Under the pieces are notes generated by a model. That model saw only the letters and a program-made list of their open reading frames with translations. It was not told where the DNA came from and ran no database searches. A DNA stretch of 64,000 bases, taken from positions 1,054,001 to 1,118,000 of the forward strand of contig QYRS01000007.1 in NCBI GenBank assembly GCA_006503535.1, read 5' to 3'. This stretch comes from Arthrinium phaeospermum (lineage: Eukaryota > Ascomycota > Sordariomycetes > Amphisphaeriales > Apiosporaceae). Each line of letters begins with the position of its first letter. The stretch's first letter is position 1. The position numbers and the translations under genes are program-made. Of this stretch, positions 1 to 64,000 are shown in pieces.

Positions 1-2
1 GG

Positions 3-527
3 GTGGTGCACCGTATGGTCTACCCGTTCCGGTACTGGGGCCGGGTGCAGTGGCACGGGTTCCGGGACCAGATCAACAAGGAGAGGATCGTCACCGATCC
101 CAAGCAGCAGAAGGCCCTGGAGGCGAACCGGGCCCACGAGCTCGAGTTCGTCGCCGAGTGGAAGGAGGAGGATCGCATCATCAAGAACATCATAGCGAGA
201 GAAGGGAAGAACACTCAGATTCATGATCTGGCGGCGGCCAGCGGGGAGAAGGCAGCCCAGTTTCTCCGCGAGGCGAGCGTGAAGCGCGCGCAAATGAGAG
301 CGGCGAAGGCAAAAATCAAAGTCGCCAGCGCGAGTGGCAAACCAGATGATTTCCTCCTGGAACAATGGCGCGCCCACGGTGGATACCTACGCATCCTGGA
401 GAAAGATGTGGTAGTAATCATATTGTCAAGCTCCATCAGCGACGACGACCGAAGAGTCTTGGAGAAGAAGGCGGAGCATGTGAAAGCGAAGACTGGTTCC
501 ACCTATAAGTTTGAGTTTCTTAATTGA
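3..527 (+). CDS. 3' part of an unknown gene, cut by the window edge
   Basis: The frame is open to the left edge and stops at 525-527, so only the last ~174 residues are visible. The first in-frame ATG is at 15, but nothing shows it is the true start. The product is hydrophilic and rich in Lys, Arg, Glu and Ala. Residues about 40-110 look helical or coiled-coil (AEWKEEDRIIKNII, KRAQMRAAKAKIK), and the C-terminus is charged. There is no signal peptide or membrane segment. I do not recognise the family. Confidence 0.55.
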   Translation: MVHRMVYPFRYWGRVQWHGFRDQINKERIVTDPKQQKALEANRAHELEFVAEWKEEDRIIKNIIAREGKNTQIHDLAAASGEKAAQFLREASVKRAQMRAAKAKIKVASASGKPDDFLLEQWRAHGGYLRILEKDVVVIILSSSISDDDRRVLEKKAEHVKAKTGSTYKFEFLN

Positions 528-753
528 CAGAACCCAAGGCCAGAAACAAATGATAAATGAAATGGAATGGACAGGGTTGATTTCCGTTGCAAGAGGGTCA
601 ATATGAGCACTTGTTATTTGTATTATGGGCACAAGATAAAGTAATCTATGGCTATAACCCTACAGATGTAGTACAATGTATCCCATGTGATAATCCTCCC
701 CTCAACACGACGAAAATGACCGAATATAACCACCACCCCTTAACAACAACCCC

Positions 754-2442
754 TTAGCAGCCCTGAGCACCGGCCGGGTCCGACCCGCACGCGGACAGGT
801 TGTCCGTGTAGCCGTGGTCCCAGGCGAAGGAGCAGAGGCCGACGTAGCCGCAGCGCCCGGGCACGTTGACGTTGGGGTAGCCCTTCTGGCCGGTCGAGGG
901 CGGCGGGCTGACGGCGGCGCCGCGCTGCGTGCAGCGGCACACGTCGGTGGGGCAGTAGCCGTAGTGGCAGGCGAACGAGCAGAGGCCGCCGAAGTTGCCG
1001 TCTCCCTCGCCCCCGACACAAGCGTCCCCGGTGGAGGGAGGCGTCGTCGTCGTGGAAGGCGGCGGCGGCGCGGCGGTCGTGGTGGTAGCGGGAGGAGGAG
1101 GCGTGGGGTTGGAGCCGCCGGAGCCCGAGCCGCTGTCACTGCCGACCCAGGCGTTCCAGTTCTCGACGCGGTTGCTGCAGTCGTTGGTGATGGACTGGCC
1201 CTGGACCTGGGCCACCTGCGCCTGGCCGCCGTTGCGCGAGACGGTGACGACGACGGGGCCGCGGTTCCCGTTGTAGTCGACGCTGCCGTGGTAGATGCCC
1301 GAGCCGGGCGCGTTGCGCCACTTGGCCTGGACATCGACGCCGCCGACCGTGACCTTCACGTCGGCGGCCGAGTTGAGCAGCGCCGAGAAGAAGATCTTGT
1401 CCTGCACGACGTCGAAGGGCTCCATGTGGGGCTGGTAGTCGGCGTTGCCGGCGGTGCCGCCCGTGGCGCAGGCTTTGCCGGGCTGGGTGCGGAACCAGGT
1501 GACGAGCCCTTCCTTGTCGATGGGCGCGGAGCCCGTCTTGTACTTCTGGATGATGTAGGGCAGGAAAGTGCGCCAGCCGTCGTGGGGCATGTTCTCGACG
1601 TAGTTGTACGGGGCGTTGCCGTCGGGCGGGGGGCCGAACAGGCCATACTGAGCTGAGTCTAGTGGGCCGATGTAGTGCGACTCGCCGAAGTCGTTCCAGG
1701 TGATGATCTCGACGTACTCGGGGTCCACCTCCAGGACCTGCTGCCAGCGGTCGTACCAGAGGTCGTCGCCGCGCCAGAGGCGGTTCTTGCCGTAGTTGGG
1801 CAGGTTGGTGAAGAACCACGGCGACACGGGCATCATGTAGGGCCGGCCGCCCTTGCCGCCCAGCGCGCTGACATAGTCCTTATCGACCTGGTCGCTCTTG
1901 TCACTGGCGCCTTCCGGCCAGGCGTCCCAGCTGAAGAGCCCGTCGACGCCAGGGGCGGCGGCCGCGCCTGGGGCCCCGAGAGAGGAGTAGTCGGGCATGA
2001 AGAAGGCGCTGGTGTTTTGCTTGATCTCGGCCCAGTCGTTCCGGTTGTCGGTGCCCTCAAAGGTGGACACGAGCGGCTGGCCGTTACGCAGGAAGTAGGC
2101 CGACGAGCCCTTGTACAGCGTGATGTAGTCCATGACGTCGCGCTTGTCCCAGGGGCCGCTCCCGCCCAGGTAGTCGAACGAGAAGAAGAGCTTGAAGTTC
2201 ATCTTCTCGGCCACCGCGAACGCCTTCTGGATCGTCGGCAGGTAAGAGGTATCGCTCACGGCCACGTTCAGCGCAAAGCCATCGATGCCGCTCTTCTGGG
2301 CGAGGTCGATGTTCTTCGACCAGTCGTCCTGCGAGAAGCCTGCGACGTTGCCGACCATGAAGTGGGCAAAGACGGATTTGGCCTCGGCCAGTGAGCCGCC
2401 CAGAAGGGCAGCCAGCACTGGGAGCGCCTGATGAAGTCTCAT
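754..2442 (-). CDS. Secreted glucan endo-1,3-alpha-glucosidase (mutanase), GH71 with C-terminal CBM24-like module
   Basis: A single 562-codon exon. Residues 1-21 form a signal peptide (MRLHQALPVLAALLGGSLAEA). Residues ~22-390 match the GH71 alpha-1,3-glucanase family: KSVFAHFMVGNVAGF start, DGFALNVAVSD, FKLFFSFDYLG, GLFSWDAWPEG and EIITWNDFGESHYIGP. A Ser/Gly/Pro/Thr linker (~440-472) leads to a Cys-rich C-terminus with two GLCSFA repeats (GLCSFACHYGYCPTDVCRC), typical of CBM24 alpha-glucan binding modules. The enzyme would hydrolyse alpha-1,3-glucan of fungal walls outside the cell, in wall remodelling or mycoparasitism. The second GLCSFA repeat is less Cys-rich, so the module may be partly degenerate. 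Family call firm; substrate inferred. Confidence 0.9.
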   Translation of the reverse strand: MRLHQALPVLAALLGGSLAEAKSVFAHFMVGNVAGFSQDDWSKNIDLAQKSGIDGFALNVAVSDTSYLPTIQKAFAVAEKMNFKLFFSFDYLGGSGPWDKRDVMDYITLYKGSSAYFLRNGQPLVSTFEGTDNRNDWAEIKQNTSAFFMPDYSSLGAPGAAAAPGVDGLFSWDAWPEGASDKSDQVDKDYVSALGGKGGRPYMMPVSPWFFTNLPNYGKNRLWRGDDLWYDRWQQVLEVDPEYVEIITWNDFGESHYIGPLDSAQYGLFGPPPDGNAPYNYVENMPHDGWRTFLPYIIQKYKTGSAPIDKEGLVTWFRTQPGKACATGGTAGNADYQPHMEPFDVVQDKIFFSALLNSAADVKVTVGGVDVQAKWRNAPGSGIYHGSVDYNGNRGPVVVTVSRNGGQAQVAQVQGQSITNDCSNRVENWNAWVGSDSGSGSGGSNPTPPPPATTTTAAPPPPSTTTTPPSTGDACVGGEGDGNFGGLCSFACHYGYCPTDVCRCTQRGAAVSPPPSTGQKGYPNVNVPGRCGYVGLCSFAWDHGYTDNLSACGSDPAGAQGC

Positions 2443-4115
2443 GTTGATCCGAAGGTAAGCCTGGGGCTTTTGGCGATTTGGTTGCGACTGTGGAGTGAGG
2501 AGGAGGAGAAGTGTCTGATACCGCAGGCGTGACTGACTTATATATACTTCGCGGGGCTGCAGCGATCGATCTCCTGGCTTGGTTCGCTCCCCACAGCGGG
2601 CGGTGATACCGTTCTCCTCTCAGGTGCCAACGTGACGTGAAGATCCAAGTCGAGGATCGAAGAAGAAGAAAAAACACCTATCCATCCAGCTGAGCTCGTG
2701 GGGACCAGGGTGTGACAAGCCTCACAGCCTTCCGACAGGGGGAGGAATGTGGTTGCTTCGACCACCACCTCTACCCCCTAAGAGCAAGGGTCAGGGTCTA
2801 CCTTAGTAAGGCCCGTCCTGCTGGAGATTCGATGGTTCGTTTCCCCTACAGGTCCTAGGCAACGGCTTACTGCCTCTGAATCAACATCAAACCAGAAACG
2901 ACTGACGTGCAAAGGGACTTTTCCCGGCAACATGCACTCTACGCTATTCGGGCGCAACGGGAATAACGACACTGACTGCGGTGAGCATCGAGGTCTCGGC
3001 TGGGATTGGGTCAGTCAGCTCCCTTCGTTGTGCAAGAGGTGATTAATTCTCTTGGGGGTTGCGGGCGAGATTAGTGATGGGCGTCAGCTCCGCCAAATGC
3101 AGGGGAATGACCGGGGCAGCCTGCTCAATCAAGTCTAGCTGCATGGGTGCATGATTAAGAATAGCAACAGCATCGGGAAGGGAAGAGATCGGGGACTAGT
3201 ACAACGGTGATGCCCATGCCCCGGGGAGGAGGGTTCAGCAGCTGTTCACTCCTCGGAGGGACTTCTCTGCTTCGGGAGGATTCGTTTCCTTGGAGCAAGT
3301 GGTTCTTTCCACTCTCTCGCGGGACGCACCGCTGTTCGATGAAGATTGTCGCCTTACGTGGGCTCCACTAACACTGGGCGAATAGGTACCAGCTACCCGT
3401 CAACCGTCCGGCGTATCACATATCTCCCGTCATCGACAAGGACTTGGCGATGAGAGCCTCATTGTGATTACGAAATTGCGACAAGTCATACTCCCACCGA
3501 CATACCCAGCTAGGAAGGCATTGAAGTGACACCGAGATTGTCTCGCCATCAGTAAGCGTGCAGAACCTACATCGGGTTCGGCGGCAGTTATCGAAATGTG
3601 CAGATGTGTGTCAACCGTCGGTCGGTGAGACTCGTCATGACCCAGGTTTGGTTGATGTTATGGAGAGCATTTCGGGAGGAGTGATGAAGTGGCATGGAAC
3701 TATTGACCCGATTGTCTGAACTGAGTTAGCAAATGTAAGACAGGCGGCGGGTCTGGCAGGGTTAACAAAGAAGAGAACTGCTGACAAACGTTCCGCTGGG
3801 ACTGGAGCCCGTATAATACAAAAGGCTGGATGCTATTCCAAGGTGCTCTAATAATAGACGTGCATGTTACTTCATCAATGGTCCTTCCATCAATTCAGGA
3901 TTCAGTGTAGCCCAACCACGCTAGCAGCGGCGGCTTGTCTTGGTATGCCCCTCTTGTGCCTCAGTGACCACTGGGGCCAAAAAGATCAGGCCAAAACCGA
4001 ACGGGATGGGATAATGGCTACTCATCTTTAATAGCAGGTCAATGATTGGCAGTCAAAAATGTTCTTTATGTTCCGGTGACTCTTGATTGGAGAAAAGTGC
4101 AAAAAGAGAAATTGC
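2443..4115. other. Gene-poor intergenic DNA
   Basis: Apart from the GH71 promoter I see no supported coding region. Open frames are short (under 80 codons) on both strands, lack splice partners and resemble no family. Base composition is not strongly AT-skewed, so there is no obvious sign of RIP. Confidence 0.6.
2538..2546 (-). promoter_or_regulatory. TATA box of the GH71 gene
   Basis: On the minus strand this reads TATATAAG-like, about 95-100 nt upstream of the glucanase ATG. That suits a fungal core promoter for a regulated secreted enzyme. No transcript evidence. Confidence 0.5.
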
Positions 4116-4213
4116 TGCTCAGTATGAGGCTTGAACTCATGGCCTTCGCATTACTTAAGTATTCTGGTGAGAGAATATTAGTACGACGCTCTAACCAACT
4201 GAGCTAACCGAGC
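4116..4213 (-). tRNA. tRNA-Ile(AAT) with a 24-nt anticodon-loop intron
   Basis: A complete cloverleaf reads on the minus strand. The acceptor GCTCGGT pairs with ACTGAGC (one G-U) and the discriminator is A. D-stem is GCTC/GAGC, anticodon stem TCGTA/TGCGA, T-arm ATGAG TTCAAGC CTCAT. The anticodon AAT lies at 4179-4177. A canonical intron (4152-4175) sits one base 3' of the anticodon. A T5 run for Pol III termination lies just downstream (complement of 4101-4105). Confidence 0.93.
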
Positions 4214-5054
4214 ATTGGATCCGATCGTTGAGACGATCGGTCGGTGTTGGTTGTTGAAAGAAGGTGTGCTTATGGGCGTATATATCGGGAGACTTTTCTC
4301 AATTACTTTGGTTGGATCTTGCTCGTCACTTGTCGACTACCGAACTTTTTGGTAGCTATTTGTATGGTGGGGTGGAGTATCCGGAGTTTGCTCCGTTGCG
4401 ATATGGCTGCTCGTCAAGCCTCACCTTTTGTACAGGAGTAGCGCTGGTGGGTATAGCTTCTTGTCCCTTTGGCGAGTTGGCAATCGAAATGCACGGCGTC
4501 CTGGTCGCATGGACATCTATATGTAGCCAACAATGTACTGAACTGCTATGCAACAATATAGATCTGCCTATCTATCTAACAGCCACTACAAGTAAACGCA
4601 AAATATTGTTCTGAATTCCGATACCACTACGGAGTAATGCCGATTCTCATGTCCCTTACATTTCGGAAGATTACGAGTATAGGACGCCTATGAGATAGAT
4701 TTCAAGGGGCAATTCGTCATTGCATCCCAATAAATCAGTACCAACGCGATGCACACCGAATGGGTACCGGACTGGAGCAGTGGTAAGGCCAAGACGAGTG
4801 AAAGAAGCAGTAGTCGCGATATCTGCATGAGAGTCCAACAGACTAGGTAGCAACTGGGACTTTGCACATATGGCACCCTTGCAGTACTGGCAACTTCCGG
4901 TGCTGGCTCAGGACAATTGAAAGGTCCATTGCACCATCGCAAAAAAAGAGAGAAGGCATAGAAACATGAGTAGAAGGACATAATTGCCAACTTGGGACAG
5001 CTACCTACTAGCAATGCCTATAATAATTCGGAATGAACACCAAAAAAATTTATG
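4214..5054. other. Intergenic, no gene seen
   Basis: Between the two tRNA genes there are only short, uncorroborated frames. The Pol III terminator of tRNA-Ser lies at the right end. Confidence 0.55.
5042..5048 (-). terminator. Pol III T7 terminator of tRNA-Ser(CGA)
   Basis: Seven A residues on the plus strand give TTTTTTT on the tRNA strand, 7 nt after the discriminator base. This suggests the tRNA gene is still set up for Pol III transcription. Confidence 0.75.
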
Positions 5055-5203
5055 CGACGCGAGCAGGATTCGAACCTGCGCTCCCGAAGGAAATTGATAT
5101 CGCCAGTTCGAGTCAATCACGTTAACCTGTGGATAGTGGGTTAGTAAGGAGGCTAGGTGGCTATTGGATTGTAAGGTGAAACTAACCACTCCGTCATCGC
5201 GCC
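5055..5203 (-). tRNA. tRNA-Ser(CGA) with a canonical intron plus a 60-nt insertion in the D-loop
   Basis: Class II serine tRNA. The acceptor GGCGCGA pairs with TCGCGTC (one G-U), discriminator G. D-stem ACG/CGT, anticodon stem ATTGA/TCAAT, anticodon CGA at 5110-5108, variable arm TCC-TTCG-GGA, T-arm GCAGG TTCGAAT CCTGC. A canonical 8-nt intron lies at 5099-5106 after base 37. The D-loop is interrupted by 60 nt (5127-5186). Removing both inserts leaves an 81-nt tRNA with every stem paired and the usual serine D-loop GAGTGGTTAA. A-box and B-box are both intact in the DNA, and a T7 terminator follows. Either a functional gene needing two kinds of splicing, or a recently interrupted one. Confidence 0.88.
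5127..5186 (-). other. Spliceosomal-like intron inside the D-loop of tRNA-Ser(CGA)
   Basis: On the tRNA strand the insert starts GTTAGT and ends CCACAG. It holds a perfect TACTAAC branch-point box about 14 nt before the 3' AG, with a pyrimidine-rich stretch upstream of it. Its 60-nt length matches the short protein-gene introns in this window (56-65 nt). A 5-bp GGTTA direct repeat flanks it, as in a target-site duplication. The repeat makes excision ambiguous by position, but G|GTTAGT...CACAG|GTTAAC restores the exact D-loop. Splicing itself is inferred. Confidence 0.7.
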
Positions 5204-7308
5204 ATTACTTGCTGATGACAAAAATGCGGTTATGGGGGTATCTATACAGCGCACCACCAATATCATTCACGTCGCTTTCCTTCACTATTCACGGGGGCAC
5301 ACAACAGCCGGATATGTTGATCCGTACTCTCTTGTAGAGTGGCCAAACGAACATCAAATGCATGCTCTTGAATCTGTCTAGCCTTAACTTGCACGCCATA
5401 CCGATAATCCTACAGATGAGTTGCAGCACGCCGACCAATTAACAACTCATCAGGCAATTCCATCCTGATGTCAGTTAGACCTGGCTCAGCGGCTGCGCTT
5501 GATACTCTTGTCCCGATACCGTCAGCCTCAGAGGAGCCACCGCTTCTACTCGTTGGTACCCGACAATATGAACACGGATCTGCCTCTTGCAAAGGGCTTC
5601 TTCTGCTCCTCCGCGGAACCTATGTCCTGCGACCTCGGGCTGGTGAGGGGTGCCGGTGAACTCGCTGCATCCCGCTGTCGTGGTGTGATCCGCCGACTTG
5701 CGCACACGGCCCGCCAAGGGCCCCAATGCTTCAGTAAGGCGTAGGTAGAACCTGCAGCAGAGTTAGTGACGGCAACCATGGAACCTCAATCAGCCGGGGA
5801 GATCTCATGTCTGACGCGTACATAGAGCCCCTTGTAGCCCACAGTACAAGTGAAGCTACACCAGCCCACGATACGCGTCTTTGATATGTTTACGCTATTG
5901 ACTGTTAATTTGGAAATGACGAGCTTTTGGTAGACTTGGTGGCATCCGCAGTCACTGGCCGTACTCCATACTCCGGGTCACTGAGCGACAGCATCTGGCG
6001 GTATGTAGTCGTCATGGAGCTGCTGGCCACGTACGCTGTCTGCCATGGTCTCCATGCTGAAAGCGAACTGCCCAGAATGTCAGGCAACGATTTCTGCGAC
6101 TTGGGGATCCAGTGGCGAGACTGACTGCGACCACCCACGAGAGGTAGTCATCACTCTGGAAGCCCTTCGGCCCTACGGCGTGAACTCGGATATAGGTCTT
6201 CACTGCAATTACCCCAAGGCCGATTCCGAGCAGCGCGAATGTCTCGGAGGTGAAGGGGTCCATCGGAGCAGTCGACGCAGTCGCCAGTATTTAGCAAAGG
6301 CATGGGAATAGAGTCCGGTAAACTGTGACATGCCATCTTTACTGGTGGTCTTACGGGGTGGTAGTAGTAGGGGCACACATTATGACATCACCTCAGACCG
6401 TTTGCGACCATGAGCGAAACCCCAAAAGTCGACTTACATCCGGCCGATGCCTAGATGGAGCAGAAGTACGGGTTCCATGAACCGGCGTACCTATGAGATT
6501 CCAGAAAATATTGGACTACGATAGGCTGCCGAGCCGAAACCATAGCGAGATCCCAAAGATGAGCCTCTCCGATCTCCGCGGATCATGCCTCATCAACCAC
6601 AGATAATCAGAGAGACGGATCGGAAGGTCCTAGCCGACACCGGACCTTCCTCCGGGAATAACTACACATGGCCAGACGTAAGGGCCAGCCGAGCTACGCG
6701 GCCAAGCCTGTGCCGTGTTATGCAGGAACGCTGCCGGTTCTACGGTGCCGGGATCCTGACGCCTTGAACATTTCCCATTCCGAAACAATGCGATTCGATG
6801 GATCAGACTGCGACACAAGCCGCCAGGAAGTGCGATCAGACGGTAACCATGAACGCAATTCTAGAAACACACAAGTCTTTGGTGTACGCACCATCATCTC
6901 GAACCACATTTGTCGCTGCCTGTCCGCCATATCCTGGCTATCATCACTGGGAGGTGTGTCATTCCCGTACACCCGAAAAGGCCGTATCTGTCACGTACGT
7001 AACGGTACGTTAGGAGGGGAGTGGGATAGTAATGACTGGCATCTCCCTTTTCATTACCGAGTCGCCGAGGTTTACGAAATGAACCCTAAGCCGCGAAGTT
7101 GTAGACTGTCACTCGGTGCCAGCTCAGAAAGACGCTGCTTCATTTTATTGCACGGTTGATCCGACAGGTCACACCCCTGACATAAATAGCCCATAGGTGA
7201 CCATATTCCCAAGGTACATGGTATTGGATTGTATTAACTATGAACCTCACATCGTAGCTGAACAGGCGAGTTTCCCAGACGAGAACAGCTCACAATGGGT
7301 TGGCGTTC
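5204..7308. other. Gene-poor stretch with decayed coding fragments
   Basis: It holds the receptor relic at 5905-6263. At about 5280-5480 (minus) a second possible remnant shows coding-like pieces (QIQEHAFDVRLATLQEST, IRMELPDELLIGRRAATHL), in different frames and unrecognised. The rest, 6400-7300, shows only short frames. Confidence 0.4.
5905..6263 (-). pseudogene. Relic of a PTH11-like rhodopsin-domain membrane receptor
   Basis: One frame begins at 6263 with MDPFTSETFALLGIGLGVIA followed by KTYIRVHAVGPKGFQSDDYLSW. This is the first helix and loop of the fungal rhodopsin-domain (PTH11-like) family. After a break, a second frame reads ASSSMTTTYRQMLSLSDPEY, matching the next extracellular segment. 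The helix between them is missing or scrambled, and the frame soon ends. No downstream helices can be found. I read this as a decayed fragment; a very short intron cannot fully explain the break. Confidence 0.5.
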
Positions 7309-8041
7309 TTAGAAAAGAACAATGGCGGCCGCCAGACACACAATCATGCCGAAAGGAGCAGCCGAGGCGGCGACACCGGCACCCGTGGGCGCAGTGGTCG
7401 TCTTCGAGGAGGATGAGGATGACGAGGACGAGGACGATTCGCTGCTTTGAGGCTTCTCCGCGGGGGTTTCCGTCTCCTTTCCAGCCTCGGCGCTGCCGGC
7501 AGAGGTAGCCGCCGGGGCGGCAGTGATGGAGCCGGAACGAACCCCAGTCAACATGGTGGTGTCGGGAACATCCGTCTCGGTGGAGTGTTCGCCAGACAGG
7601 ACGGTGGTGCCGGAAGCCTTGGTGGTGCTGGCAGCGACAGCAGCGGTGGTGGATGCAGCGGCCGCCGTCGACGAGGCGGCGGTAGAAGTGGCAGCAACGG
7701 CCTCAGTCCCAAAGCCGGGGAGGTAGGTGGGCGAGTAGGATGCAGTGCCCTTGTAGTTACCACAGCCAGGGACATTGGTCTTGGGTGGAGCCCGACCCCC
7801 ACCACAATCAAGCAACTCGCATCTGGGACGCGTCAGTATGCATGTAATACATGAATTTGAACTGGGACCCCGTATGGGGATGCACAACTTACACCTCACC
7901 AGTTCCCGGCACATACCAGATCATGCTGGCCTCGCCCCATTGGTTCTTGGTGGCGGAGGAGACACAACCACCAATGTCTGTTTTGGCCGCAATGGGGGCG
8001 GCAAGAAGTGCTGCAACGAGCAGAGCTTGGACGGAGTGCAT
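7309..8041 (-). CDS. Small secreted, probably GPI-anchored Ser/Thr/Ala-rich surface protein
   Basis: Two exons, 7893-8041 and 7309-7822. The 70-nt intron has GTAAGT donor and CCCAG acceptor; together they give 220 aa. Residues 1-19 are a signal peptide (MHSVQALLVAALLAAPIAA). The mature N-terminal domain (~50 aa) has conserved Cys (IGGCVSS, GEVCELLDCGGG, PGCGNY) and the WYVPGTGEVCE motif common in small ascomycete surface proteins, some annotated without proof as siderophore-related. A Ser/Thr/Ala mucin-like stretch with a poly-Ser run follows. The hydrophobic tail ending IVCLAAAIVLF suggests GPI anchoring. A TATATAA sits near 8118-8125. Function unknown. Confidence 0.82.
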
Positions 8042-9851
8042 CGTGATAATATTTGCAAAAGGTGGATCAAACCGTAGTCGGTAACGAATGTAAGGGAGCC
8101 GAAGCCGTGGTTGAATTAATGTAAGTATATAAGGCGGTCTTGACCCAAAAGAATGAATGCGATGCAACGGGACAGAGAACAGAGGCAAAGGAACAACAAT
8201 GAAAATAATCCGGGCCAGACTAGATATATTTATGAACCCATTTGTTTGCCTGTCCAGCTGGCGGCGGCACCGCACACAACAGGCACACCAGTCTTATCCC
8301 TTAAATTAAGTACCCTGGCCCAACATTACATTAGGAGGCCGATACAGCTTTAGCGGCGAAAAAAGTTGCGGCCAGGGGCCACGCCGCCTCGTCATCTCGT
8401 CAGAAACCTCGCGTACCCGCGGACCGCTATGGGCTTTTGTAATCTTGGTGCTGGCGTCTCCGGCAGCCATCCGTCGCCCCCACTGAAGCCACTGGGAGCC
8501 GCTAAGCTTAAATGAACGATGGGTTCAAGCGCTACAGAACGCTACAGAACGCATGAATCGCGATTGAAACCCCGGAGCGACTGGAGCACCCGAGATGGGC
8601 CTGGACGCGATCATCAACAAAGTCGCATGGGAGATCAAGCACGATACTCAATTTCGGAAACCCACACCGGCGTGGTCTGCTCTTCCTCAGGAGACATAGG
8701 TACTGGGTTATTAAAGCATTTTCGCATTTGAAACCCTTGCCAAATGAACAATACCGTTGATTGTGTGATCCTGCTATTCCATTGAGGGCCAACTTCCCCA
8801 TCATCAGCATGTGGTTATCTCATCGCTGGTTATCTCGATCATCTTGATACCGAATTCCACCTTTGGCTTAACACCGGAACGGGGTCACGTGGACGGCTAT
8901 TCTTATTTTCGATTATCGATCACGTCCACATGAGCCATGGCTATCCCAACTTAAAGGTCTCAATGGTTCGTGGGCACCATTTGGTCCCTTAGACTGACGC
9001 CTGACGACTGATAGTGGCAATAATGGCATCCCCATGGGGAGTGCCTGGCCAGCATTGAACACCATCGGCCCCTCGTTCCTTCATATTGCTTACCTCGGTT
9101 CTTACATGCTTCAAATGCAGAAGACTGGTTGCAAAATGTGGCCATGCTACTTACCCCAGGGCAAGAGTAACACGAAGCCTCCACTGGAAGAGGATATCTT
9201 GTTGCACTTGCCTTGGAGAACATGGCCGTTATCGTTGTCGGGCTACATTTCCAGAACGAAGCGAATTGATTGCGCTCAAGAAGCTGCCTCGGCGTTAGCA
9301 GTCGCTAAAGTTGGCACAAGCGAACCGCTTCCGTACCAATGATGGAGGGTTTGCAACTTCTCCACCACGCATCGAGCCTGCCTCTTCTACTGCGCATGTT
9401 CTGTGACTGAGTAACCGTAGTTGAATACATACGTTGGCAGGCATGTGCCTAATTCAGCTGGTGACTACCTTGAGGGCAATTGCAACTGCTTTACTCGACC
9501 AAAAAGCATCATAGGTATTGCAAAGATGGCATTCGTACCATTACTCTCGCTCTCATCCTTGCAAGGCACTTCTTTGTATCGTTGCACAAGGCATTTCATC
9601 ATATCACAGCACAAGACTACTACCGCATACTATACGCGATCATGACTACCCTCGATGATGTTGGTAAGCGACTTTCGGTGTTTATTCGTTCCTAATCCAG
9701 TGTTTATTCCACGTTATCCCATTGTTTTTTAAGGGAAAGAGTAACCGTTTACTCGAGTAATTCCCATTATTCCCTTTTAAGACATCTTATCCACTCCAAA
9801 AAGAGTAAATGCTTACACCGAGAGTCGATAGGCCCCCAACCCAAATCCGTC
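8042..9851. other. Intergenic, no gene seen
   Basis: Only short frames, without family resemblance or splice-consistent partners. The left end holds the promoter of the surface-protein gene. Confidence 0.55.
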
Positions 9852-11199
9852 ATGGTGTTGGCTTCGGCCAGGGAAACCAACGATTCTGGTAAGGAAAGTG
9901 ACATTGGTGACACCTGGAGCCCGGCAGACCGCAGTAACCAGTGGCGCCCTCGGACCAACCAACCATCGAGACTTAGACGTACCGGGCCTTTGAAGAAATT
10001 ATCGTGAGTCTTGGCCATCTATCAACCCGGTGGCCTCGGACGGACTGACCACTTGCAACAGTGTCCCAATCCCAGTCTTTGCCTTAAAGGTCGAGGATGA
10101 CGAGGTCGAACACACATTCTTCATTCATCGGTTTTTACTGTCGACTTCAGGGTATTTCATAAACCTATTCGCCTCCCAGCCTAGTTTGACTGAACACACG
10201 CTTCCGCTTGGCACGAACGTCGACACTGTAGGCGAGTATGTCAGCATTGTCTACACTGCGTTGTTTCCCGGTCCGTTGATCCTCCCTGATGATGACAACG
10301 TCAACGACAACAACCCTTCTTTATCGCAGCTCATCTCCCTTGCCCGCGTCTACCGGCTGACCTCTAACGAATGCCTGGACCACCTCTGGGTCATGAGCAA
10401 AGCCTACAACACCGCCATGGGCATACTCCAGAATATGGAAATCTCCTGGGGAATCGATGACACTTCCCTGCAAACTGTCCTCATGGCCCAAGCCGCCTAC
10501 ACCGAATGGTCTTCCGACTACGGCCAGAAGGAAAACGCCTGGAACATTGCCCGTCTCATATTAATAAGATTTACCCAGACCTGCCCGAAGCCCGTCTTCT
10601 ATACGTGCGCCGAGGAACTGGACCCCCGCTTCGTCAAGAAAGTCCTTCAGCAGCTGAAGAGGAATAAGCAGCAGGAACCCGCGTTGGTACAGTCACAGAG
10701 CAGGCCCTCTTCATACGCGACTGCTGCTTGGCCTTCAGCTTCAGGGCCATCCTCTTCTGGGTCCTTGACTGCTGGGCAAAGGCCGGGGTCGGGGTTGGAG
10801 TCGGAGTCGGCATCCCCGTTGAATGTGCCCGTGATGCAGGGGGCACCTCCCACTATTCCGCCCTCGGTACAACACATGATTCCGCCCATGCTCGCCCAGG
10901 GCATTTCCCCAGTCACTCCACTCGGCTGGCGGCAAGCGACCAACGTGCGGACCGCGCCGGCCGCTCGACAGATCACACATCGCGGCTCGTGGCCCGAAAT
11001 GCAAACAGGAACACAAACAAGAACACAATGGCCTCAACTCGCTGTCATATCCCAACGGACTCGGTCCGCCATCTTGCCCAAGATACCACAAAGATACGCG
11101 CATAATGTGCCCAGTCGGTACCGGCAACGCGGCCACAACCGCAGCGTCAGCGAGAATATCAGCACGGCGTATAACTTACATAGCGCTGATTACTACTGA
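9852..11199 (+). CDS. BTB/POZ-like domain protein
   Basis: Two exons, 9852-10003 and 10062-11199. The 58-nt intron has GTGAGT, branch CTGAC and CAACAG. Total 429 aa. The downstream frame alone has no ATG, and the first exon starting MVLASARETNDSGKESDIGD supplies one in frame. Residues ~50-135 look like a BTB/POZ fold: FALKVEDDEVEHTFFIHRFL, LSTSGYF, then LPLGTNVDTVGEYVSIVYT and LISLARVYRLTSNECLDHLW. The second half is Pro/Ser/Gln-rich, ending in a basic tail. BTB proteins typically dimerise or recruit cullin-3; here the role is unknown. Domain call moderate, structure good. Confidence 0.75.
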
Positions 11200-11280
11200 A
11201 TAGAGCGACGATTCATTGTTATCAACGGAATCATCTATGTGATATGATATGTTCTGCCTCGAAATGTTAGCTGTATGCCA

Positions 11281-11370
11281 GTCAGTTATCCCATTGTCAG
11301 TTATCCCACTGTCAGTTATCCCATTGTCAGTTATCCCATTGTCAGTTATCCCATTGTCAGTTATCCCATT
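11281..11370. repeat. Six tandem copies of a 15-bp unit
   Basis: The unit GTCAGTTATCCCATT is repeated six times with a single T-to-C change in copy 2. The unit is a multiple of three. On the minus strand it lies in a 144-codon frame (11176-11610) and reads as (NGITD)n. That frame overlaps the last 24 nt of the BTB gene and has no recognised homology, so I list only the repeat. Confidence 0.95.
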
Positions 11371-11715
11371 TTTAGCCACTACCGCCAGTTGCTGAAAATC
11401 CAAGGCCACCTGATGTGACATTGTCAGTAGGCTTACTCTAGACCCCTCGATTGCTTGGCCATTGAGATATCCATCATTGGATACCACGAGCCCCAACGCA
11501 TTGTAGATTGATATCCAAACACCAAGATGCCTCTTCTGTGTGAACGTTCCACTGCCACAGAGGAAAAGGGGTTCGGGTTTCAACCCTGAATGTAAAGGAT
11601 TGGAGCACATCAGGATTTGGTCGTGATCGTAGTATTACACGGTATTGCTTTCTTTTATACATCTATGTACAATACATGGGACATCTCTCGATTCCTTCTC
11701 GTCATACATGGCAGT

Positions 11716-12865
11716 TTACCAGGTGTAGTGCTGCCTTTGCGCCGTTACTGGCCGGTTGGGCAGATGCACCCAGGGCTTGGCCTTGGCCTGCTTCTCGACC
11801 CTCTCCTCGTGCTGGCGTATCCTTGTCTTCTCCTCCTTCAGGACGAAGTTGATGTCTGCAATCACGAGTTAGCAACAGCACACGCTCATTGGGGACCTGA
11901 TTAGGATGATGGTGACGTACGTGTTGAGGGATGCCACATGGCGCTGGAACGTCCACGGGCATGGTACTGAGGTCGGTATCCGCGCCACGGGCCCTTGCCA
12001 ACCCAGGCCTGGTCGACATAAAGCTGGGTCGGGTCGCTGACCTCCATGTGCTTGCCGTCCTTAGTCCGGATCTGCTTCGGCTGGGCGAAAGTCTGGCCAT
12101 TGGCCTTGCCCAAGCCCATGCCGCGGCTCACAATGGCCTGATCTCTGGCCTCCTCGAGGTAGTAGACCAGCATTTTGCCCGTCTTCTTCTTAGTGTAGCG
12201 CATCTGGGTAATGGCCTCCTCGATGGGCTTGCCGGCGATCTGGTGGGCCAGGTGCACGAGCTTCTTGGTCGACGTCTCCAAGTTCTCGCTTTGGTAGGTG
12301 ACCTCCTTCTCGGCCAGCCGGATCTTCTGGTCCTTGGTCAGCTTCTTGGTGCCGCGCACCATCTGCATGACCTGGCGCCGCTGCCAGCGCACCCGCCAGC
12401 GTGGGTCCGGGTCCAGGGCGCGCATCTTGTGCTCCTTGACGTCCGACAGCCCGTAGCCGGCCATGCCGGCCTTGGTTGCGCCCTCCTCGGCGGCGGCGCG
12501 GCGGTCGGCGTCCTGGATCTCCTCCTCGAAGATGGAGTCGCCGCCCGTGCGGTCCGACATGCGCTTGAAGAGCTTCTGTTCGTTCTCGCGGCGGGTGATC
12601 TCGGCCGTGAGCGGGTCCTGCTTCGGTTGCGACTTCTTGCCCCAGCTGAAGGGGTTCCACGAGGCATGGCGCTTTTGGGTGTGCGGCAGGAGGTAGCGAA
12701 GGTGCAGCGAAGGGCTCGACGTGGTGGCAGACCGGGCTGTTGTCCGTGAGAGAATGTGTGGTTAGCAAGTGCACCAATTTGCTCGAGCTCCCCCGTATGT
12801 CATAGAAGTAGAGGATCATATGTACCGGTCTGAACCAGCCGCCGGGCCGGTAATGGAAGGCTCAT
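11716..12865 (-). CDS. MRPL22: Mitochondrial large-subunit ribosomal protein uL22m
   Basis: Three exons, 12826-12865, 11921-12736 and 11716-11855, give 331 aa. Introns are 89 and 65 nt, both starting GTAC and ending AACAG/TGCAG. The N-terminus MSLPLPARRLVQTARSATTS is a mitochondrial presequence. The centre matches ribosomal L22: KKLVHLAHQIAGKPIEEAIT, QMRYTKKKTGKMLVYYLEEA, RGMGLGKANG. The basic end HTW-type tail (RQHEERVEKQAKAK ... AQRQHYTW) is typical of fungal mitochondrial forms. The protein lines the mitoribosome exit tunnel. The tiny first exon was found from the CTAAC branch and ACAG acceptor. Confidence 0.9.
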
Positions 12866-13318
12866 GGCTGCAAGACTGTGAAAGTCTCTCGTTGTGACGT
12901 CCACTCCTTCCAACGAATTACTGGGGTCGAGAGCTGATCGCGAGAATTGATACCCTTCACTTTCTCTAAAATCTAGCTAGGCCCGGCCCATGGATCCAAT
13001 TGCCAATTGCTGGGCAATTGCCCACCTAAGCAGAGGGTCGGGTGTCGGAGCTTACCACGCCGAGGATTGGCCGGGGTCGAAACTGCCCGCCAAAAAGCTC
13101 AAATTCCTGAATCCAGCTGCGTTGCAGGCCAATTCAATAGCACGTGACTTGACGCTCGGCAGCTTAGGGACCCAGTTGCTCGGTTCTGAAGCTCCAGTCA
13201 ATTGAGTGAATGGTCGTTCGATTTCCAGCGCGAATAACTTCCCTTTGCAAATTGTACGTCACATACAGAACCGACCTCGGCAAACCACCAAATCTCCCCT
13301 CTACAAACTTTCGTCACA
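12866..13318. other. Shared promoter region of MRPL22 and COX9
   Basis: Head-to-head spacing of about 450 nt between two nuclear genes for mitochondrial proteins. No frame in it is convincing. A bidirectional promoter is possible but not shown. Confidence 0.5.
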
Positions 13319-13781
13319 ATGGCCCCCATCAAGCCCATCACTGGTGTATGTCGCCCCGGCCCCAATTGATCTTGCGCGACCCGCCCGAAGTCTAGGAGAC
13401 GGACGGCTGACTTTGATACAGATGCTCCGACGAGGTCTCGTCTTTGACCTGAGCATTGCCCTCGGTATGTCACCCCCAAGAACCCACCGCAGCCCCGTCT
13501 TCTTCTCCGCGAAATCAACTTGACAACTACTGACTCTGTCTGCAGGTGTCGGCAGCGCCATGGGCTCCGTCTTCTGGTACGATTACTCTTCTCCCACTGA
13601 GTCACACATTCGCTCCCTCAACGTCCCTCGGATACCGAGCCATGCGAAGCCCTATGAAGCGCCTGCGAATCATTCTTCTGACCCGTGATATAGGCACGGA
13701 TACCACATGCCCCGCACCAACGCCCGCGATGCTTTCTACAGCCAACTCGAGAAGGACCGCGCCGCCAAGCAGGGCAACTAA
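13319..13781 (+). CDS. COX9: Cytochrome c oxidase subunit VIIa (Cox9-like)
   Basis: Four exons, 13319-13345, 13422-13464, 13546-13576 and 13694-13781, all with GTATGT/GTACGA donors and AG acceptors, give a 62-aa protein. It begins MAPIKPITGMLRRGLVFDLS, has one membrane helix (LSIALGVGSAMGSVFW) and ends YHMPRTNARDAFYSQLEKDR plus AAKQGN. Size and the PITG...(W)G(F/Y)HM...R...FY.(K/Q)LE pattern fit Cox9/subunit VIIa of complex IV in the inner mitochondrial membrane. Exons are extremely short (27, 43, 31 nt), so automatic gene finders may miss it. Confidence 0.87.
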
Positions 13782-14781
13782 GTGTTTGCCCCAACGAAGC
13801 GATGGAGTGTGTGGGGAAAGGGGTAGCAGCATAGGATGGGCGACCAAGAAGAGATATCATGCTGATTCCCTTTGTGTATTTGGTTGGAGACAAGTGCATA
13901 GACCGCGGTTGGCTTCAATGCTTTGCTTTTTCGCATCACTCAACCAACCTGTACCACACGAACACCCCGGCAATTCAGACTTGATTGAGTATTACTCGCA
14001 GATGTGCCATGTCCATGATGTGACATGTATTGGAGCATGGGAGGGCGGATATTGGAACTCCTGAAAGGCCTCGACAAGGTCGTAAAGCGCGATCCTCGCT
14101 ATGATCAGCGCAAGTGCTATGGATTTTGACATGGTCTCAGGGAGCCTCGAGGTATTGCTCATCCGAACAATTCTTCAAAACTGATGTTCGCGAGAACACT
14201 GCGGCTGTTGAATCAAAGAAGTTACTGTGGGCGTAGGCGTGGTGGTATGTGACCAGAGGTGGATGACTGCTGACCTGGAAGACCGTTTCATACTGAAGTT
14301 GGTGTGACTAGATTTGTATTGTGCGTACTGCTTCTGAACCGCTTCACTTGTAGGTCCTCCAACCGAATCACTAGATTAAAATGACCAACGCAGGAATCGA
14401 TCCTGCGTGGTTCATGTCCGGGCAAGCTTTCAGACTTCGTACTGGAATCTACCTAACGAACGAGTATCGTCCAATAGGGCCCGGTGTCTTGAGATTATTC
14501 TAAATACCCAAATTCCAAGAAAGAGGCCGGCAATATGTTATCGATGTTATAGTTACTGGTATGACCCGAGAAGTCCAGGTATGATTTGCCATGAGATGAG
14601 AAGGTTGCTTCGGGTCTTCTAAGAGGGGTATAAGACCATATGAGACCTTCCCCAGCACGGATTTATTTAGTGGCCGATGACCCAAGTCGGGATACGACCC
14701 TGTGTCTACCATTGTGTCTGGATGCCGCCATACCTAGTGTCTGAATATCCTTGGTGTGGTCGGGAGGCTGCAATTATAACT
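13782..14781. other. Intergenic with a tRNA-like remnant
   Basis: No protein gene seen. It contains a tRNA 3'-end-like element at 14382-14406 and otherwise only short frames. Confidence 0.5.
14382..14406 (-). other. tRNA T-arm and 3' acceptor fragment
   Basis: The minus strand shows a perfect T-arm (GCAGG ATCGATT CCTGC), then GTTGGTC and A, then TTTT. This equals the 3' end of a tRNA with B-box and terminator. I found no matching 5' acceptor (GACCAAC-like) or A-box in the next 350 nt, so it is at best a truncated tRNA. Confidence 0.35.
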
Positions 14782-15359
14782 TCAAGTAGATGCTTCATGT
14801 GTCGCCTCGTCGTTCTGGCTTCGTTTCTCCCAACCCGTAGTCTCGACCAAGAAACTACCCTTCTTGTCTTTACACCTAAGAAACAGTTGCAGTTAGAATA
14901 GTTTATTACCAATCTCATTCTCGACAAAAGAGGTGTATGCAATTATCTCATCCTGCTCTTAGCAGGAGAGTGGGGGCCTAGTACTGCTACAGCATATGCT
15001 GCTTCTGCCTATGACGGAAAGGACATCTTCCATCATCGATATATTTTCTTACACACCAACCCATCATACAGAGACCAACACGGCCCCAATAATGACATGA
15101 AAAGGGAGGCTACAATTTGGAAAAAGCATCGGTCGACTTACCTCCTGAACCACCTCTGCACGGGCCAACATCTCACCGGACTGTTGCGTATCTCAGGCTC
15201 GTCAATCTTGCATTCGTACTGCAGCATGCTCATGAGCGCACATTGCGACAAGTCGATATCCTTCTGACCGCGGTCCAGTTTTCGCTTCTTGCCTGTGCCG
15301 TCTGTCTGGATCTCCGACTCGAGAGCAGCTGATGTGAAGGTGCGGCACGGTGGTGTCAT
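14782..15359 (-). CDS. SOM1: Mitochondrial export protein Som1
   Basis: Two exons, 15142-15359 and 14782-14875, joined over a 266-nt intron with GTAAGT donor, CTAAC branch and TTAG acceptor; 103 aa. The start at MTPPCRTFTSAALESEIQ fits the family, whose members start M(A/T)PP. Core motifs are DLSQCALMSMLQYECKI, ...SPVRCWPVQRWFRR, then across the intron CKDKKGSFLVETTGWE. Som1 cooperates with the inner-membrane peptidase Imp1/Imp2 in sorting to the intermembrane space. If the intron were retained, the TAA inside the donor would stop translation right after WFRR, so the second exon is easily missed. Confidence 0.88.
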
Positions 15360-15740
15360 CTTAGCCCGTCCTTTGTTTGTTGAAGGACGAAGAAACTTGG
15401 GCGATGGACCCCGCGGCAGCGAGGCGAGAGGGTGCGAGGATACTGGAAGAGGTTGAAGAAGAAAGTCTAGAGCAGGTAAGTCTTCTTCAATTTCACATCG
15501 TCGATTGAATTGTCCAGGTCCTTGCTCAATGATGAGATGGAAATGTTGTAGGGGAATGACTTCAAGCATCATTTGGCATCATGTCTTATCTTATCGGCGC
15601 TTTCATAGCATCCAAGCCCCTCTTACAACATCGGTCACTTGAACAATGCGATCCCATCAGTCGTGGCCTACTTACGTCTAATGGATAATATCGCATTTAC
15701 TGACTGACTCTAGCTGATAAACCAATTCCGCACTTCTATC
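15360..15740. other. Short divergent intergenic region
   Basis: Lies between SOM1 (minus) and the next gene (plus). A TTGCCAG at 15741-15747 could be a splice acceptor for an undetected first exon of the next gene, since that frame has no ATG near its start. Confidence 0.4.
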
Positions 15741-16438
15741 TTGCCAGGCACTACGCCCACTCATCCTCATAGCCTCAACCCCTCTATCCCCTTTCCCTCT
15801 TTGGCGAATTTGATAGCAAGGCATCACCAAGTCTCGCAAACTTTCCCGCCTCCTTTACTGTCGCTCTCGGGGCGCTACCTACCGTTTCTCTACCACCTGA
15901 TATCCACATTGATAGCAGCACCTCACAACTACACCATTACCATTGTCGATGCGGATCACCGCTTCGATGTCACCCGTCTCCTCTCCGACTCGCCACCTTC
16001 CACTCAGGACCCTCCCGACGCCACGAGGCCCAACCCTTACCCAGCAACGAAGAATGACCTGAAACACGTCTACGTCTACCGACCGGCCCGCGGCGCCAAC
16101 CAGTCGCAAGTCCAGGCCTCGCTGGCCGCGGCGCGCGAGTACATGCTGTACGCACCCACGCCAGCCGAACTCGGGCCTGGTGGGGCTCTGTGGTGGTCGG
16201 CGGCACGGCGGGCGGGTTCGGGCCTGCGGCTGGTGGCCGCGGGGAGAGGCTGGTGGCCGACGTCGTGGCGAGCTGGAAGGGCTGGCTACATGTTCAGCGG
16301 CAGGAGGTGGCCGGGTTTGGCGTGGGGATCAGTGTGGAGGAGGCATTAGAGGATAGGGAGAGGAGGGCGGCGTTGGTGAAGAATAGGAGATGGGAGGCCC
16401 GGGCTAGGGAAGGGACTTATGCATGGGGCCATGGCTAA
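15741..16438 (+). CDS. RecA/Rad51-fold-like protein (XRCC2 or Shu-type), frameshifted in this assembly
   Basis: Reading continues in one frame to about 16155 and then in the next frame (AWWGSVVVGGTAGG...) to a stop at 16436-16438. The switch lies at a CCC run (16155-16157); one extra base there joins the frames. The first part resembles Rad51 paralogs: a strand and helix at the Walker A place (LSLSGRYLPFLYHLISTLIA, without GKT), TITIVDADHRFDVTRLL like the YIDTEGRF strand, and LKHVYVYRPARG. Loss of Walker A is usual in Shu-complex subunits. The real start is probably in an upstream exon. Fold assignment is inference; the frameshift is likely a sequence error. Confidence 0.5.
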
Positions 16439-18072
16439 ATGGGAGGAGAGATATGGTGGTTTGGTGGTTAGTGGTGGTCACTAGACCACAGTCCCGATTT
16501 GATCAATGCGTATCAACATAAGCCGATAAGTATCTGATATTGGAACTTACTTGTAAGTGGTGCTCTTGGTTTTGGTGACTTTGGGATCTCAACCCTCTGG
16601 CTTCCTTGAGAAATGAGAAAGAGCCACTAAAGAGGCAGTATTCGTTTGGCCGTTTGGGAATCATACCATAGCATGCCTATTCTAATAAGATCAGTGACAT
16701 ATCGTTTGACAATTTCGCTGCATGTTGATCCGTTCTCATTGTTCCCACAACCCCTGCCTAATAGGTAGGGTTTCGATCCTGTACACGGTAAATGCCGTGT
16801 ATGTACAATATGTATTGATGTGTATCCCCCTCTTCGGAGGATCTGTGATTCGCAGCTGCGTGCGACCGTCTGGGTGGCATGGTAACACAAGTATATACGG
16901 AACAGCCAACCATGTCTCCCATGGGTAAAAGTAGCACAAGTACCTATAATAACACCTAGAAATTTAGGATTCCTGATCCTACTGTACCAGCCTACTGCCT
17001 ACCAGCCCCCATACGCAGGTCCTCGTTGTGGTCGGTGGATACTCCGAGCGTGGAGCAATGAACCCCCCCACGGCAGCAAGCGGTTCTCGGGAAGGAAAAG
17101 CAAACATTAGCGACTGACGATTTCGAGGATCGGCTGCAAGGTAAGCAGTACGATCTTTTTACTACAGTAGCCAACAAGATTGAAACTCAAGAGCAAAATA
17201 CATGAGCAGCACACATGGCAGAAGCGCGGTGACGGGTTTCAGATCTATGATGCTGCAGCGAACCTGCCAGTGACACAGCAACTACATGGACGCATCTAGA
17301 CAGACATGCAGCCGGTGGACCATTCAAGCATCAACGCACACTGTATCATCGGACCCGACGAAGGAATCAAATCCCAGTCTAGCCGCCTGACACCATACTC
17401 GCTTCTTTTGCTTTTTTTTCTTGGGCGACGATGCTTGCGGACGGAAGGAGGTAAAGTCGGCGACCTGTCTAATGTCTCTCTTTTTCTCCGTTTCCTTTTT
17501 CTCTTCCTTTGACGTTGTTGATGTCCCTATTTCAGCAGCACCGGTCAATCGAATGCTTCCTTCCCCTGTCCGCCCGCCCACGCCCCAATTCATTCATCAA
17601 ATCCGTTTGCTACAGGGCTACAGGGCTAAACAAGTGCTAATTAGCCCCGCTTCACCACCACGCTATCTGCCTCTCGGTGGAAATGCGCCCTTCCAAGCCT
17701 TAACCTTATTAATAATAGAGAGGCCTCAGAATATTCCACATGCTCCTATTCTGTAGCGCTGGGGTACGAACATGTTTACGCCCAGAGGCTAGAGTATTTA
17801 GATGTTTACCTACCAAAATGCGTACTTGGCTGCTGCTGATGACTTATCAAACATAGAGAGAGAGAGAGAGAGAGAGGAAGAGAACAACAAAGAGCATACA
17901 TACTGCTATGCTATGCCTTGAACATATACTCTCTCCTTGTGGATCGCTGAGAGCCTCTACCGTCATTGGAACTCTAGAAACAAACTCTGCCTAGGCCTTT
18001 TGTCTCACCACGAAGCTAAATCACTATTGGATCTTCTTTTCTTATTCGTCGATCGGGCTAAGGAGCAAAGCC
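16439..18072. other. Intergenic, no gene seen
   Basis: Frames here are short and of low-complexity translation (Phe/Ser/Leu-rich from T-runs near 17410-17500). It includes an AG microsatellite at 17855-17876 and presumably the promoter of the fusion gene at 18073. Confidence 0.5.
17855..17876. repeat. (AG)11 microsatellite
   Basis: Eleven perfect AG units about 200 nt upstream of the fusion-gene ATG, probably in the promoter or 5' UTR. Confidence 0.95.
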
Positions 18073-20919
18073 ATGTTGACACTTGACCCGGCTCTCTTCC
18101 CGAAGCTGAACACGAGGAAGGCTCTAGTCATTGTCGATGCACAAAATGACTTTTTGTCTCCCGATGGGGCACTGCCCGTGACGCTGCCCAATAACCTGGT
18201 GGGACACATATCGGACCTGGTAAAAGCGTTCAGGCCGCACGGCGACGTCATCTGGGTCCGGACCGTGTTCGAGGACAACAGGGACCCGGAGGATGAGTCC
18301 ATCTTGACGTCGGAGGCCCCCATGGTCGGAGGGCGGCGCGCGGTGGCCAGAGGACGCCGCCCGCAAGCGAACCCGCACGACCAACCGTCCTCGGACTGCC
18401 CGGAGGCTTTCCTCACTCTAGGGGGTCATGATCGCCCGGCATGCGTCCGCACAGGCACGACCGGCGCTGAGCTTCCCGATGCCCTGAAGGAGATAGCAGA
18501 GAAGAAGGACATCTCTTTTGCCAAGTCGCACTACTCTGCGTTCCGGTCCGAGGAACTGCTTCAGCGGCTGAGGATGAAGTTCGTTACCGAGATCTTCTTG
18601 TGCGGGTCCATGACCAACATTGGCATTCAGGCCTCCGCCGTCGATGCTGCGAGCCACGGCCTGGACATCACCATTGTGGAAGACTGCTGCGGCCGTCGGA
18701 GCAGCATGCGCCACAACAACGCCCTCAAGCAGATCATGAAAACGACTGGCTGCGAAGTCGTCTCCGCCAAGGAAGTAGCCGAGAAGCTAAAGCCCAAGGA
18801 GCCGGCGGCCAAGAAGGAGTCGCAAGCAGCAGCCCCCAGAATCCCCCGACGACCTGCCCCGGCCCCGGCCTCGATGCTCTCGTCTTTTGCCAACGCGTCG
18901 ATCGATGACGTACTTCCGGCCGAGGAGGATCCAAATCATGTTCGTCCTCCCAACGGAACTGTTCACACCAACACGTCGCGATTGTCTTCGGACGTCAAAG
19001 CTGGAGGGAGCAAGCCGGAGGCGATTGGTGCAGACGATCCGAGGGATGCGACGCCCGAAGGGAAGCGGGGTATGGTGCAGCCCCAAGCCGCCACCCGAAG
19101 TCGGAGCAGCGAGACGACTCTTGAGGATGCCATGTCGTCGTTGACCATGGGAACTACAAAGGGTTCGAACGGGGTCACATCAGACAAAGCCCAAAGGAAG
19201 TATCCGGATGATTTGAAAAAGGTTGCACCACAGGTAAACGACAAAAGCGAGGTTGAGAAAGAGGACAAATCCTCACTCACAAAAGAAGACAAATCCTCGG
19301 CTCCAAAAGAAAGCAAATTTTCGCCTATGGATACAGAAACTAAGGTCTCACCCTACGCCATGAAGGACTTGGCGAGCGAGGGAAATCCGGATGCCGGGGA
19401 GGCTGGTGAGAAGCGATCGCAACAAGAGACTGAATCCAGTGTGAGCGAACCTTATGGTGAAGGGGACACCCGGATCCACTACAACGTTCTCCCTGACGAC
19501 TTGGTCGCAGGCATCTTCGATAAGTTGAGAGACGAAGTTCAGTGGCTACGCATGTCGCACCAAGGAGGAGAAGTGCCCAGGCTAGTCGCCGTCCAAGGCG
19601 ACGTCGGCGAGGACGGCGAGTTCCCCATCTACCGCCACCCCGCCGACGAGTCGCCGCCCTTGCTTCCGTGGACCTTGACGGTGAAGCAGATCAAAGACGC
19701 TGTCGAGCAGAAAGTCGGACACCCGCTCAACCATGCCCTGATACAGTTCTACCGCGACGGCAACGACTACATATCCGAGCACAGCGACAAGACGCTAGAC
19801 ATTGCCAAGGGCAGCTACATTGTCAATGTCAGCCTGGGCGCCGAGCGGACGATGATTTTCCGGACTAAGCGCCAGCCAAAGGACAAAGACACGGCGGCGG
19901 CCCTTCCCGAGCCTTCGGGCAGCGGCACGAAGCGGACGGCGCAGCGCACCCAGTTGCCGCACAACTCGATGTGCCAGATGGGGCTGCAGACCAACATGCG
20001 CTGGCTGCACGCCATCCGGCAGGACAAGCGGCTGGACCGGGAGAAGACGGCCGAGGAGCTCGCATTTGGTGGTGCCCGCATCTCGCTGACGTTCAGGAAG
20101 ATAGGGACTTTCTTGGACGGCGAGAGCAAGCGCATCTGGGGCCAGGGCGCCACGGAGAAGACCCGCGAACGGGCGCGACCAGTCACCAATGGGGCAACAC
20201 CCGAGGCCATCAGGATGCTGCAGGCGTTCGGGCGCGAGAACCAGGGGTCCGACTTCGACTGGGAAGCGCACTATGGCGGCGGGTTTGACGTGCTGAATAT
20301 ATCGACGTCGCCTAGGCTGTTTACGTCGAGTGATGCGGTGGCGAACTTGCGGGTTCAGGTCATGTTGGCCGAGTACGGCATTGGGTACGCGAAGGGGAGC
20401 TTGGCTCCGGTTTCCACTGTGAAGAATACTGCTGCTGCTACCGGAGCCGTTGGAGATGAAGAAGATGAAAGGGATGGTCAGCCCATCAAATTGGTTGACA
20501 ATGACGAGGCCAAGTCGACGGTCGAGGGCGACCTGGCCATTATGCTCTACGTGAGCCAGCGGCGCGGTTTCGGCAACCCCGAGCCTTTGGTCTTTACAAG
20601 GTTCCAGCAAGCCCTGAACCTGCTGCCCAAGATGCGCCGTATTGGCAGCAGTGCGGCGCCTCTATATAAGGAAATGGACACTTGGGAGACGTACGCGGCG
20701 GAGTCGGAGTTCATTGCGGCGCCCGGTATGACCCTCGCCGACTTTGCGTTTTGGCCGGTTCTCCACCATATTAAACAGAGTGCCAAAGATAATGACGATA
20801 CCGATCCGCTTGAGAGATATACAAAACTGGAGGAGTATTATCAGCGCGTTAAGGGACGGGAATCGGTGCAGAAGGCTCTTGGGGCACCGGTCCCGCGGGC
20901 TCAGAAAAACGAATCTTAG
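18073..20919 (+). CDS. Isochorismatase-like / AlkB-like 2OG-Fe(II) oxygenase / GST-like triple fusion
   Basis: A single 948-aa exon. Residues ~15-235 are an isochorismatase-like hydrolase (ALVIVDAQNDFLSPDGALPV, FAKSHYSAF, CGSMTNIGIQASAVDAASHG). The usual nucleophilic Cys after TN is Gly, so hydrolase activity is doubtful. A charged Ser/Lys/Glu linker spans ~240-470. Residues ~475-710 are AlkB-like: NHALIQFYRDGNDYISEHSD with the HxD iron ligands, NMRWLHAIRQDKR with the distal His, and ARISLTFRKIG with the 2-oxoglutarate Arg. Residues ~740-945 resemble a GST C-terminal all-helical domain (AAPGMTLADFAFWPVL). It may repair or demethylate alkylated nucleic acids. The combination is an inference from domains only. 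Confidence 0.85.
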   Translation: MLTLDPALFPKLNTRKALVIVDAQNDFLSPDGALPVTLPNNLVGHISDLVKAFRPHGDVIWVRTVFEDNRDPEDESILTSEAPMVGGRRAVARGRRPQANPHDQPSSDCPEAFLTLGGHDRPACVRTGTTGAELPDALKEIAEKKDISFAKSHYSAFRSEELLQRLRMKFVTEIFLCGSMTNIGIQASAVDAASHGLDITIVEDCCGRRSSMRHNNALKQIMKTTGCEVVSAKEVAEKLKPKEPAAKKESQAAAPRIPRRPAPAPASMLSSFANASIDDVLPAEEDPNHVRPPNGTVHTNTSRLSSDVKAGGSKPEAIGADDPRDATPEGKRGMVQPQAATRSRSSETTLEDAMSSLTMGTTKGSNGVTSDKAQRKYPDDLKKVAPQVNDKSEVEKEDKSSLTKEDKSSAPKESKFSPMDTETKVSPYAMKDLASEGNPDAGEAGEKRSQQETESSVSEPYGEGDTRIHYNVLPDDLVAGIFDKLRDEVQWLRMSHQGGEVPRLVAVQGDVGEDGEFPIYRHPADESPPLLPWTLTVKQIKDAVEQKVGHPLNHALIQFYRDGNDYISEHSDKTLDIAKGSYIVNVSLGAERTMIFRTKRQPKDKDTAAALPEPSGSGTKRTAQRTQLPHNSMCQMGLQTNMRWLHAIRQDKRLDREKTAEELAFGGARISLTFRKIGTFLDGESKRIWGQGATEKTRERARPVTNGATPEAIRMLQAFGRENQGSDFDWEAHYGGGFDVLNISTSPRLFTSSDAVANLRVQVMLAEYGIGYAKGSLAPVSTVKNTAAATGAVGDEEDERDGQPIKLVDNDEAKSTVEGDLAIMLYVSQRRGFGNPEPLVFTRFQQALNLLPKMRRIGSSAAPLYKEMDTWETYAAESEFIAAPGMTLADFAFWPVLHHIKQSAKDNDDTDPLERYTKLEEYYQRVKGRESVQKALGAPVPRAQKNES

Positions 20920-21247
20920 ACGGGGCAAAGGAAAGTAATCGCCTCGCGGTTTGGGTCATGTCGGGAGTCAAAATGGCCTCTCCTGGCTGGGTAGGAAAAA
21001 AATCATTTGGATTTCATGATCTTGTAGGTAGCAGAACAATCTATTATCATGCCTGTCTACTGTCTATCCCGAATAACCATGCTACCTGTTCTAAAGTCCT
21101 GTAAGGCTCTGCTCTATGACTGTCAATCTAACCCGAAATCTGTCCGAGACCTCTGCTCTATCAATGAAAATAAGAAAATGTCTAATCCCTTAACCGTCTT
21201 ACCATCTGGTCTAAATCTCATCTAGCAGTCTACTTACTCTCTATAAA
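20920..21247. other. Convergent 3' region
   Basis: A 328-nt spacer between two genes that end toward each other. No frame or RNA gene seen. Confidence 0.55.
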
Positions 21248-22674
21248 TCAATTGGGCAATTCCCCAAATGCGTTCAACGCCCCACCGTCTCGTCCCTCTA
21301 CCAGTTCGCGGAGCCTGCCCAACTCGACCACGATATCATCGAGCCCAGGCCGGCTCGAGACCTCCCTCACCGCGCAACGCTTATGCAGCCGCTCCAGCAG
21401 CACCGCCGCGCTGAGCTCGGCCGCGGAAAAGGACAGGCCCGGCTTCGCCAGCGTCCAGATATCTTCCATCAGGTGCGCGAGGGCGAGGACCTCGAGGCGC
21501 TCGTGGGCCCGGCGCTCGGCCGCCGCGGCGACGTAGATGGACGCGGCGCCGAGGTCGCCGAGGATCGCGTGCCCGGCCTCGTCGTACAGGATGTTGTGGG
21601 CGTACAGGTCGCCGTGCGCGACACCCTTGGTGTGCAGGTGGCGGGCGGCCGACGCGATGCCGTGGAGGATGGCGATGCCCTGCGCCATCGTGACCGACGT
21701 CTCCGGCGTGAAGCAGTCGCGCGTGCAGCTGTCCAGCGAGGGGGCAGGCCCAGGGTCCGGTAGGTGGTAGGGATTAGCTCCATCACAAGGCCCTTCTTGT
21801 CGGGGCCGTCGGGGTGGTCGATGATCTTGCCCTGGGTGTCGATCAGGTTGGGGTGGCACGCTGCGCGCATGCAGGCGCGCATCTCGTCCAGGGGGGTGCC
21901 GTCGCTGGTGACGGAGCCTTTGAAGATCTTGACTGCGGCGTCCTGGGCCGTGCCGTTCGGGAGCGTGAAGGTGCCCTTGGAGATGATTCCCGATGCGCCT
22001 TCGCCCAGCAGAGAATGCACGCTCAGGGAGGACCAGGGGATCTTGAGAAGCCCCTCCTCTTCCTCCTTGTCGCCCTTTTCCACGACTTGGGATGCTTCGG
22101 CGCCTGCCAAATCAGCTCCAGTACATGGGTTACCGGCAATGGACAAAAAGGCCAGCTCGGGCATCTCGTACAGCCAGCCGGGCAGCTCCTGGATCCGGTT
22201 CGCGCTCAGCCGAAGCAAGCCCAGCTTCGTGCAGTTTCTCATCTCCTCCGGGAGACTTGTGAGCAAGTTGCCGGACAGCATGCACTTCTGCAGCCGCCCG
22301 CACTTGCCGATGCTGCGTGGGAGGGACTCGATCTCGTTGCCCGTCAGGATCAGCCAGCGCAGGCGCGGCGGGAGGGCTTCCTCGGGCACGCTGCGCATAC
22401 CGTTGCCCCGGAACGCGACCATCTCGAGGGCTGGACATTGCGAGAGCACGGCGGGGAAGACGGTGAAGTTGCAAGAGGAGAGGAAGAGGACTTTCAGTGA
22501 GGTGAACTGGGAGAACTCGTCGGGGAGCGAGGAGAGCCCCGTGCCGGAGAGGTCTAGCTGGACTAGGGAGGCTGCGTGCTGAAGAATCTCGGCGGGAAAG
22601 CTCGTGAGCGGCTCGGTGATTTTGAGCTTTGTCATGGGCTCGGAAGCAGACCCTGCGCCATTGTGGGAGTTCAT
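21248..22674 (-). CDS. Leucine-rich-repeat protein kinase, with an apparent 1-nt frameshift
   Basis: The protein starts MNSHNGAGSASEPMTKLKIT. Residues ~20-185 hold at least six LRRs (LVQLDLSGTGLSSLPDEFSQ, LKVLFLSSCNFTVFP, LRWLILTGNEIESLP, LGLLRLSANRIQELP). A kinase domain follows: LGEGASGIISKGTF loop, AAVKIFKG lysine, catalytic loop HGDLYAHNIL (HGD in place of HRD) and GDLGAAS (DLG for DFG). The frame breaks inside the kinase at a G5 run (21740-21744; C5 in the coding strand), between YRTLGLPP and the frame holding SLDSCTRDCF. One more base in the run rejoins it to about 476 codons. LRR-kinase fusions of this type are scattered in fungi. The break is probably technical. Confidence 0.75.
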
Positions 22675-23397
22675 GGTCGCGGACGGTCTCCCTATCAGTC
22701 ACTGACAGGTTGCGGCTGGCGCCTTTACTGATGTCGAAATCTGGCCTAAACGAATGTAGCACAAGCTGGAGTCACCGTTGTAAGAATAATATTGAACGCT
22801 AAGAGAGAATGAACAGGTAGAACAAGGAAATCTATATTGGCGTTGTTAATTGAGCTGGGGAAAAAATGTAAGATATATGTCAACAAGCTGGAAAGGGAGG
22901 TTCTATTCATAGTGTCAGATTGTCTGAAGTCAGCCACCAAGGGAAGCTAGAACCGGCCTTTCCTCCGAACGCCAAACTGGCAAGGACAATCCACCACAGT
23001 CATCAACCCACTGAAGGTCAGGAGCAATCAATCAATAGATTCACATCGGTCTTCGAGGCCAAGCAAACAAGTACAGAAATTATCCGGCTGCTGCATGTGT
23101 TCGTCACGACCATCAACATTTTATTTCTCAGTTGTTCTGGTTGAACCCTTTAAGTCCAGTCAATGAGATTGGTCAAGTCAGTGTGGGTCCCTGCTCCTTA
23201 TCGAAGACTTAGCGGATACCGATTGGTACCCATCGCTTGTCAATCGCATCCATCGTTTGTTGCAGTCGAAGCTTGTTGTTCAGATTTCGCCCATCGACTT
23301 TCGCGACAAACGCCCTGGACTCACCTCCGTCTCGTCGACGCGATCACGCCTCAATCAGAACTTACGGAAGCATCTTTTAGCCAGGACGACTTTCAAG
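22675..23397. other. Divergent promoter region
   Basis: Lies between the LRR-kinase (minus) and TAF8 (plus). No further gene seen; the right part is probably the TAF8 5' UTR. Confidence 0.5.
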
Positions 23398-24454
23398 ATG
23401 GCTTCCCCGACGCGCCCGGAGAAGCGCCGTTCTTCAGTCGACTCGGACAGCAGTCTCGATGAACCGTTAAGCAAGCGGCAGCGCACGACAGTTGTCAAGC
23501 CGCCCACCCCAACACCACCCCCGAGGCCGACAGCAGGCTACTCGGACATGTCTAGCTTTGCTCTACAGGAAGAATTAAGCGAGCGACCCAATGCCGATAG
23601 CATGGGACGCGATGGACTACGGAGATCAATAGCACTTGCGTTGGAACACGTGGGTTTCGACGCGGCCACCCCCGAGGCCCTGGAGAGTTTCGCGAATAAC
23701 GCCGAGACCTGTACGTGTTACCATGGAATGGAACCGAGATACGGCCCCAGCAGTACTAACGCTACGTGCATCAGACTTGACGAGCTTTATTGCGGATCTC
23801 AAAACATATGCCGAGGCCTCGCGAAGGCATGACCCAACGCCTACGGATTTCGAGAAAGTGCTACGGGGACACAACCTGGGGATGTCCTATCTACAGCCAC
23901 ATCTGGTGAATCCTGTTCTTAAGAAGAAGAAGGAGAAATTAGATCCGCAGTTCTACGATCCGACGCCTACTTCGAAGGAGACCGACTATTTCAAGAATCG
24001 GTCGACAGATTTCCTAGGGCGCGAACTTGATGGTGACGAAGAACGGCAGGAGAAGCGCTGGATCCCCCAGACCTTGCCGAGTTTCCCACCCAAACACACG
24101 TACAGGTTCACTGAAGCTGAGCCTACAATACCCGACCCAGAGAAGAAGCGGATACAGGCAGCCGCAGAAGCACGTAAGAGTGAGGAGGCGTTGCGCCACA
24201 TGGAACGCGCATCCAAGCAGAGCATACACAAGGAGACGGCAGAAAAGGCCAAGCGATACAAGTACAGCAAGGAACGCCATGAGAACTGGGAGGCAACTAT
24301 GAAGGCCTTCCTTCCGGCGAGCGGTACGGGGACAGGAACGCAAGAAGTCGCAGACCACAGCATCGTGGTCGACTACAATGCCTCCTTTATGCGCAGAGAC
24401 GTGCCGAAAGTGAGCAGCAGAGGTCCGCTTGACACCTTGACAAGCAGGGGCTAA
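23398..24454 (+). CDS. TAF8: Transcription initiation factor TFIID subunit 8
   Basis: Two exons, 23398-23710 and 23775-24454, with a 64-nt intron (GTACGT, ATCAG); 330 aa. The start MASPTRPEKRRSSVDSDSSL begins a basic, Ser-rich N-terminus. Residues ~70-125 are a bromodomain-associated histone fold (GLRRSIALALEHVGFDAATP, ALESFANNAETYLTSFIADL, KTYAEASRRHDPTPTDFEKV). After it comes the TAF8 C-terminal signature IPQTLPSFPPKHTYRFTEAE. The rest is charged helix. In TFIID, TAF8 pairs with TAF10 through the histone fold. The intron interrupts the histone fold exactly in phase 1. Confidence 0.92.
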
Positions 24455-25435
24455 TGTTGTATGTGCTGCATAGGAATCTCGGGCCAAGAAGAACTAGCTT
24501 CGTGATTCGAGCGAATATCGACGGGGAAACGAGCTGCCGGAGGACCCTTGTGTTGGGGGTTTGGGGCAGAGAGGTTGGACGACCAGGCGGGCGCTTATGT
24601 GTATCATTGGGAATTGCATCGCATCGTCGGCGCAGCATGGCATTGGAGTAAAGGATACAGCATGATTTATACCCCTTCGAGATACCCCCTCAACTGCACT
24701 TTATAGAACTAGCATCGTAGCTAGATAGAGCGTTGTGATTTGGCGACACAGAGGAGCTGTATCGCAAGGTTGACGCAAAGTTATGAATGCAAGCGGGTTC
24801 CAAAAAACCGAATCGACGAGTGTCTAATGATCCTCTTTGCATGAGGTCAAAGGAGAAATAGGATTGTATGTGATTCAAATTAGCATGGAATTGTTATGGA
24901 ATCATTTTATATCGACTCGAATGCATTTGATACGATATCCCAACCCTAGGTGATCTGATAGTGCCAGAATGGGTGAATAAGGTGGGGTACGGAGTAGCTT
25001 CCAATTAGAATGGAGATTGACTCCTCAGATTACTGCTCAGGTCTCTCTGCTTTAGTGGGCAGGCAGTCGGCTGTAGACCTGCTAACCTTTAGAGCTCCCC
25101 CATCTCATAGGTGCTGGCAGACACGGCTCTGATTGGCTGCAGCCCCGCGAGGCTGATAACCGATAGCAAAAACCCCCTGCAAGATTCCGGAAGCTAAGTG
25201 GATTTCCTTGACCCTAACCGAATCATTGTGCATCCCACACAAATTTTCCCGTTTTTTGGCAGCAGCTGCAATAGCAAAGCCAACTTGCAGAGGGTATCGA
25301 GCAAAGGAACAAGTTCGGCTCAAGCCCAGCGAAGAAAAAGAAGTCTATTTACTCACTTCACTTCCACCCTTCTTCTCTCTCACCCCCTCCCCCAATCTCA
25401 GGTCCCCAATTCTCGACCAGACACCAGAAGTGACC
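24455..25435. other. Intergenic and 5' region of RACK1
   Basis: No gene seen. Pyrimidine-rich tracts around 25360-25400 just upstream of the RACK1 ATG fit a strongly transcribed ribosomal-protein-type promoter or leader. Confidence 0.5.
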
Positions 25436-26865
25436 ATGGCTGAGCAGCTGATTCTCAAGGGTACCCTCGAGGGCCACGTAAGTTGACGATGCCACAAAAT
25501 CCCACGATGCGATGCGGCAGGTTGGACTCGACTGGACGCATCGCACAAGATCTTGCGGGAACGGTCATACTAATCGTTGGTTCTTTTGACAGAATGGCTG
25601 GGTCACCAGCCTGGCTACCTCCATGGAGAACCCCAACATGCTCCTGTCTGCCTCGCGCGACAAGACTCTGATCATCTGGAACCTCACCCGTGACGAGTCG
25701 CAATACGGTTACCCCAAGCGATCTCTCCACGGTCACTCCCACATCGTCTCCGACTGTGTACGTTAAATTCTGCTCTCCGCCAAGAAATAATGGGTTACAC
25801 TTGAGGTGTGCCATTGGAAGGGCTTTTGACCCAATTGGGGCATTTGGCATTTTGGCTGGGAATTGGAGCTGACGGGACATTTTTGCGATTTACAGGTTAT
25901 CTCCTCCGATGGTGCTTACGCTCTGTCCGCCTCTTGGGACAAGACCCTCCGTCTCTGGGAGCTCGCCACCGGCACCACCACCCGCCGCTTCGTTGGCCAC
26001 ACCAACGACGTTCTCTCCGTCTCTTTCTCGGCCGACAACCGCCAGATCGTCTCTGGCTCCCGCGACCGCACCATCAAGCTGTGGAACACCCTCGGTGACT
26101 GCAAGTACACCATCACCGACAAGGGCCACACCGAGTGGGTTTCTTGCGTCCGCTTCTCCCCCAACCCCCAGAACCCGGTCATCGTCTCCTCCAGCTGGGA
26201 CAAGCTCGTCAAGGTTAGTTGCGCTCTCCCCCACACTTGTGTGCCACACGCAGGCCATTCACCCCCTCTCGCTTTTTGACATGATGTTTGCAAAATGTAT
26301 TTGCTACTTCAGAGCTTGCTTCGGCTTGCCATGAGACAATCTTTCACCATTGCCCTGATCAAACCCACCACTTTCACATTTGATGAAACTTGGAAAGACC
26401 TAGCAGACCCGAGCAAATCCGCTAACTTGACTTCTTCAAGGTCTGGGAACTCTCCACCTGCAAGCTGCAGACCGACCACATCGGCCACACCGGTTACATC
26501 AACACCGTCACCATCTCCCCGATGGTTCTCTGTGTGCCTCCGGTGGCAAGGACGGTACCACCATGCTCTGGGATCTTAACGAGTCCAAGCACCTGTACTC
26601 GCTCAACGCCGGTGACGAGATCCACGCCCTTGTCTTCTCGCCCAACCGCTACTGGCTCTGCGCTGCCACCGCTAGCAGCATCATCATCTTCGACCTCGAG
26701 AAGAAGAGCAAGGTTGATGAGCTCAAGCCCGAGTTCCCCTCGGTTGGCAAGAAGAGCCGTGAGCCCGAGTGTGTGTCGCTGGCCTGGTCCGCTGATGGCC
26801 AGACTCTGTTCGCTGGTTACACCGACAACATCATCCGCGCCTGGGGTGTCATGTCCCGGGCATAG
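25436..26865 (+). CDS. cpc-2: RACK1 / CPC-2, WD40 scaffold of the 40S ribosome, with an apparent 1-nt frameshift
   Basis: Four exons, 25436-25477, 25593-25757, 25896-26213 and 26441-26865. The seven-bladed WD40 protein starts [14 protein letters not shown] and shows [70 protein letters not shown], then [20 protein letters not shown] and [12 protein letters not shown]. In exon 4 the frame slips at a C4 run (26517-26520). With one extra base the product is 316 aa, the same as Neurospora CPC-2. RACK1 is extremely conserved, so a real break is improbable. It acts on the 40S head in translation and in cross-pathway control. Intron 4 carries a U24-like snoRNA. Confidence 0.93.
26275..26363 (+). ncRNA. 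Intronic C/D-box snoRNA, U24 (snR24) homolog
   Basis: Lies in RACK1 intron 4 (26214-26440). A C box ATGATGT (26281-26287) and D box CTGA (26355-26358) are flanked by a TTTGA/TCAAA terminal stem. Inside are the guide-like stretches TATTTGCTACTTCAGA and TTTCACCATTGCC, and a C'-like ATGAGAC. These resemble yeast snR24, which sits in the intron of ASC1, the yeast RACK1 gene. U24 guides 2'-O-methylation in the large rRNA. Similarity is judged from memory of snR24, not by alignment. Confidence 0.72.
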
Positions 26866-28267
26866 TAATGTCCTGGTTTGATTACGACGGGTTATGGGGA
26901 GAGATGCGTTTTGTCATGGTCATTGACTGGGCGTCAGGGATGGGCTTGTCATTTGGTCTTCTTTACTGGGAAAATGGCAACTTTCACATATGCAATGCGA
27001 CAGACGATCGGGGAAAAGATACGCTGTTAAGCAGACGAAGCTATGTTATTTGCTTGCTACTGTCATGAATTACGTGATCATTGCATCAGGAGAGACTCAT
27101 TGAGTGCTTCAGCTTCGCCCCAAGAAGAAGAACAAAAAAATTCGCAAATATTACTGTGTTGCCTGTACGTGTGAATGTTCGTGATCTGATCAAAGCTGTG
27201 TAGGAGGTCGCCTTTGATATGATGTCAAGTCGTTTCGTTAGTTCATCTTATTTCATCGCCTGCCATACTATTAAGATGTAAGGAGTCGCCGCAAGTACGT
27301 ATGCCCTATTATGACCTCATGTTGTTGGTTGTTGGCCGGTTCGACGGCTCTACTTCCCCTGACAATCTTAGATGGCCATGCTCCCTGATGCGAGTAATCA
27401 AGATCCCTAGTTCCAAGTGGGAAGCAGCTCAGCTATGTCTTCGCACACCAGCGATGGGAGAGCTGGCGACAGGCGATAGCTGGTCAGTCAATGTCTGGTT
27501 GTTTCCGCTACACACTCTCGGTCCGATGTTGTCAAACACCATTGCCACGGCTCTTTATCAACCCAAAGATGGTACATCGATGGAACCTCTGAGACAAGCG
27601 TCGATGTCACCTGTAGTGTCTGTAGATATCATTCGATTCTAGTTGTAAAATAGGACCAATTATAATGCCATGCCCGTTTGCTTCATTCTTACTTGCTTGT
27701 CATGTGGCGGCGTTTAGATTACGAGGTTTTGAGTTCAAGCTTGCCTGGATGTTGGTTGGTAGCGATGGTGGGGTTGCTTGCGCAAACCGAATTGAACAAA
27801 GAAGAGGGAGAAACGACCTCTGCCAATCCGCACGCCGCCGCCGCCGTCGTCACAGTCTCACCATGGGCAATGGCCTGTTATGGATTGAAATGCAACTAAC
27901 TAGCTGGCTGCAGGGCTAATGTTGATTCGGTGTTGCCCAATCCACTAGGGTCTTGTTGAATTCATCCGCCATACCGTTGACGACCGGGTATATTGCCCCG
28001 ATGCGTGCCTGGCCCGCCCTCCCCCGTCTTCCGAAAAGATTTATTTAAGAGACCTCGTCTCTCTCCTCACTTCGCAGGATATCATACGGCCATTTTGAAA
28101 CCTTTACTTACCTTACTGTCGCTACCAATCTCGGCTAAATCGCCTGTCCGAGCTAGCAAGGCCATCCAGCGCTCGAGAAAGCACAACCCAGCCGCTTACT
28201 ACGACGCCACCCCTTCGTATCGACTAGGTCGCCACCGTTCGCCCTTCCCTGGAGCAAATTACACAAG
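26866..28267. other. Intergenic, no gene seen
   Basis: Frames of 60-113 codons occur but show no recognisable domain or codon pattern. A TATTTAAG near 28042-28049 is a plausible TATA element for the next gene. Confidence 0.5.
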
Positions 28268-28663
28268 ATGCACGCCCTTCAAGCCCTCGCGGCCCTCCTG
28301 ACCGTCGCCGCCACCGTCACGGCGCAGTTCCCGACCTGCGAGGCGGACTGCAAGAGCTGCGGCCTCGCCTGCAGCCAGGGCTGCGACGCGCCGCTCGTGC
28401 CCAACGACTGCCAGGACTGCGTGTACTGCCGGCGCGAGAGCAGCTCCTGCTCCAACTTCCAGCTCGGCGGCCAGGACCCCTCGGCGCACTGCCAGACCTG
28501 CTACAGCAGCTGCCAGTGCCGCATGGTCGCCGTCTGCTACGACGACCTGCCGCCCGTGACCACGTCGTCGGGCACGGCGCCGCCGGCGGCGGCCACGAAA
28601 CCGCTGGTGCCGGGTGGGAACGATCTGTTTGGGAGGAGGTTTGGGGGCCGGGCGAGGGCGTGA
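28268..28663 (+). CDS. Small secreted cysteine-rich protein
   Basis: 131 aa in one exon. Residues 1-19 are a signal peptide (MHALQALAALLTVAATVTA). The mature N-terminal ~75 residues hold 14 Cys in a dense pattern (CEADCKSCGLACSQGC, CQDCVYC, CQTCYSSCQCRM), an even number that suits seven disulfides. A Thr/Ala/Pro-rich tail follows without a hydrophobic end, so it is probably soluble. Such proteins include effectors and antimicrobial or surface proteins; I recognise no family and assign no function. Confidence 0.75.
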   Translation: MHALQALAALLTVAATVTAQFPTCEADCKSCGLACSQGCDAPLVPNDCQDCVYCRRESSSCSNFQLGGQDPSAHCQTCYSSCQCRMVAVCYDDLPPVTTSSGTAPPAAATKPLVPGGNDLFGRRFGGRARA

Positions 28664-29329
28664 TGATCATCGGGCTCTCCTTGGAGATTTTTTTGGTGGA
28701 GGCTATATCACCGTAATAGCAGCATCGGGGACGGGGTGTAAGTGGAGGAGCTAGTCGATCTGCATGTCGCGGTGAGCATGAGTTGCATACTGCTTGCGGA
28801 TTCGCGCGATGCGCGCCTAGCCCAGCTGTTTACTTTATATCCGACCTACTTTATTAAAATGGGTGGTTAATGAGACAGATGAAGACGAATTTTAAAGGCG
28901 TTCGATTGAGCGATGAGGAGCTACGGTTTGGCCAACTGGAACAGTAAGCATTAGCAGGCATGCGATTGGAAAAAATGAAGTCGGGTGTCCTAATGCATCG
29001 GCCCACGGGTTTGAGCCTAAAGCAAGGGCCGAACCATGTGCTGTCGTTCATATCCTATCGAAGCGTTTGTTTGCTCATGGTCGTTGGAGGTTTGATGTAA
29101 CTGTAACCCTACGCATACAAAAGGGGGGGAAACCCGGCACAGCGGATCTTCGGTAGAGCGGCTGACCAGCCGTCCATGAATCAAATCAAACCTCCAGCCG
29201 TCTTACTGCTCTGCCGAATAGATCTCTTTGCCATTACGTCTCGACAGCACATAGTCTATCTATTGGCACGCTGCTGGAAATCCCTTAGCGAAGCCTGTCA
29301 CAGGTCATCCTCCACCCTGGTTTCAAGCA
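28664..29329. other. Intergenic, no gene seen
   Basis: No convincing frame or tRNA. A G7 run at about 29123-29129 is notable only as a homopolymer. Confidence 0.5.
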
Positions 29330-29872
29330 ATGAGCACCTCGATCGCTCTGCTGCGCATCGCGCCTCTAGTCTTGAGCACTTGCGTCCTCCGGTTTTCCAT
29401 GGACCAATTGCTCTTCCTCTGGATCTTCCTCAATCCGAGACTCGCCAGGCACGCCAACGCCGTCTTGCCGCCATACCTGGACATCTTCATGACGCGCAAG
29501 TCGTACATCCTGTCGGCCTTCTACCCCGTGCTCATCGCCACGGGAATCGCCAACAGGTTGCTTACCGAGCCACCGCTCGGCCCTCATGTTTCGTCGCCCG
29601 CGGTCACCTGGTGGTACGACGCAGGCACCCTGCTGGCGCTGTTGCACTTTGCCTTCACGGCGGGGCTGAACAGGAAGGCGCGAGCCGTCATTGCCATACC
29701 GGCGTCGGTGGAATCATCCAAGAGGGCTACGGGGGATGAGAAGAAGAAGGCGGCGGCGGAGGAGATGCTGGGCTGGTTGCATCTGCATGCCTTCAGGTCG
29801 GTGTTCGTGGATCTGCCGTGCATGTTCTGTTTCGCGATTGCGGTGATGAGGTGTCTGGCCAGGATTGATTAA
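29330..29872 (+). CDS. Small integral membrane protein, about four helices
   Basis: 180 aa from ATG at 29330, single exon. Hydrophobic segments lie at ~5-22 (ALLRIAPLVLSTCVLRF), ~55-75 (SYILSAFYPVLIATGIANRL), ~93-112 (DAGTLLALLHFAFTAGL) and ~158-177 (VDLPCMFCFAIAVMRCL). A charged loop DEKKKAAAEEMLGWLHLHAF precedes the last helix. The layout recalls small four-helix fungal proteins such as the DUF1772/anthrone-oxygenase type, but I cannot confirm membership. No biosynthetic cluster surrounds it. Confidence 0.65.
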   Translation: MSTSIALLRIAPLVLSTCVLRFSMDQLLFLWIFLNPRLARHANAVLPPYLDIFMTRKSYILSAFYPVLIATGIANRLLTEPPLGPHVSSPAVTWWYDAGTLLALLHFAFTAGLNRKARAVIAIPASVESSKRATGDEKKKAAAEEMLGWLHLHAFRSVFVDLPCMFCFAIAVMRCLARID

Positions 29873-30353
29873 GGACACTGGAAACTGGACCTGGTATGCC
29901 AGGAGCTTCTAGGAGGTTGGTGGTGTCCGTTTGTCTACGTGGGCCGTAGCAGCCCATAATGGCTCCCATTGCAATGTTGGCTAATTGATTACCGCTCCAG
30001 AGATGAGTTCATGTAGTTCATTTTAATATCAATTGATACATATTTTATGCTAAGCTGTCACTCTAACGGGCCGGTTGCAGGTATGATGGCAGGCGTGTAT
30101 TGATTAGTTCGTACGAGGGCCAGAGAAGGAACGATGTAGTCCAAATATCGGTCTGACTCATCCTTGGCTGATATAGCGGCCAAATCGAATCCTTCGGCAA
30201 TCGTCCCGGAACATAAGATCCTACATATCCCGAGACCCGTCAGTTTGCGAATTATGTCTTCTGTTGTCGAATGAGCTGGAACGGCGCGATACGAACAGCT
30301 CAGCAAACCCTCTCACCATCACGCCAGATTAGGAACGTCTCAAGCCCCACGCA
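29873..30353. other. Intergenic, no gene seen
   Basis: An 82-codon minus frame (30058-30306) shows no family features and overlaps the next gene's leader. Confidence 0.45.
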
Positions 30354-31157
30354 ATGGCCACTGGAGAGAACACCACAAAGGTCCTTGTGACTGGGTTTGG
30401 AGTCAGTATGAGCCTGTTATTTCCACCAACTATCAGCGCAACTAACACGTTCTCTTAGCCGTTTTTGGACATTGCCAAGAACCCGTCCTATGAGATTGTC
30501 TGCCGCCTCCCGCAGGGTCTCCCTCAGGGCAACGTCACCATCATCGCTCACCCCGAGCCCATCCCCGCAGCATATCACAAGATTGCCGAGGTGGTGCCTA
30601 AGCTGATTGCGGAGCACGACCCCGACGTCATTGTTCACATGGGCCTGGCTGTGGAGAGGGACTACTTTGCCGTTGAGCAGACTGCGCCCAAGGAGGGCTA
30701 CCACGAGATCCCGGACATTGCGAGACGCGTGTTCACCCGAGCGGAGAACAAGGCTCGCTTCGGCAAGTCGGCAGGGTCTCTGACCACCGATCTCCCCTTG
30801 GAGCAGGCTGTTGAGTCGTGGAAGGACTCGGTGGCCCAAGCCAGACTGAGGTTGCCATCTTCAACTCCTGCCTCGGGGACAGGGAAGGCCCAAATCAGTG
30901 GAAAGAAGGGCGCTAAGGGCTCCAAGGAAGAACAAAAGGACGTTGATGTCCGCCTAAGTGATGACGTGGGAACATACGTGTGCGGGTTCATGTACTACTT
31001 GAGCCTACTCGAGATGGAGAAGAGAGGCAAAAAGAGGAATACGGTCTTCTTTCACGTTCCGCCTCTGGTAACTGAGGAGGAAGTAAACATTGGTGTGAAA
31101 GTTACTGAGCACCTGGTACAGGCGTTGGCCGATATACACGCCAGCAAGGACACTTAA
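30354..31157 (+). CDS. Pyroglutamyl peptidase I (peptidase C15)
   Basis: Two exons, 30354-30401 and 30459-31157, with a 57-nt intron (GTCAGT, CTAAC, CTTAG); 248 aa. The start MATGENTTKVLVTGFGPF is the C15 N-terminal strand with VTGFGPF. The catalytic Cys lies in GTYVCGFMYYLSL and the His in TVFFHVPPL. The acidic residue is likely within GLAVERDYFAVEQTAP. The enzyme removes N-terminal pyroglutamate from peptides in the cytosol. A Lys/Gly/Ser-rich insert (~155-185, KKGAKGSKEEQKDVD) before the Cys is longer than in bacterial enzymes but common in fungal ones. Confidence 0.9.
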
Positions 31158-31620
31158 AGTGTCCCCTGTGTCTCATATACTCGTTTATAGCGAAAGCAAT
31201 ATGAATTTATGAACTACGGGACACTTTGGGGCAGAAACTCGGTTTATCAATTTGCATACATCAAATAGCTGGATATGGAAACATTTCAATTATTAGCTGA
31301 TGTCGGCTGAACTGAGAAAAATGAGTCCCTGTTATCTTGAGCATGTTCATATGACTGCAGTATACGGCAGATTGCCTCAGGTTCCTGATATATCAGACCA
31401 AACAGTGGCCCCTGGGGCTTTCATTGAATTTTATTTGTTGACCTGCCACGCGATTGGGACCTTACCCCTATTATTATATATCACCACGGCACGGAAGTAA
31501 ATCTGAGCAAACAAAGTCAAGAGAAAAGATATGTAAGCGAAGCGTCTGGAACTGGTGCCCGAGGTGGCCTCCACAGAAAATCCCCCTTGCATACGCGATC
31601 CTGCAGTCACGAACACGACG
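31158..31620. other. Intergenic, no gene seen
   Basis: Spacer between two plus-strand genes. The 2EXR frame extends upstream of its first ATG to 31555 but without a start codon. Confidence 0.5.
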
Positions 31621-32766
31621 ATGGATTTCTCTTCTCTTCTCGATTCTTTGTCATCTGCCTTGGATTATTTCTCCAGTTCTCACTCGATACCTTCCCATCA
31701 TACTTTACCTGTCTGTTCTACTATGTCAACCGCAGCATTCAGAAACTTCTCGAATCTCCCTGCTGAAGTACGGAAACGCATCTGGCTATTTGCCAGTATT
31801 CAACCACACACCCACGTCATAATATGGTATCCCAGCAATGAAAGCATTGCCAGGCAGTACTCGCTCTTCTGGCCCGGCGTACTCGGCGCTCAAATCAGAC
31901 GGTGCGAGTACGGCCTGTTGCTGGCCAATAAAGAGTCTAGCGAAGTGGTCAGACAAATCAACAAGAACACAAAGCCGGTCTCCAACCTGGTGCACAACCT
32001 GGACTTGTTCATCAACTGGGAGCTCGACCTCTTGTACGTTGCCGGCTCGATGTACGCCTTGGACCCCCTGGATCTCCTGAGCGAGCTCCCCTGCAGCTCC
32101 AGGATTCGGAACCTCGCCCTATCCATTGTCGGTCACACTCGACCGTACGACTTGGATCTTTTCAGGTGGAGCCGTCCCGGGCCCAACGACGCGGTGGATG
32201 CAGATGTACGTGAACAGGCAGCCGCCGAGTACAACAAGTACAAAACGGCCTTCAACCGCATGACCGGGCTGATAACGCTCAAGCTCGTGGCCACCGCCGT
32301 CTTCGGCAGCCCCTTTGATCCAACGCCGCACCATCTGAAGAGCGCTCTACCACGCCAGGTGGTTTCGCAAGCCGGTTCATGGACAGCCCTGGATGCGTCG
32401 CCCGTGGGCTATAACCGCCGGGAGCTGCGAGCCCTGGCCGCCCACCTCGCGCGCGACGCCCACGGCTTCACCAATTTCCGCTTGATCAGCCCGTCCCTGC
32501 GGTACGGCATCCGACTGCTGTTCAACACGCAATTTGCCGACGGAGCCGAGATGAACGACTACTGCCGCCAACTCTGCGACTTGATCCACCATATCCGGTA
32601 CAAGGAGTGCCACGCTGCATGGGGGACGTTGGATGTCGGCCTGGCGGTGGATCTGGACTCGAACTTCAACAGGGGCGACTTTCCGGACGACTATCGCCGG
32701 GTTGGGATGCGGCCTTCGTCGAGCGAGTGGCACAAGGCCCCCGATCAGTTCGCTAACCGAGATTGA
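31621..32766 (+). CDS. 2EXR-domain protein
   Basis: 381 aa in one exon from ATG at 31621. A second ATG at 31723 (MSTAAFRNFSNLPAEV) lies closer to the domain. Residues ~38-130 carry the fungal 2EXR motif: FSNLPAEVRKRIWLFAS, then EYGLLLANKESSEVVRQINK. The remainder (FINWELDLLYVAGSMYALDP, GLITLKLVATAVFG) is typical of these large, lineage-expanded families. 2EXR resembles an F-box start, but no SCF link is established. Function unknown. Confidence 0.8.
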   Translation: MDFSSLLDSLSSALDYFSSSHSIPSHHTLPVCSTMSTAAFRNFSNLPAEVRKRIWLFASIQPHTHVIIWYPSNESIARQYSLFWPGVLGAQIRRCEYGLLLANKESSEVVRQINKNTKPVSNLVHNLDLFINWELDLLYVAGSMYALDPLDLLSELPCSSRIRNLALSIVGHTRPYDLDLFRWSRPGPNDAVDADVREQAAAEYNKYKTAFNRMTGLITLKLVATAVFGSPFDPTPHHLKSALPRQVVSQAGSWTALDASPVGYNRRELRALAAHLARDAHGFTNFRLISPSLRYGIRLLFNTQFADGAEMNDYCRQLCDLIHHIRYKECHAAWGTLDVGLAVDLDSNFNRGDFPDDYRRVGMRPSSSEWHKAPDQFANRD

Positions 32767-33368
32767 ACAATGCGAGTGTCTCGTGTTCGTGTTGCTGCCT
32801 GATGACACATGACTGATGTCTTCTCCTGAGTCTGGACAAGGATCTCTTCTCGTTCGCTGGTTTGCATGCAGCATACTAGGATAGTATACAGCACTGTGAA
32901 CTGGCAACCATAGTGATGTTATTGGTTAACAGTTGATATAGAAATGGCAGGTGCTTCCTGCCAAAGCTACCCTTATGCATAGATCTAGATGACTCCTATC
33001 TTACCACCCACGCACGTACTAATACGACACACCGACATGTCGTCTGTCAGATCAATGCACACAATCGGTGACTCAACAACAGATTTCATCTACCTTCCGT
33101 ACAAAGCGATGCTATTCTTGCTTATCTTGGTTACTTTTGTGTGATTGGTCCGGGTCTTCAGCGTACATCACCTCCCCGCTCGGATTTGGATATGGTGACT
33201 CACGCCATAAGACGGTCGACGGTCGGCTCTCGGCTTCACGGAATGCACCGTTCTCTACTTAAGCCGCCTCTCCAAGCAAGCCGAAAACCACATTTCTGTC
33301 GAGCACTTAGCTTTTATCACAATTCACTCTTCTACAGAAGCCTTAGGTATCAATACTTTCTTTCCATC
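32767..33368. other. Intergenic, no gene seen
   Basis: No frame with support. It presumably holds the promoter of the iminopeptidase gene. Confidence 0.5.
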
Positions 33369-34408
33369 ATGGCCACCGATGTCGGATACGTGCACGAAGA
33401 TGCCTTTGACTCGGGGTTTCTCCAAGTCGATCACATCCACAACGTGCACTACGAACAGTATGGACCGCGGGATGGCAAGCCAGGTAAGCTTCCACGACTT
33501 ACTTTAAATTTCTGGAGATCAATCAGATCCAATCAGCAGAAAGCTAAAACGTCACCACAGTGATCTTCCTCCACGGCGGCCCGGGCGCCGGCACGTCCAA
33601 GGCCAACACGGCCTTCTTCGACCCGGCCATCTACCGCGTCGTCCTGCTCGACCAGCGGGGCGCCGGCAAGTCCACGCCCATCGCGGAGCTCCGCGAGAAC
33701 ACGACGCAGCACCTGGTGGCCGACATCGAGCGCCTGCGCGCGCACCTCGGCATCGCCAAGTGGCACATGGTCTTCGGCGGGTCGTGGGGCTCGACGCTGA
33801 GCCTGGCCTACGCGCAGGCGCACCCGGCCGCCGTCGGGTCGCTGGTGCTGCGCGGCATCTTCCTCGGCTCGCGCGAGGAGGGCGACTGGGCCGCCCAGGC
33901 CGCCAACGCCTTCTACCCGGAGGTGCAGCGCGCCTTCCTCGACCACCTGCCGACGGCCGAGCAGCGCGCCGACCCGGACAAAGCCTATCACCAGCTGGCG
34001 ACGACGGGCGACGACCGCGCGGCCCAGGTCGCGGCGGCCCGGGCCTGGAACACGCGCGAGATGAACATGAGCGCGGCGAAGCCCGGCCCCGAGCAGCTCG
34101 CGAGGCTCGAGGACGAGACGTGGGTCATGCAGCACGCCTGCCTGGAGCTGCACTACTTCGCCAACGACTGTTTCCTGAGGCCGCTCCAGTTTCTTGAGCC
34201 CAAGAACATTGCCCGCATCAGCCACATCCCCACCAGTCTCGTGCAGGGCCGGCTCGATCTTCTGTGCCCGCCGGCCTGGGCCTGGAAGCTGCACGAGGCG
34301 CTGCCGCAGTCCAAGCTGTACCTCATTGCTGGCGCGGGTCACAGCGCTACGGAGCCCGACACGTTCAGGCAGCTCAAGGCGGTCTGCGACGAGTATGCTA
34401 AGTTGTAA
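33369..34408 (+). CDS. Proline iminopeptidase (peptidase S33, alpha/beta hydrolase)
   Basis: Two exons, 33369-33483 and 33561-34408, with a 77-nt intron (GTAAGC, CCACAG); 320 aa. Motifs are the oxyanion loop VIFLHGGPGAGTSK, LLDQRGAGKSTP, the nucleophile elbow MVFGGSWGSTLSLAYAQAHP, and a C-terminal GAGHSATEP with the catalytic His. The acid is likely in QGRLDLLCPP. It would cleave N-terminal proline from small peptides in the cytosol. The family has ~310-320 residues, so the gene is full length. It has no signal peptide. Confidence 0.92.
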
Positions 34409-35092
34409 TGGGGGACGGGCGTGCCGGAAGCGGTGCGAGGAGAGATGGGGAGCCAAATCGAGCAAGCGATCGTGTGTCACCACGGGGGAATCCCCAGAAA
34501 TTGACTGAATCATGAAATGGATGGCCAGTGATCTTGTGGGAGCGAATAACATCTGTAGTAAAATGAACGTTCCTCTTCTTACCCGCCCACCATGGCCAAC
34601 CCACAAGCCCGGGGGCGGACACCGAACATCGGATCCCTAACAAAGGGAACGTATTTGCCAGCAAGCACTTCCGCTATAGGAGGATATGTGTTGGGTAATA
34701 TAGCCCTGTCAGCAGCATGCATCCATGTCGCATATGCGGACACATCAATTTCCTTTCCGGGACGATCCAAGCAACACTCGGACGTATCATGGTCGGTATG
34801 CACCGATACGTCTCCAGTGCCAGATGCGTCCCAATGCCCCGACGCAAAACGGTTTCCTACAGGATGTTCATCCGAAGATAGCGCCGATGACCTGCTGATA
34901 AGCCATGGCACCTCCAATCTTGGCCTTGAACAGGGATACCCCGCTTACCCGTCGATCGCGACATTCAGAAGCGGGCAGCGGGTGTGTCATCGGCGACTAT
35001 AAGTAGCGTCGTCCCAACTTTGAGTTCGGGGCTTCGAGCTGACTATTCCAAATTGTAGGTATAAGAGAGGTAAATCATCTAGAACCGAGAAC
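34409..35092. other. Intergenic, doubtful 136-codon frame only
   Basis: A plus frame at 34592-35002 starts in a fair context (CCACCATGG), but its translation has no domain and unusual composition. I do not call it a gene. Confidence 0.45.
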
Positions 35093-36926
35093 ATGGGTGA
35101 CACAGCGTGGCAAACCCGGGCCGCCGCCAAACGCGAAGCCATCCTCGGCTCCATCCCGGAAAAGTGGCGCCTGGACAATATCCCCACCGTAGACGAGCAG
35201 CGCAATGTGACGGGCGCCTATATCCGGCAGTTCCTGTCGCCCAAGGAGGCGGAGATCACCGAGACCGACGCGGTGGGCATAGTCGAGAAGACGACGTCCG
35301 GCGTCTGGAGCGCCGTCGAGGTCGCCGAGGCGTTCTGCCACCGCGCCTCGCTGAGCCACCAGCTGGTACGTACGGCAGTGACATGCGATTGGTAGAGCAA
35401 GCCTTGCTTACTTGTGTCATCAGGTCAACTGTCTGCACGAGACCTTCTTCGACGCCGCCCTGGCCGACGCCAAGGAACTCGACGACTGGCTCGCCCAACA
35501 CGGCAAGCCCAAAGGCCCCCTGCACGGCCTGCCCGTGAGCCTGAAAGACCAGTTCCACGTTAAGGGCGTCGACACGACCATGGGCTACGTGGGCTGGATC
35601 GACACCTTCCAGGGCCAGAAGGGGGACGCGCGCCACCAGACGTTCGAGAGCGAGATGGTGCGCGAGCTGCGCCGGCTCGGGGCCGTGCTCTACTGCAAGA
35701 CGGCGGTGCCGCACACCCTCATGTGCGGCGAGACGACCAACAACATCATCGGGTACACGTGGAACCCGGCGAACCGCCACCTGTCGAGCGGCGGCAGCTC
35801 CGGCGGCGAGGGGGCCCTGATCGCCCTCGGCGGCTCGCCCGGCGGCTTCGGCACCGACATTGGCGGCTCGATCCGCGTCCCCTCTTCGTTCAACGGGCTC
35901 TTTGGGCTGCGGCCGACGTCGGGCCGACTGCCTTACGAGGGCATGGCCAACTCCATGGACGGACAGAATTCGGTCCTCAGCGTTGTTGGGCCGCTGGCCT
36001 CGTCGGCGGGCGGCGTTCGGCTGCTCACCCAGGCTGTCCTGTCCGCCGAGCCCTGGCTCCACGACCCCCTGGTCGCGGAGATACCGTGGCGCGCGGACCT
36101 CGAGGCGCGCACCCGGGAAGCCATCGCCGCCTCGCAGCTCCGCGTCGGGTTCCACGCCCACGACGGCGCCGTGACGCCGCACCCACCCCTCCAGCGCGCC
36201 ATAGCCCTCTTACGAGACATCATCACGCGCTCCGGCAACACCGCGCTCGACTGGCAGCCGCCCGCCTCGGCCTCGCACCCGACCGTCGCGGACCTCGTCA
36301 CCAAGACATGGTTCTACGACGGCGGCGCCGACGTGCGCAAGGACTTTGCCCTGTCGGGCGAGCCGTGGATGCCGCAGATCATGGACGTGTGGCGGGAGCG
36401 GCCGCAGGCCGACGCCACGGCCGTCGCCGAGACCAACCGCGCCCTGCGGCGGTGCCGCAAGGAGTACCTCGACTACTGGCGCGGCACGGGCGCCGACGTC
36501 TTCGTGACGCCCTGCGCGCCCTTTGCCGCGGCCCGGCCGGGGCGCTACCACTACGTCGGCTACACCAGCTTCGTCAACGGGCTGGACCTGCCGAGCGTCG
36601 TGGTGCCCATCACGACGGTCGATAAAAATGTCGATAAAGTCGACACGGGCTTTCAACCGGTCAGCGAGTTGGACAGGAAGACACAGAGCGACTGTAAGTA
36701 CCTGACCCCAATCCCTCACCCACAAACGGACATGACATCGAGCATCAAATGCTTCTACGTTTTCAATCAGCAGAACTGACCATCAAATTTTACAGACGAC
36801 CCGGAGATCTACGATGGCGCGCCGGTGTCGTTGCAGATCGTCGGCCGGCGATATCAGGAGGAAAAGGTGCTGGCCGTTGCCGAATGGCTCGAAGGAGAGC
36901 TCAAGAAAGCGTCGCCGACGCCATGA
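35093..36926 (+). CDS. Amidase-signature family enzyme (acetamidase/amidase type)
   Basis: Three exons, 35093-35365, 35424-36693 and 36796-36926; introns 58 and 102 nt with GTACGT and GTAAGT donors; 557 aa. The Ser-Ser-Lys triad region is clear: Lys in PVSLKDQFHVKG, the signature LSSGGSSGGEGALIALGGSP, and GGSIRVPSSFNGLFGLRP. The C-terminus PVSLQIVGRRYQEEKVLAVA is also typical. The protein starts MGDTAWQTRAAAKREAILGS, as in fungal acetamidase-like enzymes. It hydrolyses a carboxamide to acid and ammonia; the substrate cannot be read from sequence. Confidence 0.92.
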
Positions 36927-37412
36927 AGATCGTGGCATTCGGTGCAGTCGGGACATATCTCGGCGGAAAAAGACATACCCCTTTCATTTCAATCTGATTT
37001 GGTGATATTAAGCGTCTCTGAGACATAACCCATGATACCTAGAATTGAGATGGATGTGAAGAAATACATCAATTGGAAGCTATTAGACTTGGGCAGTGGT
37101 GTAGTCTCGAGATTGGAATTACAGCGCCGTCTTATTGACCTGTACTCTGCAATTGCCCTGGACCTTGCGCCGGGAACCACTAAACGTTGGTGGTGTGCAG
37201 CAGACGCGGTGCTGGAGGAGGGGGCATCAGGGCACCTGCACGAAGCGTAATTCAGACCATTTCGTTCGATGTGCAAGGGCCAAGACCTTTGTTGCATTCC
37301 CAGAAAGTACTTATAGCATGAATGAATCTTCTCAGCCAAGGCGGCTCTCCTACCAAGAAGAGATTAACAAATGAGAGGTCGGCCAGAAAGTGCAAAAAGG
37401 CGAAAAAGTCAA
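36927..37412. other. Intergenic, no gene seen
   Basis: Lies between the amidase and tRNA-Ser(TGA). The right end has A5 runs that give Pol III T-runs on the tRNA strand. Confidence 0.5.
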
Positions 37413-37514
37413 CGACATCCGCAGGATTTGAACCTACGCGACCGAAGTCATGAGATGGCTGAACCTCGCACTGAGGATTCAAGTCTCACCCATTAACCAC
37501 TCTGGCAGGATGTC
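37413..37514 (-). tRNA. tRNA-Ser(TGA) with a 21-nt intron
   Basis: Acceptor GACATCC/GGATGTC fully paired, discriminator G. D-stem CCA/TGG, anticodon stem TGAGA/TCTCA with anticodon TGA, variable arm GAC-TTCG-GTC, T-arm GTAGG TTCAAAT CCTGC. The canonical intron is 37457-37477; the mature tRNA is 81 nt. Unlike tRNA-Ser(CGA) at 5 kb, its D-loop is uninterrupted (GAGTGGTTAA), so it is a useful reference for that gene. Confidence 0.93.
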
Positions 37515-37678
37515 GAGAGTTGGTTGGAGAAATTGATCGTTACTGGGCACTAATATACTAGCTCTAGTGCTCTGCAGCCTGCTAGCATCAACATTTGATG
37601 CATCTAGTTACTTACTCAATCTGTCTGCGCATCTCCTGAAGAGCTCCACTTCTCTTTCAAGTGACTTCAACATCCATC

Positions 37679-40600
37679 TCAACCTCGACCCAATCGCACA
37701 TCAACCCGCGTAACCCCATAATGTTTAAGAAATCGCCCCCAGACCGGATTTGCACTCTCCCCCATCGCAATCGGCCAGAGCACCCTCCCAGCCCCGTCCT
37801 CCCACCCCAACGGCCTCTCCCCGCCGCGCGCCTGCTCAAACTCGGGCGCCGCGCTCATGTAACCCGGGTCGACTGTGTTCATGGCGACGCGCCCCCGGTA
37901 CCAGGCCTGATATGCCTCCGTTTCCGTGATCATGTTGAGGCCCGCCTTAGACATGTTGGTGTGCACGTGCTTACCGTTCTTGGCCCGGCTGTTGGCCTTC
38001 TTCTCGAAGAGGCCCTCGCGCGACGACACGTTGACAATGTAGGCCGCCGCCGTTGCTGCCGACCGACGCGCATTGGGCTGCTTGCTCTGCATCAGCGGCA
38101 TCAGCTCCCGGATCAGGATCAGCGGGACGAAGGTGTTGACGCTGTGCGCTGAGATGACGTCTTCGTCTTCGAAGGGGATGTCGGCCAGGGACTGCACCAA
38201 CGACGACGGGCCATCTTTGCCGGGCTCTATAGCTCCAATGCTCGCGGATGATTTTATCAGTCGCTCGACAGAGACGCCACGTATTATCGGGTAATACGAG
38301 TGGGTTATCAACATAGGCTTCTCGTTTCCTTGGCCTTGCAATAGCCTCTCTCTGGCGACAGCGCTATGCTCCTTTTTCAGGCTGTCAGTGACCGTCTGGG
38401 CCGCGTTGTTGATCAGGATGTGCAGCACACCCCCCATTTGCTCAACGAGGTTTTGCACCTGCTTAACCAATTGGAACGCATCGTCGGCCGACCTGAAATC
38501 GGCGCCGATGACTTTGAGTCGGTCCTTCCAAACCGAAGCGTCGCTCTCATTCTCGTATCGAGTGACTGCGTCTTCCGGGTACCGGGTCGAAACGATGACA
38601 CTAGCGCCGCATCGGAGCAATCGCAGCGCAGTGTGGAAGCCCAAGTTGATGCGACCACCAGTGACAAGGGCCACTTTCCCGTCCAGCTTGAGGTTGGAGG
38701 GGAGGGAGACTTCTGACCCGGCGAGGTTGAAATCTCCACATGGCTCGCACATGCGCGGGAACACCTTGTGGGCTTGTTTGAGCCACATCTGGCACACATA
38801 GCAATAACTCGAGGGCCCGGCCCTTCGACCTGTGTTGAAAGAGGCGTAATCGCGATACGCCCACCAGGTTTCTGCTGCTGAAAGATTTGTCGTGTCATCG
38901 CCTATTAACCGTTGAGATGTGTGGCCATTGGACTCTGAATAGGTTAAGTTTCTGATTGGAGACTTCTGAATCGCCGCTCTGGCTGACTTCACCATGTCTT
39001 TGTACATTAGCTCTCTGACACTCCTATCAGCCTCTGGAAGCAAGTATGCCGCGATATCTCGGGAGCGCCCCTCAGGGATCCGTGGTAGGTACAGCGCCAA
39101 CAACGACGGGAGCCGGTCCAAGTCGCCGCTGCTCAATAATGAGTCGAGCCGTAGCTGCTGGGCAATCACTTCCGCCGACTCGCCAGCGATGTACGCCTCG
39201 TAATCCTCCTTGGTCAGCAATGGCGCATAGTCAAGCAGAGAGGTAGGCCCAAGGAGCTGCACGGGTTTCCGAGTGGTAAAATACATGTACTTAGTTCCAG
39301 CAACCCCGTTGTCCACTGGAGTTTTGCCAAGCGGAATCTGCAAGCATTCTTGTACCAACTCTGGGGCTTCGCCTTTTATCCAGCTAACGCATCGAAGAAG
39401 GGCCTCAAGCCAGTCCAACTCTGTGTAGGAATGTGGCGACGCCTCCTCCGTCTTCTTCAGATAATTCACATGCGCGACGTTGAACGAAGGGCCCTTGAAT
39501 TGTGTGTACCGAGCATACACAGATATGCCACTGTACTGAAGTATATGCGGCAACCCATGAGCGCATTGGCGGAGGTTTGATAGTAGCTCTGGAGGGTAGT
39601 TCAGACGTTTCCGACTGCCTTCAGATTCAGTGCTATCGCCGTCCTCGGGTAAAGGATACCGCTCCAGCGTCAGGCACAGGAGTCGCAATACCCAGTCGGC
39701 AGGGACGAGAGTTGGGTGCGGATACCGAAAACGGTACGAGAAGCGACCAGAGGTGGGCGTGTATTTCCTGTGAACCTTCCCGTAGGTGCAGGGTGGCTTG
39801 GTGAGCATACGTGCGGCATCGCGACGCAGACCGCTCACGATATGTTGCGTAGCATTTCGGGCCTCTTGGGGCGCAAATGGCTCTTTGAGCTCGGCTGGAA
39901 AGACCTCGTACAGGTCGGCCAGGCGGAAGAGCTCTTGGGACTTGGCTTGGCCTTGTAGCTTGAAAGCCTGCGCCAGGTACGGCAAGAAGTTCTGGGCTTG
40001 CTCGACAGTCCAGTCATGATTGACCAAAGACGAGGCAAACTCCATCGTAGAATGTTTGGACTTCATGCACTCTTCCAAGGCTAGGATGCGCATGGTACCA
40101 GGCGCTTCCGTAGACTTGATGCGTGTTAGAATGTCGTCGGGAAGGTATCGTGACAACGACTCGACTTCCTCTTGACTGTTTCAATCAGTTAGTACACCAC
40201 ACTGGTTTTGGGGAATCGTGGAAGGACTAACTGTAATCCCCGAAGTCGCTGCCGCCGTTCAGGCACGGGAATGAAGTCGAGGAAGACGGAGAGGAATTGC
40301 TCCTGGAGCTGCTTCAGCGAAGTCGTTTTGCTTCCGCTGTCGACGTGCAGATGGTATCGCTTGGCCATGGCGGGGACCAGCATGGTCACCTGTCGACACC
40401 AAGTCCAGGACAAGAGATTGATGGACTTGAACAGTCGCTGGAACTCCCCAATCTGGTTGGTCCCATCCTGGCGGACGAATAGCCATTTCCACTGCAGAGA
40501 ATTCTTAATCGCCCAGCAGAGACGCGGGCCAGCGGTCGGGACGAGAGACAGCTAGGGTGCTGCTGTTAGCTTTCCGCCATCACATGGCAGTAAGAATGCT

Positions 40601-40730
40601 GACGAGTACTCACCTCAAGTACACGATGTAGTTTCTGGTCGGCAATGATGGGACCGATCAACTCTGGCGGCAACGGGGATACCTTTCTTGCAATGGAGCA
40701 GATGCGAGGGTTGTCGGGTGGTCCATCCAT
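37679..40730 (-). CDS. Large protein with C-terminal SDR-like domain behind a zinc-ribbon-like segment
   Basis: Three exons, 40614-40730, 40232-40551 and 37679-40175, with 62- and 56-nt introns; 977 aa. The first ~590 residues are a helical region I do not recognise (MDGPPDNPRICSIARKVSPL ... WLFVRQDGTNQIGEFQRLFK). A CxxC pair set follows (CYVCQMWLKQAHKVFPRMC, CEPCGDFN). Residues ~645-975 are SDR-like: GKVALVTGGRINLGFHTALR (NAD(P) site), ILINNAAQT and VNVSSREGLF. The YxxxK place reads HTNMSK, lacking the catalytic Tyr, as in a known HTNM(A/S)KA SDR subgroup. Standard dehydrogenase activity is doubtful. Confidence 0.8.
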
Positions 40731-41596
40731 GTTGGCTGATTGGGGTGGTTCAATCGAGACTCCCACGAGCAATCGTGGTGCGTGAACAGTAGCCGAGTCC
40801 TACGAATTGAGGTCGAATGTAGTGCAATACAACTGGACTCTTTTTATAACATGCCAGCTAAGTACATGTATCCAGGTGGTTGGTGGGTAAACAAGGTTAG
40901 TGATCTAGAGTGAAGCGCATATGTGACTGTGACTCCACGCCGCCAGCGGCGCAGCCCGACAACGGCAGGAGGCAGTGCGTACTAGTATGAAGGGTCAACA
41001 ACGCGACTTCCATTTCCTGCGAAAACATTCGTCTAGGCAGCAGCCTCACAAACCATCCTGATATGCATGGCCGCGATTGGATGAGTCACGGATCGTCCCT
41101 TCTCTCTGATGTACGCGAGGGTGAACTTACCCACTTGTCAATTGTGGGACAGATGCCCGACGACATGGTTCAAAATGCATCATCAAGCGAAGGAAGGATT
41201 TCTAGCAAGTCAATGTACATAAATCGTTTGGGATGCATAACTTCAATTGTTTAAAACTCATCCCGTCATAGTCCCCTTTTGTTCATGTGTCAAACATTTA
41301 TCTATATGTACAGTGAAAGATCGTGACTTGAGTAGGTAGTAGTAGTGGTGTGATGCGGAGCGGCCTCTAGCCGAACGGGTATCTTGCTTCCCCTTCTCTT
41401 TTCCTGGGGGCATGGGAGCGAATGAGCGTGTGATGGTCGTAAGAATGCCTGTTCTCATTTTTCGTTCGTCTTCTTCTCCCTTCGACGGCCTAGCCGTCGC
41501 GTAGATATCCAAAACGCCCAGGAGACATTGCTCAATATATATTCTTTTAATACTTTTCAAAATGACACCACCATCCTCATCATCACTAGCTCATCG
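40731..41596. other. Intergenic, no gene seen
   Basis: A 100-codon minus frame (41258-41560) has no family features and probably lies in the 3' region of the next gene. Confidence 0.5.
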
Positions 41597-42851
41597 TTAC
41601 AAGAAGAACGTAAAAGCCAAACCCGCCGCCACCAGCAAGCTCCCACCCCAGCCCTGCAGGCGCGCGGCCTCGGCGGTGATGATGGATTGCGTGGGCGTGG
41701 GCCGGGTCACCGTCCCGTTGGCAGGCTTGGTGGTGTTGGTGGCCGGCAGCGAGCCGCTGGCCATGGGCGGCGGCGGTACCACGACCGTGGTAGCCTTGGG
41801 CGGCGGCGGCAGCATAGGTGCGGCAGCCGACGAGGAAGCCTTTGCCGGCGGCGCGGCGACGGGTGGCATCATCATCGGCGGGGCCTTGGGCGCGGACGAC
41901 ATGGCGGGAGGGGCCGCGGCCGGGGGTGCCATACTCATCGCCGGGGGCGCGGCGGCTGGAGGTGCCATACTGGCCTTGGCAGGGGGCGCGGCTGCCGGGG
42001 GCGCCATACTCATCGCAGGAGGCGCTGCCGCTGGGGGTGCCATCATGGGCGGGGACTTGGGCGCGGCCGACATGGCGGGCGGTGCTGCAGCTGGAGGTGG
42101 CATCATGCCGTGGGCGGGCGGCGCCATCATGGGAGCCCCGCAAACCGGGACAGCAGGGCAGGCCGGTGCCGGCGGGCAGATCGAAGCGGGCGGCGCCGCC
42201 ATGGGCTTGCCCTGGGGGCAGCAGGGGAGCTGGGCTGTGGCGCCTCCGTGCGCGGGCATGACCGGCGCTGCGGCTGGCATGTGCCCAGCTGGCATTGCTG
42301 GCATCTTGGGGGCTGCGCCGCCTAATTATTTGGGTGGTTAGCTGGACAAGTGCTGCCAAAAAGGGGATCGAGTCGGAGATATTCCACTTACAAGTAGACC
42401 CGGCACATCCTGCGGCCGGTGCTGCAGGCATTGCTCCTCCGTGGCTCGGAGGTGCCATCGCACCACCGCCAGCCGCTGGCATCCCACCGGCAGGCATGGC
42501 ACCGCCACCCATGGGAGGGGGCATAGCACCACCGCCCGTTCGTTTCTTCATCGACTTGCCGCCAGGCATGGAAGGCATGCCGGCAGGGGCGGCAGCGGGC
42601 TGTCCGTTGGCTCCGCATGGGACGCACTGCATAGGGGGGGCGGGCGCGCCGGTGGCGCAAGAGGCGACGGCGATCCAGACCGTAGTGGCGGCCATTGGCT
42701 GGCCGGCGGGGGGCATCATTCCGGCGCCGCCAGCCGGTGGTGCTGCTGGCATGGCGCCTCCTGCAGCTGGCATAGCGCCTCCCGCTGGCATGGCACCGCC
42801 TGTTGCCAACGCCAGGGGCAGCATTTGCGAAAGGGTGAAAAGGTACTTCAT
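41597..42851 (-). CDS. GPI-anchored Pro/Ala/Met-repeat surface protein
   Basis: Two exons, 42392-42851 and 41597-42321, with a 70-nt intron (GTAAGT, AATTAG); 394 aa. Signal peptide MKYLFTLSQMLPLALA. The N-terminal half has GGAMPA repeats around a short Cys segment (CVPCGANGQ). The C-terminal half has tandem MAPPAAAPPAMS-type repeats (~10 copies, ~210-330). The end AARLQGWGGSLLVAAGLAFT plus FFL is a GPI-anchor signal preceded by a Thr/Asn-rich stalk. Probably a cell-wall or adhesin-like protein. The GC-rich repeats also open long artefact frames on the other strand. Confidence 0.78.
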
Positions 42852-45072
42852 TGTTAAAAACAAGTTGGCGTCGAGCCAGGTAAGTGTCGAAAAGAAGAAG
42901 AAGAAAATATGGCAGTGGGCGTCAGCGAGCGGTTATAGGTCCTAGTCCCTCCCAATATCAGATCCCCTGGCTGGTGCTCGCGGCGATGTTTTGTCAGATT
43001 CGAAACCCAGAAACGACAGGATGGTAGCAAGATAAAAGGCGCCGAGATCCTTGGTGTTGCCTCCCTGGAGGGTTTGTCGAAATCTACGATAGACCTGGGA
43101 GAGATTTGTCAAAAATAAGAGAATGTGTTCACTGCCAGCTAGTGATATTGCACATTAAAAACAAAACAAGACGATGAGAAGATACGCGGAAAATGAATGA
43201 CAATTACAGACATTCGATTTACCGAAAAGCAAACAAGAAGAGACAGGCTCGGCCCCAGACGCAGAGAACGGTTTCTCTTATGTATATGCAAATATGGAAT
43301 AGCCAAGCACGGGCTAGCCGAGCAGATCGCGAACGCCAATGGCAAGCCGCCGAACGTGAAAGATGGGGCGAAAGAGAGGAACTCGTCTGATAGGGCTTCA
43401 GGATGGAACACAAAGTGCCGAACGTTGCGAGAAGAACCTCGAGGCGCAGCTGCACCCAGACACCTGTCTGGACCTGCCTGCCCTGCCCTGAGGGCCCTTG
43501 GGCACGTTTCGAACCTGCAAAGTCGGGATTAAAGGGGAGCATACCACGGCGGCAATGCACAGGAGATCATGGGTCCCATGGTTGAGGAAAATCCTGCCTT
43601 TCCTGCAGGGGGGAGTTGGTGGTTGGTGGGTGATCTTGACGACGATCTTGGGATCGGAGGTTAGGATTAAGCTTCTTCTGGACATTGCGCAATGGTGCCC
43701 AGATGCAGGTTGGCAGAGCCGCTCAGCCTCTCTGCTGGTTGTTACATGGCGACCCCCCTGCTTGGGGTTTTAAGGTTATGGGTTGTGTGAGTGAGCTACA
43801 AACCTGGACAAGGAATAGGGAAGTAGAGACGTAGCGTAGGGTCTGGACGGTCTACCTATGCTTAAGTACCGGACGTTAGGTATAGCGGGGCCTATCTGAC
43901 ACAGATCGATCTCTACCCATCGGAGACCTGCGACGGTTGCGCGTCCGAACACCGACGAACAGGGCACACAACACAAAACAGAGGAAGAAAGACCGAACAG
44001 AATATCCACATGGATTTTCGGGTATCAAATCTCAGCGAGTGAGTGTCGTTGAATTCGTCTGACGTAGCGGGCAATCAATTAATCCCATCTCGCGATGAGA
44101 TTTTCGGACAATTGGAGATGGAGATGGTGCAACAAGGATGGCCCTTGCCGGTCTAGCTGGGGCTGCTGCGGCCCAATCCGATACGGCACGACCCCACCAC
44201 TCCGCGACACTCAGGACACTCAGCACTGCCACCATCGCGAGTTTGATCAATGCGCCAGCTGATGGAGTTGGCATTCACAACCGATTGCTTGAATCCCGAA
44301 CTTGGATGCCGGACAAGATCCTGGGCGTCGATGACCTCTGCAAGCGTCCAGCCAAGCCATCATGAAGCACCAACCCCCGCGTCTTCTTGTCAGGTCAAAA
44401 ACCAGCATCGTTCGGCCAAGGCGTGTCCATGGTTGTATTTAAATGTTGGCGGGCGCCTTAATTTCTCAGTCGTGCCACCCGAGATCACGCCTCTATCGTG
44501 ATATCGGTGACGGGCGGGCAGAGCTGATAGAACCACAAGACGCCGCATTGCGCGTTCCTGTGAGCCCGAAAGCCGGTGCGACTGAATCGGCTCGCTTCCC
44601 ATCCGAACAAGGTTGCATGCAGCGGGTGATATCCTCTTTTACGTAACATTGGGTTAGGCGCTCAACCGTCTACCTCTCCACCCATCATTATAAGTACGGA
44701 AGCTGTAGTATATCCCCTGCGTAAGAGAAAGAATTGACACCTCGGGCTGTCCTTGGGAAGACGTAATCTTGCCAAGAGGCTCCGAACAATGGTTTTGGCC
44801 GGCGTTTGTATGCTGAAAGAACTTGATCCTTTCCGCGGCTGTTACAAGAGCATTGTTTCTAATGGCTTTGAGCCTTGTGTCATTGCGCGTTCTTTGTTTT
44901 CACTCCAAGGATATTTACAGTTCTGACCTGATCCCAGGAACGTCCCCACTGTGATGTCGTAAATCGTATGCTATACTGAGGATCGATTCAGTTGGTAAAT
45001 ACATATAAGGTAAGCTTTTCTGTGGGTGTGCCAAAGATCAAAATCGGACCTCAGCCGTCAAAGCCACTCAAG
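42852..45072. other. Long intergenic region, no gene seen
   Basis: About 2.2 kb with frames up to 113 codons on both strands but no domain, signal peptide or splice-consistent structure. No tRNA was found. Confidence 0.5.
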
Positions 45073-45684
45073 ATGTGCAAGAACTGGGTTTGTACTACGC
45101 ATGCCTGCGAGCATGAACACTACGAGGTCTTGAGAAGGGCCAAAGGCGGTGTTTGTATCTTTGAAACCAGCCCCTTTGAGGAATACTACTGTGCGCGCGT
45201 GGCCTTCGAGCCTGTTTTCTATCTGAGCCATGACGGGCCCTGTCCCGACTGCGCCAACAGCCACAACAACGACTCTCACCCCCGCCCTACCAACAGCAGC
45301 AAGCCGGAAGCCCCCAAGCCCTCCCTGAGGCGCTGGGCCATCTTGAACAGCTGCTACACGCACCTCGACGAAGAACGCGTACGGTGGGATCCGACGGGGG
45401 TCGTGGAAGACACCATGCTGTACCGGCTGATGCACATCGACACCACGCTCGACGGAGCGGCGCTCTGGGCGAGGCTGCTCGTCACCCTACCGGAGCGCGA
45501 GTTCTGGCTGTCGGATAAGATGCACCTTTTGGCCATCTGGCATGGTCAAGTCAAAGGCAAGTACCCAGACGAGACTCTGGAATCGATTATTCACACACTG
45601 ACTGGCGAGAGGGGACCTGAAGACGAGGAAATGATGAGAATTCGGGCGGCTTTCGATGCCGCGCCTAAGAAATCAGCGGAGTGA
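45073..45684 (+). CDS. Hypothetical protein with Cys/His-rich N-terminus
   Basis: 203 aa from the first in-frame ATG at 45073; an upstream exon cannot be excluded. The N-terminus has spaced Cys/His (MCKNWVCTTHACEHEHYEVL, GGVCIFETSPFEEYYCAR, DGPCPDCANSHNND) that could bind zinc. The rest is acidic and helical with no membrane segment. The pattern resembles small uncharacterised ascomycete proteins. No function assigned. Confidence 0.6.
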   Translation: MCKNWVCTTHACEHEHYEVLRRAKGGVCIFETSPFEEYYCARVAFEPVFYLSHDGPCPDCANSHNNDSHPRPTNSSKPEAPKPSLRRWAILNSCYTHLDEERVRWDPTGVVEDTMLYRLMHIDTTLDGAALWARLLVTLPEREFWLSDKMHLLAIWHGQVKGKYPDETLESIIHTLTGERGPEDEEMMRIRAAFDAAPKKSAE

Positions 45685-46248
45685 GAAAGGAAAAAGTATG
45701 CCCCTTTTCGAACTAGTCTCCCCCTTCCAAGCATCCGGGTTGATTCTCCTTCGCTCTTTGTTTGTCTCTTTCCGATTTATAGTAAGTAAAGCATTCGAAT
45801 TACGAGTACGTGTTTTAAATTTGTAGAATAAATCTATAATTCATCCTTTTCCCACCTCTGTCTATTACTGCGCCTGACCAGTGCCAACTATATTCAACTC
45901 CGCATAATCCGTCCCTAACAGTGTCGTAGTCCCACTCATGGATGCCAATTTGGTTGACCATCCTTTGTTTCGCTGTCAGGCTGGTTTCGTATCTCGCACG
46001 GCATTGTACCGACGAAGAACTACGAGTATCAAAGACCAGGAGTTTCTTTCAGCCCATGGCTCCAAAGGCCACGCGAAAACAGCCCAATGGGTGGTCAAAA
46101 CCAGGACATCCGGAGTTGCAGGACAGCACATTTGTAAGTCATTATTGGCAAGTTTGCATCAACATTTTCGGCATTCTATAATATTACGTAACACACAGTT
46201 TTGAAAACATCCCCATCCAAGTATTATTACCCTATAACCCTAAGCACA
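45685..46248. other. Intergenic, no gene seen
   Basis: Short frames only; includes the promoter and leader of the next gene. Confidence 0.5.
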
Positions 46249-49200
46249 ATGGCCAGCAGCAGCAGCAAAGCGGCGGGCAGCAGTAGTGATGAAAAGCGGC
46301 TTTTCCCCGGGGCCCGCGACCGCGTCAAGCAATGGCGCAAACTGAACCGTCGCTGGCGGGCCGACCACGAGAAGATTGTCCAAGCATGGCAGAGCCGGAG
46401 CGTGCCTCTGCGGCGTGGCCTGCTCCGAACCCTTTGGCTTCGCAACAAAAATTCAGGGGGGAAGGGGAAAGGAAAGGCGAAGGTGGTCAACAGGCTGCCG
46501 CGAGACAGCCGTGTCGACCTCGAGGGGATTGTACCGTGGAGGGCCAAAGACGGCAAGGCTCCCACGGCCAAATCCATGATGAAACCGGGAGCCCCACCTC
46601 AGGACATAGATGGCTGGAAAGCTCTATGGAAACCCGACCGGACCAAAATGATGTTCCCCTTCATGTAAGTCTAGTTTTTTATTTTATTTTTCTGTGCTTT
46701 CCTTTTTCCGAACGTCGGACGCTTACACGGTGGACAGAAACGAAAAGACGCTCGAATCAGACGGCATCTTGGAGTTTATTCGGGCCAGGGCCGCCGACCC
46801 GCCCTCCGAGTTCTCGGCATGGGATGAGAAGTCCGTGAACATGCAGCTCAAGAAGCACTGTGGTGTTATAGAGAAGGCGAAGGAAACGGACCAATTACCC
46901 GACTGGGTTGATCTGACGGACCGCGACCCGAATAACTATGGCGAGGAGTCCAATGTCAAGGAGGAGGCCCTCCAGATGTTGGCGGCCCACGGCATCCCGC
47001 TGTCGGGCTTGGACCCAGAGCACCCAATGCTTATCAGGGTCGAGATAATGCAACAGTTTGCATATATCGCCGAAGGTTTCATTCCTAGAAAGCACGCGCC
47101 TCTGCCCATGGAGGTCCAGGAGGCTCTGTACGACTTCCTGCTTGACGTGTGCGAGGAGCTTGCCGGCAAGGACGCATCGAAAGATGAAGAAGAAGAAGAG
47201 TCATCGCAAGACGGAAATGGGGACGAGGCGATGCCGGACGCCGAGGCGGCCCTGGAGATGGGGAAAGCAGTCAGGGCCTTGGACACGCCTTGGCGAACCG
47301 AGAAGCCCAGCCCCGGCGCTGGCAGCTCCGAGATTCGTCGATATCTCCAGGCTCATCGGGAAGGAGCCCCATTCACATCGCCCGCCGAAATCGACTTGGA
47401 CTTCTTGGAACACGTCGTCCACGACCGGCTAAGGTCCGTCGAAAACGACCTTTTGGACATGCGGGAGGACCCCGGGTACTTCGCCCGAAAGATGGAGGAG
47501 AACCGCGAGCACCACTGGCGCCGGGTGAAACCAACCACCAGGACGCAGGCGGGCATGACGGCTGAGCAAAAGGAGACGATGAAGATCGTGCATGGCAACG
47601 TCAATTCCCTCACCTTGAGACAACGGATGGAGAGGCAGACACTCCACCGATGGCTCGAGGACAACTACAGGGCCGAGGAGCTCAAGGGGGCCATCGTCCA
47701 GCGAATCATCACCTACGAGATCTGGAGCAATTGCTTCCGATATGTGACGGAGCTCCGGGAGAACTGGGACGAGTATCAGACGGCAGAAGGCCAGACGGGC
47801 CAGTTCCCGCCGACTGCCAAACGGTATATTAAAATGTTATGTAAGCGCACGGCACCATTCCATTCCATTCCATTCCATCCATGCTCCCCAAACTAATCAG
47901 AAGACCGTAGCGAGCATGGCGAGGCATATGACGGCGCTGGGAATGGAGTTCCCGGCCAAGATGCATTTGCCGTGCGACCAAGCGATGCGGGGGCACTACG
48001 AACGAGTCACTGCCCCTTATCCATTCCAGGTCAAGTTTCGAGACAATACGACGGCATCCAACGAGCTCCAGAAACTGGCATGTATGCTATGGGTCGTGCA
48101 GGATAAGGGCCTCGCCTCAGAAATCGTGCAGGACAACATCACCGAAGACATGGCCGAGATCGTGGAGAAGGACGCCAACAAGTTCTCGGACCTGAACAAG
48201 GGCTTCATGGCCGACTTCCGGGCGGCCCGCGACGTGGGAATGGAAGTAAACAAGTTCCTCATGAGGCACACCGAGAACTGCTTCCATGCTCCTCATGTAC
48301 GTTGAAGCGCGACCCCCTACTTCCACTCGGCTTACTAACTTGCTTACTCCCTTCCCAACAGTCCCTGCAAGTGGATTCCCCCGAGGCACAGATGTTTGAC
48401 GAATGGGAAAAGCCGATGCTAGCCCTCTTCCAAAAGGTCATAACCGAAGTCCCGTATCCCAATATTGTGACGGACAAGCCACCCCCGCCGTCGGATTGGT
48501 TTCCGTTGGTGGAAAGCGCCGAGAAGGCAGAGGCTCCCGAGTACTCGTACGCGAGCGACCACACCGTCCAGAGCAGCAGGGCCAACCGACAGGCCGAACG
48601 CAGGCTCCGGACGTTCTGGGAGGCCCTGGACGCCATGCTGGAAGCGAAGGGGGCCCTCCCCGCGGAAACCAAGGCCTTGTTCGACAGGGCCCGGCCTTTG
48701 CGCACGCCGAGGGTGACGGTGGACCCCCTGCGATTGCGGGCGGGAAGAGGAAGCTGCCCGAATCGGAAAGCACCGACGGCGTCGGCAAGAAGACCAAGGC
48801 AGGTAAAAACCTCAGCGCTCTGGACATTGCGGCTGCTGCTGCTGCTGCTGCCGCTGCCGCCGACGCCGCCGACGATTCGGAGCCACCGTCGTCCGTCGCC
48901 GGACCATCCGGAACCCAAACCAGCCCTCCAGAGGCCACCTTCGTCAACTTCAGCGCCGGCGCCGGCGTCGTCGACGCCCCGCGACGGCCGGCCCTCGAAG
49001 AGCGGCGACAAAAGGAGAAGACGCGCGGCGTGCCGGACCCGACCAAAGAGCCCGTGCGGGCCCCCGAGGGCCAAGCGCCGGAGCCCGAGAAGCAGATCCC
49101 GGTGTCGAAGCGGGCGATGGACACGCTGACGCTGCTGCTGGGCCCCTACACCGCGAACCAGCCGGTGCCGTGGGACGACGTGCTGCACATGATGGCGTCG

Positions 49201-49518
49201 ATCGGGTTCGCGGTGCGCACGACCAAGACGGGCGGGTCCCAGCGCATCTTCGAGCCGACCGACTACCTCCGGGACAACTTCGGGGTCCAGCAGTCCGTCG
49301 GCCAGCACGCGCCCCACCCGAAGACGTACCATTACCTGCAGACGATGCGGGACTGGGCGCGGGACAATGGCTACGGGCTGGCGAAGCTCGGGTGGACGCT
49401 GGATACATTCAAGCTGGAGGGTGAGAAGGAAGAGGACGAGGAGATGGAGGGCGAGAAGAAAGAGGGCGAGGAGGAAAAGGGCGAGGAGAAAGAGGGCGAG
49501 GAGGAAAAGGGTGAGTAA
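46249..49518 (+). CDS. Large hypothetical protein with conserved HicA-like C-terminal domain, frameshifted in this assembly
   Basis: Four exons, 46249-46664, 46738-47840, 47911-48296 and 48362-49518, all with clean GTAAG/GTACG donors; about 1020 aa. The N-terminus is basic (DRVKQWRKLNRRWRADHEKI), the middle helical and acidic, with an Ala11 run near 48835. The end VSKRAMDTLTLLLGPYTANQ, VPWDDVLHMMASIGFAV, GGSQRIFEPTD and HAPHPKTYHYLQTMR resembles the small domain at the C-terminus of many fungal unknowns. It recalls a HicA-like RNA-binding fold; this is a guess. The frame breaks at C5 (48724-48728). A highly acidic Glu/Lys/Gly repeat tail closes the protein. Confidence 0.7.
47855..47879. repeat. 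(CCATT)n pentanucleotide repeat in an intron
   Basis: About five near-perfect CCATT units inside the 70-nt intron 47841-47910 of the large hypothetical gene. Likely length-variable. Confidence 0.85.
49420..49515 (+). repeat. Coding repeat for a Glu/Lys/Gly acidic tail
   Basis: Imperfect GAGGAAAAGGGCGAG units encode (EGEKKEGEE)n at the end of the large hypothetical protein. The complement gives an artefactual Leu-rich frame. Confidence 0.85.
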
Positions 49519-50308
49519 GTAGACTGAGATGATTTGTTCCAAAAGCTGATCTGGTTTCTATTCGCCCTATGCGAGCGAGGCTTCATCTGTTTTTACTGGT
49601 GGATGTCAGGTGGACATGTCTTTGAATCGGTTATTCTTGCATAGTTTAGCTGCCATATCTGTTTACTTTCACAATAATTGAAATGAATTCTTGAAGGGCT
49701 ATCTCGAGATCCGAGTTTAACACTTTCAGTCCATACGGTCTCGTCTTACAGCACTCAAGTATGCAGGCTGACGGCCTTAAACCCAAGAAATATTGGACTA
49801 TAGGACTAGACTTATTCATCCAACGTAAACCCACCTAATATAACATTAAGTTCACCGCCTCTATCTACATTTGCGTTCAGCACCGTTTGATGCAGAATGA
49901 ATCAGTGGCTGCATACGAGCCGCCAAGCCAAAGTGGAGGAATGCGGCCGAGGTGAATCAGAATGACCATCATACACGTGACCCGGCGGGCGGCTGCAGGA
50001 TAATTAGATTGGGGTGCAATCGCCGAGCGGAAGAGGGCGAGAAGTGGGACGGCATCCGCTGCAATAGAAGTCGGCTTACTGAAATGGCCCCAAAAGTTGT
50101 AATAAGAATGCTCTAAGCAGACTATAAATCTCGGCCTCCAGCCCGTCTCCTTAGCGCATTGACTAACGACGCCATCTGAGCACCCAATGACAACATCGGA
50201 CAATTCTGGCAACAAAGAAGGGACCTAAATACAACACACTTCATTCTCTCCAAACCTCTGATACGAAGCTCAATTCTCTCTACACCACTCTATCCGCCGA
50301 CAATCGCA
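49519..50308. other. Intergenic, no gene seen
   Basis: No supported frame. A CACGTG (about 49974-49979, ACACGTGACC) is present, but no clear target gene is next to it. Confidence 0.45.
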
Positions 50309-51088
50309 ATGGCCTCTACCACGACGCCCTCGTCATCCTCCGACCCGATCGTCTTCTACGACATCGCGTCCGGCCCCCCGATCCGCCCCTTCGCGCCCAA
50401 CCCGTGGAAGACCCGGTACGCCCTCAACTTCAAGCGCGCCCCCTTCGCGACGCAGTGGGTCGACCTGGCCGACGTCACCTCGACCCGCAAGAGCCTCGGC
50501 CTGGACCCCGTGCGCTTCCACGACAACGGCGAGCCCTTCTACACCCTGCCCGCCATCCGGGACCCGGCCGCGGACAACAAGGTGGTGGGCGACTCGTTCG
50601 ACATCGCCGTCTACCTCGATCAGAAATACCCCCAGGCCCCCTCTCTGTTCCGGAACAGCCCGTCATCTTCGATCGGGCTGTACGCCTCCTTCAACGCCCA
50701 CATGGACGGCCTCTTCACCATGGGCGCCGCGCTGGCGGGCCAGACCTTCCCCTTCAACCCGGCGACGGCGGAGCAGTGCAAGGCCGAGTTCTGCCGTCGG
50801 CTCGGCGTCAAGTCCTGGGACGAGCTGCTCGTGCAGGGGGAGGCGCGGGCCCAGATCGTGGACGGGCTCAAGAAGTCGCTCGGGGTCGCGGCCAAGTGCT
50901 TTCGATTTTCTGGTGATGACGGCCCGTTCATCGGCGGCAAGGAGGCCGACTACGCGGACATCATCATTGGCGGGTGGCTCATGATGTTCAGCCTCACGGT
51001 GCCGGAGTGGGAGGAGATTCGCGCGTGGAACGGGGGGATTTGGGGCAGGCTGCACGATGCCCTCGAGCCGTACCGAGGGACATGGTGA
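50309..51088 (+). CDS. Glutathione S-transferase-like protein
   Basis: 259 aa in one exon from ATG at 50309 (MASTTTPSSSSDPIVFYDIA). Residues ~12-105 form a thioredoxin-fold GST N-terminus (VFYDIASGPPIRPFAPNPWK, FYTLPAIRDP, DSFDIAVYLDQKYP with the S/D glutathione contact). Residues ~125-255 form the helical C-terminal domain (KEADYADIIIGGWLMM, EEIRAWNGGIWGRL). The SxPIRPFxPNxWKTR start is typical of fungal beta-etherase-like or GstA-type proteins. Likely cytosolic detoxification; substrate unknown. Confidence 0.85.
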   Translation: MASTTTPSSSSDPIVFYDIASGPPIRPFAPNPWKTRYALNFKRAPFATQWVDLADVTSTRKSLGLDPVRFHDNGEPFYTLPAIRDPAADNKVVGDSFDIAVYLDQKYPQAPSLFRNSPSSSIGLYASFNAHMDGLFTMGAALAGQTFPFNPATAEQCKAEFCRRLGVKSWDELLVQGEARAQIVDGLKKSLGVAAKCFRFSGDDGPFIGGKEADYADIIIGGWLMMFSLTVPEWEEIRAWNGGIWGRLHDALEPYRGTW

Positions 51089-51717
51089 TATGGCTGTGAA
51101 TGAGGTAGACCCATGTTATTGATGGCTCATGTTCACTTCTCCGTTCTAAATATACCGACATGTATTGATTCTGATGCTTTTGCGAGTGTCGGTGAAGTTG
51201 TCATGTGTTGTATTATGTCTCCTCATGTTTTGTGTTTCCTTCTCCTGCGCCATCTCTTCCAAATTCCAAAGTATGACGTCGGGTCACGATACCTATGAAA
51301 TCACAGTCTTCCGATAAAGGCCCCACGCCGGTAGCCCGAATGGCCTGAGGAGGCGCCGAGACTCGGGTGTGGTTGACTTCCGACCAATCCGTAACACTGG
51401 AACCCCCTTTTCGGGAAAAACAATCAAGCGGCAGCGCACACCACGCCGCACCGTCGAGGCGTCTGGTTTTAAGCTGTCATGTGCAAATGAGGAAGCTACA
51501 TCCGATCGGACGAAATATGCATCAACGGTGCTGCGCAGTATTCCAAAGTTTATTAATATGCTGGCGGGGAGAGTTTGGGCTTGCTTGGCATGGCTAATGG
51601 CGTCCTTGGCATGGGGGCCTCCTGTCATTGGGCGGGACTGGTGATCATGAACATTGATTTGAAATGAAATGAAATACTCCAAAATAGCAACACAGTACCA
51701 CTAAGTAGACAGGGGAC

Positions 51718-51726
51718 CACGTGGGG
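51718..51726 (+). promoter_or_regulatory. Candidate NUC-1/Pho4 site (CACGTGGGG)
   Basis: CACGTGGG is the preferred site of yeast Pho4; Neurospora NUC-1, its ortholog, binds CACGTG and drives pho-4 under phosphate starvation. The site is about 710 nt upstream of the permease ATG. Role inferred from position and gene identity. Confidence 0.45.
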
Positions 51727-52302
51727 TAGATGTGCCGTTCTTACAGGCAGGTCGCTGTGCAGGTCAAGGAGGCCAAGCGAGCGCCGCCGAGCTGCGCCAA
51801 GGGGCAGCCAACCCGCCCGCTCCATGTCCGCCGAGTCCCGCCCAGCCCTCGGCGGTGCGATCGAAGGCGCGGTGGAAGGTGAATTGGTCTTGGACGCCAC
51901 ACCATTTAAGCTCCACCAGCGTTTCTCGTAGCCAAAATAGAGTTATGCCCGAAGTCACCCAAGTCGAGGGCTGAGACCAACAAACACCAGACGAAACAAT
52001 TGGCTGACGGCGCCCTTGGGACGGCGGGCCTTCTGTGTATCCTGATTCGTGACCGAGTCCCTAATTTTGGCTCGACGCACCAGGCTGCTAGTCATGGATC
52101 GGATCTCAGCTAGACTTACTTATTATTACTTGGTCGAGTGAGTATTATTAGCCGCGGAGACGTTCTATCTTTCGGAAGCGAATCGACAGCAAACATCAAC
52201 CCCGACTTCGCCACTGTCCGTTGTAACATCCGCAGTCGCAACTCCGTTTGTCCAGAAACCATGTTTGATGTGTACCGTTTAACGAAGCAGAGAATATCCG
52301 CC

Positions 52303-52310
52303 ATATAAAG
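52303..52310 (+). promoter_or_regulatory. TATA box of the phosphate permease gene
   Basis: ATATAAAG about 125-130 nt upstream of the ATG at 52435, consistent with an inducible gene. Confidence 0.5.
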
Positions 52311-52434
52311 TTGAACCCCCGGTGCCCAAACTATTCACTGCTATTAACCGCAGGAACGGAAACAGAAAATCATCCAGACAGCAGACATATCCCTTGGCAC
52401 ACGAACAAGCCTCTGATCACCACAATCTGAAAAC

Positions 52435-54644
52435 ATGGTGCTGGAACAGTACACCTACATCTACGTCATCGGCACTTTCTTTGCCTTGCTGGACGCCTAC
52501 AACAACGGCGCAAGTATGTACTACCATCCTGCGCTTTATATCTAACATATGGTTGCATATAACTACAATGAGATGGGCTGACTAAGAGGAACCAGACGAC
52601 GTGGCCAACGCGTGGGCGACCAGCGTCTCGTCGCGATCCATCACCTACCGCCAGGCCATCGTCTTCGCCTTCATCTTCGAGATCCTCGGCGCCGTGGCCG
52701 TCGGCGCGCGCACGGCCGACACCATCAAGAACGGCATCATCCCGGCGTCGGCGTTCCGGGACGATGCCGGCGTGCAGATGCTGGCCTTCACGTGCGCTCT
52801 TGCGGGCGCCTCCCTGTAAGTCATTGGCCGGGCGGGGGGACAAGACCGTGTCCATAACTATTAGCTCCCGATCATCCATCATGGCTAATGACGATTTGGT
52901 AATAGTTGGGTCATGTGGTGCTCGCGGCACTCCGCCCACGTCTCCTCTACGTATTCGCTGGTCTCGGCTGTGGCGGGAGTCGGCGTCGCTGTAGCTGGTC
53001 CGAGTGAGGTCCAATGGGGATGGAACGGAGGCAAAGGTGCGTCCAATCACAAGCCTGTCCCATTATATGAGTTTACCCCCTTTACTAATATTCCAATACC
53101 CTCAGGCCTCGGCGCCATCTTCGCCGGCCTAGCCATGGCCCCCTTCATCTCGGCCTGCTTCGGCGCCCTCATGTTCGGCCTGATCAAGTTCGTGGTGCAC
53201 ATGCGGCGCAACCCGGTCCCCTGGGCCGTCTACAGCGCGCCGCTCTGGTTCCTGATCGCCGGCACCATCTGCACCCTGTCCATCGTGTACAAGGGCTCGC
53301 CCAACCTGCAGCTCGACAAGAAGCCGCCCGCCTTCATCGCCGCCGTCACCCTCGGCGCCGGCTTCGGCGTCTGTTTGTTGTCCGTCCTCTTCTTCGTCCC
53401 CTACGTCCACGCCCTCGTCATCAAGCGCGACGCCAGCGTGCGAACCTGGATGTTCGTCCAGGGCCCCCTCCTCTTCAAGCGGGCGGCCGTCGCGCCGTCG
53501 GCGCAGGCCGTGGCGCCCAAGTATGCCGTCGTGCAGGAGGGCGGGGGTCAGGGCGTCACTTTTTCCGCCAGCGGCGCCCCGGTGCTTCCGCCCATCTCCA
53601 TCGACCGCGACGACAGCATCAACAACAACAGCGAGAAGGAGAAGGCCGTGGAGATCCACACCCAGTACAGCTACAAAGAGCAAGTGGCCCAGGCCGAGGC
53701 CCGGCTCCACGCCCGGCTCCGGGAGGGACGCGGGCCCATGGGCTGGGCGATGCGGTTCCTGCACGAGCACCCCATGGGCGAGGGCCGCATCTACGAAACC
53801 CACAACATGAAGAACTTCCTCCTGCGCATCCAGGCCATGGTTGTCGTTGCTCTGCTGTACGGGTCCCACTACGACATCCACGCCGCGCAGGTCGGCATCG
53901 GCGGCACCCCCGAGGGCCGGCGCATGGACCGCGTCTACGCCCACGCGCCCAAGTACCCCGACGAGGTCGAGCACACGTATTCGTTTATTCAGGTGAGCAA
54001 TACTGCATACAGTCTAAAGGCTTTTTTATAAAGCGGAAATGGGATGAAAACTAATCCAAGTAAAGGTTCTCACCGCTTGCACTGCATCCTTTGCTCATGG
54101 TGCCAACGACGTCGGCAACGCTGTCGGACCCTGGGCGGCCATCTACCAGGCGTGGTCCACCGGCAGTGCGTCGTCTACCAAGGCGCCCGTCGACACCTGG
54201 CAGCTCGCCGTCGCCGCGCTGACCATTTGCATCGGTCTCGCGACGTACGGGTACAACATCATGAAAGGTTAGTGGCTTCCCCCTTTTCCCCTTTCTCTTA
54301 GTCTCCCTCGAATCCCTTTGATTGCATACTGACACATGCCCGCCACAGTCATGGGCAACAAGATCACGTACCACTCGCCCAGCCGCGGCTGCTCGATGGA
54401 GATGGGCGCCGCCGTCACCATCCTCGTCTTCTCCCAGTACTCGCTGCCCGTCTCGACGTCCATGTGCATCACCGGCGCCACCGTCGGCGTCGGCCTGATG
54501 AACGGCACCGCCAAGGCGGTCAACTGGCAGCGCATCGCCCTGCTGATGATCTCCTGGATCGCCACCATCCCCATCGCCGGCTCCATTGCGGGGGTGATTA
54601 TGGGGGTTGTGCTGAATGCCCCCCACTTCCCTACCGCGGGCTGA
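52435..54644 (+). CDS. pho-4: Na+/phosphate symporter, PHO-4/Pho89 family
   Basis: Six exons, 52435-52513, 52596-52815, 52906-53036, 53106-53992, 54066-54267 and 54349-54644; 604 aa. The first exon ends inside the family signature GANDVANAWATSVSSRS. The second signature, SFAHGANDVGNAVGPWAAIY, is in exon 5. Other family marks are WVMWCSRHSAHVSSTYSLVS and TGATVGVGLMNGTA. There are multiple membrane helices with a long cytosolic loop (~335-430, IDRDDSINNNSEKEKAVEI). It imports phosphate with sodium at the plasma membrane. In Neurospora the gene is repressed by phosphate; a CACGTGGGG motif upstream fits that. All splice phases check. Confidence 0.93.
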
Positions 54645-55018
54645 TGGAAGGAAGGGGGGAAGCTAAATGGATCGCAGCTGGTTCATACATGACTTTAGGC
54701 CATCACATGATTCCGGAACCGTGGTATGTTTTAGTGGAAGCAACGGAAGAAACGACTACAAAAAACTGCAAAAAAGGAAAAGAAAGGGACAAACGAACAT
54801 ATTCAAAGAGTATCTATCCTACATAAATAGCAAAGAATAGCAATATACAATAACCAATCCCTCCTCTCTATATTCCAACTCAGCGTCACTTCACATACTG
54901 TCAGCTCCACCATCGATCCTGCCGTGTACATAAGCACCAACTTCTGCCCTCTCAAGCCGTAAGAAGCCTGTTTTCCCCAGCCACAGTAAGCATGTCGAAC
55001 CGCGATATGATGATGTGC
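54645..55018. other. Convergent 3' spacer
   Basis: 374 nt between the permease and the kinase gene, ending toward each other. Nothing seen. Confidence 0.55.
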
Positions 55019-56909
55019 TTAGAGTGATGAACCAAATGGTGAGCCAGGTGGCGTAATCAGCCCCTCCTCCCCGGCGAAAGGCTCATCCGACTCGGAAGGC
55101 GAGAAGAAGAACCGGCCGACAAACGCCGTGATCGCCTCGTCGGTCTCCTCCTCCTCGAACCCGGGGTAGTCCTGCTCGGTTCGGTGGCGGACGGCCTGGG
55201 ACGCCGTGTCGAGGATGTCCTCGAGTAGGGGACGATCCTACGTTGTTTTTTCGTGTTAGCCTCGATTCGGTCCCTGTCTAACCCAGTAGAATGGAAAGAA
55301 AGGAGGGAGGGGAAACAAAAACTTACCTTGTAATTGCAGGCCATCATGCGGCCGATGAGCCGCCGCAGCGGTCTGTCGAGCCTGGGGTAGGTCTTGTCCT
55401 CGTCCTCGTCGTCCGCCCACAGGAGGGTGGCGTCCGTCTCGACGCCCGAGAGGTGGGCCGGCTTCGTTTTGAAGGTAGGTAAGTTTTCCATTGGCTTTCT
55501 GCCGGCGATCAACCGCATCATGGCCTGTCAGAGGAAAAGGATTTCTCGTCAGCCGAAATGCAACTCAGAGATAGATAATGATAGGAAAAGGGGATACCCA
55601 CTTCTGCCGTCTTGAATGCATTGGAATGTTCGCCTTGGTGAGGGTTTCGGTTCTCCACATCAAGCGGTCCCTTGGAAAACAGTGTGTCGGAAGCTTGGCC
55701 GAAATCTATCAGCTTCACCGGGGGTACCATGCAGTGTTCTGCTAGATCGGGCTCCATGTTCCCGAACATGACTATGTATATGACGTTAGTGTATGCGGAG
55801 GGGTTGCGGCGGTAAGCTAGGAGGGGGCCTACTGTTGTCGACGTGCAGGTCGTTATGGGCATAGGGTGTAGGTTTGCGTTTCCGCGGGACGGTCTCGAGC
55901 TGTGCAGGCGCGCGGCCTTGGCTTCTGACCGGCCACGTGAGACCGACGCAAGCCCTGATAACTGTTCGATATCGCAGAAGATATATATGTCAGCGAAACT
56001 TGTCTTTGGGATAGTGGGCAGCGAAAGGAGAAAACAAGGGGCATGAAAGCACCATTACGTACGACATAGCATGATGCTCCAGAGCACGCGGTTCGGCACC
56101 CGGACCCCCGCCTCGTTACACCGCTCCAACAAGCCAGTAAATGATCCGTTTTCTACGTATTCCAGCGCGATGGACGCTCCGGGCAACCCGGGATCGTCGA
56201 AGGCGCGGTCGTTACCGTTCAATAATTGAACGGTATGCGCCGCCCCGCGAAGTACCTAGATCATGATGAATTTTGTTAGCTATATCTACTCCTAACCTAA
56301 TCCTCGTTCATTTTCGATATCGTTGATCTCTCTTTCTCGTCTTACCTGTAGCACTTTAATCTCATTTTTGATAGCACTTAGATCGTCGTTTCTAAGGGGG
56401 CGCTTGAGGATGAGCCGTCTCGGGGGCTTTACTCGATTATCGTGAAGGAGGGCGGCGATGGCATTTTCGCCTCTGCCGATGACCCCTTGAAACGTAATGC
56501 CACGCGGGTTACCAAATTGCTTCTCCATACTCGCTTGGGCTGGGGCGGTATCTGCAGGGGTAAAGCTCATTTCGGAAAATGTGTCCGAATCTCCATCATC
56601 GGAAAAGCCGTCTGCATCCTTCATTTCTGAATCCTTCGTTCCCGGAAGACCGTCGTCGCCGTTGAATCCTTCGAAGCCGTCGGAATCTACCATCGTTTCA
56701 AAGCTGTCCGAATCACCCGCTTCGTCCCAGTCGCCCGGGCCTGGCTCCCTGTGCCGCGTCTTTGTCCGCTTGGAAACTACATTGTCCTCATCCTCTTCTT
56801 CAGAGTCGCCTGCGCGCTTCCTTGGAGGCTTTCCTCTCTGCTGCTTAGACGTGGACCAACCCGTCATCTTCCCCAACATGCCCAATGATTTGGGGATTAG
56901 GTTCGACAT
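55019..56909 (-). CDS. Fungal protein-kinase-like protein with acidic N-terminus
   Basis: Six exons, 56346-56909, 56063-56255, 55833-55961, 55602-55771, 55327-55524 and 55019-55237; 490 aa, all phases consistent. Residues 1-125 are Ser/Asp/Glu-rich (PRKRAGDSEEEDEDNVVSKR, possible nuclear signal). Kinase: VIGRGENAIAALL loop, ILKRPL lysine, catalytic loop YAHNDLHVDNIMFGN (HND instead of HRD) and VKLIDFGQASD. HND-type loops are common in a fungus-expanded kinase group of unknown substrate. The start at MSNLIPKSLGMLGKMTGW is chosen; longer starts are possible. It neighbours the HET and NLR genes. Confidence 0.82.
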
Positions 56910-57477
56910 CAGGACGGTTTTTTTGCCTGGGTGTTTAAGAGAAACAAGTAACAAAAATAACAATAAATAATATAAGGACGGGACGGAGCATCGTTAGAGC
57001 TTAGAATCGGCGAAAAGAAAGTGTAGGAGATATAATGGCAAGGAATGGTAACGATTGCCGAGATAGGCGAGAGGATGTTTCATCTGCAATTATAGATTAG
57101 CATACGATTGTTACACGGATGCATTATTAGATATAATCATTGTGCTAGAAGTGTTAAAGCAACATAACAAGGGGTGCAGGCCTACCATGCCAGATCCGGG
57201 TGCTTTGTCTTTCTTGACATCTGTCACTATCAGACACGCATTGTACCGTTCCCCCAAAAGGCCCCTAACGACGAGGTATCATTGTTCACAATGGCCAACA
57301 GTGGCGAGGACGATGGGTTCTAGATTTTGTCAGGCAGTGTCCCACGGCTGCACCCCCAATACGTTTACTATTCATGGAAGTGAATGTGACTACAGAATAA
57401 GGAACTCCTCGGTATTGTCATTTAACTCGGCAGAACCAAGTATCTTAATGATTTCACTTTTTTATATATAAATGCTC
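56910..57477. other. Intergenic, no gene seen
   Basis: Lies between the kinase promoter and the 3' end of the HET gene. No supported frame. Confidence 0.5.
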
Positions 57478-59844
57478 CTACACAATAATAAACTCCTCGG
57501 TCTTATCTGCCAGCTCAGCTGCGCTCAACATGCTGATTGCCTCACCATCCATCCTCCCATACACGTAAGCCTCGCCAATAAACTCGTAGAAGTCGTTGCG
57601 CGGCCTCAAGATACAAGGCACGCTGCAGCCGAAAAGTATGCAGATCCTGTCACCGACCTGCGTCTCGGGCGGGCCGAGGCCGAACAGCGGCTCGAGGGAG
57701 CCGCCCGACCCGGGGCGGCCGACGGGGGCGCCCTCGAGGAACTTGCGGTTCCAGGTGACGGCCTGGACCCGCTTCAGGTACTCGATGAGGATCTCCGGGA
57801 GCTTCGGGTGCGAGACCCCCTGCTCCAGCAGATCGCTCGTCCCGATGTGGCCGTTGTTGTCGGCGAGGGCCATGCAGTGGAGGGCGGCCCGGTGGTACCA
57901 GGGCGGCGTGTTCTTGCCGTCGGCGTCCCGGTCCGCGACCATGGTGCGCCAGAGCCGCTCCGGCACCTTTCCCGCGGGCTCTTGCTCGAAGAAGTTCCAG
58001 CCGCCCTTCTCGAGGCACTCCCGCGTGATGACGCCCATCGATACGGGGCCGCAGACCCAGCGGAGGACGTCGATCACGATCCCCTTGACATGAAGCCGAT
58101 GGGCGGGGGTGCCCCTGCCGACCGGGAAATGGTTTTTGGTGGGGGTCCCAGATACCTGGCTGTCGGCGCCGAACGTCGTGGGTGCCGAGCTGACACGGCT
58201 TTGCAGAGGCTCGATGGGCTGCCTCCACCTTATCCCAAAACGAACGCTGGGCGCCTTCCCGTGACAGGCGTTGTAACAGCTTCTCCCCGCCTTGCCGACA
58301 AAGCTGTCCCCGTTGACGCGGCCGTTGAAGCCCTGCTCCTGGGTGCCCCACGGGGACTTCTGGATGGTCTGTATCCACGACGGCAGCGTCACCAAGGCCG
58401 TCGGGTTCTTGCGGCCTCCCTCCGTCTTCCTTTCGGGGGTGGCCCACTGTCGACAGATGACGTCCAACGAGCCCGTGGACAGGACGACCCATTCCAGGAA
58501 GTCGGTATACACCTTGAGGATGTTACGCCCGTAGTTGGGCTTGGGCGGCCCGACCGTGTCCACCCTTTGCCCGGTGGGCAACATGGATTCCCGGGCAATG
58601 TTGAGGAGCGCGAAGATGCTGTCGCGCGGGTCGCCCGACTCGAAGGGGGTGAGGTCGCAGACCAACGCCTCCAGGCTGAAGACGGGCTCGAACACGTCCC
58701 CGTCCACGCTCTTGCGGAACGTGTTGGTGATGGCCTCGACCAGGATCTTGGCGCCGAGCGGCTGCAGGTCGTTGAGGTACTTGTAGTTGCGGTAGATCTT
58801 GTCGTTTTCCGACTGCCGGAACAGCGCGCGGATCCGGTCCGAGTTGTACGCAAACAGGCCGATGGCGTCGGCAAAGTCGGCCCAGGCGATGAAGTGCGTG
58901 CCGCAGTGCACCGTCGCCTCCCGGGCCAGCGCCAGCTCCTGGATGACCCAGCGCCGCGAGAACCAGCTGCACCGCATCAGATCCAGCAAGTCGCTCCAGC
59001 GGTTCGTGAGCCTCTCGCTCAGATAGAACTCGAAGTTCTTCAAGTCGTCGACGATCTTCTGGACGAAGTCCATGGCGGCGTAGAAGTCTTCGCTCCTGTC
59101 TCCGTTGGCGTCGCCCTTTCCGTCGCCGAGCCAGATGCAGACGTTCAGGGCCTTGCGGTAAATGTGTTTCATCTTGGCAATCTGCGCCGGCTTTTCGAAC
59201 AACTCGTCGGATTGGTTGATGCACACGGCATCGACCCACAGGACCGTGACGTGCGTCTTGTCGCGCAGGGATCGGAGGGCCTTGTCCAGATTGGGGCGGA
59301 TGTAGAACCGCGTACCCTTTATGGCGTCGTCGACGTGCTCCATCAGCCGCACCGCGTCCAGGAAGTCGAGCTTCGGCACCTTTTGAGGCGCCGCAAAGTA
59401 GACCGGTCTGTCGGCCGGGCCCGGTCCCCAATGATAGGAAAGCGCCTCGTATGCCTGCTGCGATGGCTGCGGACCGACATCTTCGTCCATGTGTGTTCTC
59501 ATGGTCACGTGTAGATCGTCCTTGTAGTTTTCCGCGGGGTTGATGTAGAGAAGCCGCATCTGGTTGTGTTGGATTGGCGTGTACTCGTAGAGCAGCCCGT
59601 GTCTGTTCAGCGTGTTGTAGCGCTGGGCCCCCTTGAGGAACATCTTCTTGACTTCCTCCCGGCTCATGGAGCTCCGGGGTTGCTTATCCCAGAAACCGAT
59701 CCGTTCCTGTGGGACTCGGACCGGTCGGGTTCGCCTTGGGACATCTACGCGGCGGGCAGGTCGAATTGGAGCTTGTACTTCGGTGTTCCCCCCATTTTGA
59801 ACGCCATCTCCGTTTTGGACCTGCGCAGTCTGCGACCTCTTCAT
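57478..59844 (-). CDS. Heterokaryon-incompatibility (HET) domain protein
   Basis: 788 aa in one exon. The HET domain spans ~130-330 with its marks: YEALSYHWGPG, VLWVDAVCINQSDELFEKPA, KMKHIYRKALNVCIWLGDG and SRRWVIQELALAREATVHCG. The N-terminus is basic and Arg/Pro-rich. The C-terminal ~400 residues (DSIFALLNIA, GRNILKVYTDFLEWVVLSTG) match the usual HET tail. HET proteins trigger cell death when unlike strains fuse, and the domain has a TIR-like fold. It lies head-to-head, 1 kb from an NLR gene on the other strand. Confidence 0.92.
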   Translation of the reverse strand: MKRSQTAQVQNGDGVQNGGNTEVQAPIRPARRVDVPRRTRPVRVPQERIGFWDKQPRSSMSREEVKKMFLKGAQRYNTLNRHGLLYEYTPIQHNQMRLLYINPAENYKDDLHVTMRTHMDEDVGPQPSQQAYEALSYHWGPGPADRPVYFAAPQKVPKLDFLDAVRLMEHVDDAIKGTRFYIRPNLDKALRSLRDKTHVTVLWVDAVCINQSDELFEKPAQIAKMKHIYRKALNVCIWLGDGKGDANGDRSEDFYAAMDFVQKIVDDLKNFEFYLSERLTNRWSDLLDLMRCSWFSRRWVIQELALAREATVHCGTHFIAWADFADAIGLFAYNSDRIRALFRQSENDKIYRNYKYLNDLQPLGAKILVEAITNTFRKSVDGDVFEPVFSLEALVCDLTPFESGDPRDSIFALLNIARESMLPTGQRVDTVGPPKPNYGRNILKVYTDFLEWVVLSTGSLDVICRQWATPERKTEGGRKNPTALVTLPSWIQTIQKSPWGTQEQGFNGRVNGDSFVGKAGRSCYNACHGKAPSVRFGIRWRQPIEPLQSRVSSAPTTFGADSQVSGTPTKNHFPVGRGTPAHRLHVKGIVIDVLRWVCGPVSMGVITRECLEKGGWNFFEQEPAGKVPERLWRTMVADRDADGKNTPPWYHRAALHCMALADNNGHIGTSDLLEQGVSHPKLPEILIEYLKRVQAVTWNRKFLEGAPVGRPGSGGSLEPLFGLGPPETQVGDRICILFGCSVPCILRPRNDFYEFIGEAYVYGRMDGEAISMLSAAELADKTEEFIIV

Positions 59845-60847
59845 GTTGCTGTTGAGTAGAACCCGATGGGGAAGCTCTTTTGGCCTGGTGAGTGCTGGGG
59901 AAATGCCAGCAGAACAATGTAGTATTGGGGAAACCCTAAAGAAAACACGACCATGACAGCGGAACCTGCCTTATTCGGCTTTTATCATCTACGGGATCAT
60001 GCTATGATTACCACTTTTGTGGTTCGGCTCCTGAGATAGAATGGCAGCATCAGGTGCTACACGTGCTACCACATCTACAACGTGGCAGCCTATTGCATCG
60101 TTCTATAGCCTCAGGTGCATGAATATGGCGCTTCGTTGCATACATGGATGTACAGAAACCTTTCACCACCCCGAAATGCTACAATTGGAACCGTGATCCA
60201 ATTGAAAGCTTTAGCGACTTTTTATTCGAGATACCAAAACATTTTCTTCATTGCCAATGCCTGATGTAACGAACTGCTTGTCGAATTTAGGGATACTCTG
60301 TCAATACATTAACAGTGTTTGATCGGCTCATCACGCAAGAGTTCTCAAGGCTGTTGTACATAATGTCAGTATGGGTACTTTCTGTGATGTAACCCTAGCA
60401 CTGAGGGCATTCCTGCCTGGTTTCCTAAATGGCTAAAGTAGGCGTCCAGGTCCTTCAGATGCCCAAGAAGCGGTTAGCCGCGAACTGCAAACATACGTTA
60501 TTCGATGGGCTGTGACCAACAAGCATATCTCCGTAGATCACACCAATCGCCGGGAAGGCGTCTCCAATTCCGAGATTAAATATCTGCAGGCTGCCCGCAA
60601 CGCCGTCGAGGCTTAGCTCTTGTTCGGTCAGCCTGCATGGTGCATGTGTAGTTACCCCCGCCCCTGTCAGCTGAACCTGCACACCTGTACTCGGGCGGTT
60701 CGGGGCTTATCTTGGATGCGCCATGCATAAAACTATTGCCTGACCGAAACCTCAATCTACTAAAAGGAAAGCCGAAATCTCATGCGTTTTTGCAATTCAA
60801 GCCATCTTGAACGAAGGAGTAACTACACAATTTGAGTTTGTCTTGAC
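59845..60847. other. Divergent region between HET and NLR genes
   Basis: About 1 kb holding both promoters. A 75-codon minus frame (60455-60682) is not convincing. Nothing else seen. Confidence 0.5.
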
Positions 60848-63665
60848 ATGGATCCTCTCACCATTACTACGGGCATCGTTACCCTGATGCAGGCCACTAC
60901 GGCCATCATCTCAATATGCTACGACTTTCGGGCAGCTTTGGACGATATACCGTGGTCGCTGACAAGGCTGGTCGAGGAATTAAAAGGGTTACGTAACATA
61001 TTGGAGGCCTTGGATGAGCTGGCTATGGGTTGGAACAGGGAATCAAGACCCTTACATCAAGCGGCCTTGGAGACCTGCTTGAACCCAAACAGCGGGCCCC
61101 TTTACATATGTCTAAGAGAGCTGAATGGCCTAGAGACAACTTTGAAGCTCTCCGGTCTTGCAGGGGTGACAGGGAAAAGGAGGGTGGCTGCCATCAAGGT
61201 CATCAGCTGGCGGCTGAAGGACAAAGATGCCAAGGAGTGCCTGGACCGCATTGAGCGGTGCAAGAGTGCACTCAGCTTGGCGTTGGCCGGAGATGAAGCG
61301 TATGTTACGGGTGATGGCCATCAGAAACCTAGCCTATGAAGCAGCAGTGCTAACTCAACACAGCAAGATGACGATCAAGCTGCATGATCTCACATCGTCT
61401 GTCCGTGAAACGTCTCTGGAAATTGACCGTAAATTGACAATTGTTGCCAATAAGGTCTTTCAGAGTGGTTTAGGTAAAAAGACGCATTTTCATACTGTCT
61501 ATGTGTATACGTATAGTACACTCACTGACTTGGCTATTAGATCACGAACACGAGGCTATATCGCAATGGCTCTCAAGCTGCGACCCACAAGAAAACCACG
61601 AATCGGCGAACTCGATTCACTTGAAGGGCACCAGCAGCTGGGTGTTCAACACCGCTGAGTTCCAGCAGTGGTACCAACAGGGAGATTTTCTCTGGATCAG
61701 CGGTTTCCGTATGCCTACCACTTTGTGTAACTGTTTTCTCAGGTGCTAACATGTTGTTGACCACTCAGCCGGAGCTGGGAAAACCATTCTTTTGTAAGAC
61801 CTTTGTCCCCCGAAACATTTTACCATTCCACTTTTTGACCATGACAGGTCGCGCGTTGTCTCGAAACTTCTTGACCAATGCCAGGAAGACAAGTCCCCCG
61901 ACGCAGTCGCATACTTTTATTGTGATTTCAGAAAGAAGGAGTTCCAGTGCGCCAGAAACGTAGTTGGCTCCCTGATATCGCAACTATGCTCGCATATGTA
62001 TCTACCCGATGAGTTGGTACTTTCGTACAGAGATAGTCATGTAGCAGGAAGAAAGCAGGCCCCCACCTGGGAAGCTTTAGAGAAAGCAGTAATCTGTTTC
62101 TCGAACGACCGAAGGATTCTGTTTCTAATCGATGCGTTGGACGAATGCGACCAAAGCGGGGACATCCTCGGATTCTTCTCTCGACTCCGGGAGAAGAAAG
62201 TCCGATTCGGCGTCCTGATCACCAGCAGGAACGACGTCGATATCGAAGACGAACTTCAATCTGTCTCACGCCTTCAATTAGAAGCGCGTCGAACAGAAGT
62301 CGATACCGACATCAAACATTACATCGATCAACGAACTGAGACAGACAGCAATTTGAAGTGTCTGGCCGTAACCATCAAGGGCGAGATCAAAGCGAGTCTT
62401 TATGAAAGAGCAGCTGGCATGTATGTTATATGATCTGCTACCGAGGCAATGGCTAACGTACTCAGGTTTCGTTGGGCTCAGTGTCAGCTCGACGTGCTAT
62501 CCCAACTCCGCACCATCAAAGCCATACGCAAGAATCTGGCCGAGTTGCCAAAGGGGTTGTTCCAAACCTACGAGCGGATCTTGAAGAAGCAGAACGCGGA
62601 GGACACGATACTCCTCAGAAAGATCCTGCTCTGGGTTGCCTTTGCAGCTCTCCCGTTGAAGATGCGGGAGCTCCACGAAGCAATCGCGGTGGACACCGAC
62701 ATGACCAGATTGGAAGAAGTGGAAGAGTCCCGTCTTAACAATCCGAAAGACATATTTACCCTGGGAGGAAGCCTCCTTACTGTCTCGGAAAGCGGTGTTA
62801 TCAAGCTGGCCCATTTGTCCGTGAAGGACTACCTCCTTTCTACCGAGATCAAGAACAACCCACAAGTCTCGACGTTCGCAATGGACCTTATGGGGCAAAT
62901 GAGGAGCTCGCAAGATGTTCCTTTGCTTACCTATCGTTGGACAGTCTAAGCGACGGCCCCTCCAGCACCCAGGACGACTGGGAACGTCGCCGGGCCCAGC
63001 ACCCCCTCGTCAACTACGTCGCCAAAGCCTGGACCTACCACCTTCGAGCGGCGGCCCTCACCCCGCAGCTCCACCACACCCTTTCCGAGTTCTTCACGGC
63101 CGGGCCGCGGTTCATGTCGTGGATCCAGGTCTTGAACTCGAACTGGATCTTCCAGTGGGACGAATACCCCCGGCACGCGACGCCGCTCTACTACGCCGCC
63201 TCGTTCGGGCTCCAGGAGATTGTCGAGGGGCTGGTGCGCGGCGGCGCCGACGTCGACGACGCCGGCAGCCGGTTCGGCGGCACGGCGCTGCACGGCGCCA
63301 CGCTCCGGGAGCACGTCGACGTCATGCGCGCGCTCCTCCGGGCCGGCGCGGACCCCTCCAAGGCGGACAACAACCTAGTCACTCCGCTGCATACTGCAGT
63401 CAGGATCGGCAATCCCGAAGTGCTGAAGCTGCTCCTGGACCACGGTGCGTCTAAAGAGGCAGCAGACAGCCTCGGCGAGACGCCTCGGAGTTGGGCCGAG
63501 AAGGCGGGGCAGGTGGTGTCTCAGAAGCTACTGGCGGGCGAGCTGTGGCAGCAAGTGGGCGGGGCGATCAAGTTGGAAAAAGGTGGTGGTGTTTACCAGC
63601 GTCCAGTCGCTTCTTTCCCTGCCTTAGCGGTCGCCCAGGGTCTTTCATTGCGTATTAGCACATAG
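60848..63665 (+). CDS. NLR-type NACHT NTPase with ankyrin repeats, with an apparent 1-nt frameshift
   Basis: Six exons, 60848-61299, 61364-61473, 61541-61708, 61769-61793, 61848-62420 and 62466-63665; about 842 aa. The N-terminus MDPLTITTGIVTLMQATTAI is the helical domain found at the start of fungal STAND proteins. P-loop GFPGAGKT is formed across exons 3 and 4, Walker B is RILFLIDALDECD, then FRWAQCQLDVLSQLR. Ankyrin repeats lie at the end (TPLYYAASFGLQEIVEGLVR, TALHGATLREHVDVMRALLR, TPLHTAVRIGNPEVLKLLLD). The frame breaks at a G4 run (62892-62895); one more G joins MDLM to ANEELARCS. Such proteins act in non-self recognition. Break likely technical. Confidence 0.83.
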
Positions 63666-63706
63666 CTTGAGATCATATTATCTATCAGCCCCCCTTCAAT
63701 CCCTAA

Positions 63707-64000
63707 TCAACCAAAGCTTCTAGCCAAACTGGTTTTACACAACTCCTCGAGCCCCGGGTCGCCCCCTGCCTCCCGGGCTACGAGGTCGTACACGACCAGG
63801 ATCCGCCAGACCCCCTTGAGATACTCCTTCAGCGCCTCCATGTCCGCCAGAACGTCCTTCGACCCCTCCTTCCACTCCAACTCGCCCGCCTCGTCCACGC
63901 CCCGCGTGTGGAAGAACTCGCAATGCACCAGGTTCTGCGCATCGTCGTCATACCGCCCCGACACTGTGCTCAGCATGTACCGATAGCTCTGGAGGTCCAT
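63707..64000 (-). CDS. C-terminal part of an unknown gene, at the window edge
   Basis: 97 codons ending at 63707-63709. The frame is open to the right edge, so the Met at 64000 may be internal. The product is acidic and helical (KEGSKDVLADMEALKEYLKG, WRILVVYDLVAREAGGDPGL). I do not recognise the family. It is convergent with the NLR gene, 40 nt apart. Confidence 0.5.
   Translation of the reverse strand: MDLQSYRYMLSTVSGRYDDDAQNLVHCEFFHTRGVDEAGELEWKEGSKDVLADMEALKEYLKGVWRILVVYDLVAREAGGDPGLEELCKTSLARSFG

What the first reader, a model, noticed from the sequence alone, without database searches (positions are those of the whole stretch)
5055..5203. Nuclear tRNA-Ser(CGA) gene with a spliceosomal-type intron in the D-loop
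The tRNA is perfect in every stem once two inserts are removed: a normal 8-nt intron after base 37 and a 60-nt insert in the D-loop. The second begins GTTAGT, has a perfect TACTAAC box about 14 nt before CACAG, and is as long as local mRNA introns. A- and B-boxes and a T7 terminator are intact. Eukaryotic tRNA introns are normally only at 37/38 and removed by the tRNA endonuclease. mRNA-type introns in Pol III genes are known for U6 in some fungi, but I know of none in a fungal tRNA. If functional, this transcript uses both splicing systems.
Basis: partly seen in the sequence, partly recalled or inferred. Interest (0 to 1): 0.9.

Follow-up and report, generated by a model that had tools for sequence, protein, structure and literature searches.

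The report
Fungal tRNA genes with mRNA-type introns
In a plant-associated mould, three copies of a serine transfer-RNA gene each carry in the D-loop an intron with the marks of messenger-RNA introns, so this tRNA is probably spliced by two different cellular machines.

Summary
The minus-strand gene 5203-5055 is a tRNA-Ser(CGA) with an 8-nt intron at 37/38 and a 60-nt D-loop insert (5186-5127: GTTAGT...TACTAAC...CACAG). The genome (Apiospora or a close relative) holds two more such genes at unrelated sites. All 81 mature positions are identical in the three, while the inserts differ at 15-32% of aligned sites plus indels; yet each keeps GTNNGT, CTAAC 13 nt before the exon, and YAG. The D-loop predicted after splicing occurs uninterrupted in 5 of 5 tRNA-Ser(GCU) genes read here. 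ARAGORN finds tRNA-Ser(CGA) only when the D-loop insert is removed (3 of 3). The inserts resemble likely mRNA introns of the window, and this genome's U6 gene has an intron with the same signals. Best reading: a spliceosomal intron in functional nuclear tRNA genes, whose transcripts need both the spliceosome and the tRNA endonuclease/ligase. Against: a fourth tRNA-Ser(CGA) gene lacks the insert; the unspliced C10 copy is missed by Rfam; no RNA data and no related genome could be examined. I saw no precedent in ten open-access literature searches.

The parts
5055..5203 (-). tRNA-Ser(CGA) gene, unspliced, 149 nt
   Evidence: Rfam RF00005 35.1 bits; ARAGORN Ser(cga) only after removal of the D-loop insert
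5187..5203 (-). Exon 1 (17 nt), acceptor 5' strand to D-loop G18 (numbering recalled)
   Evidence: Identical in three paralogues
5127..5186 (-). D-loop insert, 60 nt, proposed spliceosomal intron
   Evidence: GTTAGT...TACTAAC...CACAG; paralogues keep the signals
5181..5186 (-). Donor GTTAGT
   Evidence: Sequence; GTTAGT in 2 of 14 candidate mRNA introns of the window
5140..5146 (-). Branch box TACTAAC
   Evidence: Sequence; CTAAC core kept in 3 of 3 copies
5127..5129 (-). Acceptor CAG
   Evidence: YAG in 3 of 3 copies
5107..5126 (-). Exon 2 (20 nt) with anticodon CGA at 5110-5108
   Evidence: Identical in three paralogues
5099..5106 (-). Ordinary 8-nt intron at 37/38
   Evidence: ARAGORN i(38,8); differs at 4 of 8 sites in the C7b copy
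5055..5098 (-). Exon 3 (44 nt), with B-box GGTTCGAATCC at 5076-5066
   Evidence: Identical in three paralogues
5186..5196 (-). A-box TGACGGAGTGG; its last G is the first base of the insert
   Evidence: Sequence; A-box consensus recalled
5042..5048 (-). T7 run, likely Pol III terminator
   Evidence: Sequence; the other two copies have T6 runs

Best explanation
The D-loop insert is a spliceosomal (U2-type) intron between the two D-loop guanines of a functional nuclear tRNA-Ser(CGA) gene, one of three such genes. Shown by sequence: anatomy, paralogues, unchanged exons with diverged inserts, kept splice signals, exact agreement of the predicted spliced D-loop with uninterrupted Ser(GCU) genes. Inferred: Pol III transcribes the gene from its A- and B-boxes; the spliceosome removes the 60-nt intron as a lariat in the nucleus, which completes the D-arm; the tRNA endonuclease and ligase remove the 8-nt intron at 37/38. 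The intron was probably gained once, before the gene was copied as DNA to three sites.
For: Three paralogues: 81 of 81 exon positions identical, D introns differing at 9/59, 13/56 and 18/56 aligned sites with 2, 7 and 7 gap columns; similarity ends within 14 nt of the gene in comparisons with about 1.5 kb on each side. GTNNGT, CTAAC at 13 nt and YAG in 3 of 3. The joined D-loop CGGAGTGGTTAACG stands uninterrupted in 5 of 5 Ser(GCU) genes. ARAGORN: no gene in any of three modes for the 3 full genes; Ser(cga) with an 8-nt intron in 3 of 3 in both intron modes once the D insert is removed. Window scan: 14 intron candidates with the same signals, 0 in the reversed control. U6 gene with GTAAGT...TACTAAC...CAG intron. 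Fusarium introns: median 57 nt, CTRAY 91% (PMC5677156).
Against: No RNA evidence. A fourth tRNA-Ser(CGA) gene without the insert exists. The unspliced C10 copy has no Rfam hit even at E 0.1. Donor GTTAGT is uncommon in Fusarium (T at +3 in 6%), and the C10 branch box is ATCTAAC rather than TACTAAC. The first exon is only 17 nt plus leader and uncapped, an unusual substrate (recalled). No other tRNA with such an intron was seen in a partial survey.
Confidence: 0.86

Rival explanations
1. The insert is an ectopic tRNA-type intron cut by the tRNA splicing endonuclease, as in Cyanidioschyzon merolae or nucleomorph tRNAs.
For: D-arm introns removed without a spliceosome are known in algae (PMC4090602, section 5). 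At a register one base off, 3 of 4 central-helix pairs form in all three copies.
Against: No register gives a full bulge-helix-bulge, though the same crude test also fails on the ordinary 37/38 intron and so weighs little. Conserved GTNNGT, CTAAC and YAG have no role in this pathway.
Confidence: 0.05
2. The three genes are dead or silent copies of a tRNA gene that once took up an insert; the insert-free fourth gene supplies tRNA-Ser(CGA).
For: An insert-free Ser(CGA) gene exists; insertions in D or T arms of eukaryotic tRNA genes are mostly taken for pseudogenes (PMC4090602).
Against: 81 of 81 exon positions unchanged in three dispersed genes while introns and flanks diverged; with the observed intron divergence per site, zero changes in 81 sites has probability 1.5e-6 or less per pair (assumes equal neutral rates). 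T6-T7 runs follow all three.
Confidence: 0.06
3. The splice-like signals are a coincidence in a D-loop insert that does something else, such as a processed fragment or an unspliced tRNA-like RNA.
For: CTAAC alone near the end is common in shuffles (1546 of 20,000 for the window copy).
Against: The full signature is met by 17, 4 and 10 of 20,000 shuffles, and by 3 of 3 diverged copies; removing exactly GT...AG gives the D-loop of the Ser(GCU) genes.
Confidence: 0.03

Closest known systems
mRNA-type intron of U6 snRNA genes in fungi (S. pombe; PMC8917221, passages)
   Same: Spliceosomal intron in a Pol III transcript; this genome's own U6 gene has one, with B-box-like GTTCAAATCC inside it
   Different: Host is a spliceosomal RNA, not a tRNA; no second splicing system is needed; here the Pol III boxes flank the intron instead of lying in it
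Introns of fungal U3 snoRNA genes (PMC5832005, passages and section 3.2)
   Same: GT-AG introns with RCTRAC branch sites in a small structured RNA, in Sordariomycetes among others
   Different: snoRNA, not tRNA; that paper (2017) names U3 and U6 as the only small structured RNAs known to be often interrupted by an intron
Ectopic D-arm introns of C. merolae and nucleomorph tRNAs (PMC4090602, PMC3978253)
   Same: Intron in the D-arm, several introns in one tRNA
   Different: There bulge-helix-bulge motifs or unknown means, 3-24 nt in Guillardia theta; here 59-60 nt with splice signals and branch box
Spliceosomal introns in nuclear rDNA of lichen-forming ascomycetes (recalled, no call)
   Same: Spliceosomal introns in a gene not transcribed by Pol II
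   Different: Pol I rRNA, not Pol III tRNA
Canonical eukaryotic tRNA intron at 37/38
   Same: The 8-nt intron in the same gene is of this kind
   Different: The D-loop insert is at another place and has splice-site motifs

Membership tests
Spliceosomal (U2-type) intron | GT...AG ends with fungal donor consensus | tested here: met
   GTTAGT, GTTAGT, GTATGT; CAG, TAG, TAG
Spliceosomal (U2-type) intron | Branch site CTRAY at fungal distance from the 3' end | tested here: met
   CTAAC 13 nt from the exon in 3 of 3 copies; window candidates 5-22 nt, the scan allowing 5-25
Spliceosomal (U2-type) intron | Length typical of the host's introns | tested here: met
[quoted passage not shown]
   No RNA data
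Functional nuclear tRNA gene | Cloverleaf after splicing, isotype and anticodon | tested here: met
   ARAGORN Ser(cga) in 3 of 3; the MFE fold has all arms, the D-stem in another register than Rfam's
Functional nuclear tRNA gene | Exons under purifying selection | tested here: met
   81 of 81 identical against 15-32% intron divergence
Functional nuclear tRNA gene | Transcribed by Pol III and aminoacylated | not testable with these tools
   A- and B-box and T-run present only as sequence
Archaeal-type / C. merolae ectopic tRNA intron | Bulge-helix-bulge at the splice sites | tested here: inconclusive
   No full motif in any register, but the same test fails on the ordinary 37/38 intron
Canonical tRNA intron | Position 37/38 | tested here: not met
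   The 60-nt insert is in the D-loop; the separate 8-nt intron meets it

The most novel reading that the evidence does not exclude
A nuclear tRNA family whose maturation must pass through both RNA-splicing machines: the spliceosome removes a D-loop intron from a Pol III pre-tRNA, and the tRNA endonuclease and ligase remove the anticodon-loop intron. Supply of this UCG-reading tRNA would then depend on spliceosome activity.
Probability: 0.8. Interest if true: 0.92.

Novelty: new variant of a known kind. Interest (0 to 1): 0.87.

Why it matters
Standard accounts say that tRNA introns are removed by protein enzymes without the spliceosome (a 2026 review says so, PMC13149111, passages). A working tRNA with a spliceosomal intron would break that rule, show that such introns can enter one of the most constrained classes of Pol III genes, and give a natural test of splicing on an uncapped, strongly folded RNA with a very short first exon. 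It would also mean that tRNA finders can miss such genes: ARAGORN misses all three unspliced forms and Rfam misses one of three.

Tried and rejected
Considered and set aside: chance (and three copies); assembly error (three independent loci); a repeated mobile intron (the search with the whole gene finds the insert in three places only; the 14 other hits match the 3' part and read as ordinary Ser genes with uninterrupted D-loops; that search skips very common words).

Survey limits. The Rfam tRNA search scored 63 of 1391 candidates and does not list the window copy. Of 396 T-arm motif matches (control 223) only 100 were listed; I chose 60 stretches among them; 15 hold an Rfam tRNA and none of these shows such an insert (where reverse-strand entries among L001-L030 were printed unturned; 15 of the surveyed set were turned). 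Pattern AGTGGTNNGT..CTAAC: 45 matches, control 74; three are the tRNA genes, 30 of 30 fetched others have no T-arm within 260 nt, 12 were judged only from the printed letters. Pattern CTAAC..AG..T-arm with 15-45 nt spacing: 11 matches, control 22; judged by eye only; this range excludes the three known genes, whose spacing is 51. The range 46-76 did not complete. So 'only three such genes' is not shown.

Relatives: a tRNA pattern in viral contigs gave 0 and in prokaryote contigs 3, which I did not look into. No related fungal genome was available. Of the 7 CGA-loop matches, three are not the Ser genes and give no Rfam hit at E 0.1. The ARAGORN scan of the 60 stretches was replaced by Rfam; that script stopped on an error, its second part was redone.

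Full report
The gene. On the minus strand, 5203-5055, Rfam finds a tRNA at 35.1 bits with extra bases in the D-loop and the anticodon loop. By the letters: exon 1 of 17 nt; a 60-nt insert GTTAGT...TACTAAC...CACAG; 20 nt ending in anticodon CGA and A37; an 8-nt insert; 44 nt; then a T7 run. ARAGORN finds no gene in the full sequence in any of three modes. With both inserts removed it reports Ser(cga) in 3 of 3. With only the 8-nt insert removed it finds nothing in two copies and a spurious Val in one. The free-energy fold of the 81-nt form shows all arms, the D-stem in another register than in the Rfam alignment.

Organism. The ORF at 18073-20919 is 93% identical to an Apiospora marii protein and the phosphate transporter piece at 52913-54031 is 87% identical to one of that species. 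The genome (48.4 Mb, 19 contigs) is therefore from Apiospora or near it (Sordariomycetes).

Paralogues. The gene as DNA query finds 17 places. Three carry the D-loop insert: the window gene, C10:2679220-2679383 (L062) and C7:2022101-2022261 (L063). The other 14 match the 3' part only; read one by one they are 7 Ser(AGA), 5 Ser(GCU), 1 Ser(UGA) and 1 Ser(CGA) gene, all with uninterrupted D-loops. That Ser(CGA) gene (L048, C7:2480600-2481000) looks like a Ser(AGA) gene with a changed anticodon and has only an intron in the anticodon loop. A CGA-loop pattern finds 7 places, the four Ser(CGA) genes and three others without Rfam hit.

Unspliced Rfam scores: window 35.1, C7b 35.2, insert-free L048 49.5; the C10 copy is not found, even at E 0.1. 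This tells against easy detection, not against the reading, since its 81 exon bases are the same as in the other two.

Constraint. 81 of 81 exon positions are identical in the three genes. The D introns differ at 9/59, 13/56 and 18/56 aligned sites, with 2, 7 and 7 gap columns. The 8-nt intron differs at 4 of 8 sites in C7b. With about 1.5 kb on each side, similarity stops within 14 nt of the gene. In the inserts, the donor GTNNGT, the core CTAAC, its 13-nt distance and YAG are kept; 20 of the last 24 alignment columns are identical, against 16 of the first 40. Gene conversion of whole genes would have evened out the introns too, so selection on the exons is the simpler cause.

The junction. 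Joining at GT...AG gives the D-loop CGGAGTGGTTAACG. That string is absent from the three genomic loci (about 3 kb each) and present uninterrupted in 5 of 5 Ser(GCU) genes. So the prediction meets a standing D-loop of the same genome, base for base.

Host introns. A scan of the window for GTNNGT..CTRAC..YAG stretches of 45-109 nt whose removal joins long open frames gives 14, and 0 in the reversed sequence. Two of 14 start GTTAGT. The candidate 52514-52595 agrees to within two bases with the gap between aligned blocks of three Apiospora orthologues; the one at 54268-54348 (81 nt) fits the length skipped by two of the three orthologues, while the third reads through (my arithmetic). In Fusarium (same class) the median is 57 nt, CTRAY 91%, YAG|R 94%, and T at +3 is uncommon at 6% (PMC5677156, passages and one section).

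U6. The best U6 match (C4:2470400-2470560) is split after ACAGAGAAGAT by GTAAGT...TACTAACTTCCACACAG, with GTTCAAATCC inside and TATA at -31. In fission yeast U6 is a Pol III transcript with an intron removed by the spliceosome (PMC8917221, passages). A spliceosome acting on Pol III RNA is thus likely in this fungus as well.

Which machine. No register gives a full bulge-helix-bulge; one register has 3 of 4 central pairs in all three copies; the same test also fails on the ordinary intron, so it decides little. The case for the spliceosome rests on the kept signals. Pol III transcription, lariat formation and the order of the two splicing steps are inferred.

Literature. Ten searches of the open-access library listed no title or abstract that I saw reporting a spliceosomal intron in a nuclear tRNA gene. 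I read passages or sections of eight papers, none whole: PMC4090602, PMC5677156, PMC8450103, PMC3978253, PMC5832005, PMC8917221, PMC13149111, PMC11782384. PMC5832005 (2017) names U3 and U6 as the only small structured RNAs known to be often interrupted. PMC4090602 says D- or T-arm insertions in eukaryotic tRNAs are mostly taken for pseudogenes, with algal exceptions. In PMC8450103 the shown passages treat noncanonical introns as archaeal. [quoted passage not shown] Preprints and most subscription papers were not searchable, so priority is not proven.

Verdict. Open: RNA proof, spread among relatives, and whether more such tRNA genes exist in this genome.

Noticed in passing
L068 (G000:C4:2470400-2470560): U6 snRNA gene with an mRNA-type intron of 56 nt or so that holds a B-box-like GTTCAAATCC, as described for fission yeast (the fission yeast B-box is recalled).
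   Followed up: partly
L069 (G000:C11:298368-298480): A second U6-like match without intron, with changes in the ACAGAGA-AGAT region; perhaps a pseudogene.
   Followed up: no
window 37413-37514 (minus): tRNA-Ser, anticodon UGA by eye, with a longer intron in the anticodon loop and an uninterrupted D-loop.
   Followed up: no
L048 (G000:C7:2480600-2481000): A Ser(CGA) gene that looks like a Ser(AGA) gene with a one-base anticodon change.
   Followed up: partly
window 57478-59844 (minus): HET-domain (heterokaryon incompatibility) protein, Pfam PF06985.
   Followed up: no
window 18073-20919: Intronless 948-aa protein whose relatives carry isochorismatase (PF00857), AlkB-like 2OG dioxygenase (PF13532) and GST C-terminal domains.
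   Followed up: no
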